NCBI RefSeq assembly: GCF_900215655.1
Contig: NZ_OBEN01000001.1
Location: forward strand, 248,001 to 312,000
DNA from: Hydrogenobacter hydrogenophilus
GTDB taxonomy: Bacteria; Aquificota; Aquificia; Aquificales; Aquificaceae
Direction: 5' to 3'
DNA: 64,000 bases
Shown here: positions 1-64,000 of the stretch, one piece after another
How the letters are laid out: each line of letters begins with the position of its first letter
Position numbering within the stretch: position 1 is the stretch's first letter
Made by a program: the position numbers and the translations under genes
Notes under the pieces: model-generated
The model's input: only the letters and a program-made list of their open reading frames with translations
Database searches by the model: none
Told to the model about the DNA's origin: nothing

Positions 1-1
1 T

Positions 2-448
2 ATCATATACTACATAACTCCAAACTCTTACCACAAGATGGTAGAGCACGCACGCCTGCCAGGGATAGCCCTGTTGGATGGTGATGTGCCCTTCCCTACC
101 TACACCTCTTACGAAGATGCTATTCTGAGCTTTCTGCACTGGGATCATCCTTTCAACGATATTCTCGCAGTTCTATCTTCGCACCCTCTCAAACAAAAAA
201 CCTTAGCTCCGCAGAAGCACATAAGTGCAAGCCCAACTCCTGAAGACCTACTAAGGGACATCTTTATAGGTATAAGGCTCGCAGATGCCTTTCTGCCCTT
301 CTTAAAGTTTATGACCCAGCTCAGGCAGAAGTTTTTTATAGATGTTGGTAGGGAAGTGCTTGAAAAGAGCTTTCTCAAGAGGCTTACGAAAGAACTAACC
401 ACCTTTTATGAAACTTATAAGCCTTTTGTAGAGACCTTCTCTGAGTGA
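2..448 (+). CDS. Partial protein of unknown function, 3' end only
   Basis: The reading frame is open from the window edge to a TGA at 446-448, so the visible part (about 148 residues) is the C-terminal portion of a longer protein; the ATG at 38 is probably internal. I recognise no family. The visible part mixes an early segment containing LPGIALLDGDVPFPTY with a C-terminal half that looks helical and Lys/Glu/Phe-rich. Its last 54 bases overlap the 3' end of the minus-strand PIG-L gene, a convergent overlap of a kind seen several times in this window. The frame has no internal stop, which supports a real gene, but upstream sequence is needed to name it. Confidence 0.5.
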   Translation: MIYYITPNSYHKMVEHARLPGIALLDGDVPFPTYTSYEDAILSFLHWDHPFNDILAVLSSHPLKQKTLAPQKHISASPTPEDLLRDIFIGIRLADAFLPFLKFMTQLRQKFFIDVGREVLEKSFLKRLTKELTTFYETYKPFVETFSE

Positions 449-1351
449 GCCTTCCGGGATCAGCTTGGGCTTTAGTTTTGTGTGGTATAGGTCGTAGACT
501 TTGAAAAAAACAGAAGCTTTTAGTTTGTCAAGCTCCTCCTGACAGCCTCTGAGTCTTTCCAACTCTTCTTTTTGATCCAATAAAGTTTGTTCAGCAGAGA
601 GCCTCGCGCTTCTTTCCTGAGTAAGCAGATGCATCAAATGTTCCGTGGACTTTATTTTCTTTAGAAGCTGTGTGTGGGGGTCCTGGCACAAAAGGTCGTA
701 AGTAAGATACCCGAGGATCTCGCTGAGGGTCATGGGCTTTTCTGGCATAAAGAAAAACTCGTAAAGCTTGTCTTCGCAAGTGTTTATGGTAGGAAAACGC
801 ATAAAAGCCTCTGCTCTTTTTGTCATGAGTTCGGGACCAATCACGCTCAGGCTGTAGGCATACTCCCTTAAAGCCTTCATCTTTATTTCGCACACATCCG
901 TCACATCAACAAGCTGGTTGTACCTAAAAGTGTTGTAAACACCGTAAAGATGCAGTTCAAAGGAGGGTTTTTCCTCAAATATGGAGATCACAGCAAGGGA
1001 TGTGGCTATGTGGTCTGGGTGATGGTCAAGGGGATGTGGAGCGTAAACCTTCTGGAAGTCCTTTATCCGCTCTTCTAAAGCAGACTTTAGGCTTGGTATG
1101 TGGTTTTTTAGCTCTCCGTCTGGAAAGTCCAAAAATTCCACATGACTTATTCCCAAGATTTTGGAAACTTTTACACACTCCTCTTTCCTCTTGTTCCCAT
1201 CAAGAAACTTAGAACCGTCTGTAAGGACATACAGCAAGACTTCATCCCCCGCCTGTGCGTGCTTATAAAGCGTTCCACCACAACCCAGTACCTCGTCATC
1301 TGGGTGTGGAGCTATCACGACAACAGTGCTTCTCTCATTCTTTCTTTCCAT
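395..1351 (-). CDS. PIG-L/LmbE family N-acetyl sugar deacetylase
   Basis: 318 residues. The N-terminus has the family zinc motif APHPDDE (residues 14-20, HPDDE at 16-20) followed by GCGGT, and the second motif HPDH at 111-114; the family uses these His/Asp residues to bind Zn and hydrolyse N-acetyl groups on glucosaminyl lipids or glycoconjugates. The core ends near residue 220. A C-terminal extension of roughly 90 residues follows, with a Glu/Leu-rich stretch (about 235-282) that looks like a coiled coil. The ATG lies inside the 3' end of the upstream glycosyltransferase (37 nt overlap), so the two are probably translationally coupled and may act on the same glycan. The substrate cannot be told from sequence. 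Confidence 0.88.
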   Translation of the reverse strand: MERKNERSTVVVIAPHPDDEVLGCGGTLYKHAQAGDEVLLYVLTDGSKFLDGNKRKEECVKVSKILGISHVEFLDFPDGELKNHIPSLKSALEERIKDFQKVYAPHPLDHHPDHIATSLAVISIFEEKPSFELHLYGVYNTFRYNQLVDVTDVCEIKMKALREYAYSLSVIGPELMTKRAEAFMRFPTINTCEDKLYEFFFMPEKPMTLSEILGYLTYDLLCQDPHTQLLKKIKSTEHLMHLLTQERSARLSAEQTLLDQKEELERLRGCQEELDKLKASVFFKVYDLYHTKLKPKLIPEGSLREGLYKRLISFIKGG

Positions 1352-2379
1352 AGCTCTATAGAAAACCTCCTGCGCACTTCTTTGGAGATGTACTCTCTAT
1401 AGTGATCTCTTATGACTTTGTACTTTTTTATGACCTCTATTCGCCTAAGAAACTCTTCTACGCTTAACTCTGCTACCAAAAAGCCATTTAGAAGGTCAAT
1501 GATCTCTTCTGACACGACCGACTTTGAAGTTATCACCGGTATACCACACGCAAGAGCCTCCAATATGCTAAGCGCAAACCCTTCATACCTTGAAGGAAAC
1601 ACTAAAAAGTCTGCAAGGTTATAAATGATAGGCATTTCCTCAAATGACACTTCTCTGAAAGCAATTATGTCTCTCACAGGCTCATAAGAATCAGAGCTAC
1701 CACTTGATATAGCTTGTACCCAAAGGATATCTTTGTAAGTGTGTCTTACTAGCTCTCTAAATACGTCGTAGCCCTTTGTGTAGTCGTTCCTACCCACAAA
1801 GAGTCCCACAAGTGCATCCTTTGGTATGTTATACATCTCCCTTATCTTTTTCTTGTCCATAGGCTGGAAGATGGGATCCACTGGGTTAGGAATGGCTACT
1901 ACGTGCTTTTCAACCTGTCGCTGTATAGCTTCCTTTAGGCGCTGACACACCGCTATTATAAGGTCCGCAGAGTTCAGCACAAAAGCTTCTGCCAGATAAC
2001 CGTTGAGATACCTATTTACTAAGTATTCCCAATAATCTACTCCCATTTCTTGTATGTCTTCCTCACTTATCACCCTGTTTTCAAAGAATTCTGTATAGAG
2101 CCCGTGTATGATAGCTACCGTTTTTTTTGCTTTTCCAGGGAATAGACCCAAGCCTGATAAGTTATTTACAATTGCCAAGTCCCAGCTTTTTTCTGAAAAG
2201 TAAGCCTGTCTACCTACCCAATAAGGAGAATAACTTCCAATTTTCTGGCTATTGTCTGCGTGTATAAGCTCTATACTGTAACCCTCTTCGCTTAGCATGT
2301 CCATAAGATGAAGCACCACTCTTTCTATGCCCCCTCTGAATTTGAAAGGATCTACCAAGTTAAGGATAACTGCCTGCAT
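1315..2379 (-). CDS. Glycosyltransferase, GT-B fold (GT4-like), copy 1 of a tandem pair
   Basis: 354 residues. Features of retaining GT-B glycosyltransferases are visible: an N-terminal acceptor domain, a Rossmann-like donor half beginning at LVGLFVGRNDYTKG (about 190-203), and the E-x7-E signature EGFALSILE at 266-274 followed by ALACGIPVITS. It is closely similar to the gene immediately upstream (2392-3453), so the pair arose by tandem duplication; the last 110 nt or so of the two are identical. Sugar donor and acceptor are unknown. Placement before a PIG-L deacetylase suggests cell-surface glycan or glycolipid assembly. It starts at MQAVILN, matching the paralogue. Confidence 0.9.
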   Translation of the reverse strand: MQAVILNLVDPFKFRGGIERVVLHLMDMLSEEGYSIELIHADNSQKIGSYSPYWVGRQAYFSEKSWDLAIVNNLSGLGLFPGKAKKTVAIIHGLYTEFFENRVISEEDIQEMGVDYWEYLVNRYLNGYLAEAFVLNSADLIIAVCQRLKEAIQRQVEKHVVAIPNPVDPIFQPMDKKKIREMYNIPKDALVGLFVGRNDYTKGYDVFRELVRHTYKDILWVQAISSGSSDSYEPVRDIIAFREVSFEEMPIIYNLADFLVFPSRYEGFALSILEALACGIPVITSKSVVSEEIIDLLNGFLVAELSVEEFLRRIEVIKKYKVIRDHYREYISKEVRRRFSIELWKERMREALLS

Positions 2380-2391
2380 GTCAGAAATATT

Positions 2392-3453
2392 TTAAACTAA
2401 AACTTCCCTCATTCTTTCTTTCCATAGCTCTATAGAAAACCTCCTGCGCACTTCTTTGGAGATGTACTCTCTATAGTGATCTCTTATGACTTTGTACTTT
2501 TTTATGACCTCTATTTGCTTAAGAAACTCCTCTGCGCTTAGCTCTTCTATCAAAAAGCCATTTAGAAGGTCAATGATCTCTTCTGACACGACCGACTTTG
2601 AAGTTATCACAGGTATGCCACACGCAAGAGCCTCCACTATAGTAAGTCCAAAGCCTTCATATCTTGAAGGAAACACTAAAAAGTCTGCAAGGTTGTAAAT
2701 GATAGGCATTTCTTCAAATGGGACTCCTCTGAAAGTAATTATGTCCTTCATCAAAGGTATAGAGGAGGCAAGGCCACCCCCTGAAAGCACCTGCACCCAA
2801 AGGATATCTTTGTATGTGTATCTGACTATCTCTCTAAATACGTCGTAGCCCTTTGTGTAGTCATTCCTACCCACAAAGAGTCCCACAAGTGCATCTTTTG
2901 GTATGTTATACATCTCCCTTAATCTTCCCTTGTCCATTGGTCTAAAGCTTGGGTCCACTGGGTTGTGGATTACTATAACATCTCTATCTGTGTGTTTTTT
3001 TATGGCTTCTTTGAGGCTCTGGCTCACCGCCACCACCCTGTCTGCGGAGTTCAGCACAAAAGCCTCAGCTATATACCCGTTGAGATACCTATTTACCAAG
3101 TACTCCCAGTAATTCATGCCTGCCTTAGGTAAGTCCTCTTCCTTTATTGCATTCCCAAAAAAGTCCATGTAAAGTCCGTGAAATATAGCCACAGTTTTTT
3201 TTGTCCTGCCTGGGAAAAACCCAACACCTGCCAAGTTGTTCACCACAGCTAAATCCCAGACCTTTTCAGAAAGGTGTGCCTGCCTGCCTACCCAGTAAGG
3301 AGCAAACCCACCCAACTTTTGGCTGTTTTCTTTGTGGATGACCTCCACCCTGTAGCCCTCCTGTGAGAGCAGGTCTATCACACCCAAGACAACCCTCTCT
3401 GTCCCCCCTTTGAACATCAGAGGGTCTTCCATGTTGAGGATAAGAGCTTGCAT
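2392..3453 (-). CDS. Glycosyltransferase, GT-B fold (GT4-like), copy 2 of a tandem pair
   Basis: 353 residues from the ATG at 3453. The frame extends 6 codons further to a TTG at 3471 inside mtnC, but the ATG aligns with the start of copy 1 (MQALILN versus MQAVILN) and sits just after the mtnC stop. It has the same architecture as copy 1: LVGLFVGRNDYTKG, then EGFGLTIVE and ALACGIPVITS. The protein diverges from copy 1 mostly in the acceptor-side N-terminal half, as expected if the paralogues recognise different acceptors. It lies in the run mtnD-mtnC-GT-GT-PIG-L with almost no spacing, so it is probably co-transcribed from the mtnD promoter. Confidence 0.9.
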   Translation of the reverse strand: MQALILNMEDPLMFKGGTERVVLGVIDLLSQEGYRVEVIHKENSQKLGGFAPYWVGRQAHLSEKVWDLAVVNNLAGVGFFPGRTKKTVAIFHGLYMDFFGNAIKEEDLPKAGMNYWEYLVNRYLNGYIAEAFVLNSADRVVAVSQSLKEAIKKHTDRDVIVIHNPVDPSFRPMDKGRLREMYNIPKDALVGLFVGRNDYTKGYDVFREIVRYTYKDILWVQVLSGGGLASSIPLMKDIITFRGVPFEEMPIIYNLADFLVFPSRYEGFGLTIVEALACGIPVITSKSVVSEEIIDLLNGFLIEELSAEEFLKQIEVIKKYKVIRDHYREYISKEVRRRFSIELWKERMREVLV

Positions 3454-3460
3454 GCCAGTA

Positions 3461-4135
3461 TTATATTTCAATGGAGTAAAAGTCCTTTACAGTTGGGTGT
3501 TTGGATTGCACTTCACAGTCCCTTGCCAGCCTTGTGGTCTTCATGCCTGCCATCTTTGCACAGTCAAGCTCTTCTTCTAAGTCGGAGAGAAAAAGCACCT
3601 TATCAGGGTCTATGTTTATAGTTTTGGCTATGGTTTCGTAGGACCGTGGGTCTTTTTTGCTCCCTACTTTTGTGTCAAAGTATCCTGAGAAAAGATAGGT
3701 TAAATCACCGTAAGGAGTATGAGAAAAAAGAAGTTTTTGGGCTTTTACAGACCCGGAAGAGAAGACATAAAGCTTTATCCCCCTTGAGTGCCACTCCTTG
3801 AGCTTTTTGTAAGCATCTTGGTATATGTGCCCCATTAGCTCGCCCTTTTGGTAGCCCTCTTCCCATATATACCCTTGAATTTCCTTAAGCACTGTATCTT
3901 TCCTATCCTCATCTATCCACTTGGTGAGAAGCTCAAGTGTCTCTTCAAGGCTTAGAGTTTTTCCCAGTTTGTTAAAAAGCTCCTCAAGTATTGCCCTTAT
4001 TCTTTCATCGTCCCAGTGGCTGTCTAAAAAACTTCTTAGTTTGTTCTTTGAGTAAGGAAATAGAACATCCTTCACAAAAGATAGTGAAGAAGTAGTGCCT
4101 TCTATGTCCGTAAGCACCGCTAAGATCTTAGCCAT
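3461..4135 (-). CDS. mtnC: Enolase-phosphatase E1 (methionine salvage)
   Basis: 224 residues, the usual length. This HAD-superfamily enzyme converts 2,3-diketo-5-methylthiopentyl-1-phosphate to the acireductone. The first HAD motif reads LTDIEGTTSS, with D10 and E12 in the DxEG form typical of E1; the second motif is VFSSGSVKAQ, and FLSDLEEELDCAK near the C-terminus is the acidic Mg-binding motif. The start overlaps the end of mtnD by 16 nt. Gene order mtnD-mtnC places consecutive pathway enzymes together: the product of MtnC is the substrate of MtnD. Other salvage genes are not in the window. Confidence 0.95.
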   Translation of the reverse strand: MAKILAVLTDIEGTTSSLSFVKDVLFPYSKNKLRSFLDSHWDDERIRAILEELFNKLGKTLSLEETLELLTKWIDEDRKDTVLKEIQGYIWEEGYQKGELMGHIYQDAYKKLKEWHSRGIKLYVFSSGSVKAQKLLFSHTPYGDLTYLFSGYFDTKVGSKKDPRSYETIAKTINIDPDKVLFLSDLEEELDCAKMAGMKTTRLARDCEVQSKHPTVKDFYSIEI

Positions 4136-4671
4136 GAGCTTACTATACTATCGTGATCAGGGATAACTTCTGATATGTTGCTTCCTGTGAAGTTTGCTAC
4201 CCAGCCTTCTGGGATAGTGAAAAACCTTATGGCGGTAAAGTGTGGTTCCTTTCCCATATCAAACCAATGGGGAGTACCAGAAGGTACGCTTATAAGGTCT
4301 CCTTCTTCACAGACTACTGCATAAACCCTGTCTTGCAAATGAAGGTAAAAAGTGCCTCTGCCTTCTACAAAGAAACGCACTTCAAAGTCCGAGTGGGTGT
4401 GTTCTTTTAAAAACATGTTTCTTAGCTCTTCCTTTTTGGGGTGATCTGGTGTAATGCTTGCCACATCTACAGATACAAAATGAAAAGTTTCGTTTATCCT
4501 TTGGATCTCGTCGTGATAAGCTCTGAGTATGTCTTCTTGTCCTTTTACAGGTTTTACCCTCCACCTTTCAAAAAGCACACCAACCTTATCTAACCTTTGG
4601 CTTATAGCTTTGTAGTCCTTTTCAGTTAAAAGGGGATAGCCTTTCTCATCATAAATTACAAGCAAGCTCAT
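4120..4671 (-). CDS. mtnD: Acireductone dioxygenase
   Basis: 183 residues, cupin fold. It oxidises the acireductone of the methionine salvage pathway to 2-keto-4-methylthiobutyrate and formate (Fe form). Metal ligands are clear: H91, H93 and E97 in EHTHSDFEVRFF, and H135 in GTPHWFDMG. The ATG at 4671 is preceded by no Shine-Dalgarno, but a TATAAT lies only 7 nt upstream, so the mRNA may be leaderless. It is the first gene of the minus-strand run that continues into mtnC and the glycosyltransferases, and is divergent from tig. Confidence 0.95.
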   Translation of the reverse strand: MSLLVIYDEKGYPLLTEKDYKAISQRLDKVGVLFERWRVKPVKGQEDILRAYHDEIQRINETFHFVSVDVASITPDHPKKEELRNMFLKEHTHSDFEVRFFVEGRGTFYLHLQDRVYAVVCEEGDLISVPSGTPHWFDMGKEPHFTAIRFFTIPEGWVANFTGSNISEVIPDHDSIVSSWLRS

Positions 4672-4678
4672 GGCTTTA

Positions 4679-4686
4679 ATTATAAT
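4679..4686. promoter_or_regulatory. Overlapping divergent -10 elements of mtnD and tig
   Basis: The octamer ATTATAAT holds a TATAAT on each strand: 4679-4684 on the minus strand (7 nt from the mtnD ATG) and 4681-4686 on the plus strand (39 nt from the tig ATG). Neither has a convincing -35; TTACAA at 4656-4661 could serve tig with a long 19-nt spacer. Because the two -10 boxes share bases, polymerase can probably occupy only one direction at a time. Confidence 0.5.
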
Positions 4687-4725
4687 ACGGTGTGTGATAA
4701 ACTATTAAGTGAAAGGAGGCAGTGT

Positions 4726-6015
4726 ATGAAAGTTTCTGTAAAAGAAAGAGAAGGGCTTTTTAAAGAGTTAAGTGTAGAAGTAGAAGGCGATATGGTAAAG
4801 TCCGCCATGGAGGATGTTTACAGATACTTGAAGGAAAATGTGAGTATAGAAGGCTTTAGAAAGGGCACCGCACCCCTTTGGATCATAAAGGCAAGATATA
4901 AAGAACACATTGAGGAGGAAGTAGGAAAGAGAGTAGCTAACCAAACTCTCCAATCAGCCATCGAGGAAAGCAAGCTAAAACCTGTTGCAGACATATTTTT
5001 AGAAGAGGTAAAGTTAGAAGAGAACGTGCCCAAGCTTACCTACAGGGTGGTTTTTGAGACACCCCCAGAGTTTGAGCTAAAGGATCTTGAGGGCATAGAG
5101 GTAGAGGTAAGAAAGATAGAGTTCAACGAAGATTTGGTCAAAAACAGGATAGAGGAGCTCAGGGAACAGCACGCAGTCTGGGAGCCTGTTGAAAGGGAAA
5201 TAAGAGAAGGAGACTTGGTATCTGTTGATTATTACATAGAAGAGGTGCAAAGTGGAGAGATCACCCAAGGAGAGACATCAGGAATAGTAGGACAGAAGAT
5301 GTTCAGAGAAGAGATAGAGAAAGCTCTGATTGGAAAAAAAGAAGGTGATGAAGTGTTTATGGAAGACCTCCCCCTTTACGACATGGAAGGCAAGGAAGCA
5401 GGAAGAGCTAAGGTAAAGCTTGTTATCAAAAGTGTAAAAGAGAAGGTCCTTCCTGAAATAAACGATGACTTTGCAAAGGAGTTAGGATTAGGAGATACAT
5501 GGCAATCTGCAGAAGAAAAGATAAGGGAAGAGGTAAAACAAAGTGTGGAGCGTCTGAAGAAGATTATTGTTGAAGATGCGGTAGCTAAAAAGCTCATTGA
5601 GATGTTTGAGTTTGAACTGCCACAAACACTTCTTTCCCGTGAGGTGTCCCATTTGGTAGAAAGAAGAGTGCAAGAGCTTGCCCAGTATGGTATAGACACA
5701 AGGTATCTTAACTACAAGGCTATGGCACAGGAACTTATGCCACAAGCCATATTTAACATAAAACTGAGATACATACTTGAAAAGTATGCGGATCAAAAGG
5801 GTATAGAAGTAAGTCAGGAGGATTTAGAGAAAAAGTACCAAGAACTTGCACAGCAATACGGAAAAAGCGCTGAAGAGATAAAGTCTTACTTCCAACAGGA
5901 AAATCTTGAAGGCGTGCTAATAGAAGACATACGCAGAGAAAAAGCCTTCAGTGATATAATAAGCAAAGCGGTGATAAAAGAATTAGAGGAGAAGAAGGAT
6001 GAAGGAAATACTTAA
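4726..6015 (+). CDS. tig: Trigger factor, ribosome-associated chaperone and PPIase
   Basis: 429 residues from the ATG at 4726, chosen over the upstream in-frame codon at 4690 because AAAGGAGG (4712-4719) is correctly placed and MKVSVKERE fits the family N-terminus. Trigger factor binds ribosomal protein L23 at the exit tunnel and holds nascent chains. The ribosome-binding signature GFRKGTAP is present near residue 46, a FKBP-like PPIase domain occupies about 145-235, and a long helical C-terminal arm follows. It overlaps clpP by 17 nt; tig-clpP-clpX is a widely conserved order linking folding and proteolysis. Confidence 0.97.
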
Positions 6016-6598
6016 TCAGCTGGTACCTATAGTTATAGAGCAAACTCCAAGAGGAGAAAGAGCTTATGACATATACTCAAGACTTCTTCAGGACAGGATA
6101 GTGCTTCTTGGTTATCCCATAGACGACCATGTTGCCAATCTCATAGTAGCCCAACTGCTTTTCTTGGAAGCCCAAGACCCAGAAAAGGACATATACATGT
6201 ACATAAATTCACCGGGTGGCTCGGTGACCGCAGGTATGGCAATATATGACACCATGCAGTACATAAAGCCTGATGTGGTCACCATATGTATAGGACAGGC
6301 TGCGTCTATGGGAGCTGTGCTTCTAGCTGCAGGAGCTCCCGGCAAAAGGTACGCACTCCCCCACGCACGCATAATGATACACCAACCTTTGGGAGGTATA
6401 ACGGGGCAGGCAACGGACATTATAATCCACGCTGAGGAGATAAAGCGTATAAAACACATGCTCAACGAAATACTCGCAAAACACACAGGACAACCTCTTG
6501 AACGCATAGAAAGAGATGTGGAAAGAGATTACTTTATGTCTGCAGAAGAGGCAAGAGAGTACGGAATAGTGGATAAGGTTATTGCCAAAAGGCAGTGA
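5999..6598 (+). CDS. clpP: ATP-dependent Clp protease proteolytic subunit
   Basis: 199 residues. The serine-protease triad is visible: S103 in GQAASMGA, H128 in ARIMIHQP and D177 in ERDYFMSA. It forms the double-heptamer chamber that degrades substrates unfolded by ClpX. INSPGGSV, the oxyanion-loop region, is intact. The first residues ([16 protein letters not shown]) include the short propeptide region usual for ClpP. It overlaps tig by 17 nt and is followed by clpX, so all three are probably one transcript. Confidence 0.98.
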
Positions 6599-6622
6599 TG
6601 AGCTTATATTTTGGGAGCTAAC

Positions 6623-7861
6623 ATGAAAAGATACACAACTAAAAACCATTGCTCCTTCTGTGGAAGGTCTCAGGATGAAGTCTTAGTTCTCATAGCTGGT
6701 CCTAACGACACCTTTATATGTGATAGGTGCGTGGAAGCTTGCAACTCTGTGATAAGGGAACAGAAAAAACAGCAAGTTTCTTACGGTCTTAGAGACATAC
6801 CAAAGCCAGAAAGGATAAAAGCCTTCCTTGATGAGTATGTGATAGGACAGGAGAGAGCCAAAAAGATACTCTCAGTAGCGGTGTACAATCATTACAAGAG
6901 GATAAGGGCAAAGCAAGCGGGACTTACCTTTGATGATGTGGAGGTAGAAAAGAGCAACATACTGCTTATAGGACCAACTGGTTCTGGCAAAACTCTGCTT
7001 GCCAAAACCCTTGCCAAGCTTTTAAATGTACCCTTTGCCATAGCAGACGCCACAAGTCTTACAGAAGCCGGTTATGTAGGTGAAGATGTGGAAAATGTGC
7101 TAACGAGACTCTTGCAAAATTGCGGGTATGATGTAAAGCTTGCTCAGATTGGCATAGTTTACATAGATGAGATAGACAAGATAGCCAAAAAGTCTGGAAT
7201 AAACCCATCCATAACAAGAGATGTTTCTGGAGAAGGTGTCCAGCAAGCTCTTTTGAAGATCATAGAGGGAACAGTAGCTAATGTGCCACCTCAGGGAGGT
7301 AGAAAGCATCCCCATCAGGAATTTATACAGGTGGATACAACAGACATACTTTTCATATGCGGTGGTGCTTTTGTGGGCCTTGAGGACATAATAAGGCGCA
7401 GGCTTGGAAAATCCACCATAGGCTTTGAGTCCCAAATAAGCGCTACACTGAAAGAAGATAACATTCTTCAGCTTGTAGAACCCGACGATCTTATACACTT
7501 TGGTCTTATACCAGAGTTTGTGGGAAGACTTCCTGTAGTTGCAGTTCTAGATGAATTAAAAGAGGAAGATTTGGTAAGGATCCTTACAGAACCCAAAAAC
7601 TCCCTGGTAAAGCAGTATAAAAAGCTCTTTGAGATGGATGGTGTAGAACTAGAATTTACTGAGGAAGCTCTAAGAGAAATAGCAAGAGAAAGCATAAAGA
7701 GAAAGACGGGAGCCAGAGGTCTCAGAGCTATAATGGAAGAAATAATGACGGATGTTATGTTTGAAGTGCCATCACTGAAAGAGGTGAATAAGGTAATAAT
7801 AGACGAAGAAGTGGTCAGAAATAGAGTAAAGCCCAAGTATGTTTACAAAAAGGCGGTATAA
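6623..7861 (+). CDS. clpX: ClpX, AAA+ unfoldase of the ClpXP protease
   Basis: 412 residues from the ATG at 6623; an in-frame TTG at 6611 is less likely because GGGAG (6613-6617) sits upstream of the ATG. The N-terminal zinc-binding domain has C10, C13, C33 and C36. Walker A is GPTGSGKT (117-124), Walker B is [10 protein letters not shown], the ClpP-docking IGF tripeptide is present in KSTIGFES, and the sensor-2 motif is GARGLRAI. All hallmarks of an active ClpX are intact. It follows clpP by 24 nt. Confidence 0.98.
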
Positions 7862-7881
7862 TACAAAAACAGGAGGATAGA

Positions 7882-8367
7882 ATGAAAAAGTTTTTCTTGG
7901 TAGGCTTGCTTTGTAGCGGTTTTGCCTTTGCGGAGCAGAAGTTTGTATGCGTAGATCCTAACCGCATACTTTCCGAATCCAAGTCTGTATCCCAAGCTCA
8001 GGAACAACTCAGAAAAAAGGTCAAGGATTATCAGCAACAGCTTGATGAGAAACAGAAGAAGCTTGACGAACTAAAAAAACAGATAGAGAGCAAAGGTATA
8101 AGCCAGAAAGCTAAAGAAGAGAAGATAAGAGAGTATCAAAAAGTTGAAGCAGAAGGTATGGAACTCCAACAAAAAGCTCAGAAGGACATAGTGGAGCTCA
8201 AGAGCAAGCTGGAAGAGGACATACTCAGCAAGGTAAAGACAATAGCGGAAAACATAGCTAAGAAGAACGGCTACACAGGAGTGTTAGACTGTAGCGCTTT
8301 TGTTTACAAACAGCCGGATATAGACATAACAGATGTAGTTATAAAGAGCTTAGATCAGGGTAAATGA
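7882..8367 (+). CDS. OmpH/Skp-family periplasmic chaperone-like protein
   Basis: 161 residues. An N-terminal signal peptide (MKKFFLVGLLCSGFAFA) is followed by a mature part dominated by a charged Gln/Lys/Glu-rich coiled coil (about residues 35-115), as in Skp, whose trimer holds unfolded outer-membrane proteins in the periplasm. AGGAGG at 7871-7876 gives a good ribosome site. The stop overlaps the lpxD start as ATGA; skp-lpxD adjacency is common in Gram-negative envelope clusters and supports the assignment. Confidence 0.85.
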   Translation: MKKFFLVGLLCSGFAFAEQKFVCVDPNRILSESKSVSQAQEQLRKKVKDYQQQLDEKQKKLDELKKQIESKGISQKAKEEKIREYQKVEAEGMELQQKAQKDIVELKSKLEEDILSKVKTIAENIAKKNGYTGVLDCSAFVYKQPDIDITDVVIKSLDQGK

Positions 8368-9371
8368 GGCTTTCTGATGTAGCATCTATTTTGGGAGGAG
8401 AGCTTCAAGGTGATGAAAACTTTGAGATAAACGGCATTTCTTCCGTAGAAGACCCAAAGCCCAGAACTTTAGTCTTTTGTTGGAACAAAGGGGATATTCA
8501 AAAGGTAAAAGGCTCAAAAGATATAGTCCTTGTGGTAGACACTCCCGTTGAGCATCCTAATACCCTTTTAGTTAAGGATGTTAAGCATGCTATGGCTGTA
8601 TTTCTAAAACACATGTATCCCGAAAAACACCCATCAGGTGTATCTTCTACGGCTTATGTGGGGAAGAATGTACATATGGGTAAAGATGTTTACATAGCCC
8701 CCTTTGTTTATGTAGGTGATGGTGTTTTCTTAGGAGATGGTGTGAAGATATATCCCTTCTCTTACATAGGTGATCACTGCGTTATAGGTGATGAAACCAT
8801 TATATTCAGCGGTGTTCACATATACCCCAAGTGTGTAATAGGCAGAAGGGTGAGGATCCACAGTGGAACGGTAATAGGTGCGGACGGCTTTGGTTATCAC
8901 ATCAGTAATGAAGGTATAACAAAGCTAAACCATATAGGTACAGTGATAATAGAAGACGATGTGGAAGTTGGCGCAAACACTACCATAGACAGGGCTCTTC
9001 TGGACAAGACTATTGTAGGCAGAGGCACAAAGATTGACAACTTGGTTATGATAGGACATAACTGTAGGATTGGAGAGAACAACATAATAGTGTCTCAGGT
9101 GGGTCTTTCCGGAAGTGTAAAGACAGGAAAGAATGTGATATTGGCTGGTCAAGTAGGTGTAGCGGATCACATAAATATAGGTGACCATGTGGTGGTTACT
9201 GCCAAGTCCGGCGTAGCCAACGACCTTGAGCCTAACAAAACTTACGGAGCTAACCTGCCTGCGGTAGAGTGGAACAGATGGAAGCGGATATACCTATACC
9301 TTTTGAAACTTCCCGAACTTTTTAAAAAGTTGGGGCAGAGCCCCACAGGAGATCAGGGGAAGACCACCTGA
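8364..9371 (+). CDS. lpxD: UDP-3-O-acylglucosamine N-acyltransferase
   Basis: 335 residues. LpxD adds the second acyl chain in lipid A synthesis. An N-terminal uridine-binding domain (about 1-100) is followed by a long left-handed beta-helix of hexapeptide repeats (about 105-290). The family catalytic region HIGTVIIEDDVEVGANTT is present, as is GHNCRIGENN. Start overlaps the skp-like gene by 4 nt. The 3' end overlaps the convergent lipoprotein gene by 19 nt. Its presence indicates an outer membrane with lipid A-type lipids. Confidence 0.95.
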   Translation: MRLSDVASILGGELQGDENFEINGISSVEDPKPRTLVFCWNKGDIQKVKGSKDIVLVVDTPVEHPNTLLVKDVKHAMAVFLKHMYPEKHPSGVSSTAYVGKNVHMGKDVYIAPFVYVGDGVFLGDGVKIYPFSYIGDHCVIGDETIIFSGVHIYPKCVIGRRVRIHSGTVIGADGFGYHISNEGITKLNHIGTVIIEDDVEVGANTTIDRALLDKTIVGRGTKIDNLVMIGHNCRIGENNIIVSQVGLSGSVKTGKNVILAGQVGVADHINIGDHVVVTAKSGVANDLEPNKTYGANLPAVEWNRWKRIYLYLLKLPELFKKLGQSPTGDQGKTT

Positions 9372-9859
9372 ACGCTCCTTATGTCCGCAGTTTCTTCAAA
9401 AGGATTAAATACCACAGCTCTGAGAACTATATAGCCTGTTCCACTCACCAACTGAGCATTTGTGGTAGCATAACCTCCTACATTACAGCTTATTATGTTA
9501 GGTGAACCTCTATCTATCTTACATTGAATACTTCCACTACTTCCTTTACAAGCCTCAGAGAAAGAAAAACAGTTTACCGTAGCTATGCGATAATTGTCTT
9601 TTGGGACTGGTACACTGTTGCTGGGGCTTTGGTAGACTTCTACCACATACATACCGCTGTAATCCGCTGTCCAGCTTACACTGAAGGAAGAAGTGGTTTG
9701 TAAGTTTGTGGGTTGTACAGAGACATTTTTAAATTTCACAGAATTTGAACTTCCTCCTCCACCACCACCAGAAGAGGGTAAGTCAAAGTCTGCACCGCCG
9801 CCTCCGCAGGAAGCTATCAGCATACTGCCCATAGCCAAGCTGAGAAATCCTTTTCTCAT
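9353..9859 (-). CDS. Putative lipoprotein with Gly-rich linker, function unknown
   Basis: 168 residues. A signal sequence ends in a lipobox-like IASC with the lipidated Cys at position 18, followed by GGGG and a second Gly/Ser run (about residues 19-41) that would act as a flexible tether. The rest is Ser/Thr/Val-rich and beta-like, with four Cys residues in a short region (NCFSFSEAC ... QC ... SC) that could form disulfides in the periplasm. Residues about 42-90 could be an Ig-like fold. No homologue recognised. GGAGG precedes the ATG. The gene overlaps lpxD tail to tail by 19 nt. Confidence 0.7.
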   Translation of the reverse strand: MRKGFLSLAMGSMLIASCGGGGADFDLPSSGGGGGGSSNSVKFKNVSVQPTNLQTTSSFSVSWTADYSGMYVVEVYQSPSNSVPVPKDNYRIATVNCFSFSEACKGSSGSIQCKIDRGSPNIISCNVGGYATTNAQLVSGTGYIVLRAVVFNPFEETADIRSVQVVFP

Positions 9860-9961
9860 GTTCTACCTCCACTAAGTTTTTCTTCTATTAAATAACCCTC
9901 CCCTTTTTAATTTTCTGACATACTGTGTTAAACTATTCCAAAACCGAGCGGAGGTGTTGTC

Positions 9962-10576
9962 ATGAAAAAGATACTTTTAGCCTTTGTGCTTGGGGGTGTC
10001 CTTTGCAAGCCCACCGTCGATAACTCGCCTTTGGGTGTAGGTGGTCCTGCAAAGGATACTTTTGAGTTTATTCCGGAAAAAGAGCTTAAGAAAGAAGAAG
10101 ATTTTGACACGCAAAGTGTGGATAACATCATAGCGGTAGAGTCCTCTGTGGAAAAAGCCATGAAGGAACTTTTAGATGTTAAAACAGTTGAGACGGTAAA
10201 ACCTGACATATGGCCTGTGGTAGGGCTCATCACCTCTGACTACGGATGGAGAAGGATGGGTAGGGTAAAGGAGTTTCACCCAGGCGTTGATATATCTGTG
10301 CCTTATGGCACCCCTGTAAGCGTAGCGTCTGACGGTAGGGTCATATACGCAGGTTGGCTAAGCGGATACGGAAAGACGGTGATTGTGTATCACGGATACG
10401 GTTTTATTACCCTGTACGGACACCTCTCGGATATATCCGTGAATTACGGGGATAGGGTAGTAAAGGGACAGATCATAGGCAGGGTGGGTATGACGGGAAG
10501 AACAACAGGACCACACCTTCACTATGAAGTCATAAAGTATGGGATAAGACAAAACCCTATAGCTTACTTACCATAA
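9962..10576 (+). CDS. M23-family (LytM/NlpD-like) peptidoglycan endopeptidase
   Basis: 204 residues. An N-terminal hydrophobic segment (MKKILLAFVLGGVLC) is probably a signal peptide; the Cys at 15 lacks a canonical lipobox. After a charged linker, the M23 domain spans about 85-200, with metal motifs FHPGVDIS (HxxxD) and GPHLHYEV (HxH), plus YGHLSD. All three motif sites needed for Zn and catalysis are present, so it may be an active endopeptidase rather than a degenerate NlpD/EnvC activator. GGAGGTG at 9951-9957 is the ribosome site. The stop abuts the ubiD-like ATG. Confidence 0.9.
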   Translation: MKKILLAFVLGGVLCKPTVDNSPLGVGGPAKDTFEFIPEKELKKEEDFDTQSVDNIIAVESSVEKAMKELLDVKTVETVKPDIWPVVGLITSDYGWRRMGRVKEFHPGVDISVPYGTPVSVASDGRVIYAGWLSGYGKTVIVYHGYGFITLYGHLSDISVNYGDRVVKGQIIGRVGMTGRTTGPHLHYEVIKYGIRQNPIAYLP

Positions 10577-12022
10577 ATGAAAGACCTGAGAGAATTTTTG
10601 AAGGTTTTGGAAAAAGAAGGTGAGCTTTTACGCATAAAAGAGCTTTTGTCTCCTATACTTGAGATAACAGAGCTTACCGATAGGGTTTCCAAACTGCCCA
10701 AAGGTGGAAAAGCTCTTCTTTTTGAAAAGGTTGAAGGGTATTCAATACCCGTGCTAACTAACATGCTGGGTTCAGAAAAACGAATAAAGTTAGCTTTAGG
10801 CTACGAAAACCTTGAAGATATAGGGTGGAAACTCTACAAACTTCTAAGACCAGAAATACCCAATACTTTTTTAGAAAAACTAAAGCGCATACCAGAACTC
10901 AAAAAGCTCAACGACTCACTGCCCAGAGTTGTAAAAAAAGGACCCGTAAAAGAAAATGTCATAAGGGACAACATAAATATTCTTGACTTTCCTGTGCTAA
11001 AGTGCTGGCCAGAAGACGGAGGTAGATACATAACCTTCGGACAGGTCATAACAAAGGATCCAGAAAGTGGCATAAGAAATGTGGGACTCTATAGAGTTCA
11101 GGTTCTCTCAGAGCGTGAGCTTGCCATCCATTGGCAGATACACAAAGACGGAAACCATCATTACTGGAAAGCCAAAAGACTTGGGAAAAAGATGGAAGTA
11201 GCTATAGCTATAGGTGGAGACCCAGTGCTCTCTTATGTAGCTTCCGCACCTCTTCCTCCAGAGGTGGATGAGTACCTCTTTGCAGGTCTCATCAGGGAAG
11301 AAGGGGTAGAGCTTGTAAAAGGTGAAACTGTAGATCTTGAATATCCCGCTCATGCAGAGATAGTAATAGAAGGTTATGTGGATCCACAAGAACCTCTTGT
11401 GGACGAAGGACCCTTTGGAGACCACACTGGCTTTTACACCCCGGTGGACAAGTATCCCAAAATGCACATAACCGCCATAGTGCATAGGGACAATCCCATA
11501 TACCTTAGCACCATAGTGGGAAGACCCCCTCAGGAGGACAAGTACTTGGGTTGGGCAACGGAGAGGATATTTTTACCTCTTATAAAGTTTAATCTTCCAG
11601 AGGTAATTGATTATCATTTGCCTGCGGAAGGATGCTTTCACAACTTCTGCTTTGTTTCCATAAAAAAGCGCTACCCGGGACATGCCTTTAAAGTGGCTTA
11701 TGCCCTTTTGGGTTTGGGTCTTATGTCTCTGGAAAAAGTGATAGTAGTTTTTGACGAGTGGGTAAATGTTCACGACATACAAGAAGTCCTTTGGGCTTGG
11801 GGCAACAACATGGACCCATCAAGAGATGTCCTCATACTCAAGGGTCCAATAGACGTGCTTGATCATTCTACCAACAGTGTAGGCTTTGGCGGTAAAATGG
11901 TCATAGATGCCACTACAAAGTGGAAAGAAGAAGGATACACAAGAGAATGGCCCAAGGTTATAGAGATGTCAAAGGAAGTAAAGGATAAGATAGATGCTCT
12001 GTGGCAGAGGTTAAAATTATGA
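10577..12022 (+). CDS. UbiD-family decarboxylase
   Basis: 481 residues, the usual family length. UbiD enzymes use prenylated FMN, made by UbiX, to decarboxylate aromatic acids such as the 4-hydroxybenzoate-derived intermediate of ubiquinone or analogous menaquinone precursors. Family hallmarks include EGPFGDHTGFYTP near residue 277, PEVIDYHLPAEGCFHNF near 345, and NSVGFGGKMVIDAT close to the C-terminus. It begins directly after the stop of the M23 gene and is followed one base later by the globin-PsiE gene. In an organism that uses menaquinone-type quinones a role in quinone synthesis is likely, but the substrate is not shown by sequence. Confidence 0.92.
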   Translation: MKDLREFLKVLEKEGELLRIKELLSPILEITELTDRVSKLPKGGKALLFEKVEGYSIPVLTNMLGSEKRIKLALGYENLEDIGWKLYKLLRPEIPNTFLEKLKRIPELKKLNDSLPRVVKKGPVKENVIRDNINILDFPVLKCWPEDGGRYITFGQVITKDPESGIRNVGLYRVQVLSERELAIHWQIHKDGNHHYWKAKRLGKKMEVAIAIGGDPVLSYVASAPLPPEVDEYLFAGLIREEGVELVKGETVDLEYPAHAEIVIEGYVDPQEPLVDEGPFGDHTGFYTPVDKYPKMHITAIVHRDNPIYLSTIVGRPPQEDKYLGWATERIFLPLIKFNLPEVIDYHLPAEGCFHNFCFVSIKKRYPGHAFKVAYALLGLGLMSLEKVIVVFDEWVNVHDIQEVLWAWGNNMDPSRDVLILKGPIDVLDHSTNSVGFGGKMVIDATTKWKEEGYTREWPKVIEMSKEVKDKIDALWQRLKL

Positions 12023-12023
12023 C

Positions 12024-12923
12024 ATGGAGACTATAGAAGAACTTAAGGTACATTATAACTGGACAAGAGAGGACGAAGAGAACTTAGCTAAAGTGTCTTG
12101 GATAGCGGAAAGGTACAAGGAAGAATTCATTGAAGAGTTCTACAGATACTTAGAGAACTTCTCCGATACAAGTAAGTACCTTCCTGACGAGGAAACAAGA
12201 AGCAGACACAAAGCAAAAGTTAAGGGCTGGTTCGTTGCTCTGTTCACATCAAAATACGATGCCCAGTATCTGAGAAGGCTCTACAGGATAGGTGAAACCC
12301 ATGTGAGGATAGGACTGCCACCTCACTATGTGCAAGCTTCTATGAACTTTGTAAGAAACTACATAGCGGATAAGATCACAAAAGAGATGGGATGTAGCCT
12401 TGAAGCAAACAGAATACTCTCCTCTATTAACAAGGCTTTGGATATAAACCTTGATGTGATGATAAACTCTTTCAGGGAGGAGGAGCTCCGTCTTTATCTT
12501 GCATCTGGTAAGTATCAGAGATTACTCATAGAAAACATAAGAAGGGTATCGTGGTTTTTTGATACTTTCATAATACTTACCTTAGCAGTAGTTGGGGTGT
12601 TCCTCATATTTTGGATAGTTTATGAAATATGGCTTGTCTCTGTAGGAAGTCTCCCTTTAGAAAGAGGTGGGCTTAGCATTCTGGGTTCTGTCCTTGTCCT
12701 TTACGCCATATCAGAGCTCCTTACAGAAGAAGTAAAGCACATAAGGGGTTCTGCCCTAAGTATAAAAGTCTTTGTAGGTGTTGCCCTTGCTGCAGTGATT
12801 AGAAAGGTTCTTATCATATCCCTTTCGCCAGAAAAAGTTCAGGAGCTTATAACCTTGTCCTTAGTCACTTTAGCCTTAGGAGTTGTCTTTTGGCTCATCT
12901 ATAAAGTGGAGTCCAAGACTTGA
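12024..12923 (+). CDS. Membrane-anchored sensor globin fused to a PsiE-like domain
   Basis: 299 residues with two parts. Residues about 10-160 resemble the sensor-globin/protoglobin domain: the stretch GETHVRIGLPPHYVQASM carries H93 at the position of the proximal heme ligand, matching the HVRIGL pattern of HemAT-type globins. Residues about 175-295 hold four hydrophobic segments and the motif ELLTEEVKHIRG followed by AAVIRKVLI, which resembles the PsiE family (cf. the separate PsiE protein at 37573-37986). I see no methyl-accepting, GGDEF or kinase output domain. It starts 1 nt after the ubiD-like stop, so it is probably co-expressed. It may sense O2, NO or CO through heme and signal through the membrane part; that role is inference. 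Confidence 0.75.
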   Translation: METIEELKVHYNWTREDEENLAKVSWIAERYKEEFIEEFYRYLENFSDTSKYLPDEETRSRHKAKVKGWFVALFTSKYDAQYLRRLYRIGETHVRIGLPPHYVQASMNFVRNYIADKITKEMGCSLEANRILSSINKALDINLDVMINSFREEELRLYLASGKYQRLLIENIRRVSWFFDTFIILTLAVVGVFLIFWIVYEIWLVSVGSLPLERGGLSILGSVLVLYAISELLTEEVKHIRGSALSIKVFVGVALAAVIRKVLIISLSPEKVQELITLSLVTLALGVVFWLIYKVESKT

Positions 12924-12931
12924 GAGTTTTT

Positions 12932-13972
12932 CTAAATTTCTTTCCAGTATTCATCAAAAGCTATCCAAGTTTTTGGTATGATGTTTTGTAAGTTTTCCCA
13001 AGTCTTCATGTGCTTTTTGCGTTTCTGACTGGCTCTTTTGAGAGTGGTTCCAAATACCTCCTGTGCCTCTTCCTCATAGTCTTGAATGCATCCAGAAGCT
13101 AAGGCTTTGCCCGCCATACTGCCAGAGAGTACTGCGTTGGCTATTCCTCCCCCAGTTATAGGATGGCAAAAACCACCAGCGTCCCCCACCAAAAGGGTGT
13201 TATCCCTTATTAGCTTAAGGAGTCCATCTGCAGGTATCCATCCTCCTGTCCTTGCCAGCAGAGTATCCTCTATAAAACCGTCTGATAGCACCTCTTTCAG
13301 AAATAGCCTGAGGCTCTCAACCACATTTATTGGATACGAAGGGTCTATACCTACACCTACATTAGCGGTTTCCCCCTTTGGAAATATCCAGCCATACCCA
13401 CCGGGTATGTAGTCCCTAAAGTATATAAGAAGGTCATTTAGCCTACTTTTTAAGGGAACTCTTACCTGTGCGGTGGTCAAAAACTCCTTTGTAGTCTCTC
13501 CTGTCAGTTTAGCTACCTTTGATTTTGGACCATCAGCACCCACCAAAACATCTGTGAGCACATAAAACCTTTCTCTTGTGTCTATTCTCTCAAGCCATAC
13601 TTTTTTTCCTTCCACACCCAAAAAAACTGTTCGCAGTAAATAACAAGCTCCGTGCTCTTTTGCAAGCTCAGCTATCTGGTAATCAAACACTTCTCTATTA
13701 AGGACAAAGCCCGGAGAACTCATAGAAACTACCTCTCCCCACGGAGTGAAGTGTATCATGTTCTTAACTTCCTGTGATATGGCAGGCTCTGGAAAAAACT
13801 GTGGGAATGTGTTGAAAAGTTGCAATGGTACAAATTCTGCGCACTGAACAGGCGTACCTATCTGTTTTTTGAAGTCCACCACAAGCACATTAGCACCACT
13901 TTTTGCAAGCTCGTAGGCACACGAAGACCCTGCAGGACCTCCACCTATGATAACTACATCATACTTTCTCAT
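12932..13972 (-). CDS. Geranylgeranyl reductase-family FAD oxidoreductase
   Basis: 346 residues. The N-terminal dinucleotide-binding motif is VVIIGGGPAGSSCA, with PVQCAEFVP, the Cys-containing motif typical of digeranylgeranylglycerophospholipid and geranylgeranyl reductases. GADGPKSKVAKLTG and LVGDAGGFCHPITGGG complete the FAD site. Members reduce isoprenoid double bonds in lipids or quinone side chains; here, saturation of a quinone or lipid tail is plausible but unproven. The start overlaps the HU-like gene by 14 nt. It is convergent to the globin gene with an 8-nt gap. Confidence 0.85.
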   Translation of the reverse strand: MRKYDVVIIGGGPAGSSCAYELAKSGANVLVVDFKKQIGTPVQCAEFVPLQLFNTFPQFFPEPAISQEVKNMIHFTPWGEVVSMSSPGFVLNREVFDYQIAELAKEHGACYLLRTVFLGVEGKKVWLERIDTRERFYVLTDVLVGADGPKSKVAKLTGETTKEFLTTAQVRVPLKSRLNDLLIYFRDYIPGGYGWIFPKGETANVGVGIDPSYPINVVESLRLFLKEVLSDGFIEDTLLARTGGWIPADGLLKLIRDNTLLVGDAGGFCHPITGGGIANAVLSGSMAGKALASGCIQDYEEEAQEVFGTTLKRASQKRKKHMKTWENLQNIIPKTWIAFDEYWKEI

Positions 13973-14255
13973 TTAGCTTGGCAAGAAGTTTTTTTGAAGG
14001 CTTAAAGCCTATAAGGTATCTTTCCTCTATGTAGGTCTCTATACCTGTTTTGGGATTTTTTGTGAAACGGCCACTGCGCCTTCTTAGTCTGAACACACCA
14101 AAACCTCGTATCTGTACCTGCCCATTTTCTGCAGTCTTTTGAGCTATCCAGAAAAACATCTCCTCTACTATCCTTCTGGCTTCTTTTACAGGTATGTTGT
14201 ACTCCTTAGCTAACTTATTTACTATCTCTGACTTTCTCACTCTTTTCCTCCACAT
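13959..14255 (-). CDS. HU/IHF-family nucleoid DNA-binding protein
   Basis: 98 residues. The dimer DNA-bending family is clear from VQIRGFGVFRLRRRSGR, the beta-arm sequence TKNPKTG, and the C-terminal GFKPSKKLLAKLN. The Pro at the arm tip (NPKTG) that intercalates into DNA is present. The N-terminus carries a few extra basic residues (MWRKRVRK). HU versus IHF cannot be resolved. It starts inside the 3' end of lptA (41 nt overlap), a surprisingly long same-strand overlap, and precedes the FAD reductase. Confidence 0.92.
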   Translation of the reverse strand: MWRKRVRKSEIVNKLAKEYNIPVKEARRIVEEMFFWIAQKTAENGQVQIRGFGVFRLRRRSGRFTKNPKTGIETYIEERYLIGFKPSKKLLAKLNEKV

Positions 14256-14667
14256 AGAAGGTTCTTACTCTTTTGCTTTTGCTTATGGCTATAGCTCTAT
14301 CCTCTTTTTTATAATAAATTATCTCATCTGCTTCAACAAAGTTTTTATCATCTTCAACCCTTGCATTCCCAAAAAGCTTAAGAACCTCCGTTTGAAAGTC
14401 ATACTCAGCCCTGTCTGCAAAAGCTCTGCGAGCTCCTTCTACGTACTTTACATTTCCTTCCGCTTCCGCTTTTTTGGGTTTTCGCTTGTCATCAAGGTAT
14501 ATTACCACCTTGTTAGCGGTAAGTACTCCCTTGCCCCTTGTCATCTTCACATTGCCCGTGTATATTATCTTGTCTTTTTCGTAAGTAAGGTTATCCGCCT
14601 CACCCAGTATTGGCTCAGATATAGCCAACTTAAAGAACAAAAGTCCAGCCAATAACAAAAAGATCAT
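14215..14667 (-). CDS. lptA: LptA-like periplasmic lipopolysaccharide-transport protein
   Basis: 150 residues. An N-terminal signal peptide (MIFLLLAGLLFFKLAIS) precedes an OstA/LptA beta-jellyroll domain, recognisable from alternating phrases such as ADNLTYEKDKIIYTGNV, LTANKVVIYLDD and AEAEGNVKYVEG. LptA bridges LptC at the inner membrane to LptD at the outer membrane. It directly follows lptC (4-nt overlap), the usual order. The 3' part is shared with the next gene's start, so its last 14 codons are under dual coding constraint. Confidence 0.88.
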   Translation of the reverse strand: MIFLLLAGLLFFKLAISEPILGEADNLTYEKDKIIYTGNVKMTRGKGVLTANKVVIYLDDKRKPKKAEAEGNVKYVEGARRAFADRAEYDFQTEVLKLFGNARVEDDKNFVEADEIIYYKKEDRAIAISKSKRVRTFYVEEKSEKVRDSK

Positions 14668-15161
14668 TCCAATTTCACCTTTGCTTTTTTAATTATAATC
14701 CTCAAAGGTCTTAGCTCTACTGTAAAACTTTCACCGTAAGTTTCTTTCCCCTCTTCCTTTAAAATCACCTTTGTGTTTCCCCACACCTTACCCTCTTTTA
14801 GGTCAATGTTTGCTCTATCTGTCTTTGCGTAAAAGTTCTCACCCACTATCTGTACATTTCCTTCCACATACCCTTTAAGGGTATCTCTGTTTATAAAGGC
14901 TCTATTCGCTGTTATCTTCTCCTTTTGCGTCTGCAAAAGAGCGGATATAAGCAAAATATTGCCGTTTTTTGTGTAGAGATTTTTTCCTTTCAGTGTCCAC
15001 TCAAGTCCAGCCTTCCCGTAAGCTTTTATCATAACATCTTGAGCATTGCCCTTCTCTTCTTGTTTAAGTGTAGGTAAGTGATCGTAAGCACTCCTCACAT
15101 AGGAGCTTAGCACCAAGGAAATACCCATAAAAAACACACTCAAAAGGAATATCTTAAGCAT
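14664..15161 (-). CDS. lptC: LptC-like lipopolysaccharide-export protein
   Basis: 165 residues from the ATG at 15161, which overlaps the pyrB stop by 8 nt; an upstream in-frame start at 15203 would add 14 residues inside pyrB and is less likely. A single N-terminal membrane anchor (MLKIFLLSVFFMGISLVLSS) is followed by an LptC/OstA-type beta domain with phrases such as ANRAFINRDTLKGYVEGNV and YAKTDRANIDLKEGKVWG. LptC links the LptBFG transporter to LptA. The pairing with lptA supports the call, although sequence similarity in this family is weak. Confidence 0.82.
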   Translation of the reverse strand: MLKIFLLSVFFMGISLVLSSYVRSAYDHLPTLKQEEKGNAQDVMIKAYGKAGLEWTLKGKNLYTKNGNILLISALLQTQKEKITANRAFINRDTLKGYVEGNVQIVGENFYAKTDRANIDLKEGKVWGNTKVILKEEGKETYGESFTVELRPLRIIIKKAKVKLE

Positions 15162-16038
15162 CTTTGAGAAGCTTATATAGGACAGCCATACGCGTATATA
15201 CACCGTTTTCCACCTGTCTCAGAATTAGGGACTTTTCCGCATAAACTACATCTTCGCTTATATCCACATTTACATTTACTGGTCCAGGATGCATAAAAAA
15301 GCCTCTTAGTTTTTGGTAGCGATCTTTGGTAAGCCCAAACTGTAAAAAATAGCTTTCTTTTGAAGGTATGAAATTTTCTCTAAACCTCTCTTCCTGTAGC
15401 CTCAGACATATGACCAAGTCTGCCCACTCTATAGCTTCTTCCCAACTGTCAAAAATGCAACATACACCAAAGGGAGAAAGGTCAGATGGGACGAGAGTTT
15501 TGGGTCCAAGCACACCTACACTTGCAGAATACATACTAAAAAGATAAGCACCCGATCTGAAAACTCTACTGTGGTATATGTCTCCTACATAAAGAACCTT
15601 TAATCCTTCCAAAGAACCATGCACCTCCATAGCGGTAAAGAGGTCTATAAGCCCCTGTGTGGGATGTTGATGCGTACCATCACCAGCATTTATTAGGGAT
15701 ATACCTTCGTTAAGATAAGCGCTGTATGGGAAAAGAACAAAAGGTACTCTAAAGACTAATGCTTTGAAGCCTAAAGAAGAAAGAGTTTTTATAGTATCGT
15801 AAAAGGTCTCTCCCTTTTCTAAGGATGTCTCCTTTGCGCCAGCGTAGTAGGTGTTTAGTCCCAGGTTTCTACAAGCCTTTTCAAAAGACAGTCTGGTTCT
15901 GGTTGAGCTTTCCAAAAACAGTAGGGCTACATCTCCTTTAAGTTTTTCTTGCCTTCCCCGCTTAAACTGGATAAAAAGATCAAAAAGGTCACTCACTTGG
16001 TCTTTAGTCAGCTCAAAAACGCTTATGAGATGTTTCAT
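15154..16038 (-). CDS. pyrB: Aspartate carbamoyltransferase catalytic chain
   Basis: 294 residues, slightly shorter than the usual 300-310. It condenses carbamoyl phosphate and aspartate in pyrimidine synthesis. The carbamoyl-phosphate loop is SSTRTR (about 49-54), HQHPTQ supplies the active-site His/Gln, and MHPGPVNV is near the C-terminus. The ornithine-specific motif is absent. A regulatory chain (pyrI) is not adjacent; in Aquifex the enzyme works with dihydroorotase. The ATG has no clear Shine-Dalgarno, and a TATATA lies 7 nt upstream. Divergent from ispF with a 28-nt gap. Confidence 0.95.
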   Translation of the reverse strand: MKHLISVFELTKDQVSDLFDLFIQFKRGRQEKLKGDVALLFLESSTRTRLSFEKACRNLGLNTYYAGAKETSLEKGETFYDTIKTLSSLGFKALVFRVPFVLFPYSAYLNEGISLINAGDGTHQHPTQGLIDLFTAMEVHGSLEGLKVLYVGDIYHSRVFRSGAYLFSMYSASVGVLGPKTLVPSDLSPFGVCCIFDSWEEAIEWADLVICLRLQEERFRENFIPSKESYFLQFGLTKDRYQKLRGFFMHPGPVNVNVDISEDVVYAEKSLILRQVENGVYTRMAVLYKLLKDA

Positions 16039-16052
16039 GAGCAGTTATATAG

Positions 16053-16058
16053 TATAAA
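16053..16058 (+). promoter_or_regulatory. Candidate -10 box of ispF, leaderless arrangement
   Basis: TATAAA lies 8 nt before the ispF ATG in the 28-nt gap shared with pyrB. There is no Shine-Dalgarno and no clear -35. Confidence 0.4.
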
Positions 16059-16066
16059 TTATCTTT

Positions 16067-16540
16067 ATGGCTTTTAGAATTGGTTTAGGTTTTGATTCTC
16101 ACGAGTTTCAGGAAGGCAAGCCTCTTTACTTGGGTGGTATTCACATAGAACACCATGCAGGCTTTAAAGGTCATTCGGACGGTGATCTCCTTTTACATGC
16201 CATAACGGACGCACTACTTAGTGCCATAGGTGAACCTGATATGGGTGAGCTTTTCCCTGACCAAGAGGCAAGGTGGAAAGATGCACCTTCTGAGATTTTC
16301 CTAAGGGAAGCTCTAAGGCGTATGAAAGAAAAGGGATACCGCATAATAAACCTTGACTGTGTGCTTGTGATGGATAGCCCTAAGATATCTCCTATAAAGG
16401 ATGTCATAATAGAAAATCTATCTAATATCATGCAGATAAGTAAGTCCGCTATATCTATAAAAGGTAAAAGAAGGGAAGGCTTCTGCTTAGAAAGGGGTGC
16501 AGTGTGCTACTGTGTTGTCCTGCTTAGTCATGAAGGTTAA
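16067..16540 (+). CDS. ispF: 2-C-methyl-D-erythritol 2,4-cyclodiphosphate synthase
   Basis: 157 residues. IspF closes the cyclodiphosphate ring in the non-mevalonate isoprenoid pathway. Zn ligands are visible in GFDSHEF (D9 and H11) and in KGHSDGD, and LLHAITDALLSAIG is typical. The C-terminal segment reads IKGKRREGFCLERGA where the family usually has a Thr-rich ATTTE-x-LG loop that contacts the cytidine phosphates; only the Glu is retained. This may be a clade variant. Overlaps the patatin gene by 11 nt. Confidence 0.93.
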   Translation: MAFRIGLGFDSHEFQEGKPLYLGGIHIEHHAGFKGHSDGDLLLHAITDALLSAIGEPDMGELFPDQEARWKDAPSEIFLREALRRMKEKGYRIINLDCVLVMDSPKISPIKDVIIENLSNIMQISKSAISIKGKRREGFCLERGAVCYCVVLLSHEG

Positions 16541-17282
16541 CCTTGTCCTTTCGGGAGGTGCGGCAAGAGGGATAGCTCATATTGGGATACTTAGGGCTTT
16601 AGAAGATATGGGGTTTGAAGTGCAAGCCATAAGCGGAGTAAGTGCTGGTGCGCTTGTGGGTGCCTTTTTTTGTGCAGGCTATTCGCCTGAGGATATGCTA
16701 AGGCTTGTAAAAAACACTGATTGGATAAAACTTATACGTCCAAAGGTGCCAAGATACGGCTTTTTTAGTCTCAGTAAAGCGGAAAAGTTTTTGAGAAAAT
16801 ACTTACAAGTGGAACGCATAGAGGAGCTCAAAAAAGAACTTTACATAGGAGTGCTGGATATAAAGAGTGGCAAAAGCTTTCACTTCAATAGCGGAGAGCT
16901 TTACCCAATACTTTTAGGTAGCTGTGCGCTGCCGGGTATTTTTGAGCCAGTCAAATACCAAGATTACGTGTTTGTAGATGGGGGTGTTACCAACAACTTA
17001 CCGGTAGAGCCCCTTTTAAAAAGGGAAGGACTGTTGATAGGAGCTGATGTAAATCCCACCAACTCAGTAGAAAAGATCAAAAACATAATCCACATAATAG
17101 CTCGTAGCTTTCTCCTTGCAGTGAGGTCTAATGTAGAAAAAAGAAGAGAACTGTGCCAAGTACTTATAGAACCAGAACTGCAAAACTATTCGGTTATAGA
17201 CCTATGGAAAGCTCAAGAAATATACACTTTAGGATACAATAAAACATTAGAGGTTATGAAGGCATATCTCAAGAAGGCTTAA
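16530..17282 (+). CDS. Patatin-like phospholipase (RssA-type)
   Basis: 250 residues from the ATG at 16530 (inside ispF), preferred over 16497 because MKVNLVLSGGAARGIAHIGIL is the standard patatin start. The oxyanion motif is GGAARG, the nucleophile elbow is GVSAGAL (GxSxG), and the catalytic Asp lies in FVDGGVTNNLP (DGG). The Ser-Asp dyad is complete, so an active lipid acyl hydrolase is expected, cytosolic and membrane-associated since no signal peptide is seen. The substrate is unknown. The 3' end overlaps the convergent aldo/keto reductase by 14 nt. Confidence 0.9.
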   Translation: MKVNLVLSGGAARGIAHIGILRALEDMGFEVQAISGVSAGALVGAFFCAGYSPEDMLRLVKNTDWIKLIRPKVPRYGFFSLSKAEKFLRKYLQVERIEELKKELYIGVLDIKSGKSFHFNSGELYPILLGSCALPGIFEPVKYQDYVFVDGGVTNNLPVEPLLKREGLLIGADVNPTNSVEKIKNIIHIIARSFLLAVRSNVEKRRELCQVLIEPELQNYSVIDLWKAQEIYTLGYNKTLEVMKAYLKKA

Positions 17283-18129
17283 ACCACCTGTAAGGTAATA
17301 TCAGATCTTCGTCCTGAAGCTCAAAACTGTCTATATCTTGCTTAAGTTTAATGGGATTTTTCAAACATCTTAAATTCATTTCAAATTGAGTGAGTCCATC
17401 TACACCCACTATAAAACCATCAAGGTTCTCAAAATGTGCAACAAAGGAGAGCAAAAGACAAGAAAGCTCTACCTCTAATTCCTTAGCAAATTCTCGCAAA
17501 GCCTTTACCTTTTCTTCCGCTTTTTTCAAATTACCTTCGAAATTTTCTAGAAAGAATAGACCCTGTAGGAACACAGACCTTGCAAAAAGCATAAAACCCA
17601 TAGACTTCCAGTTTTTAATATACTTTGTAAATCTTCTATCAAAAATATTAAGAGGGAATTCTACTACTATAGGTTCCTTACAAAGATAGTAGAAACTTTC
17701 AACTTCCCAGGGATGGTACACAGAAATACCGTAATGCTTTATAAACCCTTCTTTTTTTAAACCTTTTAAAACATCAACTATTTCAGGCATCATCTCAAAA
17801 GTTCTAAAAGAGTGTAGAAGAAGACAATCCAGAAAACTTGAATTCAATCTTTTTAACATGTTTTTAACTTCTCTTTCTACCTCTTTTTTGCTCATATAGT
17901 TTCTGTGAGGTAGTTTATCTATTACTCTAAGAATCTTTCCTTTTTCCGAAAAAAAAGCTCCTAAAATGTCTTCTGCATGCCCGTAAGCTACCGCTGTATC
18001 CACGCCCCATATACCTTCTTCTGCAGCTCTCTCCAAGATTTTTAAAGCTTCTTTACCATCTACCTTTTTAGAGGATATACCATATTCCATGCCAAAGTTT
18101 GCTGTTCCAAGCACAAATTTGTCAACCAC
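17269..18129 (-). CDS. Aldo/keto reductase in the pseudaminic acid cluster
   Basis: 286 residues, TIM-barrel aldo/keto reductase. It opens with KFVLGTANFGMEYGIS. The catalytic tetrad can be placed: D in VDTAVAYGHAE, the Tyr four to five residues on in the same motif, K in RVIDKLPHR, and H in CLLLHSF. The N-terminal TANFGMEYGI type is common among reductases found inside nonulosonic acid loci. It starts 8 nt inside the end of pseC, so it is almost certainly in the same transcript. Its substrate is unknown; a modification of the sugar or its carrier is possible. The gene is slightly richer in A+T than its neighbours. Confidence 0.85.
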   Translation of the reverse strand: MVDKFVLGTANFGMEYGISSKKVDGKEALKILERAAEEGIWGVDTAVAYGHAEDILGAFFSEKGKILRVIDKLPHRNYMSKKEVEREVKNMLKRLNSSFLDCLLLHSFRTFEMMPEIVDVLKGLKKEGFIKHYGISVYHPWEVESFYYLCKEPIVVEFPLNIFDRRFTKYIKNWKSMGFMLFARSVFLQGLFFLENFEGNLKKAEEKVKALREFAKELEVELSCLLLSFVAHFENLDGFIVGVDGLTQFEMNLRCLKNPIKLKQDIDSFELQDEDLILPYRWFKPS

Positions 18130-19228
18130 CTAAAGCCTCCTCTAACTTCTGTATAACAAAATCAAGATCCTCTTGCCTTATGGAAGGATATATAGGTAGG
18201 CTTAACTCTCTTGAGTAAAAAGCTTCAGCTCGTGGGCATAATCCTCTGGAATAATCTAAAAAAGGATGCCAATAGACTGGTATGTAGTGTACCTGTACAA
18301 AAATGCCCGACTGCCTGAGTTTTCTGAATAACTCTCGGCGCTTTGTAGGGTCCTTAAGCTTTATAGGGAAGAGATGATAGGAATGGAAGGTATACGACTT
18401 TTCTACAGGAAGCTCTATGTGTAAATTGTCTTTTAATCTTTCTAGATAAAACTTTGCGATCTCTCTTCTTTTTTCCACGAAGAAATTCAGCTTTTTTAGT
18501 TGAGAAAGTCCAAGTGCGCATTGAAAGTCTGTTATCCTGAAGTTAAAGGAAGGAAATTCTACAGAGTATTCCCAATCATCACCCTTTTTTATGCCATGGT
18601 TCCTACATTGAAGTAGCCTTTCATACAAAATCTTATCGTTAGTTAAAACAGCTCCACCTTCCCCAGTAGTTATGTGTTTTACAGGATGGAAGCTTAAGAC
18701 CGTCATGTGTGAGTATTGGCACGAACCCGTTTTGAAACCCTTGTAAGCGGACCCTAAAGCGTGGCAAGCATCTTCAACTATCCACAAGTTATACTTTTGT
18801 GCTATTTCCCATACCTTCTGCATATCCACGGTATGCCCTGCGTAATGGACTGGTACTATAAGCTTAGTATTTTCTTTGATATATGTTTCTAGAAGGTTTA
18901 CATCCATGTTTCCTGTATCTTCTTCCACATCACAAAAAATAGGCTTTGCACCTAACAAAACCCCGGCGGAAACTGTAGCCGTGAAAGTTATGGGAGATGT
19001 TATAAAAAGATCTCCTTCTTGTAATCCTAGGGTTCTGTAAGCGCAGTATAAAGCAGAAGTACCAGAATTGAAAGCAACAGCATACTTGGCACCGCAGTAC
19101 TCAGCTAAGGCTCTTTCAAACTCACCAACTTTTGGACCCTGGGTGATAAAGTCAGATTGAAGAACTTCCAAAACAGCTCTTATATCCTCTTCGTCTATGT
19201 ACTGTCTTCCATAAGGTATCATAACCAT
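18122..19228 (-). CDS. pseC: UDP-4-amino-4,6-dideoxy-N-acetyl-beta-L-altrosamine transaminase
   Basis: 368 residues, DegT/DnrJ/EryC1 family, PLP-dependent. The N-terminus IPYGRQYIDEEDIRAVLEVL with DFITQGPKV is the PseC pattern. The PLP site includes FNSGTSALYCAY, VEDACHALGS, and the Schiff-base Lys in VLSFHPVKHITTGEGG. It performs the second step in CMP-pseudaminic acid synthesis, after PseB. It begins immediately after the pseB stop; a second ATG two codons in would also serve. Confidence 0.93.
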   Translation of the reverse strand: MVMIPYGRQYIDEEDIRAVLEVLQSDFITQGPKVGEFERALAEYCGAKYAVAFNSGTSALYCAYRTLGLQEGDLFITSPITFTATVSAGVLLGAKPIFCDVEEDTGNMDVNLLETYIKENTKLIVPVHYAGHTVDMQKVWEIAQKYNLWIVEDACHALGSAYKGFKTGSCQYSHMTVLSFHPVKHITTGEGGAVLTNDKILYERLLQCRNHGIKKGDDWEYSVEFPSFNFRITDFQCALGLSQLKKLNFFVEKRREIAKFYLERLKDNLHIELPVEKSYTFHSYHLFPIKLKDPTKRRELFRKLRQSGIFVQVHYIPVYWHPFLDYSRGLCPRAEAFYSRELSLPIYPSIRQEDLDFVIQKLEEALGG

Positions 19229-20254
19229 TTACAAAACCATATCCTCCTTTGCTCTTTCCAGTAAGCTTTTTATTTCTTCGTAACCAAGCCACCAATCATT
19301 TCTATCGCTTCTGTAAAAAAAGCCTTCGGGCATTTTGCGTAAGCTCTTCCACTTTTCTATAGCTTTACTCTCAAAAGGGAAGTTGGGAAGTATCAAATAG
19401 TAAGTCTTTCCTTCATGTTCTACCATAACTACCTGTCTTGCTTCGTCTTCTGCTATAAGGCTTTCATGTAGCTTTTCACCAGGTCTTATACCTATAAACT
19501 TGAAGGAACAGTTGGGACATATAGCTTTTGCTAGATCCACGATTCTGACGCTTGGAAGTTTTGGAACAAATACCTCACCACCAACCGCTTCCTGAAGGGC
19601 AAAGAGCACTAGTCTCACTCCTTCTTCAAGAGTGATCCAGAACCGTGTCATCCTTTCATCTGTTATAGGAAGTTCTGTACATCCTTCTTTTACAAGTTTT
19701 AAAAAAAGTGGCACCACGCTTCCTCTGCTTCCTATAACATTACCGTACCGGACTATGCTAAAAGTAGTTGCTTTAGCTCCAGTGTATGCATTGCCTGCTA
19801 TGAAAAGTTTCTCCATAGTTAGCTTAGTAGCTCCATACAAATTAACTGGGTTCACTGCCTTGTCCGTTGATAAGGCTATAACCTTTTTAACTCCTTTTTC
19901 AAGAGAGGCTTCTATTATGTTCTGTGCACCTATTATGTTAGTTTTTACCGCTTCAAAAGGGTTATATTCAAGGATTGGTACATGCTTCAGAGCAGCAGCA
20001 TGGATCACATAATCTACACCTTCAAAGGCTAACATCAACCTATTCTTATCTCTTATATCACCTAAGAAAAATCTCAGCTGTGGATAGCTATATTCTGGGA
20101 ACTCCTTTTGCATTTGCCACTGTTTGAACTCATCCCTGCTGAAGATTATTACTTTTTTAGGATTCGCATGTTTGAGCACAAACTTAGTAAAAGCTTTACC
20201 AAAGGAACCAGTTCCACCTGTTATAAGTATGGTTTTTCCTTCAAGAAACTTCAT
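19229..20254 (-). CDS. pseB: UDP-N-acetylglucosamine 4,6-dehydratase (inverting)
   Basis: 341 residues from the ATG at 20254, which overlaps the pseI stop as ATGA and has GGGAG upstream; a start at 20269 would add five residues. SDR fold with the NAD motif LITGGTGSFGKAFT near the N-terminus, ALKHVPILEYNPFEA (typical of the PseB/FlaA1 group), STDKAVNPVNLYGATK with the YxxxK pair, and RYGNVIGSRGSVVPLF. It converts UDP-GlcNAc to UDP-2-acetamido-2,6-dideoxy-beta-L-arabino-hexos-4-ulose, the first step of pseudaminic acid synthesis. Confidence 0.95.
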   Translation of the reverse strand: MKFLEGKTILITGGTGSFGKAFTKFVLKHANPKKVIIFSRDEFKQWQMQKEFPEYSYPQLRFFLGDIRDKNRLMLAFEGVDYVIHAAALKHVPILEYNPFEAVKTNIIGAQNIIEASLEKGVKKVIALSTDKAVNPVNLYGATKLTMEKLFIAGNAYTGAKATTFSIVRYGNVIGSRGSVVPLFLKLVKEGCTELPITDERMTRFWITLEEGVRLVLFALQEAVGGEVFVPKLPSVRIVDLAKAICPNCSFKFIGIRPGEKLHESLIAEDEARQVVMVEHEGKTYYLILPNFPFESKAIEKWKSLRKMPEGFFYRSDRNDWWLGYEEIKSLLERAKEDMVL

Positions 20255-21300
20255 TCTATCATCTCCCATCTTAGAGGTGTGCCTTTTGGTATATCTATCC
20301 TTGCCCTCCTACCTATTACTTCCTTGAGGTACAAGGGGTGAAGACCGTAACCTGGCCTTATGCTTTTGACTTTTTGTTCTGTAATTATCTCGCCAGCCTT
20401 TATATCCTGTACGGCAAAAAGACTTCTCGAAAACTTACGCATCTCTTCTTGTTTCTTTGTCAATTCATAGTTAACTTGTCCGAGAGCTTTTTCCACCTCT
20501 CTTATTGCTTGAACCATGGCTTTAAACTCCAAAGGTTCCAACGAAAAAGAAGAATCTGGACCGCCAAGCTTTCTATCAAGAATAAAGTGTTTTTCTACTA
20601 TGACAGCACCAAGAGCTACAGCAGCTATAGGTATGGATATACCAAGAGTGTGATCCGATAAACCTACATGAACACCGAAGGTTTCTTTCATGTTAGGTAT
20701 GGTGCGCAGGTTAGCATCTTCAAAGGGTGTTGGGTACTCAGATACACACTTTAATAGAATTATCTGGTTATTACCTACGGACTTGCAAGTTTTGACTACT
20801 AGTTCTATATCTGAAAGGGTTGCTATACCAGTGGATATGATTACCGGTTTTCCTTTTGAAGCTATATACTCTATAAGGGGGATATCCGTTATCTCAAAAG
20901 AAGCTATCTTGTAGCATGGGGTGTTAAGCTCTTCAAGAAAGTCCACCGCAGTCCTATCAAAAGGTGTGGAGAAAACCACCAGACCAAGGTCTCTTGCAAA
21001 CTCAAAGAGCTTAGGATGCCACTCCCAAGGAGTGTACGCAGACCTGTAAAGGTCATACAGGTAAAGGCCATCCCACAGAGTTCCTTGCCTTATCATAAAG
21101 TACTCATTTTTGACATTTAGTGTAATAGTGTCTGGTGTGTAAGTTTGAAGTTTTACCGCATCTGCACCAGCCTCTTTTATAGCTTCTATGGTCTTTAGTG
21201 CAAGATCAATGTTCTGAAGATGGTTAGCAGAAAGCTCAGCGACTATGAAGACAGGTGCATTTTCACCTATTTCTCTTCCGTCAATGTTTATACTTTTCAT
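20251..21300 (-). CDS. pseI: Pseudaminic acid synthase
   Basis: 349 residues, NeuB/SpsE family. It condenses the 6-deoxy sugar intermediate with phosphoenolpyruvate to give the nonulosonic acid. AELSANHLQNIDLALKTI, EAGADAVKLQTYTPDT, CVSEYPTP and LSDHTLGI mark the TIM barrel; SFSLEPLEF and the C-terminal SAF (antifreeze-like) domain (about 285-349, with GYGLHPLYLKEVIGRRA) complete it. The form SANHLQ and TPDTIT is that of PseI rather than NeuB. Overlaps pseH by 20 nt and pseB by 4 nt. Confidence 0.93.
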   Translation of the reverse strand: MKSINIDGREIGENAPVFIVAELSANHLQNIDLALKTIEAIKEAGADAVKLQTYTPDTITLNVKNEYFMIRQGTLWDGLYLYDLYRSAYTPWEWHPKLFEFARDLGLVVFSTPFDRTAVDFLEELNTPCYKIASFEITDIPLIEYIASKGKPVIISTGIATLSDIELVVKTCKSVGNNQIILLKCVSEYPTPFEDANLRTIPNMKETFGVHVGLSDHTLGISIPIAAVALGAVIVEKHFILDRKLGGPDSSFSLEPLEFKAMVQAIREVEKALGQVNYELTKKQEEMRKFSRSLFAVQDIKAGEIITEQKVKSIRPGYGLHPLYLKEVIGRRARIDIPKGTPLRWEMIE

Positions 21301-21853
21301 GGTATTCCTCTTCTGTCATGCCCATAACTATTACATCAAGCCAGCACCCATCCTTAAATACAAACTCCCTTAGTTTACCTTCTTCTCTAAAGCCCATTCT
21401 TTTATAAAAGTTTATAGCTCTTTCGTTGGTCTCTATCACTTCAAGCTTAAGAGTATGAAGATTTGCTACTTCAAAAGCAAGTTTTAAAGATGTTTTTTCC
21501 AATATTATGCCAGCATTTGGAGCTTTTTCAAAAGGATTTGCATATATCCCAAAATAAGCGTTGCGATTTCTATAATTTAATCTAGTTAAGCTAATAACCC
21601 CTATCTTTTTATGCTCCTTTATTACAAGATAATAAAAATTTTTAGTGTCCTTTACTAAGCTTTCAATAAAGTTCATATGCTCTTCCTTACTTATCTCGTG
21701 GTCTGTATACATCCACCTTTTTACTTCAGGGTGGTTGCGCCACTGCCTTATAATCTCCAAGTCTTGCTCTTTAAGATTTATGAAATTTATAACTTCAACA
21801 CCGTTAATTTGAATATTATTCCTTAGCTTTTCTATTAGCTTGGGTATCAGCAT
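21281..21853 (-). CDS. pseH: PseH-type GNAT N-acetyltransferase
   Basis: 190 residues. It acetylates the 4-amino group of the PseC product. The GNAT fold is seen in IIRQWRNHPEVKRWMYTD near the N-terminus, FGIYANP, and the acetyl-CoA-binding region followed by LEVIETNERAINFYKRMGF. IRQWRNHPEVRxWM is the typical PseH opening. It is the first gene of the pse run; a TATAAT lies 8 nt before the ATG and no Shine-Dalgarno is seen. Confidence 0.9.
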   Translation of the reverse strand: MLIPKLIEKLRNNIQINGVEVINFINLKEQDLEIIRQWRNHPEVKRWMYTDHEISKEEHMNFIESLVKDTKNFYYLVIKEHKKIGVISLTRLNYRNRNAYFGIYANPFEKAPNAGIILEKTSLKLAFEVANLHTLKLEVIETNERAINFYKRMGFREEGKLREFVFKDGCWLDVIVMGMTEEEYHEKYKH

Positions 21854-21861
21854 TTGTATAT

Positions 21862-21867
21862 ATTATA
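21862..21867 (-). promoter_or_regulatory. Candidate -10 box of the pse operon
   Basis: TATAAT on the minus strand, 8 nt before the pseH ATG. No good -35 is seen. The spacing implies a leaderless or nearly leaderless mRNA. Confidence 0.45.
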
Positions 21868-21985
21868 ACTCCGTCTTCCTAAAGAGTTGTTAGGGCTCAA
21901 TGTTGGGGTCAATGAGTAGCTGAGCGAGGCGAAGGACGAGGGTAGCTTTTTACTGCCTCTCTTGGCTTTCTTTAATTTCTTGGTG
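21868..21985. other. Unexplained GC-rich intergenic element
   Basis: This gap between divergent pseH and the DUF420 gene contains, at about 21890-21955, a stretch clearly richer in G+C than other gaps. It has a near-repeat (GGGCTCAATG and GGGGTCAATG) and possible stems on the plus strand: GAGGC (21926-21930) with GCCTC, enclosing GGTAG/CTGCC. No reading frame, tRNA or known riboswitch was recognised. It could be a small RNA, a regulatory region or a remnant. Confidence 0.25.
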
Positions 21986-22004
21986 TGTATAAATTAAAAA
22001 TTTA

Positions 22005-22010
22005 TATAAT
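22005..22010 (+). promoter_or_regulatory. Candidate -10 box of the DUF420 gene
   Basis: TATAAT ends 7 nt before the ATG at 22018. It also argues against the upstream in-frame GTG at 21985, which would lie outside the transcript. The best -35 (TTGGTG at 21980) has a long spacer of 19. Confidence 0.5.
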
Positions 22011-22017
22011 AGATATC

Positions 22018-22434
22018 ATGACTGGATATGAGGCAATAAACTATCTGAGTCTTATAACTATAGGGATAAGCGGACTTTCTGTTGTTGCCGGGCTTTACTT
22101 TATTAAGACTGGAAGAAGAGAATTACACAAAAAAACTATGATAAATGCATCTGTGTTTGCTCTTCTGTTTGTAGGTCTTTATCTTCTAAAAAACGCCCTT
22201 TTTCCAACTTCTAAGTATGAAGGTCCATACAAAAGCCTTTTCTTGTTCATACTTTGGTCTCATACCGCACTTGCCATACTGAACTTTCCCCTTGCGGTGA
22301 TCACTTTAAGATACGCCTTAAAAGGGGTTTTTGATAAACACAAGAGGATAGCACCCATCACCGCAGGAGTTTGGCTTTATGTGGCTCTTACTGGCTGGCT
22401 CATATACTTCTTTATGCAGTGGTTAAACCACTGA
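22018..22434 (+). CDS. DUF420 (YozB/CtaM-like) membrane protein
   Basis: 138 residues with about four hydrophobic helices (roughly 7-26, 41-60, 75-98, 113-134). The pattern HKKTMINASVFALLFVGLYLLK, with a conserved His before the second helix, WSHTALAI, and HKRIAPITAGVWLYVALTGWLIY matches DUF420 proteins; a relative (CtaM/YozB) is needed for heme-copper oxidase function in Firmicutes. A link to respiration fits the neighbouring heme gene, but the role here is inferred. ATG at 22018 chosen over GTG at 21985 because of the promoter position. Overlaps the convergent fur-family gene by 12 nt. Confidence 0.8.
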   Translation: MTGYEAINYLSLITIGISGLSVVAGLYFIKTGRRELHKKTMINASVFALLFVGLYLLKNALFPTSKYEGPYKSLFLFILWSHTALAILNFPLAVITLRYALKGVFDKHKRIAPITAGVWLYVALTGWLIYFFMQWLNH

Positions 22435-22869
22435 ATAGGAACACTCACTGCATACACCAAATATCTCAAGTCTGTGATTGAGGGGGGTAAACTTGTATTC
22501 TTCACAGACCTTATCCTGTATTTCTTCTATGTCCTCTCTGTAAAACTCTATAATCTTACCGCACTTTACGCATATGAGATGCTCGTGGTGAGGTTTGCCT
22601 GCGATAAACTCGTATATAGTCCTGTTGCCGAGTTTTATAACCTCCCTTATAGCACCAAACTCTTGAAGAAGCTTAACGGTTCTGTATATGGTGGACCTTG
22701 AAGCCACACCCTTATCTTGATTGCTCACCCACACGACAAGCTGTTCTATTTCAAAGTGAGATCCATAGCTCGCTATCTTATCTATAAGCTCAAGCCTACT
22801 TTTGGTAACCTTATAACCTTTCTGTTTGAGAAACTGTTCAAACTTCTGCTTTAATTCACTGAGCTGCAT
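22423..22869 (-). CDS. Fur-family metal- or peroxide-responsive repressor
   Basis: 148 residues from the ATG at 22869 (an in-frame TTG at 22887 lies within the operator). The winged-helix domain includes KVTKSRLELIDKIA and SRSTIYRTVKLLQEFGAI; the metal site includes HHEHLICVKCGKIIEF, the first CxxC, and CSEC near the end, the second CxxC, which together form the structural Zn site. Which of Fur, PerR or Zur it is cannot be decided. A perfect palindrome in its own promoter, shared with hemC, suggests autoregulation and control of heme synthesis, as PerR does in Bacillus. Confidence 0.93.
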   Translation of the reverse strand: MQLSELKQKFEQFLKQKGYKVTKSRLELIDKIASYGSHFEIEQLVVWVSNQDKGVASRSTIYRTVKLLQEFGAIREVIKLGNRTIYEFIAGKPHHEHLICVKCGKIIEFYREDIEEIQDKVCEEYKFTPLNHRLEIFGVCSECSYSVV

Positions 22870-22875
22870 ACCATT

Positions 22876-22904
22876 AATATAGCTCAAATGAATTTCATTT
22901 GCAA
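22876..22904 (-). promoter_or_regulatory. Promoter of the fur-family gene
   Basis: On the minus strand TTGCAA (22899-22904) and TATATT (22876-22881) are separated by exactly 17 nt; the -10 ends 6 nt before the ATG at 22869, predicting a leaderless mRNA. The spacer contains most of the palindromic operator. Confidence 0.65.
22885..22901. promoter_or_regulatory. Perfect 17-bp palindrome, probable Fur/PerR-type operator
   Basis: CAAATGAATTTCATTTG is a perfect 8-1-8 inverted repeat; its inner part AAATGAA-T-TTCATTT has the 7-1-7 layout of Fur-family boxes. It lies in the spacer of the fur-family promoter and just upstream of the hemC -10, so bound protein should block both. Confidence 0.7.
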
Positions 22905-22918
22905 TGTCCGTTTAAATG

Positions 22919-22924
22919 TATAAT
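22919..22924 (+). promoter_or_regulatory. Candidate -10 box of hemC
   Basis: TATAAT, 13 nt before the hemC ATG. A -35 at 17-nt spacing would fall at 22896-22901 on the right half of the palindrome, though the bases there (CATTTG) match poorly. Confidence 0.45.
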
Positions 22925-22937
22925 AAAAAGAACTATT

Positions 22938-23852
22938 ATGAAGCTTAGAATAGGAACAAGAAAAAGTAAGCTTGCTCTGTGGCAGGCTAACTTTATCAAA
23001 GAAAAACTTGAAAAAAAAGGACATCAAGTAGAGCTGGTGCTTATAACCACATCGGGAGACAAGATCCAAGATGTTCCCCTTGCTAAGATAGGAGGTAAAG
23101 GGCTTTTCGTAAAAGAGATAGAAGAGGCTCTCATGCGGAAAGAAATAGACCTAGCGGTTCATTCCCTAAAGGATGTTCCCATGACGCTACCTGATGGTCT
23201 CACTATAGGTGCCATAACAGAAAGGGAAAATCCCTTTGATGTACTTATATCCTTAAAAGGTGTTCCTTTCGAAGATTTGCCACAAGGTGCAAAAGTAGGT
23301 ACATCTTCTCTGAGGAGGCAGGTTCAGATAAAGAGAAGGAGGAGAGACCTAAAGGTAGAAACCCTTAGGGGGAATGTGGACACAAGGCTCAGAAAGCTTC
23401 AGGAAGGGCTTTACGATGCTATTATATTAGCTTACGCAGGTGTAAAAAGAATGGGTATGGAGGATAAAATAACACAGGTACTTGAAGACTTTATCCCAGC
23501 AGTAGGACAAGGGTCCTTAGCCATAGAGATAAGGGAAGATGATCAGGATGTTTGGCAGGTAGTGAGAGAGCTTGACCATCCAGAGAGCAGAGCAAGGGCA
23601 GAGTGTGAGAGAGCCTTCCTTAGGGAACTTCAGGGTGGTTGCCAAGTACCAATAGGTGCGTACTCTTGGATAGAAGGTGATAGTATATTCATAAAAGGCT
23701 TTGTCTCTGACCTTGAAGGGATTAAATTTATAGAAGGTATGAAAAGCGCAGACATAAAATCTGCAGAGAAGATAGGTGCACAGCTTGCAAAGGAACTACT
23801 TAGTAAGGGTGCGGAGGAAATACTCAGGGAGGTCTATGGATGGAACACATAG
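22938..23852 (+). CDS. hemC: Hydroxymethylbilane synthase (porphobilinogen deaminase)
   Basis: 304 residues from the ATG at 22938; upstream codons in frame lie within the promoter. It joins four porphobilinogens for heme and corrinoids. [15 protein letters not shown] opens the protein; [23 protein letters not shown] and NVDTRLRKL supply the substrate-binding Lys/Arg residues, and the dipyrromethane cofactor Cys lies in [12 protein letters not shown]. The 3' end overlaps the HerA-like gene by 13 nt. Confidence 0.97.
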
Positions 23853-25495
23853 GTATAGTTCTTGGGACTAAACCCATATCTCCCCTTGAGTTTTGGATAG
23901 GTGTAAGCGAGGGGCATATACTTGAGCTTGATCATGTGGTGTATGTGGAATCAAAAGCAGGAAACCAAAAGGTGATCTTTTATGGTATTGTCCAAGAGGT
24001 GCATAAGTTCCTTGAAGGTGCAGAGTCTGTGTATGATGCTCGCCTTGCCACGGATGGTATCATACCCGTAGAAGTAGCTTATACCGCAAAGGTAAGCGTG
24101 ACAAGGATAGAACCTGAGCTATTTTTACCACCTGCACCAGGAGACAAAGTGTACAGAGCGATAGGACATCACTTTGAAAAGGCACTTTACTATGATCAGA
24201 TGAAGACAAAGATACCTGCAGGTCTTACCCGCAGTGGAGAACCCGTTTATATAAACTATCACTTTATCAACGGTAAAGAGGGAGCCCATGTTAGCATCTC
24301 TGGCATGTCAGGAATAGCCACTAAAACTTCTTATGCTATGTTTCTACTCTACTCCATTATTAACAAAGCAGACGATATGAAGGACATTCACGGTATGGTT
24401 TTTAATGTGAAAGGCAAAGACCTTTTATGGATAGACAAGAAAAACAAGTATCTTTCACAAGAGGATAAAGAGGCTTGGCTAAGATTGGGATTAAAACCGG
24501 AGCCTTTCAAAAATGTGATCTTTTATGTTCCACCAGAAGAGAAAAACCCTGATATACCTGATTGTGAAAGGCTTGACGAAAAGGTAGTACCTTTTTACTG
24601 GAGTATGAGGGAGTTTGCAGAAGATGGACTCTTAAAGTTCATGTTCGTTGAAGGCGAAGAGGGCATGTCCAACATAAACTACACTATAGACAAGGTCGCT
24701 AACAAACTATACACACTTGCCAAGAATAGTCCAGTGGGCAGGTTAATAGACGATTACGGTAGAGATATAGAGGATTTAGACGCTTTTGAAAAGATTCTTG
24801 AAGAAGCTATTCAGGACAAAGAGCAGAACAAAAGCTCAGAGATCTACAAAAGCTGGTTTGGAGATGCACAGCTTCAGACAACATACGCTTTTATGAGAAG
24901 GTTTCACAGAGCTAAAACCTACATAAGGAGGTTTGTCCGGAGTCAAGGGAGTTCACCCATAAAATGGCAAGATCATAAGCTCTCTGTCATAGATATAAGT
25001 GGACTCCACAGTATAGCCAAGATGTTCGTTGTGGGTGCTATCCTGAGAAAAGTCTTTAGAGAGAAGGAGGAAACCTCAAAATCCTATCCTAAAATCTTCG
25101 TAGTACTTGACGAGCTAAATAAGTACGCACCCAAAGATAGCTGGAGTCCTATAAAGGACATTATCCTTGACATAGCAGAAAGAGGTAGAAGCTTGGGTGT
25201 TATTCTAATAGGTGCTCAGCAGACAGCAAGTGAGATAGAAAAAAGAGTAATAGCAAACTCTGCGGTAAAGGTAGTAGGTAGAATGGACAGCAGTGAAGTG
25301 ATGGGTAAAGAGTACGAGTTTCTTTTGGGCAATTTCAGACAAAGAGCTATCATGCTGAAAAAAGGTACCATGATCATGTACCAGCCAGACATACCTACTC
25401 CCTTAGTGTTTAGATTTCCAAGACCATCTTGGGCAACGAGAAAGGAAGAGGTAGAGGAGGAGGTGCATGTACCAGAAGATTTTGGTAATTTTTAG
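23840..25495 (+). CDS. HerA/FtsK-like ATPase with a modified P-loop
   Basis: 551 residues. An N-terminal beta-barrel-like region (about 1-100) resembles the HAS-barrel of HerA helicases. The ATPase domain starts with [17 protein letters not shown] (151-167): compared with GxxxxGK[ST], it has an extra residue and Thr in place of the Gly before Lys, but keeps Lys-Thr. Walker B is [14 protein letters not shown], and [19 protein letters not shown] is a sensor-like motif typical of HerA. HerA pumps DNA with NurA nuclease in repair; no NurA is adjacent here. AGGGAGG at 23826-23832 supports the ATG. It overlaps hemC and the amidase gene. Confidence 0.82.
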
Positions 25496-26651
25496 TTTGC
25501 TTTTGGCCATCTCTTTTGGGCAGGTCGTAAGCGTAAGATACGGAAGCTATCCGGAAAAAGAAAGGATAGTCTTGGATTTTAACAACAGAGTGGACTACAG
25601 AGTTGTGCTACTTGAAGACCCAAAGAGAATAGTTGTGGACATACTTTCTCAGGGAGACTTTGCTTTAAGAGTTCCAAAAGGTATAAACTACCGCTTGGGC
25701 AAACATCCATGGGGCACAAGGATAGTTTTTGAAAGGGATTTTTCAAGCGTGAAAGCCTTTTCCGTAGAAGATCCTTTCAGGATAGTTATAGATCTTTTCA
25801 AAAAGATGGAAAAACAGGAAGAAAATAACGACGATGCTCTGCTGGCTATTCTCGATCCGAAAGTGCTCAAGATTATACAGTACGATGCAGGAGCTAAGGA
25901 GAAGGTAATAAGCGAGCGCAAAAAGAACGTGATCATCACGCAGAGAAGGACTATAGTGATAGATGCGGGACACGGTGGGCATGACCCAGGAGCCATAGGA
26001 TACATGGGCATAAAGGAAAAAGACATAAACTTAGCTATAGCCAAGAAGTTGGCAGAGTATCTATCACAAGATGGAAGGTTTAGAGTAATCATGACGAGAA
26101 AAGATGACACCTTTTTACCTCTTCAGGAAAGAGCAAACACCGCTTTAAAAAACAGAGCAGACCTTTTTATAAGCATACATGCCAACGCATCTCCACAAGG
26201 TGTATCTCATCACGCAAGTGGTACTTATATTTTTGCTATATCCTCTGAGGCAGCAAAAAAGAAAAAACACCAGATAATAAACAATGACAGCTATGCCAAG
26301 TTAGTGCTTGGTACTGCAGATGTTCCCATCAGTGCCAAAAAGGTGCTTGCAGACCTTGCTATGGATGTGACGCTCTACGAGAGTGTATCTTTTGGTGAAA
26401 AAATAGCCAAGAGTATTGCAAGGGAGTTGGGAAGAGAGGTGCAGTTTAAGGGAATACAGCGGGCTGGCTTTGCGGTGCTTAAAACTCCGGGTATTCCTTC
26501 TGTGCTTATAGAAACGGGTTTTATAACTAATCCTGATGAGGCAGTTCTTATGGCTGACAAGGACTTTCAGGATAAGTTTGCTCGTGCCATATACACTGCA
26601 GTAGTAAACTACTTTTTCCCTATGGAGAAGAAGCTCACTTTAAGCCAATGA
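25467..26651 (+). CDS. N-acetylmuramoyl-L-alanine amidase, AMIN plus amidase_3
   Basis: 394 residues. A signal peptide ([18 protein letters not shown]) is followed by an AMIN domain (about 20-115), which binds peptidoglycan or directs septal localisation in AmiC, then a linker and the zinc amidase domain (about 160-385). Zn ligands are in DAGHGGHDPGA, the Glu in IKEKDINL and the His in SIHANAS; the catalytic Glu is in VLIETGFITN. It cleaves the amide between MurNAc and the stem peptide in cell division. GGAGGAGG at 25456-25463 precedes the ATG. The stop region overlaps queE by 17 nt. Confidence 0.94.
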   Translation: MYQKILVIFSLLLAISFGQVVSVRYGSYPEKERIVLDFNNRVDYRVVLLEDPKRIVVDILSQGDFALRVPKGINYRLGKHPWGTRIVFERDFSSVKAFSVEDPFRIVIDLFKKMEKQEENNDDALLAILDPKVLKIIQYDAGAKEKVISERKKNVIITQRRTIVIDAGHGGHDPGAIGYMGIKEKDINLAIAKKLAEYLSQDGRFRVIMTRKDDTFLPLQERANTALKNRADLFISIHANASPQGVSHHASGTYIFAISSEAAKKKKHQIINNDSYAKLVLGTADVPISAKKVLADLAMDVTLYESVSFGEKIAKSIARELGREVQFKGIQRAGFAVLKTPGIPSVLIETGFITNPDEAVLMADKDFQDKFARAIYTAVVNYFFPMEKKLTLSQ

Positions 26652-27291
26652 GTTTGTGAAGCTGGGGCAAAACTCTGACAGTGTATCCTTCTTCAAGCAG
26701 GTCTGTCTGGATTTTTAGGGCTTTTTGCAAAAACTTCTCTTTGTTGCCTTCTGGTTGTAGCACCACCAGACCCTTTTCAAGAAAAGGTAAGAACTCACTT
26801 CTTTTTAGAATGTGAGAAGAGAAGTTATCATCAACGACAAATTTTAACTCTTTAGCGTTCTTGAGCACAGAAGGATGCACATACCAGTTTGCGGTCCATT
26901 TGGGAGAGCATGTTATGTGTATACGGTCTTCTACTACTTTTAAGTTTTCGTTCCAGAGTGTGCCGTTTGTTTCTATCTGCACAAAATAACCCTCTTGAAT
27001 AAGCTCGTAAACTAAGAGGTGAAGGTTTGGTTGTGCCAAAGGCTCTCCACCTGTAAGCACTATGTGTTTGTGAGGATGGCGCTTTATCTCTTCCAAGAGG
27101 GTAGAAAGGTCTGTGTTTGGTCTTTTAAATACTAAAGCAGAAGGCTGATCACACCACGGACACCTTATGTTGCATCCCTGAAATCGCACCATAAGACACG
27201 GACTTCCCACAAGTAATCCCTCTCCCTGAATGGTAGGATATATCTCGTTTATGCTCAGAGTTGTGCTTGTTCTAACTTTATCTCGTAGCAT
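26635..27291 (-). CDS. queE: 7-carboxy-7-deazaguanine synthase (radical SAM)
   Basis: 218 residues. QueE makes the 7-deazapurine core of queuosine. [16 protein letters not shown] and the compact radical-SAM cluster CNIRCPWCD (CxxxCxxC) are diagnostic, with [10 protein letters not shown] as the SAM-binding GGE motif and [10 protein letters not shown] at the C-terminus. The start lies 37 nt inside infB, so it is probably translated from the infB transcript. Other queuosine genes are not in the window. Confidence 0.95.
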
Positions 27292-29477
27292 TCTATCACA
27301 TCACCCACCTTTATATCGTTGTAATCTTTTAGCTTTATACCGCATTCGTAGCCTTTTGCTACTTCCTGCACATCCTCTTTGAACCTCTTTAGTCCTTCTA
27401 TCTTGCCATCGTATATAACCACGCCGTTTCTTATAAGCCTTGCTTTTGCGTTTCTGACCACTTTACCTTCAAGCACATAACAACCCGCCACATTTCCCAC
27501 AGACTTTATCTTAAAGACCGCTCTTACCTCTGCAGAACCTAACACCACCTCTTTCTCTACAGGTTTTAGCATACCCTTGAGGGCTTTTTTGACATCATCT
27601 ATAAGCTCGTAAATGATGCTGTAAAGTCTTACATCTACCTTTTCCCTCTCTGCAGCTTCCTTAGCTTTTACATCGGGTCTCGTGTTAAAACCTATTACTA
27701 TAGCGGAACTAGCTTTTGCAAGCATAATGTCATTTTCTGTTATACCACCCACATCACCGTGTATGATCCTTATGGCTACCTCTTGACTGTGTATATCTGA
27801 AAGGGATTTCTTTATTGCTTCTAAGGAACCAACAGTATCCGTCTTTACTATAAGCTTGAGTTCTTTTAGCTCTCCCTCTTGAATCTTCTTAAAGACCTCT
27901 TCAAGAGCCAAACCTCTTGACACTTTCTCCAACTGCTCCTTTTGTAGTCTTCTTGCTTCGGCTATCTGCCTCGCAGTCTTTTCGTCAGGTACTACTTTAA
28001 AGGTATCTCCTGCCATGGGTAGATCCTCAAAACCTAAGACCTCTACTGGAGTTGATGGTCCTGCGGACTTGAGCCTTCTACCCTTGTCATCTGTCATGGC
28101 TCTGACTCTTCCGTAGGTGGTGCCTGCAACAAAGATGTCTCCTACATAAAGAGTGCCTTCTTGAACTAAAACTGTTGCAACCACTCCTTTCTGTTTGTCC
28201 AGCTTGGATTCTATGATGGTGCCTTTGGCTCTTTTTGTGGGATCGGCTTTGAGTTCAAGCAGGTCTGCCAACAGCAGTATGTATTCAAGAAGCTGGTCTA
28301 TGTTCTGGCCTGTTTTGGCAGATACATCTACGAATATGGTGTCTCCTCCCCACTCTTCGGGTATTAGCCCAAGCTCTGAAAGTTCCCGCCTTACTCTCTG
28401 GGGATCAGCACCTGGTTTGTCTATTTTGTTAACAGCTACTATGATAGGCACATTAAAAGCTCTTGCGTGATTTATGGCTTCTACTGTCTGTGGCATCACG
28501 CCGTCATCTGCAGCAACTACAAGCACCGCTATGTCCGTGACCTGCGCGCCTCTTGCTCTCAGAGAGATAAAGGCTTCGTGTCCCGGTGTGTCCAGAAAAG
28601 TTATTTTCCTTCCGTCTGGAAGCTCCACAACAGACGCACCAATGTGCTGGGTTATTCCTCCCTTTTCCCTTTCCGCCACGTTGGTTTTACGCACCGCATC
28701 AAGAAGTGTGGTTTTTCCGTGATCCACATGCCCCATTACCACCACTACGGGAGGTCTTGGTTGAAGGTTTTCTGATGGCTCTTCTTCTTCCTCTTGATCT
28801 ATTTTTTCTTCCACGCTCTTTATCTCCGCAAGAAATCCCATACCTTCCGCTATGGACACAGCCACTTCCGCTGGTATAGTCTGGTTTATGGTTGCAAGTA
28901 TCCCCCTCTTGAGAAGCTCTGCCATAACCTGATTGGGTGGTACTTTTAGTATGTCTGCGAGCTCTCTAACAGTGATAATCTGTGGTATTTCAACTATCTT
29001 TATCTCCTCTTCCTTCTTTTCTTCCTTTTTCTTTTTCTCTATCTGTTGTTCAAGCTTTTTGAGAACTTGCTGTTCTTCCTTGCTTATCTTTTTCTCAACT
29101 ACAGTCTCTTTTTTGGGTTTTTCTTCCGTTTTCTGTTCTTTGACTTCTGGTGGAGGGGGTGGTGCTTTGGGTATAGATTTTGACTCTTTCTTTTCGTGGA
29201 AACCTGCTTTTGGTTTTTCTAACTTAACTGATTCCTTTTTAGGTTGTTTTTGCTCCTTCTTTTCCTGCCTTTTCTCTTCCTTTTTGGTTTCTTGCAACTC
29301 TTCCTGTTTTTCTTCTTCTTTTTCTACACCAAAGTTATCGTATATGATCTGTAGCTCTTCTTCCTCAAGGTGAGAAAAGTTAGATTTTTCTATACCGTAC
29401 GCTTTTAGGAGTTCCCTTACATCCTTTACGCTTTTGCCCAACTCTTTTGCTACATCTTGCAATCTTACTTTGCCCAT
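27255..29477 (-). CDS. infB: Translation initiation factor IF-2
   Basis: 740 residues from the ATG at 29477 ([14 protein letters not shown]); the frame runs 24 codons further up inside the lipoate ligase gene, but the promoter lies downstream of that. An N-terminal IF2_N-like helix domain (1-50) is followed by a Lys/Glu-rich low-complexity linker (about 51-161) with a short Pro run, a second IF2_N domain (165-220), then the G domain with GHVDHGKT (249-256), DTPGHEAF and NKIDKP. Domains II to IV follow to the C-terminus. It positions initiator tRNA on the ribosome. Confidence 0.97.
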
Positions 29478-29484
29478 AGGATTA

Positions 29485-29513
29485 ATTATAAGCCTTGACT
29501 GAGCACTTGTAAA
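29485..29513 (-). promoter_or_regulatory. infB promoter inside the lipoate ligase gene
   Basis: TTTACA (29508-29513), a 17-nt spacer and TATAAT (29485-29490) on the minus strand; five of six bases match in the -35 and six of six in the -10. The -10 ends 7 nt before the infB ATG, which lacks a Shine-Dalgarno, so infB can be read from a leaderless mRNA. Confidence 0.7.
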
Positions 29514-30094
29514 ACATCTTCCTTTGAAAGACCCAAGTCTTGAGCGCACACAATGCGCCTTCTTAGTTCATCCTCTGGCACACCTATTATCTGGCTTGCC
29601 ACAGTGTAGTCCAGGTCCAAGAATATACTACCGTGTAAAAGAAAAGCCCTTTTGAGAGTTCTCATGGCACAAGCTACAAGCTTTCTTCCATTTACCGTCA
29701 GTTCTCCTAAGCTAGGAAAAAAGAAGCAGTAATAACTATCACCTTGAACACCCTTGTTTTTGCATATCTCTACTGATACACCAATAGAACCAAAAGCATC
29801 CGCTAATCTTTGGCTTAGCTTTCTGTATATCTCTGAAAAGCTTTTACCCCAAGCATTTTTGTAATCAACGATGGAAAAGGATATGTCCCATCCGTGTAGT
29901 AATGCGCCACCACCTGTGGGTCTTCTCACTACAGGCACGCTAAACTCTCTGGGTTCTTGTGAATAACCTATGCTTATTGTGGGCTCACTCCACATGTATA
30001 TCCTTTTGGCGGGCTTACCTCTGCCTTCTTCAAGCGCCAAAAGATTATTCCCATCTATGCTCATGTTTTCAAAGCCAGTCCTTACTTCTATCAT
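29486..30094 (-). CDS. Lipoate-protein ligase / octanoyltransferase family protein
   Basis: 202 residues, BPL/LplA/LipB fold. The ligand-binding signature is [20 protein letters not shown] (RRxxGGGxxxH), and the catalytic-type Lys lies in [11 protein letters not shown], as in LplA and LipM. A C-terminal accessory domain is missing, as in LipM or the catalytic half of two-part LplA. It would attach lipoyl or octanoyl groups to E2/GcvH-type domains; Aquificales also carry lipoate-binding proteins in sulfur oxidation, so the target is open. It overlaps bioB by 4 nt; biotin and lipoate synthesis share chemistry but are not one pathway. Confidence 0.85.
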
Positions 30095-31095
30095 TCAAGG
30101 ACTTTTTGTAGTCTTTCCGCTTTGAGGTCTCTAAGCAGTTGATAGTCCTTCTTTATATCTCTTCCTGCACGCGTTAAATACCCACCCACCATCATGGCAT
30201 TGGTCATAAGGACAGCCATTCCGTGAAAGTCCCTGAGAGTTTGCTCTCTTCCTCCGCACAGTCTTAATTCCGCTTTAGGGTTTGTAAGTCTAAACATTGC
30301 TATAACCTTGAGAGCTTCTAAAGGACCAATTCCGGGAGCGTTTTGCATAGGTGTGCCTTCTATAGGCATAAGAAAGTTTAGAGGTATGGAGTCCACACCC
30401 AGCTCTCTGTAGGTTAAGGCAAGGTCAACCCTGTCTTGGTCTGTCTCGCCCATACCAAATATACCACCACAGCACGCGGAGAGTCCCACATACTTGATGC
30501 GTTTTATAGTCTCATAGCGTTCTCTCCAAGTATGAGTGCTTACTATGTTTGGGAAGAACCTTTCGGAAGTTTCAAGATTATGATTGATCCTCCGCACACC
30601 GGCAGATTTTAGTCTAAGGAGGTCTTCCTCATCAAGAGTGCCGGCAGACACGCATACATTTATAGGTAGTTTCTCTCTGTGCTTTATCTCCTCAACAGCC
30701 TGTGCTATCTTTTCTACTTCTTGGAAGGTTGCCTTCTTACCGCTCAGCACTACGCAGTACCTGTTGGCACCAAACTCAACACCCCTGTAAGCACCTTCTA
30801 CTATCTCATCTTTGGGCACTAAGGAGTATATGTTTATGGGTGTTTTGTAAAACTTAGACTGAGCGCAGAACTTACAATCTTCCGAGCAGGCTCCACTTTT
30901 TGCGTTTATTATGGAGCAAAACTCCACACTGTTGGAAGGGAAAAAGGCATTTTTTACCTTCTGTGCTATATAAACAAGCAGGGCTATGTATTCATCAGGG
31001 ATTCTCAAAACTTCTAGGGCTTCTTCTCTTGAGATGTGCTCTCCTTGGATGACTTTTTCTCCTAAATCTATAATAAACTTCTCCTTGCTGTCCAT
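30091..31095 (-). CDS. bioB: Biotin synthase (radical SAM)
   Basis: 334 residues. The radical-SAM cluster is CSEDCKFCAQS (CxxxCxxC), preceded by the BioB-typical FCSIINAKSGA. The C-terminal RLCGGREQTLRD contains the Arg that ligates the auxiliary [2Fe-2S] cluster. It inserts sulfur into dethiobiotin. AAGGAGG precedes the ATG, and TATAAT at 31115-31120 on the minus strand may be its -10. No other bio gene is nearby. Confidence 0.97.
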   Translation of the reverse strand: MDSKEKFIIDLGEKVIQGEHISREEALEVLRIPDEYIALLVYIAQKVKNAFFPSNSVEFCSIINAKSGACSEDCKFCAQSKFYKTPINIYSLVPKDEIVEGAYRGVEFGANRYCVVLSGKKATFQEVEKIAQAVEEIKHREKLPINVCVSAGTLDEEDLLRLKSAGVRRINHNLETSERFFPNIVSTHTWRERYETIKRIKYVGLSACCGGIFGMGETDQDRVDLALTYRELGVDSIPLNFLMPIEGTPMQNAPGIGPLEALKVIAMFRLTNPKAELRLCGGREQTLRDFHGMAVLMTNAMMVGGYLTRAGRDIKKDYQLLRDLKAERLQKVLE

Positions 31096-31115
31096 TTCAA
31101 ACCTCCTTGTTTAAA

Positions 31116-31772
31116 TTATATGTATCTTCCCTCACTTCTGAGCAATACTTTGAGTCTTTTTCCCTTCCGCTCTACCTTTTCCACCTTATAATCGTAAAAG
31201 TTTATCTTAAATAGTTCATCAAGGCTTAGGTCCTTTTCCGCTATATAGCGAAGGGTGTATGCTCTGTGGGGCAGAGGATTTTTTACCTTTTGTTTGGCTC
31301 TGTAATACTCAAAAACTACAATCTGGGAGGCTGTAGAAAGGTCAAGAAGGTTCTCTTCTTGTTTTCCTACAAAGAGAAAAACTGTTTTACCTTCAAAGAG
31401 TTCTTTGCTCAGTTTTTTTATGTCTTCTTTCCAGTATTCTTTGAGAGTTTTACCTTGACAAATGCTTTTCCAATCAAGACTATATTCGGGCATAGGGCTT
31501 TCCACGGATGCAAGCCCTAAAAGAGGGCTCAAAACTACAGACCTGTCCTTTATCCGAGCCTGTACTGTTGGCGGAAGCACCCAGTATTCCAGACTATCCC
31601 AGAACCTGTTTTTATACCTCAAAAAAAGAGGCAGGAACTCCTCTTTGACATTAAAACAACGCATTAACTCCTTCGCTTTTGGGTACAGCTGTGTAAACCT
31701 TTCATCGCTAAACTCCTGATAACTACCTTTCATCTTTGACTGTTTTTTGCTGGAGGGTAGCACATAAAACAC
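31116..31772 (-). CDS. YaaA (DUF328)-family peroxide-stress protein
   Basis: 218 residues, starting with GTG at 31772. FYVLPSSKKQSK at the N-terminus fits the LPPSEGK start of YaaA, and VVLSPLLGLASVESPMPEYSLDW with the later EYWKEDI matches the conserved YGLLRPxDxIxPYRL-type core. YaaA limits free iron damage under peroxide stress in E. coli and binds DNA. The family match is moderate because this copy is shorter than the usual 250 residues. It sits 3 nt after rsmI. Confidence 0.7.
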   Translation of the reverse strand: MFYVLPSSKKQSKMKGSYQEFSDERFTQLYPKAKELMRCFNVKEEFLPLFLRYKNRFWDSLEYWVLPPTVQARIKDRSVVLSPLLGLASVESPMPEYSLDWKSICQGKTLKEYWKEDIKKLSKELFEGKTVFLFVGKQEENLLDLSTASQIVVFEYYRAKQKVKNPLPHRAYTLRYIAEKDLSLDELFKINFYDYKVEKVERKGKRLKVLLRSEGRYI

Positions 31773-31775
31773 CTC

Positions 31776-32444
31776 TTATTGCCTCCAAAGAAGCACTATT
31801 TCCCCCTTTATTTCTCCCCTTGAAGAGAGCTGGTTATACACTTCAGACAGCGTACCTCTAATAAACTCTTCGTGTAGTTTGGTCAGCTCCCTTGCAACAC
31901 AGACAGGAAGGTCATCTGTATATACTTCTTTCATAACCTCAAGACTCTTTAGTATACGATTAGGAGATTCAAAAGCTATGATGGTAGTATCTTCACACTT
32001 TTTTATATCTTCAAAAAAACCTGCAAGACCCTTTCTTGGTAAAAATCCCACAAAGAGAAATCTGTCTGTGGGTAAGCCAGAGCCTACCAAAGCGGTGAGA
32101 ACTGCGCTGGGTCCGGGGATCACTTCCACCTGAATACCTTTTTCTATACAAGCTTTGATGAGCTTATAACCAGGGTCAGAAATGCTGGGAGTGCCTGCAT
32201 CTGTTATAAGTGCCACATCTTCCCTCTCAAGAAGCTTTATTATTTTAGGAACTTGGACGCTCTCCTTTGGCTCGTAATAAGATAGCAGTTTCTTTCCTTC
32301 TATATTAAAGTGGTTAAGAAGAATGCTTGTTCTTCTTGTGTCTTCGCAGGCTATAAAATTCACTTCTTTGAGCACCTCAAGAGCTCTGAGGGTTATGTCT
32401 TTGAGGTTTCCTATCGGAGTGGCAACCACATAAAGCTTTCCCAT
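31776..32444 (-). CDS. rsmI: 16S rRNA (cytidine-1402-2'-O)-methyltransferase
   Basis: 222 residues, tetrapyrrole-methylase fold. LYVVATPIGNLKDITLRALEVL and ACEDTRRTSILLNHF are diagnostic, along with LITDAGTPSISDPGYKL and IPGPSAVLTALVGSGL, which form the SAM site. Methylation of C1402 tunes decoding at the ribosomal P site. The protein is shorter than E. coli RsmI (286) because it lacks the C-terminal extension. Gap to the USP gene is 1 nt. Confidence 0.95.
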   Translation of the reverse strand: MGKLYVVATPIGNLKDITLRALEVLKEVNFIACEDTRRTSILLNHFNIEGKKLLSYYEPKESVQVPKIIKLLEREDVALITDAGTPSISDPGYKLIKACIEKGIQVEVIPGPSAVLTALVGSGLPTDRFLFVGFLPRKGLAGFFEDIKKCEDTTIIAFESPNRILKSLEVMKEVYTDDLPVCVARELTKLHEEFIRGTLSEVYNQLSSRGEIKGEIVLLWRQ

Positions 32445-32445
32445 C

Positions 32446-35687
<3,242 letters not shown>

Positions 35688-35702
35688 TAACTTCTCAAAA
35701 AC

Positions 35703-35731
35703 ATTATAGATGATTTGAAAGAAAATGTCAA
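35703..35731 (-). promoter_or_regulatory. Consensus sigma70 promoter of tRNA-Glu/gyrB
   Basis: TTGACA (35726-35731), a 17-nt spacer and TATAAT (35703-35708), all perfect matches, ending 15 nt before the tRNA. This is the strongest promoter seen in the window. Confidence 0.88.
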
Positions 35732-35746
35732 GCTTAAGGAAGTCTA

Positions 35747-35774
35747 TTGACATATTAGAATATTCTTATATATT
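35747..35774 (+). promoter_or_regulatory. Promoter of the 152-residue protein gene
   Basis: TTGACA (35747-35752), a 16-nt spacer and TATATT (35769-35774), followed by AAGGAGG at 35784-35790 and the ATG at 35799. Confidence 0.75.
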
Positions 35775-35798
35775 TAAAAGTTGAAGGAGGTTAGAGCC

Positions 35799-36257
35799 AT
35801 GTTTATGGGAAACATGATAGTAGATGTTCCGGAAGATGCCATAGTTAATATAAATTACGTGGTGCTTAAGGAAGGTGTTACATTAGACGATGTTATGGAA
35901 AGGGTCGCTTATCTTTGTGAGCACGTAAAAACCTATCACTCGGATACGGGATTCTATGGAGGCTTTGTGCTTCTCAATACGGGTGGAGTGTCTCTTGAGG
36001 GATCTACTGCTGGTCAAACAACAGAACATCCTCTAAAGGACAGAGAGGTGCTTATAGTCACTTTCTGGAGAAGCTTAGAGGATCATGAGGAATCTCACAG
36101 AAGTGAAGGTTTCAATAAACTCTTTAAGGAGCTTACCGAACTTGCGGAAAGCACTTACGAAGTAGTCTATAAGATGCTTTGGCAAGGCAGAGCTTACGAC
36201 CCAGAAACCGCGAAGAGAGCAAGGGAAGCAAAACAAACACACTGTAATACCTGCTGA
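35799..36257 (+). CDS. Small ferredoxin-fold-like (antibiotic monooxygenase-type) protein
   Basis: 152 residues from the ATG at 35799, which has AAGGAGG eight nt upstream; an in-frame TTG at 35781 overlaps that site. I do not recognise a named family. The second half, VTFWRSLEDHEESHRSEGFNKLF, resembles the ABM/heme-degrading monooxygenase fold (FWxSxEDxxxxHRS), and KMLWQG also fits. The central part is Gly/Thr-rich (LLNTGGVSLEGSTAGQTTEH). The C-terminus ends in HCNTC, a CxxC that could bind metal or be redox active. A strong own promoter suggests high expression. Stop is followed 14 nt later by hom. Confidence 0.65.
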   Translation: MFMGNMIVDVPEDAIVNINYVVLKEGVTLDDVMERVAYLCEHVKTYHSDTGFYGGFVLLNTGGVSLEGSTAGQTTEHPLKDREVLIVTFWRSLEDHEESHRSEGFNKLFKELTELAESTYEVVYKMLWQGRAYDPETAKRAREAKQTHCNTC

Positions 36258-36259
36258 GT

Positions 36260-36265
36260 TATAAT
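36260..36265 (+). promoter_or_regulatory. Candidate -10 box of hom
   Basis: TATAAT ends 6 nt before the GTG start of hom. No -35 match is evident and there is no Shine-Dalgarno. Confidence 0.45.
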
Positions 36266-36271
36266 AAACGT

Positions 36272-37576
36272 GTGAAGGTAAAAGTAGGCATAGTAGGTTG
36301 TGGCGTAGTAGGAACAGGAACGGTAAGACTGCTGTTAGAAAACTCTAACATAATACAGAAAAAGACAGGTGTAGAACTTGTACTTACAAAAGTCGCAGAC
36401 AAAGATTGGGAAAGAAAAAGGGAGATAGAGATACCTACTTATCTCAGAACACATGACTACAGGGAAGTTATAAAAGAGAGTGATATAGTCGTTGAACTTG
36501 TAGGTGGCAAGGATTTTGCTAAAAACCTTATACTTGAAGCTCTTGAAGAAAACAAACACGTAATTACTGCTAACAAACGCTTGCTTGCGGAAGACGGTCT
36601 TGAAGTCTTCAGAAAAGCCAGAGAAAGGGGTTTGCACATAGGCTTTGAGGCATCTGTAGGTGGTGGTATTCCTATAGTTAAAGCTCTAAAGGAAGGTCTT
36701 GTAGGCAACAGGGTAAGAGCCATCTATGGTATTCTCAACGGAACCACTAACTATATACTTACCAAAATGCTAGAAGAAAGGATGGACTTTTCACACGCTC
36801 TTGAACTTGCTCAAAAACAGGGTTATGCAGAGGCGGACCCCTCCTTAGACATAGACGGTTGGGATTCTGCCCACAAGATATGCATACTTTCCATGATAGC
36901 CTTCGGTAGGTATGTACCTTTTGAAGAGGTTTATGTAGAAGGCATAAGAGACCTTGATCTGCTTGATTTGGAGCTTGGAAAAGAGCTTGGATACACTCTA
37001 AAACTTCTTGCTATATCAAAAAGAAGGGATGGAAGTATGGAAGTCAGAGTTCATCCTACTTTTATAAGGTCAGAGGATGCTCTTGCTAAGGTTTCCGATG
37101 TTTATAATGCCATAATGGTAGAGGGTGATTTTGTAGGCAAAACTATGTTTTACGGTAAGGGTGCTGGTGGTCAGCCTACCGCTTCCGCCGTAGTTTCTGA
37201 TATCGTGGACATAGCTAAAAAACTCCTCTTTTGCACGAAAGATAAAGATCAATTGGAATGGGAGGACCAATCTTTATATTTGAGCAAGGATTTTTACAGC
37301 AGGTATTACATGAGGTTTGATGTGCCTGATAGACCAGGTGTATTGGCAAGTGTTTCCAGGGTCTTGGCAGATTATAACATAAGCATAGCCAGTGTGCTTC
37401 AAAAAGAGAAGGTTTGCAAGATGGCAGGTAGGGAAGGCGAACCTATAGTCCCTCTTGTTATACTCACGCACAAAGCTTACGAAAGCAGTATGCAAAAAGC
37501 TATAAGAGAGATAAAAAACCTCCCCGTCATAATGGGAGAGCCTGTAGTCATACGCGTTGAAGAAGAAGCATATTAA
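36272..37576 (+). CDS. hom: Homoserine dehydrogenase
   Basis: 434 residues, starting with GTG. The NAD(P) motif is VGIVGCGVVGTGTVRLL. ELVGGKDFAKNLILEAL, TANKRLLAEDG, ASVGGGIPIVKALKEGL and GILNGTTNYILTKM are typical, with the catalytic Lys region in EADPSLDIDGWDSAHK. The C-terminal ACT domain (about 345-430, YYMRFDVPDRPGVLASVS) suggests feedback by threonine. It reduces aspartate semialdehyde to homoserine for threonine and methionine. It ends 4 nt within the convergent psiE-like gene. Confidence 0.96.
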   Translation: MKVKVGIVGCGVVGTGTVRLLLENSNIIQKKTGVELVLTKVADKDWERKREIEIPTYLRTHDYREVIKESDIVVELVGGKDFAKNLILEALEENKHVITANKRLLAEDGLEVFRKARERGLHIGFEASVGGGIPIVKALKEGLVGNRVRAIYGILNGTTNYILTKMLEERMDFSHALELAQKQGYAEADPSLDIDGWDSAHKICILSMIAFGRYVPFEEVYVEGIRDLDLLDLELGKELGYTLKLLAISKRRDGSMEVRVHPTFIRSEDALAKVSDVYNAIMVEGDFVGKTMFYGKGAGGQPTASAVVSDIVDIAKKLLFCTKDKDQLEWEDQSLYLSKDFYSRYYMRFDVPDRPGVLASVSRVLADYNISIASVLQKEKVCKMAGREGEPIVPLVILTHKAYESSMQKAIREIKNLPVIMGEPVVIRVEEEAY

Positions 37577-37986
37577 GCCTTTGCCACTCTGTAAAAAAGG
37601 CTTATAAACCTGGCAGCTATAAGAAACGCTATACCAAAAGACCAAAAAAACACATCCATACCAGACATATTACCTTCAAAAAGGTGGAGCATAAATTCCC
37701 TTATGATAAAAGCTATAAGCACCTCTAAAAGAATCTCCACCCTTACCCTTTCGTGTTCAAAAAAGTCTATAAAAGCCCTTATAAGTTCAAGCACCACTAT
37801 AAGAGAAAGTACATTGGTAACAAGCTCCTTAAAGCCAAGTCTGACCGTTGCTTCTGAAGCGGTTAAACCTATTTCCGATATAGTTCTGTAAATACCTACA
37901 AACAAGCCTATAATAAGCACAATTATGGTTATGTTAAAAGCTAATATAATGAAGCCTTTGTATATTTTTGATACAAACTCTTGCAT
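37573..37986 (-). CDS. PsiE-family membrane protein
   Basis: 137 residues with four hydrophobic helices. The signature VLELIRAFIDFFEHERVRVEILLEVLIAFIIREFML matches PsiE (phosphate-starvation-inducible E), whose biochemical role is unknown. It starts one base after the end of the citryl-CoA lyase gene, so it is at the tail of the long minus-strand operon. A second PsiE-like domain is found fused to a globin at 12024-12923. Confidence 0.85.
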   Translation of the reverse strand: MQEFVSKIYKGFIILAFNITIIVLIIGLFVGIYRTISEIGLTASEATVRLGFKELVTNVLSLIVVLELIRAFIDFFEHERVRVEILLEVLIAFIIREFMLHLFEGNMSGMDVFFWSFGIAFLIAARFISLFYRVAKA

Positions 37987-37987
37987 T

Positions 37988-38767
37988 CTAAATCTTCTTT
38001 ATATCTGGTGGCAGTTCCCTCGGAGGCAGTCCTGTATATTCCACATCTTTCTCCTCGTCAAGCCTTTTAGAAAAAGGTTTTTCTGTGGTTAGCTCTTCGT
38101 AAACATGCGCTACAAGCCCTGGAACTCTACCTATTATGAAGAAGCCTTTCCCCAACCTCCAATCAAACCCCATCTCTGATGCAACTGCAGCTATGGCTCC
38201 GTCTACGTTAAGAACAAGTTTTTTGCCTTTCTGTTTTGCTATTTCTTCTTCTACCGCCTGAGCAAATTCGCAGTGCTTTCCATAAAATTCCAAAGCCTTT
38301 GCAATATCCATAAGCCTTTTGGTTCTTGGATCAAAGTCCTTATAATACCTGTGTCCATACCCCGGTATGGGTTTTCTTGCAGAAAGATATTCGCTGACTA
38401 TGTCCTCAACACCTTTTCCACTTGCTACACCTTCCTGCATAAACTTCATGGCATCCTCTAAGGCACCACCGTGAGCAGAACCAAAAGCCAATATACCTGC
38501 CGCCACTCCCACATTCAAAGAATTACCACCAGACGCTACCGCTCTTGCGGCTATGGCAGAAGGTGGAGCAATACCGTGGTCTATCACAGAAACAAGCATG
38601 GCTTCCATCATCCTGCTTTCCCTTTCTGTTGGAAGCTCACCTTTTAGTATGAGATAAACAGCTTGCGCAAAAGAAAGATTGCCTACCAGATCAAGCAGTC
38701 TGTAGCCTCTTATGTAAGTTTCGTGTCCCAAATGCTGAGTTATAGCGGTTCTCCACATACCCATCAA
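37988..38767 (-). CDS. ccl: Citryl-CoA lyase (citrate synthase-like)
   Basis: 259 residues, shorter than citrate synthase (about 370-430). The citrate-synthase active site is present: the His in FGSAHGGALEDAM, PIPGYGHRYYKDFDPR with the second His, and the acidic residue in LNVDGAIAAVASEMG. In Hydrogenobacter, citrate is cleaved in the reductive TCA cycle in two steps, by citryl-CoA synthetase and this small lyase, giving acetyl-CoA and oxaloacetate; size and sequence type match. A small citrate-synthase homologue of another function is the alternative. It overlaps the PpiD-like gene by 4 nt. Synthetase genes are not in the window. Confidence 0.85.
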   Translation of the reverse strand: MMGMWRTAITQHLGHETYIRGYRLLDLVGNLSFAQAVYLILKGELPTERESRMMEAMLVSVIDHGIAPPSAIAARAVASGGNSLNVGVAAGILAFGSAHGGALEDAMKFMQEGVASGKGVEDIVSEYLSARKPIPGYGHRYYKDFDPRTKRLMDIAKALEFYGKHCEFAQAVEEEIAKQKGKKLVLNVDGAIAAVASEMGFDWRLGKGFFIIGRVPGLVAHVYEELTTEKPFSKRLDEEKDVEYTGLPPRELPPDIKKI

Positions 38768-40098
38768 ACTCCTCCTTTTATTACTTCTTCGTTTACCTTT
38801 ATTTTACTCTTCTTCATAAGATGCTCTATGAGATAATTTACCATGGTGTCTGACTTCATGTTTAATATGTCCTGCGTTAATTTCTTTGCTTCATCTTCCT
38901 TCATGATTTTTTTCTTTCTATCCGTTATTAAAAAAACACCATAACCTTGTGCCAAATCGTAGGGACCAAATACCTTCTCTTTTGATAGCAAAAAGCGCAC
39001 TATCTCATCTTGCTTTATCTTTGCTATGCTCATAATTTGGTTTGCGGGTGTGTCGTTAAAAGCTATGTACTTGGTGCTAACCTCTTTACCTTCTGAGAGC
39101 AACTTATATACTTCTTGCGCCTTTTCTTTCACCGCTGATAACTTCTTGCGCTCTATTAGTATAGACTTTATCTGGTCCTTTACCTCATCAAAGCTTTTCA
39201 CACCGGGAGGCTCAATCTTGTAAAGGTATATGAGTACATACTCATCTCCTGACTTAGAAACAGAAATGCGGTCTTTTTCACTTAACCTTGGAACCTCAGA
39301 ATTTATAACTTCAGGCAATTTGCTTTGATCATTGGGAAGTACATACTCAGTGTAGCCTTGAGGTATCTTACCTTCCTTTATAGACTTGTAGAGCTCTTCT
39401 ATTCTTCCCTTATCCTTTTCCTTCCAAACTCTTATTATCTTGGTTTCTGGCTTTCTAAAAAGCTCCTTATTTTTCTCGTAAAAACTTAATACCTCCTCTT
39501 GTGTTGGGTTGTAAGAAAGCTCCACATCAGAAGGTGTGAGTATGTAAAGTCTACCAGATAGTAAGGTGGACTGAACTGCCAAATTAACTTCTTTTTCTTT
39601 ATCAGAAATGTAGACGCCGTTGGAGACCAACACGAGTAGCTTTTGTATCGTTAACATTCTCCTTATGTAATCTTCATACTCTTCCGGAACGAGTCCAAGC
39701 CTTGATAGCAGTTCTTTATACTTAGAGGCACTAAAGCTACCTCCTTCTTGAAAGGTTGTGTCGCTTTTTATGACACTGATGACCTCTTCATCTGAAGCAG
39801 AATAACCTAAGGACTTAGCCTTTTGATAAAGAAGTTCTTGTGTGATAAGGTTATCAATTACCTGCTTTTTTATAATCTCCTCAAGTTCTTTGTTCTGTAT
39901 GTTGGAGAACCTTAAAAGCTCCCTTCGGTACTCTCTTAAAGTTATACAGCTACCGTTTACCTCCGCTACACACTTTTTGCCTACAGAAGTGATGTCTCTG
40001 ATACTTCCAGTAAAAAAAAGCCAAAGAAAGAAAGCTCCTGATGCTAAGACAACTATTAGTACTGCTAAGGTTTTGTGTTTTTGGATTAAAGCGTACAT
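38764..40098 (-). CDS. PpiD/SurA-like periplasmic chaperone
   Basis: 444 residues. A single N-terminal membrane anchor (about 11-31, AVLIVVLASGAFFLWLFF) leaves the rest periplasmic. The SurA_N-like chaperone region (AEVNGSCITLREYRRELLRF, IDNLITQELLYQKAKSLG) is clear. The later part (about 225-400) is parvulin-like in layout (KSFDEVKDQIKSIL, VFGPYDLAQGYGVFLI), but no full parvulin active site is recognised. It probably assists folding of exported proteins. It begins 4 nt after rpsQ, so it extends the ribosomal-protein operon. Confidence 0.8.
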   Translation of the reverse strand: MYALIQKHKTLAVLIVVLASGAFFLWLFFTGSIRDITSVGKKCVAEVNGSCITLREYRRELLRFSNIQNKELEEIIKKQVIDNLITQELLYQKAKSLGYSASDEEVISVIKSDTTFQEGGSFSASKYKELLSRLGLVPEEYEDYIRRMLTIQKLLVLVSNGVYISDKEKEVNLAVQSTLLSGRLYILTPSDVELSYNPTQEEVLSFYEKNKELFRKPETKIIRVWKEKDKGRIEELYKSIKEGKIPQGYTEYVLPNDQSKLPEVINSEVPRLSEKDRISVSKSGDEYVLIYLYKIEPPGVKSFDEVKDQIKSILIERKKLSAVKEKAQEVYKLLSEGKEVSTKYIAFNDTPANQIMSIAKIKQDEIVRFLLSKEKVFGPYDLAQGYGVFLITDRKKKIMKEDEAKKLTQDILNMKSDTMVNYLIEHLMKKSKIKVNEEVIKGGV

Positions 40099-40102
40099 AA
40101 TC

Positions 40103-40369
40103 TTAGCTTAGGTTTTCCTCGGGCGATCTGGCTCTTTGAAGTATCTTCACCACTACCCATCGTTTTGTCTTGGACAGAGGTCTTGTTTCCCTTATAAGCA
40201 CCACATCTCCCACCCTACACTCGTTGTTAGGATCATGTGCGTGGTACTTTTTGCTCTTTATTATGTGCTTTTTGTATAGAGGGTGGGGCACTTTTCTGTC
40301 TACTCTTACTACTACCGTTTTTTGCATCTTATCGCTAACAACCACACCCACAAACTCTTTTCTGCTCAT
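40103..40369 (-). CDS. rpsQ: 30S ribosomal protein S17
   Basis: 88 residues, close to the usual length. [20 protein letters not shown] and the [21 protein letters not shown] core are typical of this 16S rRNA-binding OB-fold protein. The stop-start junction with rpmC shares one base. In most bacteria rplN follows here; instead a PpiD-like gene does, so the S10 cluster is broken after S17. Confidence 0.97.
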
Positions 40370-40569
40370 CAGTCTTCACCTCTCAACTCCTTTTCTCTTA
40401 TTATGGTAAGCACTCTGGCTAACTCCCTTTTTGTATTTCTTATAGCCATTATGTTGGGCAAACCTTCCACCTTTTTCTTGAACCTGAGTCTTAAAAGTTC
40501 TCTCCTTAGCTCATCTTCCTTTTTTCTGAGGTCTTGTAGGCTCAACTTTCTGAGTTCCTGTGCCTTCAT
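40369..40569 (-). CDS. rpmC: 50S ribosomal protein L29
   Basis: 66 residues, two-helix protein near the exit tunnel. [30 protein letters not shown] and [17 protein letters not shown] are typical. Overlaps rplP by 4 nt and rpsQ by 1 nt. Confidence 0.97.
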
Positions 40570-40991
40570 ACTGTTATACCTCCAGCTTTCACGAGCCTTA
40601 CTTTTATGGGTAGTTTGGCAGAAACCAACTTATAAGCTTCTTCAGCAACGCTTTCGGGCACACCAGAAAACTCAAAGAGTATCCTTCCGGGCTTTACTAC
40701 CGCTACAAAACCTTCTGGATCACCCTTTCCACCACCCATCCTTACCTCGTTGGGCTTTCTGGTATAAGGCTTATCCGGAAATATATTTATCCACACTTTA
40801 GCTCCTTTCCTTAGGGCACGCACAAGGGCTATTCTGGCAGCTTCTATTTGCCTCTGAGTTAACCAATGAGATTCTAAAGCCTGTATGCCATACTCACCAA
40901 AAGCCAGCTTGTTTCCTCTAAAAGCTTTGCCTTTTAGTGTTCCTCTCTGAGATTTCCTGAATTTGGTCTTTTTTGGAGCCAAGAAAGACAT
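40566..40991 (-). CDS. rplP: 50S ribosomal protein L16
   Basis: 141 residues, usual length. L16 helps place A-site tRNA near the peptidyl transferase centre. [40 protein letters not shown] and [26 protein letters not shown] are typical. It lies 3 nt after rpsC. Confidence 0.98.
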
Positions 40992-40994
40992 CCT

Positions 40995-41690
40995 TTATAC
41001 CTCCTTTTCTGCTTTCTTAAGGTCCTCTTCTATCTTCTTTATGATCTCTTCTTTACCACCTTTTAGTATGTCGCCTTTGTATATCCAAACCTTGACACCC
41101 AAAACGCCGTACTTGGTCTGAGCAACCGCAAAACCGTAATCTATATCCGCTCTGAGAGTTTGCAAAGGCATCCTTCCTACCAGAAACCATTCTGCTCTTG
41201 CCAGTTCTGCACCACCTATCCTACCTTTTACCTGAACTTTTACGCCTTTTGCACCTGCTTTGAAGGCGTTGTCTATAGCTCTTTTCATGGCTCTTCTGTG
41301 GGATACACGCCTCTCTATCTGAAGGGCTATTTCCTCCGCTACAAGCTGAGCATCAAGCTCTGGCACTCTTACTTCGTCAACGGTTATGGTTATATCTTTC
41401 CCCACCGCTATACTTTCTATGTCTTTCTTTAGCTGTTCTACTTCCGCTCCCTTCCTTCCTATTATGATACCTGGTCTTGCAGCAAATATCCTGACTTTTA
41501 CCTTTTCTGCAGCTCTTTCTATGACCACTTTGGAAACTCCAGCGGAAGCGTATCTTTTCTTTATGTAATCCTTTATCTTTATATCTTCGTGGAGAAGTTT
41601 TGTGTAGTCCCTTTTACCAGCAAACCACTTGGAGTTCCACTCTTTTATTACACCTATCCTGAAACCTATGGGATGCGTCTTCTGACCCAT
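40995..41690 (-). CDS. rpsC: 30S ribosomal protein S3
   Basis: 231 residues. [22 protein letters not shown] opens the protein; the KH domain has [23 protein letters not shown]-like text ([13 protein letters not shown]). [19 protein letters not shown] and [13 protein letters not shown] belong to the C-terminal domain. It lines the mRNA entry channel with S4 and S5. Abuts rplV directly. Confidence 0.98.
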
Positions 41691-42032
41691 TTACTGCTCC
41701 TCCTTTTTCTCTTCTAACACTATTGTTATGTGAGATGTCCTTTTCCTGAGCATGGTCGCTCTTCCGTGTGCTCTTGGCATCCACTTTTTGTACATGGGAC
41801 CCTCATCCGCTACCGCCTTCTTTATGTAAACCTTTTCTATATCAAGCCCGTGCTGTTCTGCGTTGGCTAAAGCACTTTTTAGCACACCTTCAACGATTCT
41901 TGCACTTTTCTTTGGTATCACTTTCAGCTGATAAAGAGCACTTCCAGCATTTTGTCCTTGTATTACTCTTAAAACTTGTCTCACCTTTGTTGGTGAAATC
42001 CTCGCATACCTTAAAACCGCTCTGACTTCCAT
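41691..42032 (-). CDS. rplV: 50S ribosomal protein L22
   Basis: 113 residues, usual length. RYARISPTKVRQVLRVIQG and the tunnel-loop tip HGRATMLRKRTSHITIVL are typical; the extended loop reaches the exit tunnel where macrolides act. Begins 10 nt after rpsS. Confidence 0.98.
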   Translation of the reverse strand: MEVRAVLRYARISPTKVRQVLRVIQGQNAGSALYQLKVIPKKSARIVEGVLKSALANAEQHGLDIEKVYIKKAVADEGPMYKKWMPRAHGRATMLRKRTSHITIVLEEKKEEQ

Positions 42033-42042
42033 GTCCCTTACC

Positions 42043-42498
42043 TCACTTCTTTTTAGCTACTTTTGCAGATTTTTCTGGATGGCCCTTAAAAGTTCTTGTG
42101 GGTGCAAACTCACCCAGCTTGTGTCCTACCATATCTGAAGTTATATAAACGGGTACAAAGGTCTTTCCGTTATGCACCGCTATGGTGTGTCCCACAAATT
42201 CGGGAATTATGGTGGTGTCTCTGCTGTAGGTTCTTACTACCTTTCTATCTCCCGTTTGGTTCATAAGCCTGATCCTCTTCCACAGCTTTGGGTCCACCCA
42301 AGCCTTTTTGTTTACCAAAAGTCTGTACTCTTCCCAAACTTTCTTGTACTTTTCAAGGGCTTTTTGGAACAAGCTTTCTGTGTGTTGTACTTTTCTCACT
42401 TTTTTGTATATCCTTTGAGTCTTCTTGTAAAGTTTTAGAAACTGTTCTGGGTCTTCTATTAGCCTGTTTCTTTTGTTCCAAGCACCTCTGAAGCTCAT
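42043..42498 (-). CDS. rpsS: 30S ribosomal protein S19 with a long N-terminal extension
   Basis: 151 residues from the ATG at 42498, which overlaps the rplB stop by 4 nt and has AAGGAGG about nine nt upstream; the frame runs further upstream within rplB, but that is not needed. The S19 core (about 67-151) is normal: [51 protein letters not shown]. The first 66 residues replace the usual ten (MPRSLKKGPF-type) with a basic, Lys/Tyr/Glu-rich, probably helical segment (for example [15 protein letters not shown]). E. coli S19 is 92 residues. S19 lies in the 30S head near the A site and S13. Confidence 0.93.
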
Positions 42499-43361
42499 TG
42501 CTGGACTCCTCCTTTCCTTCTGGAGAGTATAAACTTGTCTGAGTATTTTTTGCCTCTTCTGGTCTTGTATCCTTTGGTCTTCCAACCCCAAGGAGACTCG
42601 GGGTGCTTACCCTTGGTTTTTCCTTCACCACCACCGTGAGGATGGTCTACGGGGTTCATAGCGGTACCTCTCGTGTGAGGTCTCCAACCGAGCCACCTGT
42701 AGCGTCCAGCCTTTCCATACTTTATAAGCTCGTGTTCTGCAAGTCCTACTCTGCCAATAGTTGCCATGCATCTTTGGTGCACTAACCTAATCTCTCCTGA
42801 GGGTAGCCTAAGCTGTACATAATCATTTACTTTACCAAGGACCTGTGCTGACATGCCTGCGGCTCTTGCCAGCTGACCTCCCTTCCCCGGGTGTAGTTCC
42901 ACATTGTGCACTACAGTACCTACAGGTATGTACTTGAGAGGCATAGCATTGCCTGTCTTTATCTCTGGGAGCTCTTTGCCTTTCTCCGCATCTTCATAAG
43001 ATATAGACATTACCGTACTACCCACCTCAAGACCTTCTGGCCACAGTATGTACCTCTTCTCACCGTCAGCGTAGTGAAGGAGAGCTATTCTTGCAGACCT
43101 GAAGGGATCGTACTCTATGGCAACTACTTTTGCAGGCACTAAGCTTTTGTCCCTCTTGAAGTCTATTAACCTGTACCTTTTTTTGTGTCCTCCTCCTCTT
43201 GAGCGTGAGGTTATTTTACCTTGCTGACGGGATCTTCCCTTTGCTCTGTGCCAATGAACTAAAAGAGCCTTTTCTGGCTCTTTTTTTGTTATCTCTTTAA
43301 AGTCATAAAGAACCGCATGTCTCTGACCGTTGGTAACTGGTTTTAACTTTCTCACACCCAT
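42495..43361 (-). CDS. rplB: 50S ribosomal protein L2
   Basis: 288 residues, slightly longer than the usual 273-277. L2 is needed for subunit joining and peptidyl transfer. GRNNxG is replaced by [20 protein letters not shown] in the N-terminal zone; [25 protein letters not shown] and the functional loop [19 protein letters not shown] (His included) are intact. Overlaps rpsS by 4 nt. Confidence 0.98.
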
Positions 43362-43371
43362 AGGTTTAACC

Positions 43372-43668
43372 TCACAAATTTAGTAAGTCTATCTCCTTAT
43401 CAGGAGGAATGGTAATTATGGCTTTTTTGTAAGAGCGCGTGTAGCCATATTTTCTGAATTTACCTAACACCCTCTTCTTTTTAGGCTTTACTATTATGGT
43501 ATTTACCTTCAGTACAGGTACTTTAAATAGCTGTTCTACCGCATATTTTATTTCATGCTTGGTGGCGTCAAGGGCAACTTCAAAGGTGTATTTTTTGTGA
43601 TCCTCCATTAACCTATTGCTCTTTTCCGTTATGATGGGTCTTATTATTATTTCCTCGGGCTTTCTCAT
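43372..43668 (-). CDS. rplW: 50S ribosomal protein L23
   Basis: 98 residues from the ATG at 43668, which overlaps rplD as ATGA; an in-frame start at 43731 would add 21 residues inside rplD and is rejected. [24 protein letters not shown] and [30 protein letters not shown] are typical. L23 is the docking site for trigger factor, also encoded in this window, and for SRP. Confidence 0.97.
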
Positions 43669-44264
43669 GCGGATAACCTCTCGTATATTTTCTCTATGGC
43701 TTCTTTGTGAAGAGCCAGCACATCTGCCCAAAGTATATCATAAACATTCAAACCTTCCACGGGAAGCACTCTTACTGTCTGAAGATTTCTGAAAGATTTC
43801 ATCACTACTTGATCCTTTTCTGGAATAACTATAAGAACCTTTGAGTCTTTTATTCCCATATTTTGTAAAAACTCAAGAGCTTTCTTTGTCTTAGGTACCT
43901 CTCCCATGTTAATGCTGTCAAATATAAGCAGTTTGCCCTCTTGTGCCTTTGAGGATAGTGCCATTTTTAGTCCTAACTTCCTGACCTTCTTAGGTAAGTT
44001 GTAATAATAATCTGTAGGTTTAGGACCATGAGCTATACCACCGCCTACAAATATGTTAGCACCTCTATCTCCATGCCTTGCATTTCCTGTACCTTTTTGT
44101 GGTAGTAGTTTTCTTCCACTGTAAGAGACTTCACCTCTGGTTTTTGTGCTGTGAGTTCCCTGTCTTCTTGATGCGAGTTGCCACTTTACCACTTCCCAGA
44201 GTACATGCCTGTTTACCTCAACATTAAAAATGTCATCTCTTAATTCCACATCTCCCACTTTCAT
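43665..44264 (-). CDS. rplD: 50S ribosomal protein L4
   Basis: 199 residues, typical length. [29 protein letters not shown] is the tunnel-loop region, and [27 protein letters not shown] follows. In E. coli L4 also represses its own S10 operon; no such leader is evident here because rpsJ is preceded directly by tuf. Overlaps rplC and rplW by 4 nt each. Confidence 0.97.
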
Positions 44265-44968
44265 GCCTGTGCTCCTTTTACGAGATTTTCCGTTAGGTGC
44301 TTTAGCCTGTTAAGTTTAAGTTTTTGGGACTTTCTGTAGGATATACTGCTTTTCTCTATAATCACACGACCACCCGTAGGACCGGGTACAGAACCTCTCA
44401 CCAGAAGAAGGTTCTTTTCAGGTATTACATCAACTACAAAAAGGGACTGTACCCTCACTTTCTGAGCGCCATAGTGTCCTGCCATCCTTTTGCCTTTCCA
44501 TACCCTTCCGGGGTCTGACCTGTTTCCTATAGAACCCACTGCCCTGTGATATCTATGACCGTGAGATGCTGGAAAACCACCAAAATCCCATCTCTTCATA
44601 GTTCCAGTAAAACCTCTTCCTTTACTGATGCCTATTACATCTACCAATTCACCAGGAGAAAAAACATCTGCAACGCCAATTTCCTGCCCTATCTGATAAC
44701 CTTCTACTGAATCTACTCTGAACTCTTTGAGCACCCTCAGAAGCTTTACACCAGCCTTTTGTAGATGGCCTATCTCTGGCTTAGTCAGATGTTTTTCCTT
44801 TGCGGAAAAGGCACCCAGTTGAAGGGCTGAATATCCTTCCCTTTCTGGAGTTCTTATGGCAACTACCACATGAGGTGGCACCTCTATCACAGTAACGGGC
44901 AGTGTGGTTCCGTCTTTGAGAAATACCCTTGTCATACCTAACTTTTTTCCTATCAAACCTATAGCCAT
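44261..44968 (-). CDS. rplC: 50S ribosomal protein L3
   Basis: 235 residues, a little longer than E. coli L3 (209). [18 protein letters not shown] opens the protein, and [19 protein letters not shown]-type text with [23 protein letters not shown] forms the loop reaching the peptidyl transferase centre. It lies 5 nt after rpsJ. Confidence 0.97.
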
Positions 44969-44973
44969 GATGA

Positions 44974-45285
44974 TCAGCTCCTCATCTTTAGTTCTACATC
45001 TACACCGGCAGGTAAGTTTATACTCATGAGAGATTCTACTGTTTGAGGAGTTATCCTCGTTATGTCTATTATCCTTCTGTGTTCCCTTATTTCAAAGTGT
45101 TCTCTTGATTGGTCAAATTTGTGTGGAGAGCGAAGCACTACCCACCTTTTCTTCAATGTAGGAAGGGGTATAGGACCTTTGGCTATACCACCTGTTCTCT
45201 TAACTGTATCTATGATCTGCTTGACCGACTGATCGAGAAGCCTGTAATCGTAAGACCTTAGCTTTATTCGTATTAGCTCCTCCAT
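44974..45285 (-). CDS. rpsJ: 30S ribosomal protein S10 (NusE)
   Basis: 103 residues from the ATG at 45285, preferred over an in-frame start at 45300 inside tuf. GAGAGGTG lies upstream, and this same ribosome-site sequence also follows the second tuf. [29 protein letters not shown] and [36 protein letters not shown]-type text ([14 protein letters not shown]) are typical. It also acts in transcription antitermination with NusB/NusG. Confidence 0.98.
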
Positions 45286-46526
45286 TTTTTCACCTCTCAA
45301 TCAAGGATTTGGGTGACCACACCAGCACCCACAGTCCTTCCTCCTTCCCTTATGGCAAACCTAAGTCCCTCTTCCATCGCCACAGGTTGTATGAGTTCTA
45401 CCTCAAGTTCCACGTTGTCCCCAGGCATCACCATCTCTTGTCCTTCTGGCAACTTCACTACTGTCCCTGTCACGTCCGCTGTCCTAAAGTAAAACTGTGG
45501 CCTGTAGTTCACAAAGAAGGGTGTGTGCCTTCCTCCTTCTTCTTTGCTAAGTACATACACCTGTGCCCTAAAGCGTTTGTGGGGTTTTACAGTGCCCGGC
45601 TTTGCCAACACCTGTCCCCTCTCCACATCGTCCTTGCCTACTCCCCTAAGCAGTACTCCCACATTGTCCCCAGGTAGTGCTTCGTCCAGTATCTTCCTGA
45701 ACATCTCTATGGATGTTGCTACTGTCCTTATGGGTTCTTCTCTTAATCCTACTATCTCTACTTCATCTCCAGGCCTTAATACCCCCCTCTCTACTCTGCC
45801 TGTCACTACTGTACCACGACCTGATATGGTAAACACATCCTCTATGGGCATGAGGAAGGGTTTGTCTATTTCCCTCACTGGTGTGGGTATGTACTCGTCC
45901 ATGGCGTTTAGTAGCTCTACTATGGAGTTGCACCACTTGTCTGGTTTGCCTCCGTCAAGCTCCTGCAGTGCTCCCAAAGCTGAACCCCTTATGACTGGCA
46001 CTTCGTCTCCGGGAAACTCATACTTGGAAAGGAGCTCCCTCACTTCAAGCTCTACAAGGTCTAATAGCTCTGGGTCATCTACCATATCGCACTTGTTCAT
46101 AAACACCACTATGTAAGGGACATTCACCTGCCTTGCAAGTAGCACATGTTCCCTCGTCTGGGGCATGGGTCCGTCCGCTGCGGAAACTACCAAAATAGCA
46201 CCGTCCATCTGTGCTGCACCCGTTATCATGTTTTTGATGTAGTCAGCGTGTCCCGGACAGTCCACGTGAGCGTAGTGTCTTTTGGGTGTTTCGTACTCCA
46301 CATGGGTGATGTTTATGGTTATACCCCTTTCTTTTTCTTCTGGTGCTTTGTCTATCTCTTCGTATCTTGTGCATCTGGCTTTGCCTCCTGGCATAATGCC
46401 AGCTGCAAGCACGCAGGTTATGGCAGATGTGAGGGTAGACTTACCGTGGTCTACGTGCCCTATCGTCCCAACATTGACGTGCTCTTTTTCTCTTATAAAC
46501 TTCTCCTTTGCCATCGTATTACCTCC
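45282..46526. repeat. tuf repeat, copy 1 (1,245 bp)
   Basis: The tuf gene with its ribosome site and the 3' spacer is identical to 62068-63312 at all but one base (45772 G versus 62558 C, plus-strand). Identity stops at the start codon of the following gene (rpsJ here, rpmG there) and right after the upstream ACCTCC. Confidence 0.95.
45297..46514 (-). CDS. tuf: Elongation factor Tu, copy 1
   Basis: 405 residues. GTPase that delivers aminoacyl-tRNA. GHVDHGKS at 19-26, the switch II region DCPGHADY, and NKCD are intact; domains 2 and 3 follow, ending in [14 protein letters not shown]. Residue 248 is Pro here ([12 protein letters not shown]). GGAGGTAATACG gives a good ribosome site. It follows fusA and precedes rpsJ, the classic str-S10 junction. 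The second copy is at 62083-63300. Confidence 0.99.
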
Positions 46527-46535
46527 GCATATTCG

Positions 46536-48623
46536 TTAAGTTTTAGCTCCTGCCATACGTTCCCCTATGATCTGTTCCGCTATGCTCTGGGGAACTTCAT
46601 CGTAATGAGAAAATTTCATTATAAAAGTTCCTCTTCCCTGTGTCAAGCTCCTCAGTGTAGTAGCGTATCCAAACATCTCTGCTAAAGGCACTAAGGCTTT
46701 AACTACTGTTATCACACCTTTATTTTCCATTCCCATTATCTTCCCTCTTCTGGAATTAAGGTCCCCTATGACATCTCCCACATAATCTTCAGGAGTTTCC
46801 ACTTCCACCTCCATTATAGGCTCAAGAAGGACAGGATTTGCCTTCTTAACCGCTTCTTTAAAGGCTATAGAACCAGCTATCTTGAAAGCCATCTCCGAAG
46901 AGTCCACCTCGTGATAAGATCCATCAAAAAGTCTCACTTTGATATCCACAACGGGATAACCTGCCAGCACGCCACTTTGCATTGCTTCTCTAATACCTTG
47001 TTCCACAGCAGGAATAAACTCTTTAGGTATTATACCGCCTACTATAGCATTCTCAAATACAAAACCCTGACCCCTTTCTAAGGGTTCTATTTCTATCACC
47101 ACATGTCCGTACTGTCCTCTTCCACCTGTCTGTCTTATGAACTTGCCTTCTGCTTGGGCAGGTTTTTTGATGGTTTCTTTGTATGCCACTTGGGGTTTAC
47201 CCACATTCACCTCTATGCCGTACTCCCTTTTCATCCTGTCTACCATGATCTCAAGGTGTAGTTCTCCCATACCGTGTATTAGAGTTTGACCCGTCTCTGG
47301 GTCAGCGCTTGCCTTAAAGGTGGGGTCCTCTTTCATGTACTTGTTGAGCACCTGTGATAACTTCTCTTGATCTTTTTTTGTCTTTGGTTCTATCGCCATA
47401 GAAATGACAGGCTCAGGAAACTCAAGTTTCTCAAGAAGTATGGGGAACTTTTCGTCGCAGAGGGTGTCTCCAGTTGTAGCATCCAAACCTACCGCCGCAA
47501 CTATTTCACCTGCAGCAGCTTCCTGCACATCTTCTCTGGAGTTAGCATGCATCAAAAGCAATCTTCCTATCCTCTCTTTTTTGTCTTTTGTGGCGTTGTA
47601 AACATAAGAGCCTGCGGATACCTTTCCAGAAAAAACCCTAAAGTAGGTAAGCTGTCCTGCGTACGGATCACTCATCACCTTAAACACATAAGCACAGAAA
47701 GGCTCTTCGTCAAAAGGCTTCCTCTCTTCTTCCTCTGAAGTTTTGGGGTTTATACCTTTCACAGGTGGTACATCAAGGGGAGAGGGAAGATAATCTATTA
47801 CCGCATCCAAAAGGGGTTGAACGCCTTTATTTTTAAAGGCAGAACCGCAAAGTACAGGCACTAACTTTCTGTTTATGGTAGCAGTCCTTAAAACTCTTTT
47901 GAGGTCCTGGGTGGGCACCTCTTCCCCCTCTAAGTACCTCATCATGAGTTCATCGTCATTTTCTACTATAGCTTCCACCATCTTGGCTCTCCACTCTTGA
48001 GCCTTTTCTAAGTATTCGGAGGGAATATCAACCACCTCGTACTTAGCACCCAGCGTTTCCTCAAGCCATATGATGGCTTTCATGTTCATAAGGTCTATAA
48101 CACCCTTAAACTGATCTTCCGCACCTACAGGTATTTGAACTGCAACGGGCTTTATACTGAGCTTTTTCTCTATCTCGTTAAAGACTCTGTAAAAGTCCGC
48201 ACCCAGCCTGTCCAATTTGTTTATAAAGGCAATCCTTGGAACTCCGAATCTGTCTGCCCACCTCCAATTGGCTTCTGACTGAGGCTGTACACCTTCCACT
48301 GCTGAAAAGATAAAGATGATGCCGTCAAGAACCTTCATAGACCTTACTACTTCAACGGAAAAGTCCACGTGCCCCGGTGTGTCTATTATGTTTATTTGGT
48401 GATCCTTCCAATAGCATGCGGTAGTTGCTGCAGTTATGGTAATACCCCTCTCCTTTTCTTGAGGCATCCAGTCCATAGTAGCAGCACCTTCGTGCACTTC
48501 TCCTATCTTGTAGGTTTTTCCTGTGTAATAAAGTATCCTTTCGGTAGTTGTAGTCTTCCCAGCATCTATGTGAGCCACTATCCCTATATTCCTGAGTCTT
48601 TCTATGGGTACTGTCCTAGGCAT
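46536..48623 (-). CDS. fusA: Elongation factor G
   Basis: 695 residues, usual length. Translocation GTPase. [22 protein letters not shown] (P-loop AHIDAGKTT), [12 protein letters not shown] and [10 protein letters not shown] make up the G domain; [14 protein letters not shown] lies in domain IV and [27 protein letters not shown]-type C-terminal text ([11 protein letters not shown]) in domain V. It lies between rpsG and tuf. Confidence 0.98.
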
Positions 48624-48636
48624 CTCTTATCCTCCT

Positions 48637-49119
48637 TTACCACCTAAAGTGAGCAAAAACCTTGTTAGCTTCTGCCATCTTGTGAGTATCTTCCTTCTTC
48701 TTTATGGCACCACCTTTTCCTTCAAGCACGTCTAACATTTCAGACTTTAGCCTTTCCACCATGGTGTAGCTACCTCTGTGTCTTGCTCTGTTCCTTGCCG
48801 CTTCTACAAGCCACTTTATAGCCAAGCTTATCTGCCTTCTTGGTGGAACTTCCACTGGCACCTGATATGTAGCACCACCTACTCTTCTGGGTCTTACCTC
48901 GTACTCGGGTTTTAACTGTTCTACCACTTTGTGTAGAAGTTCAACGGGTGTCATTTTAGCTTCCCTTGACGCTTCTTCTAATGCTGTATAAACTATGTAT
49001 TCCGCAACACTCTTTTTACCATCCTTCATAACCTTATTTATAAGCTTTGCAACGAGAACATCTCCGTAAACTGGGTCTGGTGGTGTTTCTCTGGGAGGAA
49101 CTGGTCCTTTTCTGGGCAT
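48637..49119 (-). CDS. rpsG: 30S ribosomal protein S7
   Basis: 160 residues. It nucleates 30S head assembly. [40 protein letters not shown] and [16 protein letters not shown] are typical. It begins on the last base of the rpsL stop. Confidence 0.98.
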
Positions 49120-49511
49120 TACTTTTTACCTCCTGCCTGTTGTTTAGGTCTTTTGGCACCGTATTTGGACCTTGACTGCCTCCTGTTGGCAACACCTGCA
49201 GTATCAAGAGCACCCCTTATCACTTTATACCTTACTCCCGGAAGGTCTTTAACCCTTCCACCTCTTACCAACACTATGGAGTGTTCTTGAAGGTTATGAC
49301 CTTCTCCCGGTATGTATGCGGTCACTTCTATACCGTTGGAAAGCCTCACCCTTGTTACCTTCCTAAGAGCAGAGTTAGGTTTTTTGGGTGTCACCGTGTA
49401 GACCCTGACACAGACTCCCCTCTTTTGGGGATTCCCTTGCAGGGCAGGCGATTTACTCTTTTTCTTCTTCTTCTCTCTGCCTTGCTTTACAAGCTGGTTT
49501 ATGGTAGGCAT
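49119..49511 (-). CDS. rpsL: 30S ribosomal protein S12
   Basis: 130 residues. Decoding-centre protein; [20 protein letters not shown] and [28 protein letters not shown] hold the Lys positions linked to streptomycin resistance ([10 protein letters not shown] and GRVKDLPG), which are wild type. AAAGGAGG precedes the ATG. It lies 28 nt after rpoC, the widest gap between rpoB and psiE. Confidence 0.98.
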
Positions 49512-49539
49512 TGCGTCCTCCTTTCAAAGCAGTCTACTA

Positions 49540-52500
49540 TTATAACACATCTTTGAGAGCTTTTGCTTTGGCTTCTTCTATAACCTTTACTTGAGCGTAC
49601 TTTTCTGAACCTGTACCTGCTGGTATTAGGTTCCCTATGATCACATTCTCTTTTATACCTCTAAGATCGTCAACTTTACCTTCACAGGATGCGTCTGTAA
49701 GCACTTTGGGCGTCTCTTGGAAGGATGCAGCGGATATCCAGCTTCTTGCAGTAAGTGCAGCCTTAGATATGCCTACCAAAATGGGTTCCACTTTGGGCAG
49801 TTTGCCACCTTCTTCTTTTATCCTTTGAATTTCTTGCTCTAAGTCTTCTATATCCACTTCCTCGTTGACCAAGAACCTGCTGTCTCCGGGGTCTACTACT
49901 CTCCTTTTTCTCAGCATCTGTCTTATGATGATCTCAAAGTGTTTGTCGTTTATGTCAACACCCTGAAGCCTATAAACCATCTGCACCTCTTTGAGTAAAA
50001 ACTTCTGAAGCTCATCCATACCTTTTATCCTTAGGATCTCCTCAGGGACAGGAGTACCATCAGTTAGTGGATCTCCAGCACTGACTGTGTCTCCGTTTTT
50101 AACAAGCAGGTGCTTACCTTTGGGCACAAAGTACTCTCTTTGCAAGCCCATCTCTTTGTTATACACAACAACCTTATAACCTCTTCCCTTTATTCTCACT
50201 TGTCCGTCTATTTCTGCCTTTATGCTGTCTGTTATGTTGGTTCCTTTCTGCACATACTGACCGTGGCTTACAAGTATATACTCATCCTTCTTTATATCAT
50301 ACTTTCTTGTTTCACCAGTTCGGGGATTGTAAAGAATTACCTCGTCAGCATCTTCATATATTCTGACTGTACCGTCTATTTCGCTGAGTATGGCGGGGTT
50401 CTTGGGCTTTCTTGCTTCAAAAAGCTCTTCCACTCTGGGAAGACCTCCCACTATGTCTCTTACCTTTGCCATCTCTTTGGGTATCCTTGCCAGCACATCT
50501 CCGGGCTGAACCTCATAGTCCTTTACCACATAGTATTTGTGCTGTATTTCTGTACCTTCCGATTCACTGCAAGTAGGACATACGAGCCACTCTACCTTTA
50601 TGTTTTCTGGGGGAATGTTGAGTATGGAGTTTACAGGAAGGTCATAAGCAAGCTCTCTACCGTCTTGTGTGGCGATCACTATCCTCGGAGTGTGTAGCAT
50701 GGCGTCCTTGGGTCTTGTAAAGGAAACTATAGTGGATGTTTTACCAGAAAGGGGATCTCTTTCTTCTTTTACGGTCACGTCAAGCACTATGTCCTTGAAC
50801 TCTACCTTCCCACCTTCTTCCGCTATGATGTAAGTGTTGAAGGGATCCCACTCTGCGAGGGTAGTGCCTTCCTTTACCTGAGCACCTTCTTCTACTAAGA
50901 TGACGGCACCGTAGGGTACCGCATGTCTTTCTATGGGTCTTGAGTCTTTATCAAGTATGGCTATACCTGCATCCTTTGATATGTTAATGTATTTGCCTTC
51001 CCTGTTCTTTATGAGTTTTATGTTGTAGTATTTTACTTTTCCGCTTGTTTCGCACACAAGAACATTCTGAACCTTTTCTGCGACCGCCGCACCACCTATA
51101 TGGAAAGTCCTCATGGTAAGCTGAGTTCCAGGCTCTCCTATAGACTGAGCTGCAATTATGCCTACCGCCTCTCCTACATCAACAAGCTTTCTTTGTGAAA
51201 GGTCCCATCCGTAGCACATGGCGCATATACCAAACTTAGTTTCGCATGTGAGGGGAGATCTGACCTTGACCTTTTCTATACCTGCATGCACTATCCTATC
51301 TGCAAGAGTTTCGTCTACTATCTGGTTGCGCTTGGCTATAGTTTCACCTGTGTATGGGTCTATTAGGTCCTCTGCCAAGGTTCTACCGATGATTCTGTCT
51401 TTGAGAGGTACTTTTTCTTCACCACCTTCTACTATGGCAGTCATGTCTATACCTTTATGGGTGCCACAGTCTTCTTCCGTTATCATAATGTCTTGAGCTA
51501 CATCTACGAGCCTTCTGGTTAGGTAGCCTGCAAAGGCGGTTTTTAGTGCAGTATCCGCAAGACCTTTCCTCGCACCGTAAGTGGATATGAAGTATTCAAG
51601 AACAGAAAGTCCCTCCCTGAAGTTGGATATGATGGGGGTTTCTATAAACTCTCCCGTGTGTTTTGCCATAAGTCCTCTCATGGCTGCAAGCTGTCTTATC
51701 TGATCTCTGTTTCCTCTTGCTCCAGAGTTTGCCATCATGTATATGGGGTTAAAGGTGCCAGGGTAGACTTTTTCCCCTTCTTTTCTTTGGGTTTTTTCTA
51801 TCTCTTCAAACATGGACTTGGAAACCTTGTCAGTGATCTCAGACCACAGGTCTATTATTCTGTTGTAGCGTTCTTTGTTGGTAAGCAAACCTTTCATATA
51901 CTGATCTATTATCTCGTCCGCTTGCTCAAAGGCAGATTTGAGTATTTCCTTCTTTACATTGGGTATTTGCAGGTCTTCTACGCTTATGGATATCCCTGCT
52001 TTGGTTGCCATATTAAAGCCCAGTTCTTTCAGGTCATCAAGAAAGCTCGCGGTTCTTTCTATACCGTACTTATTGTATATGTTAGTTATAAGCTTAGAGA
52101 CCTTTTTCTTGTCTAAGGGTTCGTTTACAAAGGGATGTCCTTCTGGTAGTATGCTGTTAAACAGTACCCTTCCGGGAGTTGTTTCTACAACCTTACCGTC
52201 TTCGAGCCTTAGCTTTATTTTGGCATGAAGGTCTACTTTTTGGTTTTCAAGAGCCAATAGCACATCTTCCCTGCTTAAAAAGAGCTTTCCTTCTCCTTTC
52301 ACTCCCGGAACTTCTTGCGTAATGTAATACACACCTAAGATAATGTCCTGAGATGGCATGGTGATGGGTTTTCCGTGAGCGGGAGATATGATGTTTTGAG
52401 TGGAGAGCATGAGAATGTACGCTTCTAACTGTGCGGTTATACCTAAAGGTACATGAACCGCCATCTGGTCTCCGTCAAAGTCTGCGTTAAAAGGTGGACA

Positions 52501-54240
52501 TACCAAGGGGTGGAGCTGTATAGCTTTACCGTCTATCAAAACAGGCTCAAAAGCTTGTATGGACATTCTGTGAAGAGTGGGTGCACGGTTGAGAAGTACT
52601 GGATGCTGTTTTACTACTTCCTCAAGGCATTCCCACACTTCGGGTGTCTTTTGCTCTACGAGTTTCTTTGCATTCTTTATAGAAGTCGCGTATCCTTTCT
52701 CTTCAAGCCTTCTGTATACGAAAGGTTTAAAAAGTTCAAGAGCCATTATTCTGGGAAGTCCGCATTGATGCATCTTGAGTTCTGGACCCACAACTATCAC
52801 AGACCTTCCCGAGTAGTCCACTCTCTTTCCAAGAAGGTTCTGCCTAAAGCGCCCTTGCTTACCTTTTAGATAGTCCGCAAGGGACTTTAGAGCCCGCCCA
52901 TTTTGGGTTATCACCCTTCCGCGCTTGCCGTTGTCTATGAGAGCGCTCACTACCTCCTGAAGCATTCTCTTTTCGTTTCTTATGATGATCTCTGGTGCGT
53001 CAAGCTCTATAAGTCTTTTGAGCCTGTTGTTCCTGTTTATGATCCTTCTATAAAGGTCGTTAAGGTCCGAGGTAGCGAACCTTCCTCCATCAAGTGCCAC
53101 AAGAGGTCTTAGCTCCGGAGGAAGTACGGGCAGAACCTCAAGTATCATCCACTCGGGTCTGTTGCCACTCTTTATAAAGTCTTCTACAAGCTTGAGAATC
53201 CTTATGGCTTTTCTCACTTTTGCTTCAGATACTTCCTTGAGAACCGCATTCCTTATGTCTTCCTTTATCTTTTCAAACACTGGAAGGTCTTTCTTTTTCT
53301 CCTTTTGCTTCTCGTAATACTCACGCAGAGCTTCTCTACCTGTAAGGCAGTCTTCTCCACAATCCTCAGCAAACAGCTCTCCTGTCTGTGTGTTCAGATA
53401 GTACTCTTCATTTAAAATGCCCAATATAGCTTGTTCTAATGTCATGTCTTGGGGATGCTTTATTTCTATACCAAAGAGTCTAAAATCTTCCGCAATGACT
53501 TTTACCATTTTGTGGTAGAGCTTTTTGTACTTTTCCTCTAAGTGCTTTCCAAGATCCTCAAAACCAAAGCTGTAAGGCTTTATCTCCTCCCTGAGCTTTT
53601 TAGCATAAGCCTGAAGGTCAAGGCTTGCCAGCACCTTCTTTATGATCTCTGCACCCATACCGCCTTCGTATCTGTGTTCCAAGCTCGTTGCGTATTCACT
53701 CATGTATTTGTCTTCGTCCACAACATAGAGCTTTACGAACTTGGTGTTTCCCATATCATCCTTAATGGGTATAGTGTCTTCCATCTCCTCAAACTTCTTT
53801 TCTTCCTCCTCACTCATGGGATACTCTATAACCAGGTAGGACTCAAAGTAGACAACTCTTTCCGCATCCCTTGTGGAAAGGTTAAGCAAAGTAGCTATTT
53901 TGGAAGGAGAGCTCTTGAGAAACCATATGTGAGCAACGGGTGCTGCCAGCTCTATGTGTCCAAACCTCTTCCTTCTGACATAAGACCTTGTGACCTCAAC
54001 ACCACACCTGTCGCATATAGTACCTTCAAACCTTTTACCTCTATACTTTCCACATAGACACTCGTAGTCCTTTATGGGACCAAAGATCTTAGCGCAGAAA
54101 AGCCCATCCTTTTCTGGTTTGTGGGTTCTGTAGTTTATGGTCTCTGGCTTCTTTACCTCCCCATAGCTCCAGCTTCTTATTTCTTCTGGCGAAGCCAACA
54201 TAAGCTTTATCTTTTCAAAGGGAAGAAGTCCCTTTCTCAT
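49540..54240 (-). CDS. rpoC: DNA-directed RNA polymerase subunit beta'
   Basis: 1566 residues, longer than E. coli (1407). The N-terminal zinc finger is [19 protein letters not shown], and the catalytic Mg-binding loop is [15 protein letters not shown]. Trigger-loop region [18 protein letters not shown] and [19 protein letters not shown] are intact; a second zinc site includes [13 protein letters not shown]. The extra length lies mostly in the region after GGAA..., about 1080-1380, where several beta-barrel-like repeats (SBHM type) occur. Overlaps rpoB by 4 nt. Confidence 0.98.
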
Positions 54241-57200
54241 CTTTCTTCCTCCTCTACCTCAATCTGATCACAGGGCTTTGATTCCCCGTTTTCACACTTG
54301 ACATTCAAACCTAAAGCTTTTAGCTCTCTTACAAGCACCCTAAAGGACTCGGGTATACCGGGTGTGTAGGTGTATTTGCCTTTCACTATGGATTCGTAAA
54401 CCTTTGTCCTTCCTTCTATGTCATCAGACTTGACAGTGAGCATCTCCTGAAGGGTGTAAGCTGCACCGTGTGCTTCTAAAGCCCAAACTTCCATCTCTCC
54501 AAGTCTTTGACCTCCAAACTGTGCTCTTCCGCCCAAAGGCTGTTGTGTGACCAAGGAGTAAGGACCGGTGCTTCTTGCATGTATCTTGTCATCCACCATG
54601 TGTATGAGCTTGAGCATATGCATGTATCCTACCGTCACCTTTGTGTCAAAGGGTTCTCCAGTCCTTCCATCGTAAAGTACCGTTCTTCCATCTTCTGGAA
54701 GTCCTGCGAGTTTTAGAAGTTCTTTTATGTGCTCTTCGCTGGCACCCTCAAACACAGGTGTTGCTACAGGTATGCCCTTCTCTGCATAACCCTTTACAAC
54801 TTCCATAAACTCATCGTCGCTGAGGCTGTTTAGGAACTCTTCTATGTATTTAGCATTTTCACCGCTTGGAGTGTCTCCCACAGAGTATATTCTCTTCAGG
54901 AAATCTATTATCTCTTTTCTGTCTGCCATTTCGGATATAAGTTCTCCCAGCTTTTTACCCAGTTCTTTCAAAGCCCATCCTAAGTGGGTTTCAAGTATCT
55001 GACCCACATTCATACGGGATGGCACACCAAGAGGGTTTAGAACTATGTCTACAGGTGTTCCGTCCGGAAGGAAGGGCATGTCCTCTACGGGAAGCACTAC
55101 GGATATAACACCTTTGTTTCCGTGTCTTCCTGCCATCTTATCGCCTACCTTTATCTTTCTCTTTTGAGCTATGTAGACCTTCACGAGCGCTATCACACCT
55201 GCAGGAAGCTCGCTTCTTTTACCTATGGATTCTTCCTTCTCCCTGTAGATCCTTTCAAGGAGTTCTACTTGTGCTTTTGTTCTCTCCCTTACCTGATTTA
55301 TCTTTTCGCAAAGCTCTTTATCGTCAAAAAGATTTTCCGGCTTTGCTACTATGTAGTTAAGAAGCACCTCAAAGGTCTTTTCATCCACCTTCGTGCCTGC
55401 TTTGTATGTCTTCTTCTTAATGGTAATATCTTTGCTTGTTTCTCTCCCCAAGACCAAACTTTTTATAACGCTGTTTCTGCCTTCTACAAGAAGCCTTTTC
55501 TTCTTTTCAAGTTCGTTGCGTAGGTTTTCCTTTTCCTGTCTCTCCACATGTTCCGCAAGATAATTGCGCCTTTCTCCTACCTTTCTTGCAAAAACCTGCA
55601 CATCTACCACCACACCCTCCACACCCGGAGGACACCTCAAAGATGTGTCTTTGACATCTCTTGACTTCTCTCCAAAGATAGCCTGAAGAAGCTTTTCTTC
55701 GGGTGTTAGTTGCTGTTCACCCTTAGGAGTAACCTTACCTACGAGTATGTCCCCGGGCTTCACATAAGTGCCAATTCTTACTATACCAAATTCGTCAAGG
55801 TGAGCCAAAGCTCTTTCGGGTACACCCGGTATGGACCTTGTTATCTCTTCATAACCTATCTTTGTCTCTCTGGCTTCTACCTCAAGCTCCTCTATGTGTA
55901 TAGAGGTGAATACATCTTCCTTTACTAACCTTTCTGAGATAACTATGGCGTCCTCAAAGTTATATCCCCTCCAAGGCATAAAGGCAACCAGCACATCTTT
56001 ACCTAAGGCAAGCTCACCCCGTTCGGTAGATTGTCCGTCTGCCAATATCTCTCCTTTGCTCACCCTTTGACCTTTAAAGACTAAGGGTCTTTCGTTTATA
56101 CAGGTGTTTTGGTTAGTTCTGCTCATCTTTTTGAGCTCGTATATGTCTATGCCCATGTCTGTAGGGTCTTTTGGGTCTATCTCTTCTGGGTTTACCCTTA
56201 CTATGATCCTTTTGCTGTCCACTTCCTCCACTACACCACCTCTTTTGGCAAGGACAACCGCACTGCTATCGTATGCCACTTTCTTTTCCATACCTGTGCC
56301 TACAAGGGGTGAAGAGGTAAACACAAGAGGAACCGCTTGTCTCTGCATGTTAGAACCCATAAGAGCCCGGTTGGCATCGTCATGTTCAAGGAAAGGTATA
56401 AGCGAAGCGGACACAGAAACTACCTGTCTTGAAGAAACATCCATGTAATGGACCTGCTGAGGTTTAACTATCTGTATGTCGTTTTTGTATCTTGCGAACA
56501 CTCTATCTGTCTTTATCTTACCTTCTTGGTCAGTGGGTGTGTGCTGAGCTATTACATAGTTTTCCTCTTCGTAAGCTGCCAAGTACTCTATCTCGTTGGT
56601 GACCTTACCATCTACTACTTTTCTGTATGGAGTTATAATAAAGCCAAACTCGTTTACCTGAGCATAAACGGTCAGAGAAGTGACAAGTCCTATGTTTTGA
56701 CCTTCTGGGGTTTCTATGGGGCATATCCTACCATAATGGGAAGGATGCACGTCTCTTATCTCAAACTTAGCACTTTCTCTGGTAAGACCACCAGGTCCCA
56801 GAGCGGAGAGTCTCCTTTTATGCGTAAGAGCGGAAAGGGGGTTTGTGTTGTCAAGGTATTGGGAAAGCATACCACCTTTTAGAAACTCGTATATGGTGCT
56901 GGTAAGGTAGCGGGGGTTTAAAAGGTCTTGGGGTTTGAGATTGGGGTCTTCTGGATTAACCACTGTGCATCTGTCCCTGAAGAACTTTTCCATGCGCGCC
57001 AAACCTATGCGTGCTTGATTCTCAAGAAGCTCACCTATGGCTCTGACTCTTCTGTTGCCAAGATACGCAATGTCATCCTTCTTTTCTCTACCAAAACGCA
57101 GGTCTATGAGGTATTTGACTGTATTTATAATATCTACAGGAAGCAAAAAGCGTGCGTTGTCTTCTGTGTAGTCTTTTACTTTTACTTGGTCTCTCTTCTT

Positions 57201-58646
57201 GAAAATTTCCTTAAGAAGGTCCTCTGTTAAAAGCTGTCCTTCTTGATACTCTTCAACGCTCTCTGCAAGAGCCAAAGGAGGAAGGCTTGAAAGCTTTTCC
57301 AAGTCTGCAGGTCTTAACACCTTAGGTATTCTATGAACCTTGGCATTTATCTTCACCCTTCCCACTCTGGAAAGGTCATACCTGGTTATGTCCTCAAAGT
57401 AGAGGGAGAAGTGAGACCTTGCCCTGCTCACCAAGTGTTCCAGCTCCATCACCATAGGCTCTACCGCACGGAGCTTTTTGTATATGTCAACAAGCGCTAT
57501 GTCCCTAAAGGAGAACCTTGCGGGTATCACAATGGAGCTTCTTCTGTCAGGCTCACGTGGAGATGTTTCCGCTATGAGAGTCTCTATAAGGATCTTGCCG
57601 TATGGACTTTTTACCGCACTCTCTCTTGGTACCGCTGTCAAGAGCTCCACCTTTATCCTTTCGTCTTTGAGCAATCTTTCTAAATCTTCTACATCCTCTA
57701 TGTATCTCTCTTCCAAAAATTCTTCTTCCTTTCCTTTTCCCTCAAGTTTTCCTTTGTATCTGAGTACTGCAAAAAGATAGCTCTGGGAAAGGTCTTGGGG
57801 TGTGTATTCTTCCCCAGTTTGTTTGTCAAAGAGTCTCCCACCCTCAGTAAAGAACGCTTTGGTTTCTGGGTAGAAGTGTTTGAGAATATCGTAAGCGGTC
57901 TCAAGCCCTAAGGCTCTGAACATAAAAGAACCACTTATCTTCTTCTTATCTACCCTTGCGGTAAGAATGTCTGTTGTGCTGGAAAGCTCAAACTCAACTC
58001 TGGGTCCTTTGTCTGGTATTATGCTTGCCCTGTATATGATCCTCACTATGGTGGTTTCTTTCTGTCTTTCTTCCTTCTCTTCAAAGAAGACACCGGGGGA
58101 CCTTATGAGCTGGCTTACTACTATCCTCTCACTTCCGTTGACCACAAAGGACCCCACCTCTGTCATCATAGGTATTTCGCCAAAATAGACCTTTTTAGGG
58201 TCTTGCACTCTCTCTCCCTTTTTTGTCTTTACTTTGAGTCTGACTAAAACTCTGATGGGTACCGCGTAGGTAAAACCTTTAGTTTTGCACTCCTCAACCG
58301 TGTACTTTTCTTTGTATGTTAGCATGGTGCCACACTTGGGACACGCTACACCATACCCACCCAAAAAGCTCTGATCGTTGTAAGCTTTATAACCACATTT
58401 GTTGCATTCCCACTCACCCACTTCATAACCTAAGTACTCAACAGTGATCTTCTCATCAGGATCCTTGAAAGGGAAAGAAGTTCTGAATACATACTCAAGA
58501 CCTACAGGCTTGCGCTCTTTTGGTGCTTTCCTAAACTGCAGAAAATTCTCAAAAGATTCCTTAGGAAGAAAAAGCAAGTAAGGAGGGTCAAGTATTTCGG
58601 ACCTTCTTCCAAAAAACTTTCTGGGCAATGCTATGTTCTTTCTCAT
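54237..58646 (-). CDS. rpoB: DNA-directed RNA polymerase subunit beta, with zinc-ribbon insert
   Basis: 1469 residues, longer than E. coli (1342). Core motifs include [20 protein letters not shown], the rifampicin region ([27 protein letters not shown]), [18 protein letters not shown] and [10 protein letters not shown]. In the N-terminal lobe, between EYLGY and [19 protein letters not shown], there is an insert with C81, C84, C102 and C105 (CNKC and CPKC), a likely zinc ribbon absent from E. coli. A second insertion-like stretch lies at about 1000-1130 with a Lys/Glu-rich helical part. GAGGG precedes the ATG; its own promoter lies upstream. Confidence 0.98.
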
Positions 58647-58681
58647 GCTATAACCCTCTTTTTATGCTTTGGAAACTTATT

Positions 58682-58710
58682 AATATAAAATAAATTGCCT
58701 GAAAAGTCAA
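58682..58710 (-). promoter_or_regulatory. rpoBC promoter
   Basis: TTGACT (58705-58710), a 17-nt spacer and TATATT (58682-58687) on the minus strand, 35 nt before the rpoB ATG and just beyond the rplL terminator. Confidence 0.75.
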
Positions 58711-58744
58711 GAAAAAAGAAAACCCCCCGCTTTGCGCAGGAGGG
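58711..58744 (-). terminator. Intrinsic terminator after rplL
   Basis: On the minus strand a hairpin CCCTCC...GGGGGG (58723-58744, with a bulged T and a GCAAA-type loop) is followed by a T-rich tract TTTTCTTTTTTC (58711-58722). It separates rplKAJL from rpoBC, which in many bacteria are joined. Confidence 0.8.
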
Positions 58745-58779
58745 TAAAGCTTCGTGAATTTCCATATTCAGATTTAGGC

Positions 58780-59166
58780 TTACTTTATCTCTACCTGTGC
58801 ACCAGCTTCTTCCAGTTTTTTCTTAATGTTTTCCGCTTCTTCCTTGGAAACTCCTTCTTTGATGGGTTTTGGAGCGGATTCAACGAGGTCTTTTGCTTCT
58901 TTTAGTCCAAGCCCAGTTATTTCCCTGACCACCTTTATAACATTTATCTTGTTAGCTCCTGCACTCTTGAGGATCACATCAAACTCTGTCTTTTCCTCTA
59001 CAGGAGCAGCCGTAGGTCCTGATGGAGCTGCAACCGCAGGAGCGGCAGCCACCATAGCAGCAGATACACCAAACTTTTCCTCTAACTTCTTTACGAGCTC
59101 GGCAACCTCAAGAAGGGTCATGTTGCCGATAGCTTCTACTATCTCGTCAATGGTAAGCGTAGCCAT
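58780..59166 (-). CDS. rplL: 50S ribosomal protein L7/L12
   Basis: 128 residues. The N-terminal dimerisation helix ([31 protein letters not shown]-type), an Ala/Pro-rich hinge (about 38-55) and the C-terminal factor-binding domain with [21 protein letters not shown] and [15 protein letters not shown] are all typical. It forms the stalk that recruits GTPase factors. Starts 13 nt after rplJ. Confidence 0.98.
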
Positions 59167-59179
59167 CTTTTAACCTCCT

Positions 59180-59716
59180 TTAAGATTTTTTCTCTTCTAA
59201 AGCTTTTAGTGCCAAAACAAGCTTCTGAGGCATAGCCTTCAGAGCCATTATCAAGTTAATCAGAGGTGCCTGAAGAGTACCCATCAATTTGGATACAAGC
59301 ACCTCCATAGGTGGCAGTTCTGCAAGGGCTTTTATATCTTCAGGTTTTAGAAACCTCCCTTGCATGTATCCACCTTTTACTTTTTCTAAAGGGTTGTCTT
59401 TATTGAGTTCTTTGAGAAACTCGTAAACCGTTTTTGCGGTAAGGACTGGGTCTTTGTAGGAAAACACTACCGCGGTTGGTCCCACAAGCACTTCTCTGTG
59501 ATCCGATAGCACTGTGTCCATAAATGCCCTATAAAATAGGGTATTTTTACCTACTAAGAGTTCACCTCCTGCAGACTTAACATCGCCTCTGAGTTTGGAC
59601 ATGGACTGGGCATCTATACCTACAAAGTTCAAAAATACCATAAGGTTGGATCTCTCCATGCGCTCTTTGTAGCTTTTTACCTTCTGAGCTTTTTCCTGCC
59701 AGCTTTTTCTTTCCAT
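59180..59716 (-). CDS. rplJ: 50S ribosomal protein L10
   Basis: 178 residues. Binds 23S rRNA and anchors L7/L12 dimers by its C-terminal helix (LINLIMALKAMPQKLVLALKALEEK). LMVFLNFVGIDAQSMSKLRGDVKSAGGELLVGKNTL-type N-terminus (LRGDVKSAGGELLVGKNTL) is clear. L10 often represses its own operon via a leader; only 11 nt separate it from rplA, so no leader is visible. Confidence 0.97.
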   Translation of the reverse strand: MERKSWQEKAQKVKSYKERMERSNLMVFLNFVGIDAQSMSKLRGDVKSAGGELLVGKNTLFYRAFMDTVLSDHREVLVGPTAVVFSYKDPVLTAKTVYEFLKELNKDNPLEKVKGGYMQGRFLKPEDIKALAELPPMEVLVSKLMGTLQAPLINLIMALKAMPQKLVLALKALEEKKS

Positions 59717-59727
59717 ACTTTACCTCC

Positions 59728-60453
59728 TTAGGCTGCAAGCTCCTGAAGTTTTCTGAGAGTCTGGGCTACATCCACTTTAACGCCAGGGCTCATAGTACTG
59801 GAAAGGGTTATACTCCTCACATACTGACCCTTTGCACCAGGTGGTTTTGCTTTTACTATAGCGTCTATTGCTGCATAAGCGTTCTGCAAAAGCTTTTCCC
59901 TGTCAAAGGAGATCTTTCCTATGGGTATATGTACGTTGCCTGTCTTGTCCACCCTGAACTCCACTCTTCCCCTTTTGGCATCTTCCACAGCCTGTTTTAT
60001 GTTGTTAGTGACAGTGCCCGTCTTGGGATTAGGCATGAGTCCCTTTGGACCTAAAATCTTTCCCAGTTTGGCTACCTTGGGCATGATCTCCGGTGTTGCT
60101 ATCACCACATCGTAATCCACCCACTCCTCTTTGAGTATTTTGTTTATCAAGTCTTCGCCTCCTACAAAATCCGCTCCCGCTGACTGGGCTATCTTTTGCT
60201 GTTCACCCTCTGCTAACACCAACACCTTGACCTCTTTTCCAAGACCGTGAGGAAGCACCAACGAACCTCTTACCATCTGATCCGCGTACTTAGGGTCAAC
60301 ACCCAGCCTTACCGCAAGCTCTACAGTCTCATCAAACTTGGCACCCGCGGTTTCTTTTATCTTTTTGAGAATATCAATAGCTTCCTCTAAGGTGTAGTGT
60401 TTTGTCCTATCAAAGAGCTCTAAAGCCTTTGTGTATCTTTTACCCCTTCTCAT
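59728..60453 (-). CDS. rplA: 50S ribosomal protein L1
   Basis: 241 residues, typical length. [57 protein letters not shown] and [15 protein letters not shown] are diagnostic. It binds the mobile L1 stalk and assists release of E-site tRNA. It lies 4 nt after rplK. Confidence 0.98.
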
Positions 60454-60457
60454 AGCT

Positions 60458-60895
60458 CTACTCCTTCCATCCTTCTATCTCTATGCCCATACTTTTAGCT
60501 GTTCCTGCTATGGTTCTCATGGCTGCGTTTATATCCTTAGTGTTCATATCTTTTAATTTTATATTAGCTATCTCTCTGAGTTGGTCTACTGTGATCTTGC
60601 CTACTTTTTGCTTTTTGGGATCACCTGAACCTTTTTGAACTTTGGCAGCCTTCTTAAGAAGGTAAGAGGCTGGCGGAGTTTTCATTATAAAGGTGAAGCT
60701 TCTGTCCTGATATATGGTAATGACCACAGGAACTACTGTGCCGGGTTCAAACTCCTTGCTTGCCGCGTTAAACTGCTTGACAAACTCCATTATGTTAACA
60801 CCATGCTGACCAAGAGCTGGACCAACAGGCGGTGCGGGTGTTGCTTGCTGAGCTGGCAACATAAGTTCAACAACAGCACTTACTTTCTTAGCCAT
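60458..60895 (-). CDS. rplK: 50S ribosomal protein L11
   Basis: 145 residues, typical. [26 protein letters not shown] with the two-Pro thiostrepton-site motif, [23 protein letters not shown], and the C-terminal [10 protein letters not shown] are present. It lies at the GTPase centre. It follows nusG by 10 nt. Confidence 0.98.
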
Positions 60896-60905
60896 ATTTG
60901 TCCTC

Positions 60906-61631
60906 CTAAAGCTTCTCTATCTGTGAAAAGTCAAGCTCTACAGGTGTGAGCCTTCCAAATATGCTTATAAGCACCACAGCCTTTTCCCTTTCGGGATGCA
61001 CTTCTTCCACTGTGCCAGTAAAGTTCATAAAAGGTCCCTCTATTACCCTTACCTGATCTCCCTTTTCAAAAAGGACGCGCAGAGGTCTTACGCCTTTCTT
61101 CACAAAGCTTATGATCCTTTCCACTTCTTTCTCATCTATGGGTGCTATCTTTCCACCCACCAAAACGGGTCTATAAACGTGAGGTGTCTTTTCTATGGCT
61201 CTCAAAAGGGCATCGTTCATATCCGCCTTTATAAGCAGGTATCCGGGAAACATCTTTGACTCAAGGATGATCTTAGCCTCCACTTTGTTTTCTTTACAGC
61301 TTATTTTTTGTCCAGGCTTTGATATGGGAGGAGCTTCTACGCACGTATCTCCTTCTACGCTTTCAATAACTCTAACCTCTCCGTCCGCTATCCTAAAAGT
61401 AGTCACTCCCTTTTTTCCAAGCACACTCAGATCCCTGTTGTTCCCTCTCAAAGAAAGCCTATACTTTTCCTTACCTTGAGTTCTTATAACTACCTTTTCC
61501 TCCGCTGGCACTACCACATCTTCCACATAGTCCTGTAGACCTTCCAACTGTATAACCTTCAGAAGGTTCTCCCTTGCAGTAGCCTCTTTGCCAGCCTCAA
61601 CTTGCAGTGCGTACCACTTAAACTCTCCCAT
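60906..61631 (-). CDS. nusG: Transcription factor NusG with an insert in the NGN domain
   Basis: 241 residues, against about 180 in E. coli. The NGN domain starts [19 protein letters not shown] and continues after an insert at [13 protein letters not shown]; the intervening 70 residues or so (about 55-130, including [18 protein letters not shown]) form the additional domain also known in Aquifex NusG. The KOW domain has [24 protein letters not shown]. NusG speeds transcription and links polymerase to Rho and ribosomes. Abuts secE. Confidence 0.97.
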
Positions 61632-61825
61632 CAGCTACCTCTCAAAGAAAGCACAAAGTGTATCATTCTTGTAAAACCAATATCCAAAAGCCACAAGTAT
61701 ATACCTATAAACAAAGAGAAAATTATAACACTAATGGTAGCTTTTGTCACCAATTTTCTGTCAGGCCACGATACTCGATATATTTCCTGCTTTACACCTT
61801 TAAGAAAGTTCTTTATCTTCTCCAT
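61631..61825 (-). CDS. secE: Preprotein translocase subunit SecE
   Basis: 64 residues from the ATG at 61825; the frame extends upstream into tRNA-Trp, so that part is excluded. One membrane helix (about 27-50) preceded by the amphipathic motif [20 protein letters not shown], with the conserved SWP, fits the short single-span SecE. It forms SecYEG with SecY, not in the window. One base overlaps nusG. Confidence 0.96.
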
Positions 61826-61840
61826 CCTAACTTCTCCATG

Positions 61841-61913
61841 CGGGGCACGGAGGACTCGAACCCCCAACCGCGGGATTTGGAGTCCCGCGCTCTGCCAATT
61901 GAGCTAGTGCCCC
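61841..61913 (-). tRNA. tRNA-Trp (anticodon CCA)
   Basis: 73 nt on the minus strand. The acceptor stem GGGGCAC/GTGCCCC pairs fully; the D arm GCTCAATTGGCAGAGC, anticodon loop CTCCAAA and T arm GGGTTCGAGTCC are typical; no encoded CCA tail. Its first base is also the last base of the rpmG stop codon. Confidence 0.97.
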
Positions 61914-62071
61914 TACTTTACTTCTCTATGCAGAGTGTGTTTTCTGCACCACTTACAGTACTTTCTTAGTTCCATTCTCTGAGGATGTTTCTGTTTGTTC
62001 TTAGTAGTGGAGTAATTCCTTCTTTTGCACTCTGTGCATGCCAATACTATAACTTCCCTTACATTTGCCAT
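61913..62071 (-). CDS. rpmG: 50S ribosomal protein L33
   Basis: 52 residues, too short for a routine gene search. The sequence has CTEC near position 12 and CKWC near position 39, two CxxC pairs of the zinc-binding (C+) L33 form, with [20 protein letters not shown] between, which is typical. The TAG stop shares its G with the first base of tRNA-Trp. It starts at an ATG preceded by GAGAGGTG, the sequence that also precedes rpsJ after tuf copy 1. Confidence 0.96.
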
Positions 62072-63312
62072 TTTTTCACCTCTCAATCAAGGATTTGGGT
62101 GACCACACCAGCACCCACAGTCCTTCCTCCTTCCCTTATGGCAAACCTAAGTCCCTCTTCCATCGCCACAGGTTGTATGAGTTCTACCTCAAGTTCCACG
62201 TTGTCCCCAGGCATCACCATCTCTTGTCCTTCTGGCAACTTCACTACTGTCCCTGTCACGTCCGCTGTCCTAAAGTAAAACTGTGGCCTGTAGTTCACAA
62301 AGAAGGGTGTGTGCCTTCCTCCTTCTTCTTTGCTAAGTACATACACCTGTGCCCTAAAGCGTTTGTGGGGTTTTACAGTGCCCGGCTTTGCCAACACCTG
62401 TCCCCTCTCCACATCGTCCTTGCCTACTCCCCTAAGCAGTACTCCCACATTGTCCCCAGGTAGTGCTTCGTCCAGTATCTTCCTGAACATCTCTATGGAT
62501 GTTGCTACTGTCCTTATGGGTTCTTCTCTTAATCCTACTATCTCTACTTCATCTCCACGCCTTAATACCCCCCTCTCTACTCTGCCTGTCACTACTGTAC
62601 CACGACCTGATATGGTAAACACATCCTCTATGGGCATGAGGAAGGGTTTGTCTATTTCCCTCACTGGTGTGGGTATGTACTCGTCCATGGCGTTTAGTAG
62701 CTCTACTATGGAGTTGCACCACTTGTCTGGTTTGCCTCCGTCAAGCTCCTGCAGTGCTCCCAAAGCTGAACCCCTTATGACTGGCACTTCGTCTCCGGGA
62801 AACTCATACTTGGAAAGGAGCTCCCTCACTTCAAGCTCTACAAGGTCTAATAGCTCTGGGTCATCTACCATATCGCACTTGTTCATAAACACCACTATGT
62901 AAGGGACATTCACCTGCCTTGCAAGTAGCACATGTTCCCTCGTCTGGGGCATGGGTCCGTCCGCTGCGGAAACTACCAAAATAGCACCGTCCATCTGTGC
63001 TGCACCCGTTATCATGTTTTTGATGTAGTCAGCGTGTCCCGGACAGTCCACGTGAGCGTAGTGTCTTTTGGGTGTTTCGTACTCCACATGGGTGATGTTT
63101 ATGGTTATACCCCTTTCTTTTTCTTCTGGTGCTTTGTCTATCTCTTCGTATCTTGTGCATCTGGCTTTGCCTCCTGGCATAATGCCAGCTGCAAGCACGC
63201 AGGTTATGGCAGATGTGAGGGTAGACTTACCGTGGTCTACGTGCCCTATCGTCCCAACATTGACGTGCTCTTTTTCTCTTATAAACTTCTCCTTTGCCAT
63301 CGTATTACCTCC
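62068..63312. repeat. tuf repeat, copy 2 (1,245 bp)
   Basis: Partner of the repeat at 45282-46526, with one mismatch (62558). The tract includes the whole gene, its ribosome site and the spacer to the start of rpmG. Confidence 0.95.
62083..63300 (-). CDS. tuf: Elongation factor Tu, copy 2
   Basis: 405 residues. Identical to copy 1 except residue 248, which is Arg ([12 protein letters not shown]) where copy 1 has Pro. The site lies in domain 2, in the loop after the strand following VERG. Motifs of the G domain (GHVDHGKS) are intact. It starts 18 nt after tRNA-Thr, with a GGAGGTAATACG ribosome site. The arrangement tRNA-tuf-(rpmG)-tRNA-Trp-secE-nusG is a common bacterial order. Confidence 0.99.
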
Positions 63313-63318
63313 TTTTTA

Positions 63319-63391
63319 AGCCCAGGACCGGACTTGAACCGGCGACCTCACCCTTACCAAGGGTGTGCTCTGCCTACTGAGCTACCTGGGC
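63319..63391 (-). tRNA. tRNA-Thr (anticodon GGT)
   Basis: 73 nt on the minus strand. The acceptor stem GCCCAGG/CCTGGGC, D arm GCTCAGTAGGCAGAGC, anticodon stem CACCC/GGGTG with loop TTGGTAA and T arm CCGGTTCAAGTCCGG are complete; CCA not encoded. It is first in the tuf-rpl operon. Confidence 0.97.
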
Positions 63392-63402
63392 TAAGTAGTA
63401 AA

Positions 63403-63432
63403 ATTATAATACTAAAGACACTCTTTTAGCAA
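63403..63432 (-). promoter_or_regulatory. Promoter of tRNA-Thr-tuf-rpl operon
   Basis: TTGCTA (63427-63432), an 18-nt spacer and TATAAT (63403-63408) on the minus strand, with the -10 ending 11 nt before the tRNA 5' end. Confidence 0.65.
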
Positions 63433-63510
63433 ATACTTTTGTTAACGTCAGACATGAAACGAGAAAGAAGTTATAAAATATAGATAGAAAAATATATAGG
63501 GGAGTTAACT

Positions 63511-64000
63511 ATGAACTATTTAAAACGCATAACTGAGTTGCTTGAGGAAATAAAAACTCTTTTAGGTAGAGACAACACATCTGTTGCTCAGAATGAAACG
63601 CCAGTTTATCCTACGGAGATAAGGTCAGAAGATTCCAGATACCTTGTGAACATAGGTTATTTAGAAGACTTCCTACCCTATGACAGGATGAATCCCCTTT
63701 ATAACAAAACACTGTGGTCCATATTCTCTAAGCTGTACGCAGGAGGTATAAAGGTAAAGTCCTTTACGCTCTATAAACTTAAGAAGGAAGAAAGAAGCAA
63801 GCTTTCAGGTACTCTCAAATTCATGATCAGAAATTACGACAAGATATACCCAGCTTATAGACTTCTACTCTCTGGTGTTAAAAACTACAGAGGTGGCCAA
63901 GTGGTTATAAGCCTTGAAGATACACCTCAGGAGTCTGTAGAGTTATTACTCAGACTTCTGGATCAATTCAAAAACGGTATCATACATAACTACACATGGA
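63511..64000 (+). CDS. Partial protein of unknown function, 5' part
   Basis: Open from the ATG at 63511 to the window edge, 163 codons seen; AGGGGAG at 63497-63503 is a ribosome site, and TATAAA at 63472-63477 may be its -10. I do not recognise a family. The N-terminus (about 1-25, YLKRITELLEEIKTLLG) looks like a coiled coil. The later part is rich in Tyr, Lys and Leu, with FMIRNYDKIYPAYRLLLSGV and GGQVVISLEDTPQESVELLLRLL. No signal peptide or membrane segment is seen, so it is probably cytosolic. Confidence 0.7.
   Translation, partial: MNYLKRITELLEEIKTLLGRDNTSVAQNETPVYPTEIRSEDSRYLVNIGYLEDFLPYDRMNPLYNKTLWSIFSKLYAGGIKVKSFTLYKLKKEERSKLSGTLKFMIRNYDKIYPAYRLLLSGVKNYRGGQVVISLEDTPQESVELLLRLLDQFKNGIIHNYTW

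Follow-up and report, generated by a model that had tools for sequence, protein, structure and literature searches.

The window, a 64,000-nucleotide stretch of the Hydrogenobacter hydrogenophilus genome, carries on its forward strand a gene (12024..12923, stop codon included) for a protein of 299 residues in which a globin is joined to a PsiE domain. The earlier note had read the N-terminal half of this protein as a globin-coupled sensor (GCS) domain with a proximal His at position 93 and the C-terminal half as a PsiE-like membrane domain of four helices, and both assignments are borne out. Residues 3-154 (12030..12485, forward strand) match the Protoglobin family of Pfam-A (PF11563) with an E-value of 2.2e-27 and 96.4 bits against a curated cut-off of 25. 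The closest sequence in the PDB is that of the globin of the Geobacter sulfurreducens GCS (GsGCS; PDB identifier 2w31; E=2e-32 over residues 2-161), and in the sequence alignment His93 of the fusion (12300-12302, +) falls on the proximal HisF8 of 2w31; conservation and fold matching agree with this assignment. Residues 182-295 (12567..12908, +) match PsiE (PF06146) with an E-value of 4.3e-21 and 75.8 bits against a curated cut-off of 23.9, and conservation, structure prediction, hydropathy and the distribution of charges further support a PsiE domain of four membrane helices. NCBIfam returned no match for the fusion protein. Other residues of note on the same strand are TyrB10 (Tyr40, 12141-12143) and the distal HisE7 (His62, 12207-12209) within the globin, and the conserved Glu231 (12714-12716) and Arg260 (12801-12803) within the PsiE domain. 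A chance open frame is excluded, since the same two-domain frame is found in about 100 other genomes that were read or scored. The protein thus has a sensor-globin domain, HisF8 and, at the C-terminal effector position, a PsiE domain, which on sequence grounds is the putative effector of a globin-coupled sensor. PsiE is known from phosphate-starvation screens in E. coli, and we know of no activity or function established for it.

An AlphaFold2 (AF2) model of the full-length fusion, built from 28 sequences, has a mean pLDDT of 82 and a pTM of 0.52, i.e., moderate confidence with an unreliable domain arrangement, and consists of the globin followed by four membrane helices. The globin helices lie between residues 4 and 122, with a final globin helix at 126-159. 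Beyond the globin, an unbroken helix at 163-207 (12510..12644, +), which comprises the linker and the first membrane helix (TM1) and is the predicted signal helix, is followed by helices at 212-240, 247-265 and 269-298. Hydropathy agrees, with four hydrophobic segments at 181-199, 215-233, 249-267 and 275-293, and the four helices reappear when the PsiE domain is modelled by itself (pLDDT 81, pTM 0.65). In fold, the predicted globin comes closest to 2w31 (target-normalised TM-score 0.94), and AfGcHK and HemAT are also matched. Loop 2, the C-terminus and the stretch on the N-terminal side of TM1 carry positive charges, and the globin should therefore be cytoplasmic. A Foldseek search of the PDB with the model of the PsiE domain found nothing at E<=0.001 (best E=1.0), though the model is of moderate quality and a distant match could escape; with the same reservation, this search points to no kinship of PsiE with a known channel or transporter, and no structural match backs the channel-like role raised in the earlier note.

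The fusion is present in all three sampled families of Aquificales among 61 genomes, namely the window's own and those of its relatives. A wider survey with a profile made from 13 globin-PsiE fusions located it in Hydrogenobacter, Hydrogenobaculum, Persephonella and Sulfurihydrogenibium, and also in metagenome-assembled genomes (MAGs) assigned to Nitrospirae, Deltaproteobacteria and Muproteobacteria. Upon even sampling, near-full-length matches were obtained in 40 of 148 genomes from the phylum of the Nitrospirae MAG, in 35 of 247 from that of the Deltaproteobacteria MAG (one of these has an internal stop) and in two of 349 Pseudomonadota genomes, so that the fusion is not a rarity. In a Geobacter-like family, 53 of 76 genomes have frames of about 300-410 residues that encode a globin with 46-65% identity to 2w31; PsiE is present in those members of the group that were read, and the ten sampled sequences with a His at position E11 are without exception PsiE fusions. 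The G. sulfurreducens GCS itself presumably ends in a membrane domain. The recurrence of the fusion in other phyla and in the Geobacter-like family indicates that the globin-PsiE architecture is old, widespread and common, and that the crystallised GsGCS globin, by similarity, very probably belongs to this class. One copy of the gene, broken by a frameshift and stop codons within the PsiE part, was seen in a genome that is otherwise a single contig (G048, L023).

Conservation was counted over 93 distinct fusions, of which 92 retain the proximal His93 and 81 the Tyr at B10. A distal His is present either at E7, as in the window (68/93), or at E11, the GsGCS type (residue 66; 10/93), and never at both, so that one or the other is found in 78 of the 93. 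In contrast, none of 27 GCS-type globins without PsiE, sampled from the same and related genomes, has a His at E7 or E11; these have an aliphatic residue at E7 and mostly Gln, Trp or Leu at E11. The difference (78/93 versus 0/27) gives a Fisher p of about 2e-16, which is indicative only as the sequences are related. Seven further fusions have His rather than Tyr at B10 and none at E7 or E11, and a His at B10 accompanied by Gln or Arg at E11 (L129-L133, L104 and L105) marks a possible third distal-His position. GsGCS has been shown by experiment to be bis-histidyl through E11 and F8, as cited in PMC4476040, and its EPR values are given in PMC3520999. Compared with such a bis-histidyl globin, the window protein has the His at E7, and its distal His, which may be able to bind the iron, is conserved in kind. 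We infer that the PsiE-coupled globins as a class may use bis-His or His-assisted ligand binding, and hence redox, NO or O2 switching, unlike the ordinary oxygen-sensing GCSs.

A pocket prone to bis-His ligation is also compatible with electron transfer, and the PsiE part could then be a mere membrane anchor for a globin that acts as a membrane redox or NO/O2-handling heme protein, exchanging electrons with quinones or cytochromes and sending no signal to PsiE. However, Glu231 in the second membrane helix (TM2) is invariant in all 93 fusions and Arg260 in TM3 in 91 of 91, and such intramembrane residues are unexpected in an anchor; the acidic TM2 position (Glu/Asp) and the Arg-Lys of TM3 also occur in stand-alone PsiE proteins and in those fused to the BLUF photosensor described below. 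The gene order offers the anchor reading another point in its favour, in that a ubiD-family decarboxylase gene (10577..12022, +) ends 1 nt before the start of the fusion gene and is probably co-transcribed with it, but this adjacency is kept only within the window's genus. Clustering of the genes that flank 74 fusion or PsiE loci gave no neighbour that recurs across lineages, and the genes adjoining these loci appear on inspection to be housekeeping ones (ndk, cysS, rlmN, purD, purH). An operon partner for the fusion was accordingly rejected, and the fusion appears to be self-contained.

The earlier note had also pointed to a stand-alone PsiE beside a carbon-fixation gene in the window. Its position is correct: a gene for a PsiE protein of 137 residues (37573..37986, reverse strand; Pfam E=2e-08) follows, after one base, a gene of the citrate synthase family (37988-38767, reverse strand), which from its length and context is probably that of citryl-CoA lyase. 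However, this is a different and distant PsiE (34.9 bits), and the pairing is confined to part of the Aquificaceae, being kept in the window's genus and in four other genomes (G012, G014, G027 and G033), while the two genes are not adjacent in G005, G019, G025 and G031. As a clue to the fusion this adjacency was set aside, since it concerns another PsiE and is only partly kept. It shows no link to carbon fixation.

Loss and decay of the globin separate the two domains in several lineages. In one clade (g11: G014, G033, G027 and L076), a PsiE of 142-144 residues is encoded with no globin; it is 73-80% identical to the PsiE of the window where compared, which exceeds the 67% seen with G005, whose fusion is intact, and its gene order is that of L054, where a complete fusion is present. 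No globin remnant was found upstream of it, nor a globin match elsewhere in the g11 genomes that were searched. A relic globin ahead of the short PsiE was thus rejected in favour of a clean loss, most likely by deletion in place. In G001 (L009), which belongs to the window's genus, His93 is replaced by Tyr and three residues are missing while the frame is intact. Its globin is 73% identical to that of the window as against 98% for its PsiE and, with G002 as reference, omega is 0.43 on the G001 globin branch compared with 0.08 both on the G000 globin branch and for the PsiE of G001, which suggests relaxed selection on the G001 globin. The same replacement of His93 by Tyr is seen in L052. In G012, a stretch including the start of the E-helix is deleted and TyrB10 is gone, whereas the congener G019 is intact, and dN is 0.69 for the globin versus 0.28 for PsiE. 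In all three cases PsiE is under purifying selection (omega of about 0.02-0.13 where measurable), from which we conclude that PsiE has a function of its own and that the globin is a removable controller. The lineages that retain PsiE without the globin show that sensing is dispensable there, which counts against the sensor-controlled reading favoured below. Such persistence of PsiE once the globin is lost also speaks against a mere anchor.

These losses could also be taken to mean that the globin is a folding or heme-scavenging remnant and that the protein acts as a plain constitutive PsiE, which would fit the conservation of PsiE in g11, G001 and G012 while the globin is lost or decays. Against this, globin and PsiE evolve at equal and low rates in most lineages (dN of about 0.08 each between G003 and G004), His93 is almost invariant, and one distal His is retained even though its position moves, so that we consider a remnant quite improbable. 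The reverse direction of control, in which PsiE senses a state of the membrane (potential, phosphate or lipid) and governs the chemistry of the globin's heme, would agree with the wide occurrence of PsiE on its own and with the retention of both parts in the fusion. However, PsiE outlasts the globin in three lineages, and no lineage was seen in which a fusion-type globin is kept and PsiE cleanly lost, the frameshifted copy of G048 being the only case that approaches it.

A second sensor bears on both the reverse direction and the anchor. Among the PsiE frames surveyed in Pseudomonadota are proteins of about 295 residues (L209, L210, L211, L217 and L218) in which BLUF (E of about 1e-31) is fused to PsiE (E of about 1e-26), both above the Pfam cut-off. 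BLUF-PsiE is found in five genomes of a 78-genome class, with a split copy in a sixth, and a plasmid of Candidatus Thiodictyon syntrophicum (L246; 40% identity) also carries it. Nine other long PsiE frames (G279, G135, G110, G117, G291, G479, G582, G583 and G455) were rejected as fusions, being by eye stand-alone PsiE proteins with unrelated upstream readthrough. In a tree of PsiE domains, those fused to the globin make up a single clade on a long branch and those fused to BLUF are placed elsewhere (SH-aLRT support of 100 for both, with a quick method), and we therefore regard globin and BLUF as having been attached to PsiE independently. At L231 and L232, genes for MerR, photolyase, 2-thiouracil desulfurase/DUF1722, lipocalin and BLUF-PsiE are arranged in tandem (Pfam names checked in L231, where the run spans 1114-7812), with BLUF-PsiE last; the lipocalin and BLUF-PsiE genes overlap by a few bases, and ferrochelatase lies downstream. 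The fusion was also noted at L228-L230. A full-text literature search for BLUF with PsiE returned no paper that looked relevant from its title and abstract, no relevant paper coupling PsiE with a globin was found, and we know of no report of the BLUF-PsiE pairing; sensor-PsiE proteins as a wider set are apparently undescribed.

The best evidence for PsiE as an output comes from the independent BLUF fusion, which supports a general role of PsiE at the membrane under the control of sensors. The same PsiE module joined to a photosensor is difficult to reconcile with a mere anchor, which we consider unlikely, and two unrelated kinds of sensor preceding PsiE render the reverse direction highly improbable. 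The proposal of the earlier note that PsiE is a sensor-controlled output thus finds partial support, with independent backing from the BLUF fusions. The globin-PsiE protein is, as its domains predict, a globin-coupled sensor whose output is PsiE, and one of a wider set of sensor-PsiE proteins. With a probability of roughly two in three, we favour the reading that a heme sensor controls a PsiE membrane module within one polypeptide, as a case of general coupling of sensors to a PsiE output.

In the mechanism that we propose, a cytoplasmic and probably dimeric heme sensor governs the four-helix PsiE module of the same polypeptide. The heme would be held by HisF8 (His93), and the distal HisE7 (His62) might coordinate the iron or else interact with a ligand bound to it. 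A change in oxidation state or the binding of O2, NO or CO would alter the distal ligand and shift the last globin helix, and this shift would travel along the helix predicted to be continuous over residues 163-207 into TM1. The input from TM1 would in turn change the conformation of the PsiE bundle, the core of which would be formed by Glu231 of TM2 and Arg260 and Lys261 of TM3. Heme binding, the identity of the signal and the coupling through the helix are our inferences. The output would be a membrane activity of PsiE, most likely the movement of ions or protons or the regulation of a partner in the membrane when the cell is under oxidative or redox stress, though ion movement itself is speculative and rather doubtful. 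Hints of a role in oxidative or redox stress and in ion homeostasis come from the occurrence of BLUF-PsiE with photolyase and from the tLST island of E. coli, in which thioredoxin and the K+/H+ antiporter KefB are encoded next to the PsiE-like orf14 (PMC8290217).

More tentatively, and at somewhat less than even odds, PsiE could be a general plug-in membrane effector placed under redox, gas or light sensors (the globin in Aquificota, Nitrospirota and the sampled Desulfobacterota-type phylum, BLUF in Pseudomonadota), so that each fusion would be a one-protein, sensor-gated valve against oxidative or photo-oxidative stress that requires neither a second messenger nor a partner gene. Fusion to two sensors of unrelated kinds, one of them responsive to light, makes PsiE a directly testable module, for which the natural variants without the globin or with His93 replaced by Tyr are ready-made signalling-off controls. 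The sensor-PsiE reading would, in addition, account for the C-terminal half of the Geobacter sensor whose globin was crystallised, a part that has been an orphan. The BLUF-PsiE fusion, the difference in the distal-His pocket and the uncoupling of globin and PsiE in several lineages are new.

Among known systems, E. coli PsiE and orf14 of the tLST island resemble the PsiE part of the fusion in matching PF06146 above the cut-off and in having four membrane helices, of which TM2 bears an acidic residue and TM3 Arg(-Lys), but they stand alone without a sensor, and the globin-fused PsiE domains form a clade apart. Against the mechanism that we favour, deletion of orf14 in E. coli left membrane-lipid oxidation unchanged, and orf14 does not figure among the genes that were reported to be required for resistance to heat or chlorine (PMC8407380). 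BLUF-PsiE shares with globin-PsiE a cytoplasmic N-terminal sensor of about 165 residues followed by PsiE, with similar spacing between sensor and TM1, but its sensor is a flavin (FAD) blue-light sensor instead of a heme sensor and it occurs in a photolyase cluster (L231/L232). TyrB10 and HisF8 are common to GsGCS and the fusion, whereas the distal ligand of GsGCS is a His at E11 (PMC4476040), a position taken by Val in the window protein, which has its His at E7. HemAT, AfGcHK, DosC/BpeGReg and RsbR have the globin fold and the proximal His in common with the fusion; their outputs are chemotaxis, kinase, diguanylate cyclase and STAS domains, and that of the fusion is PsiE.
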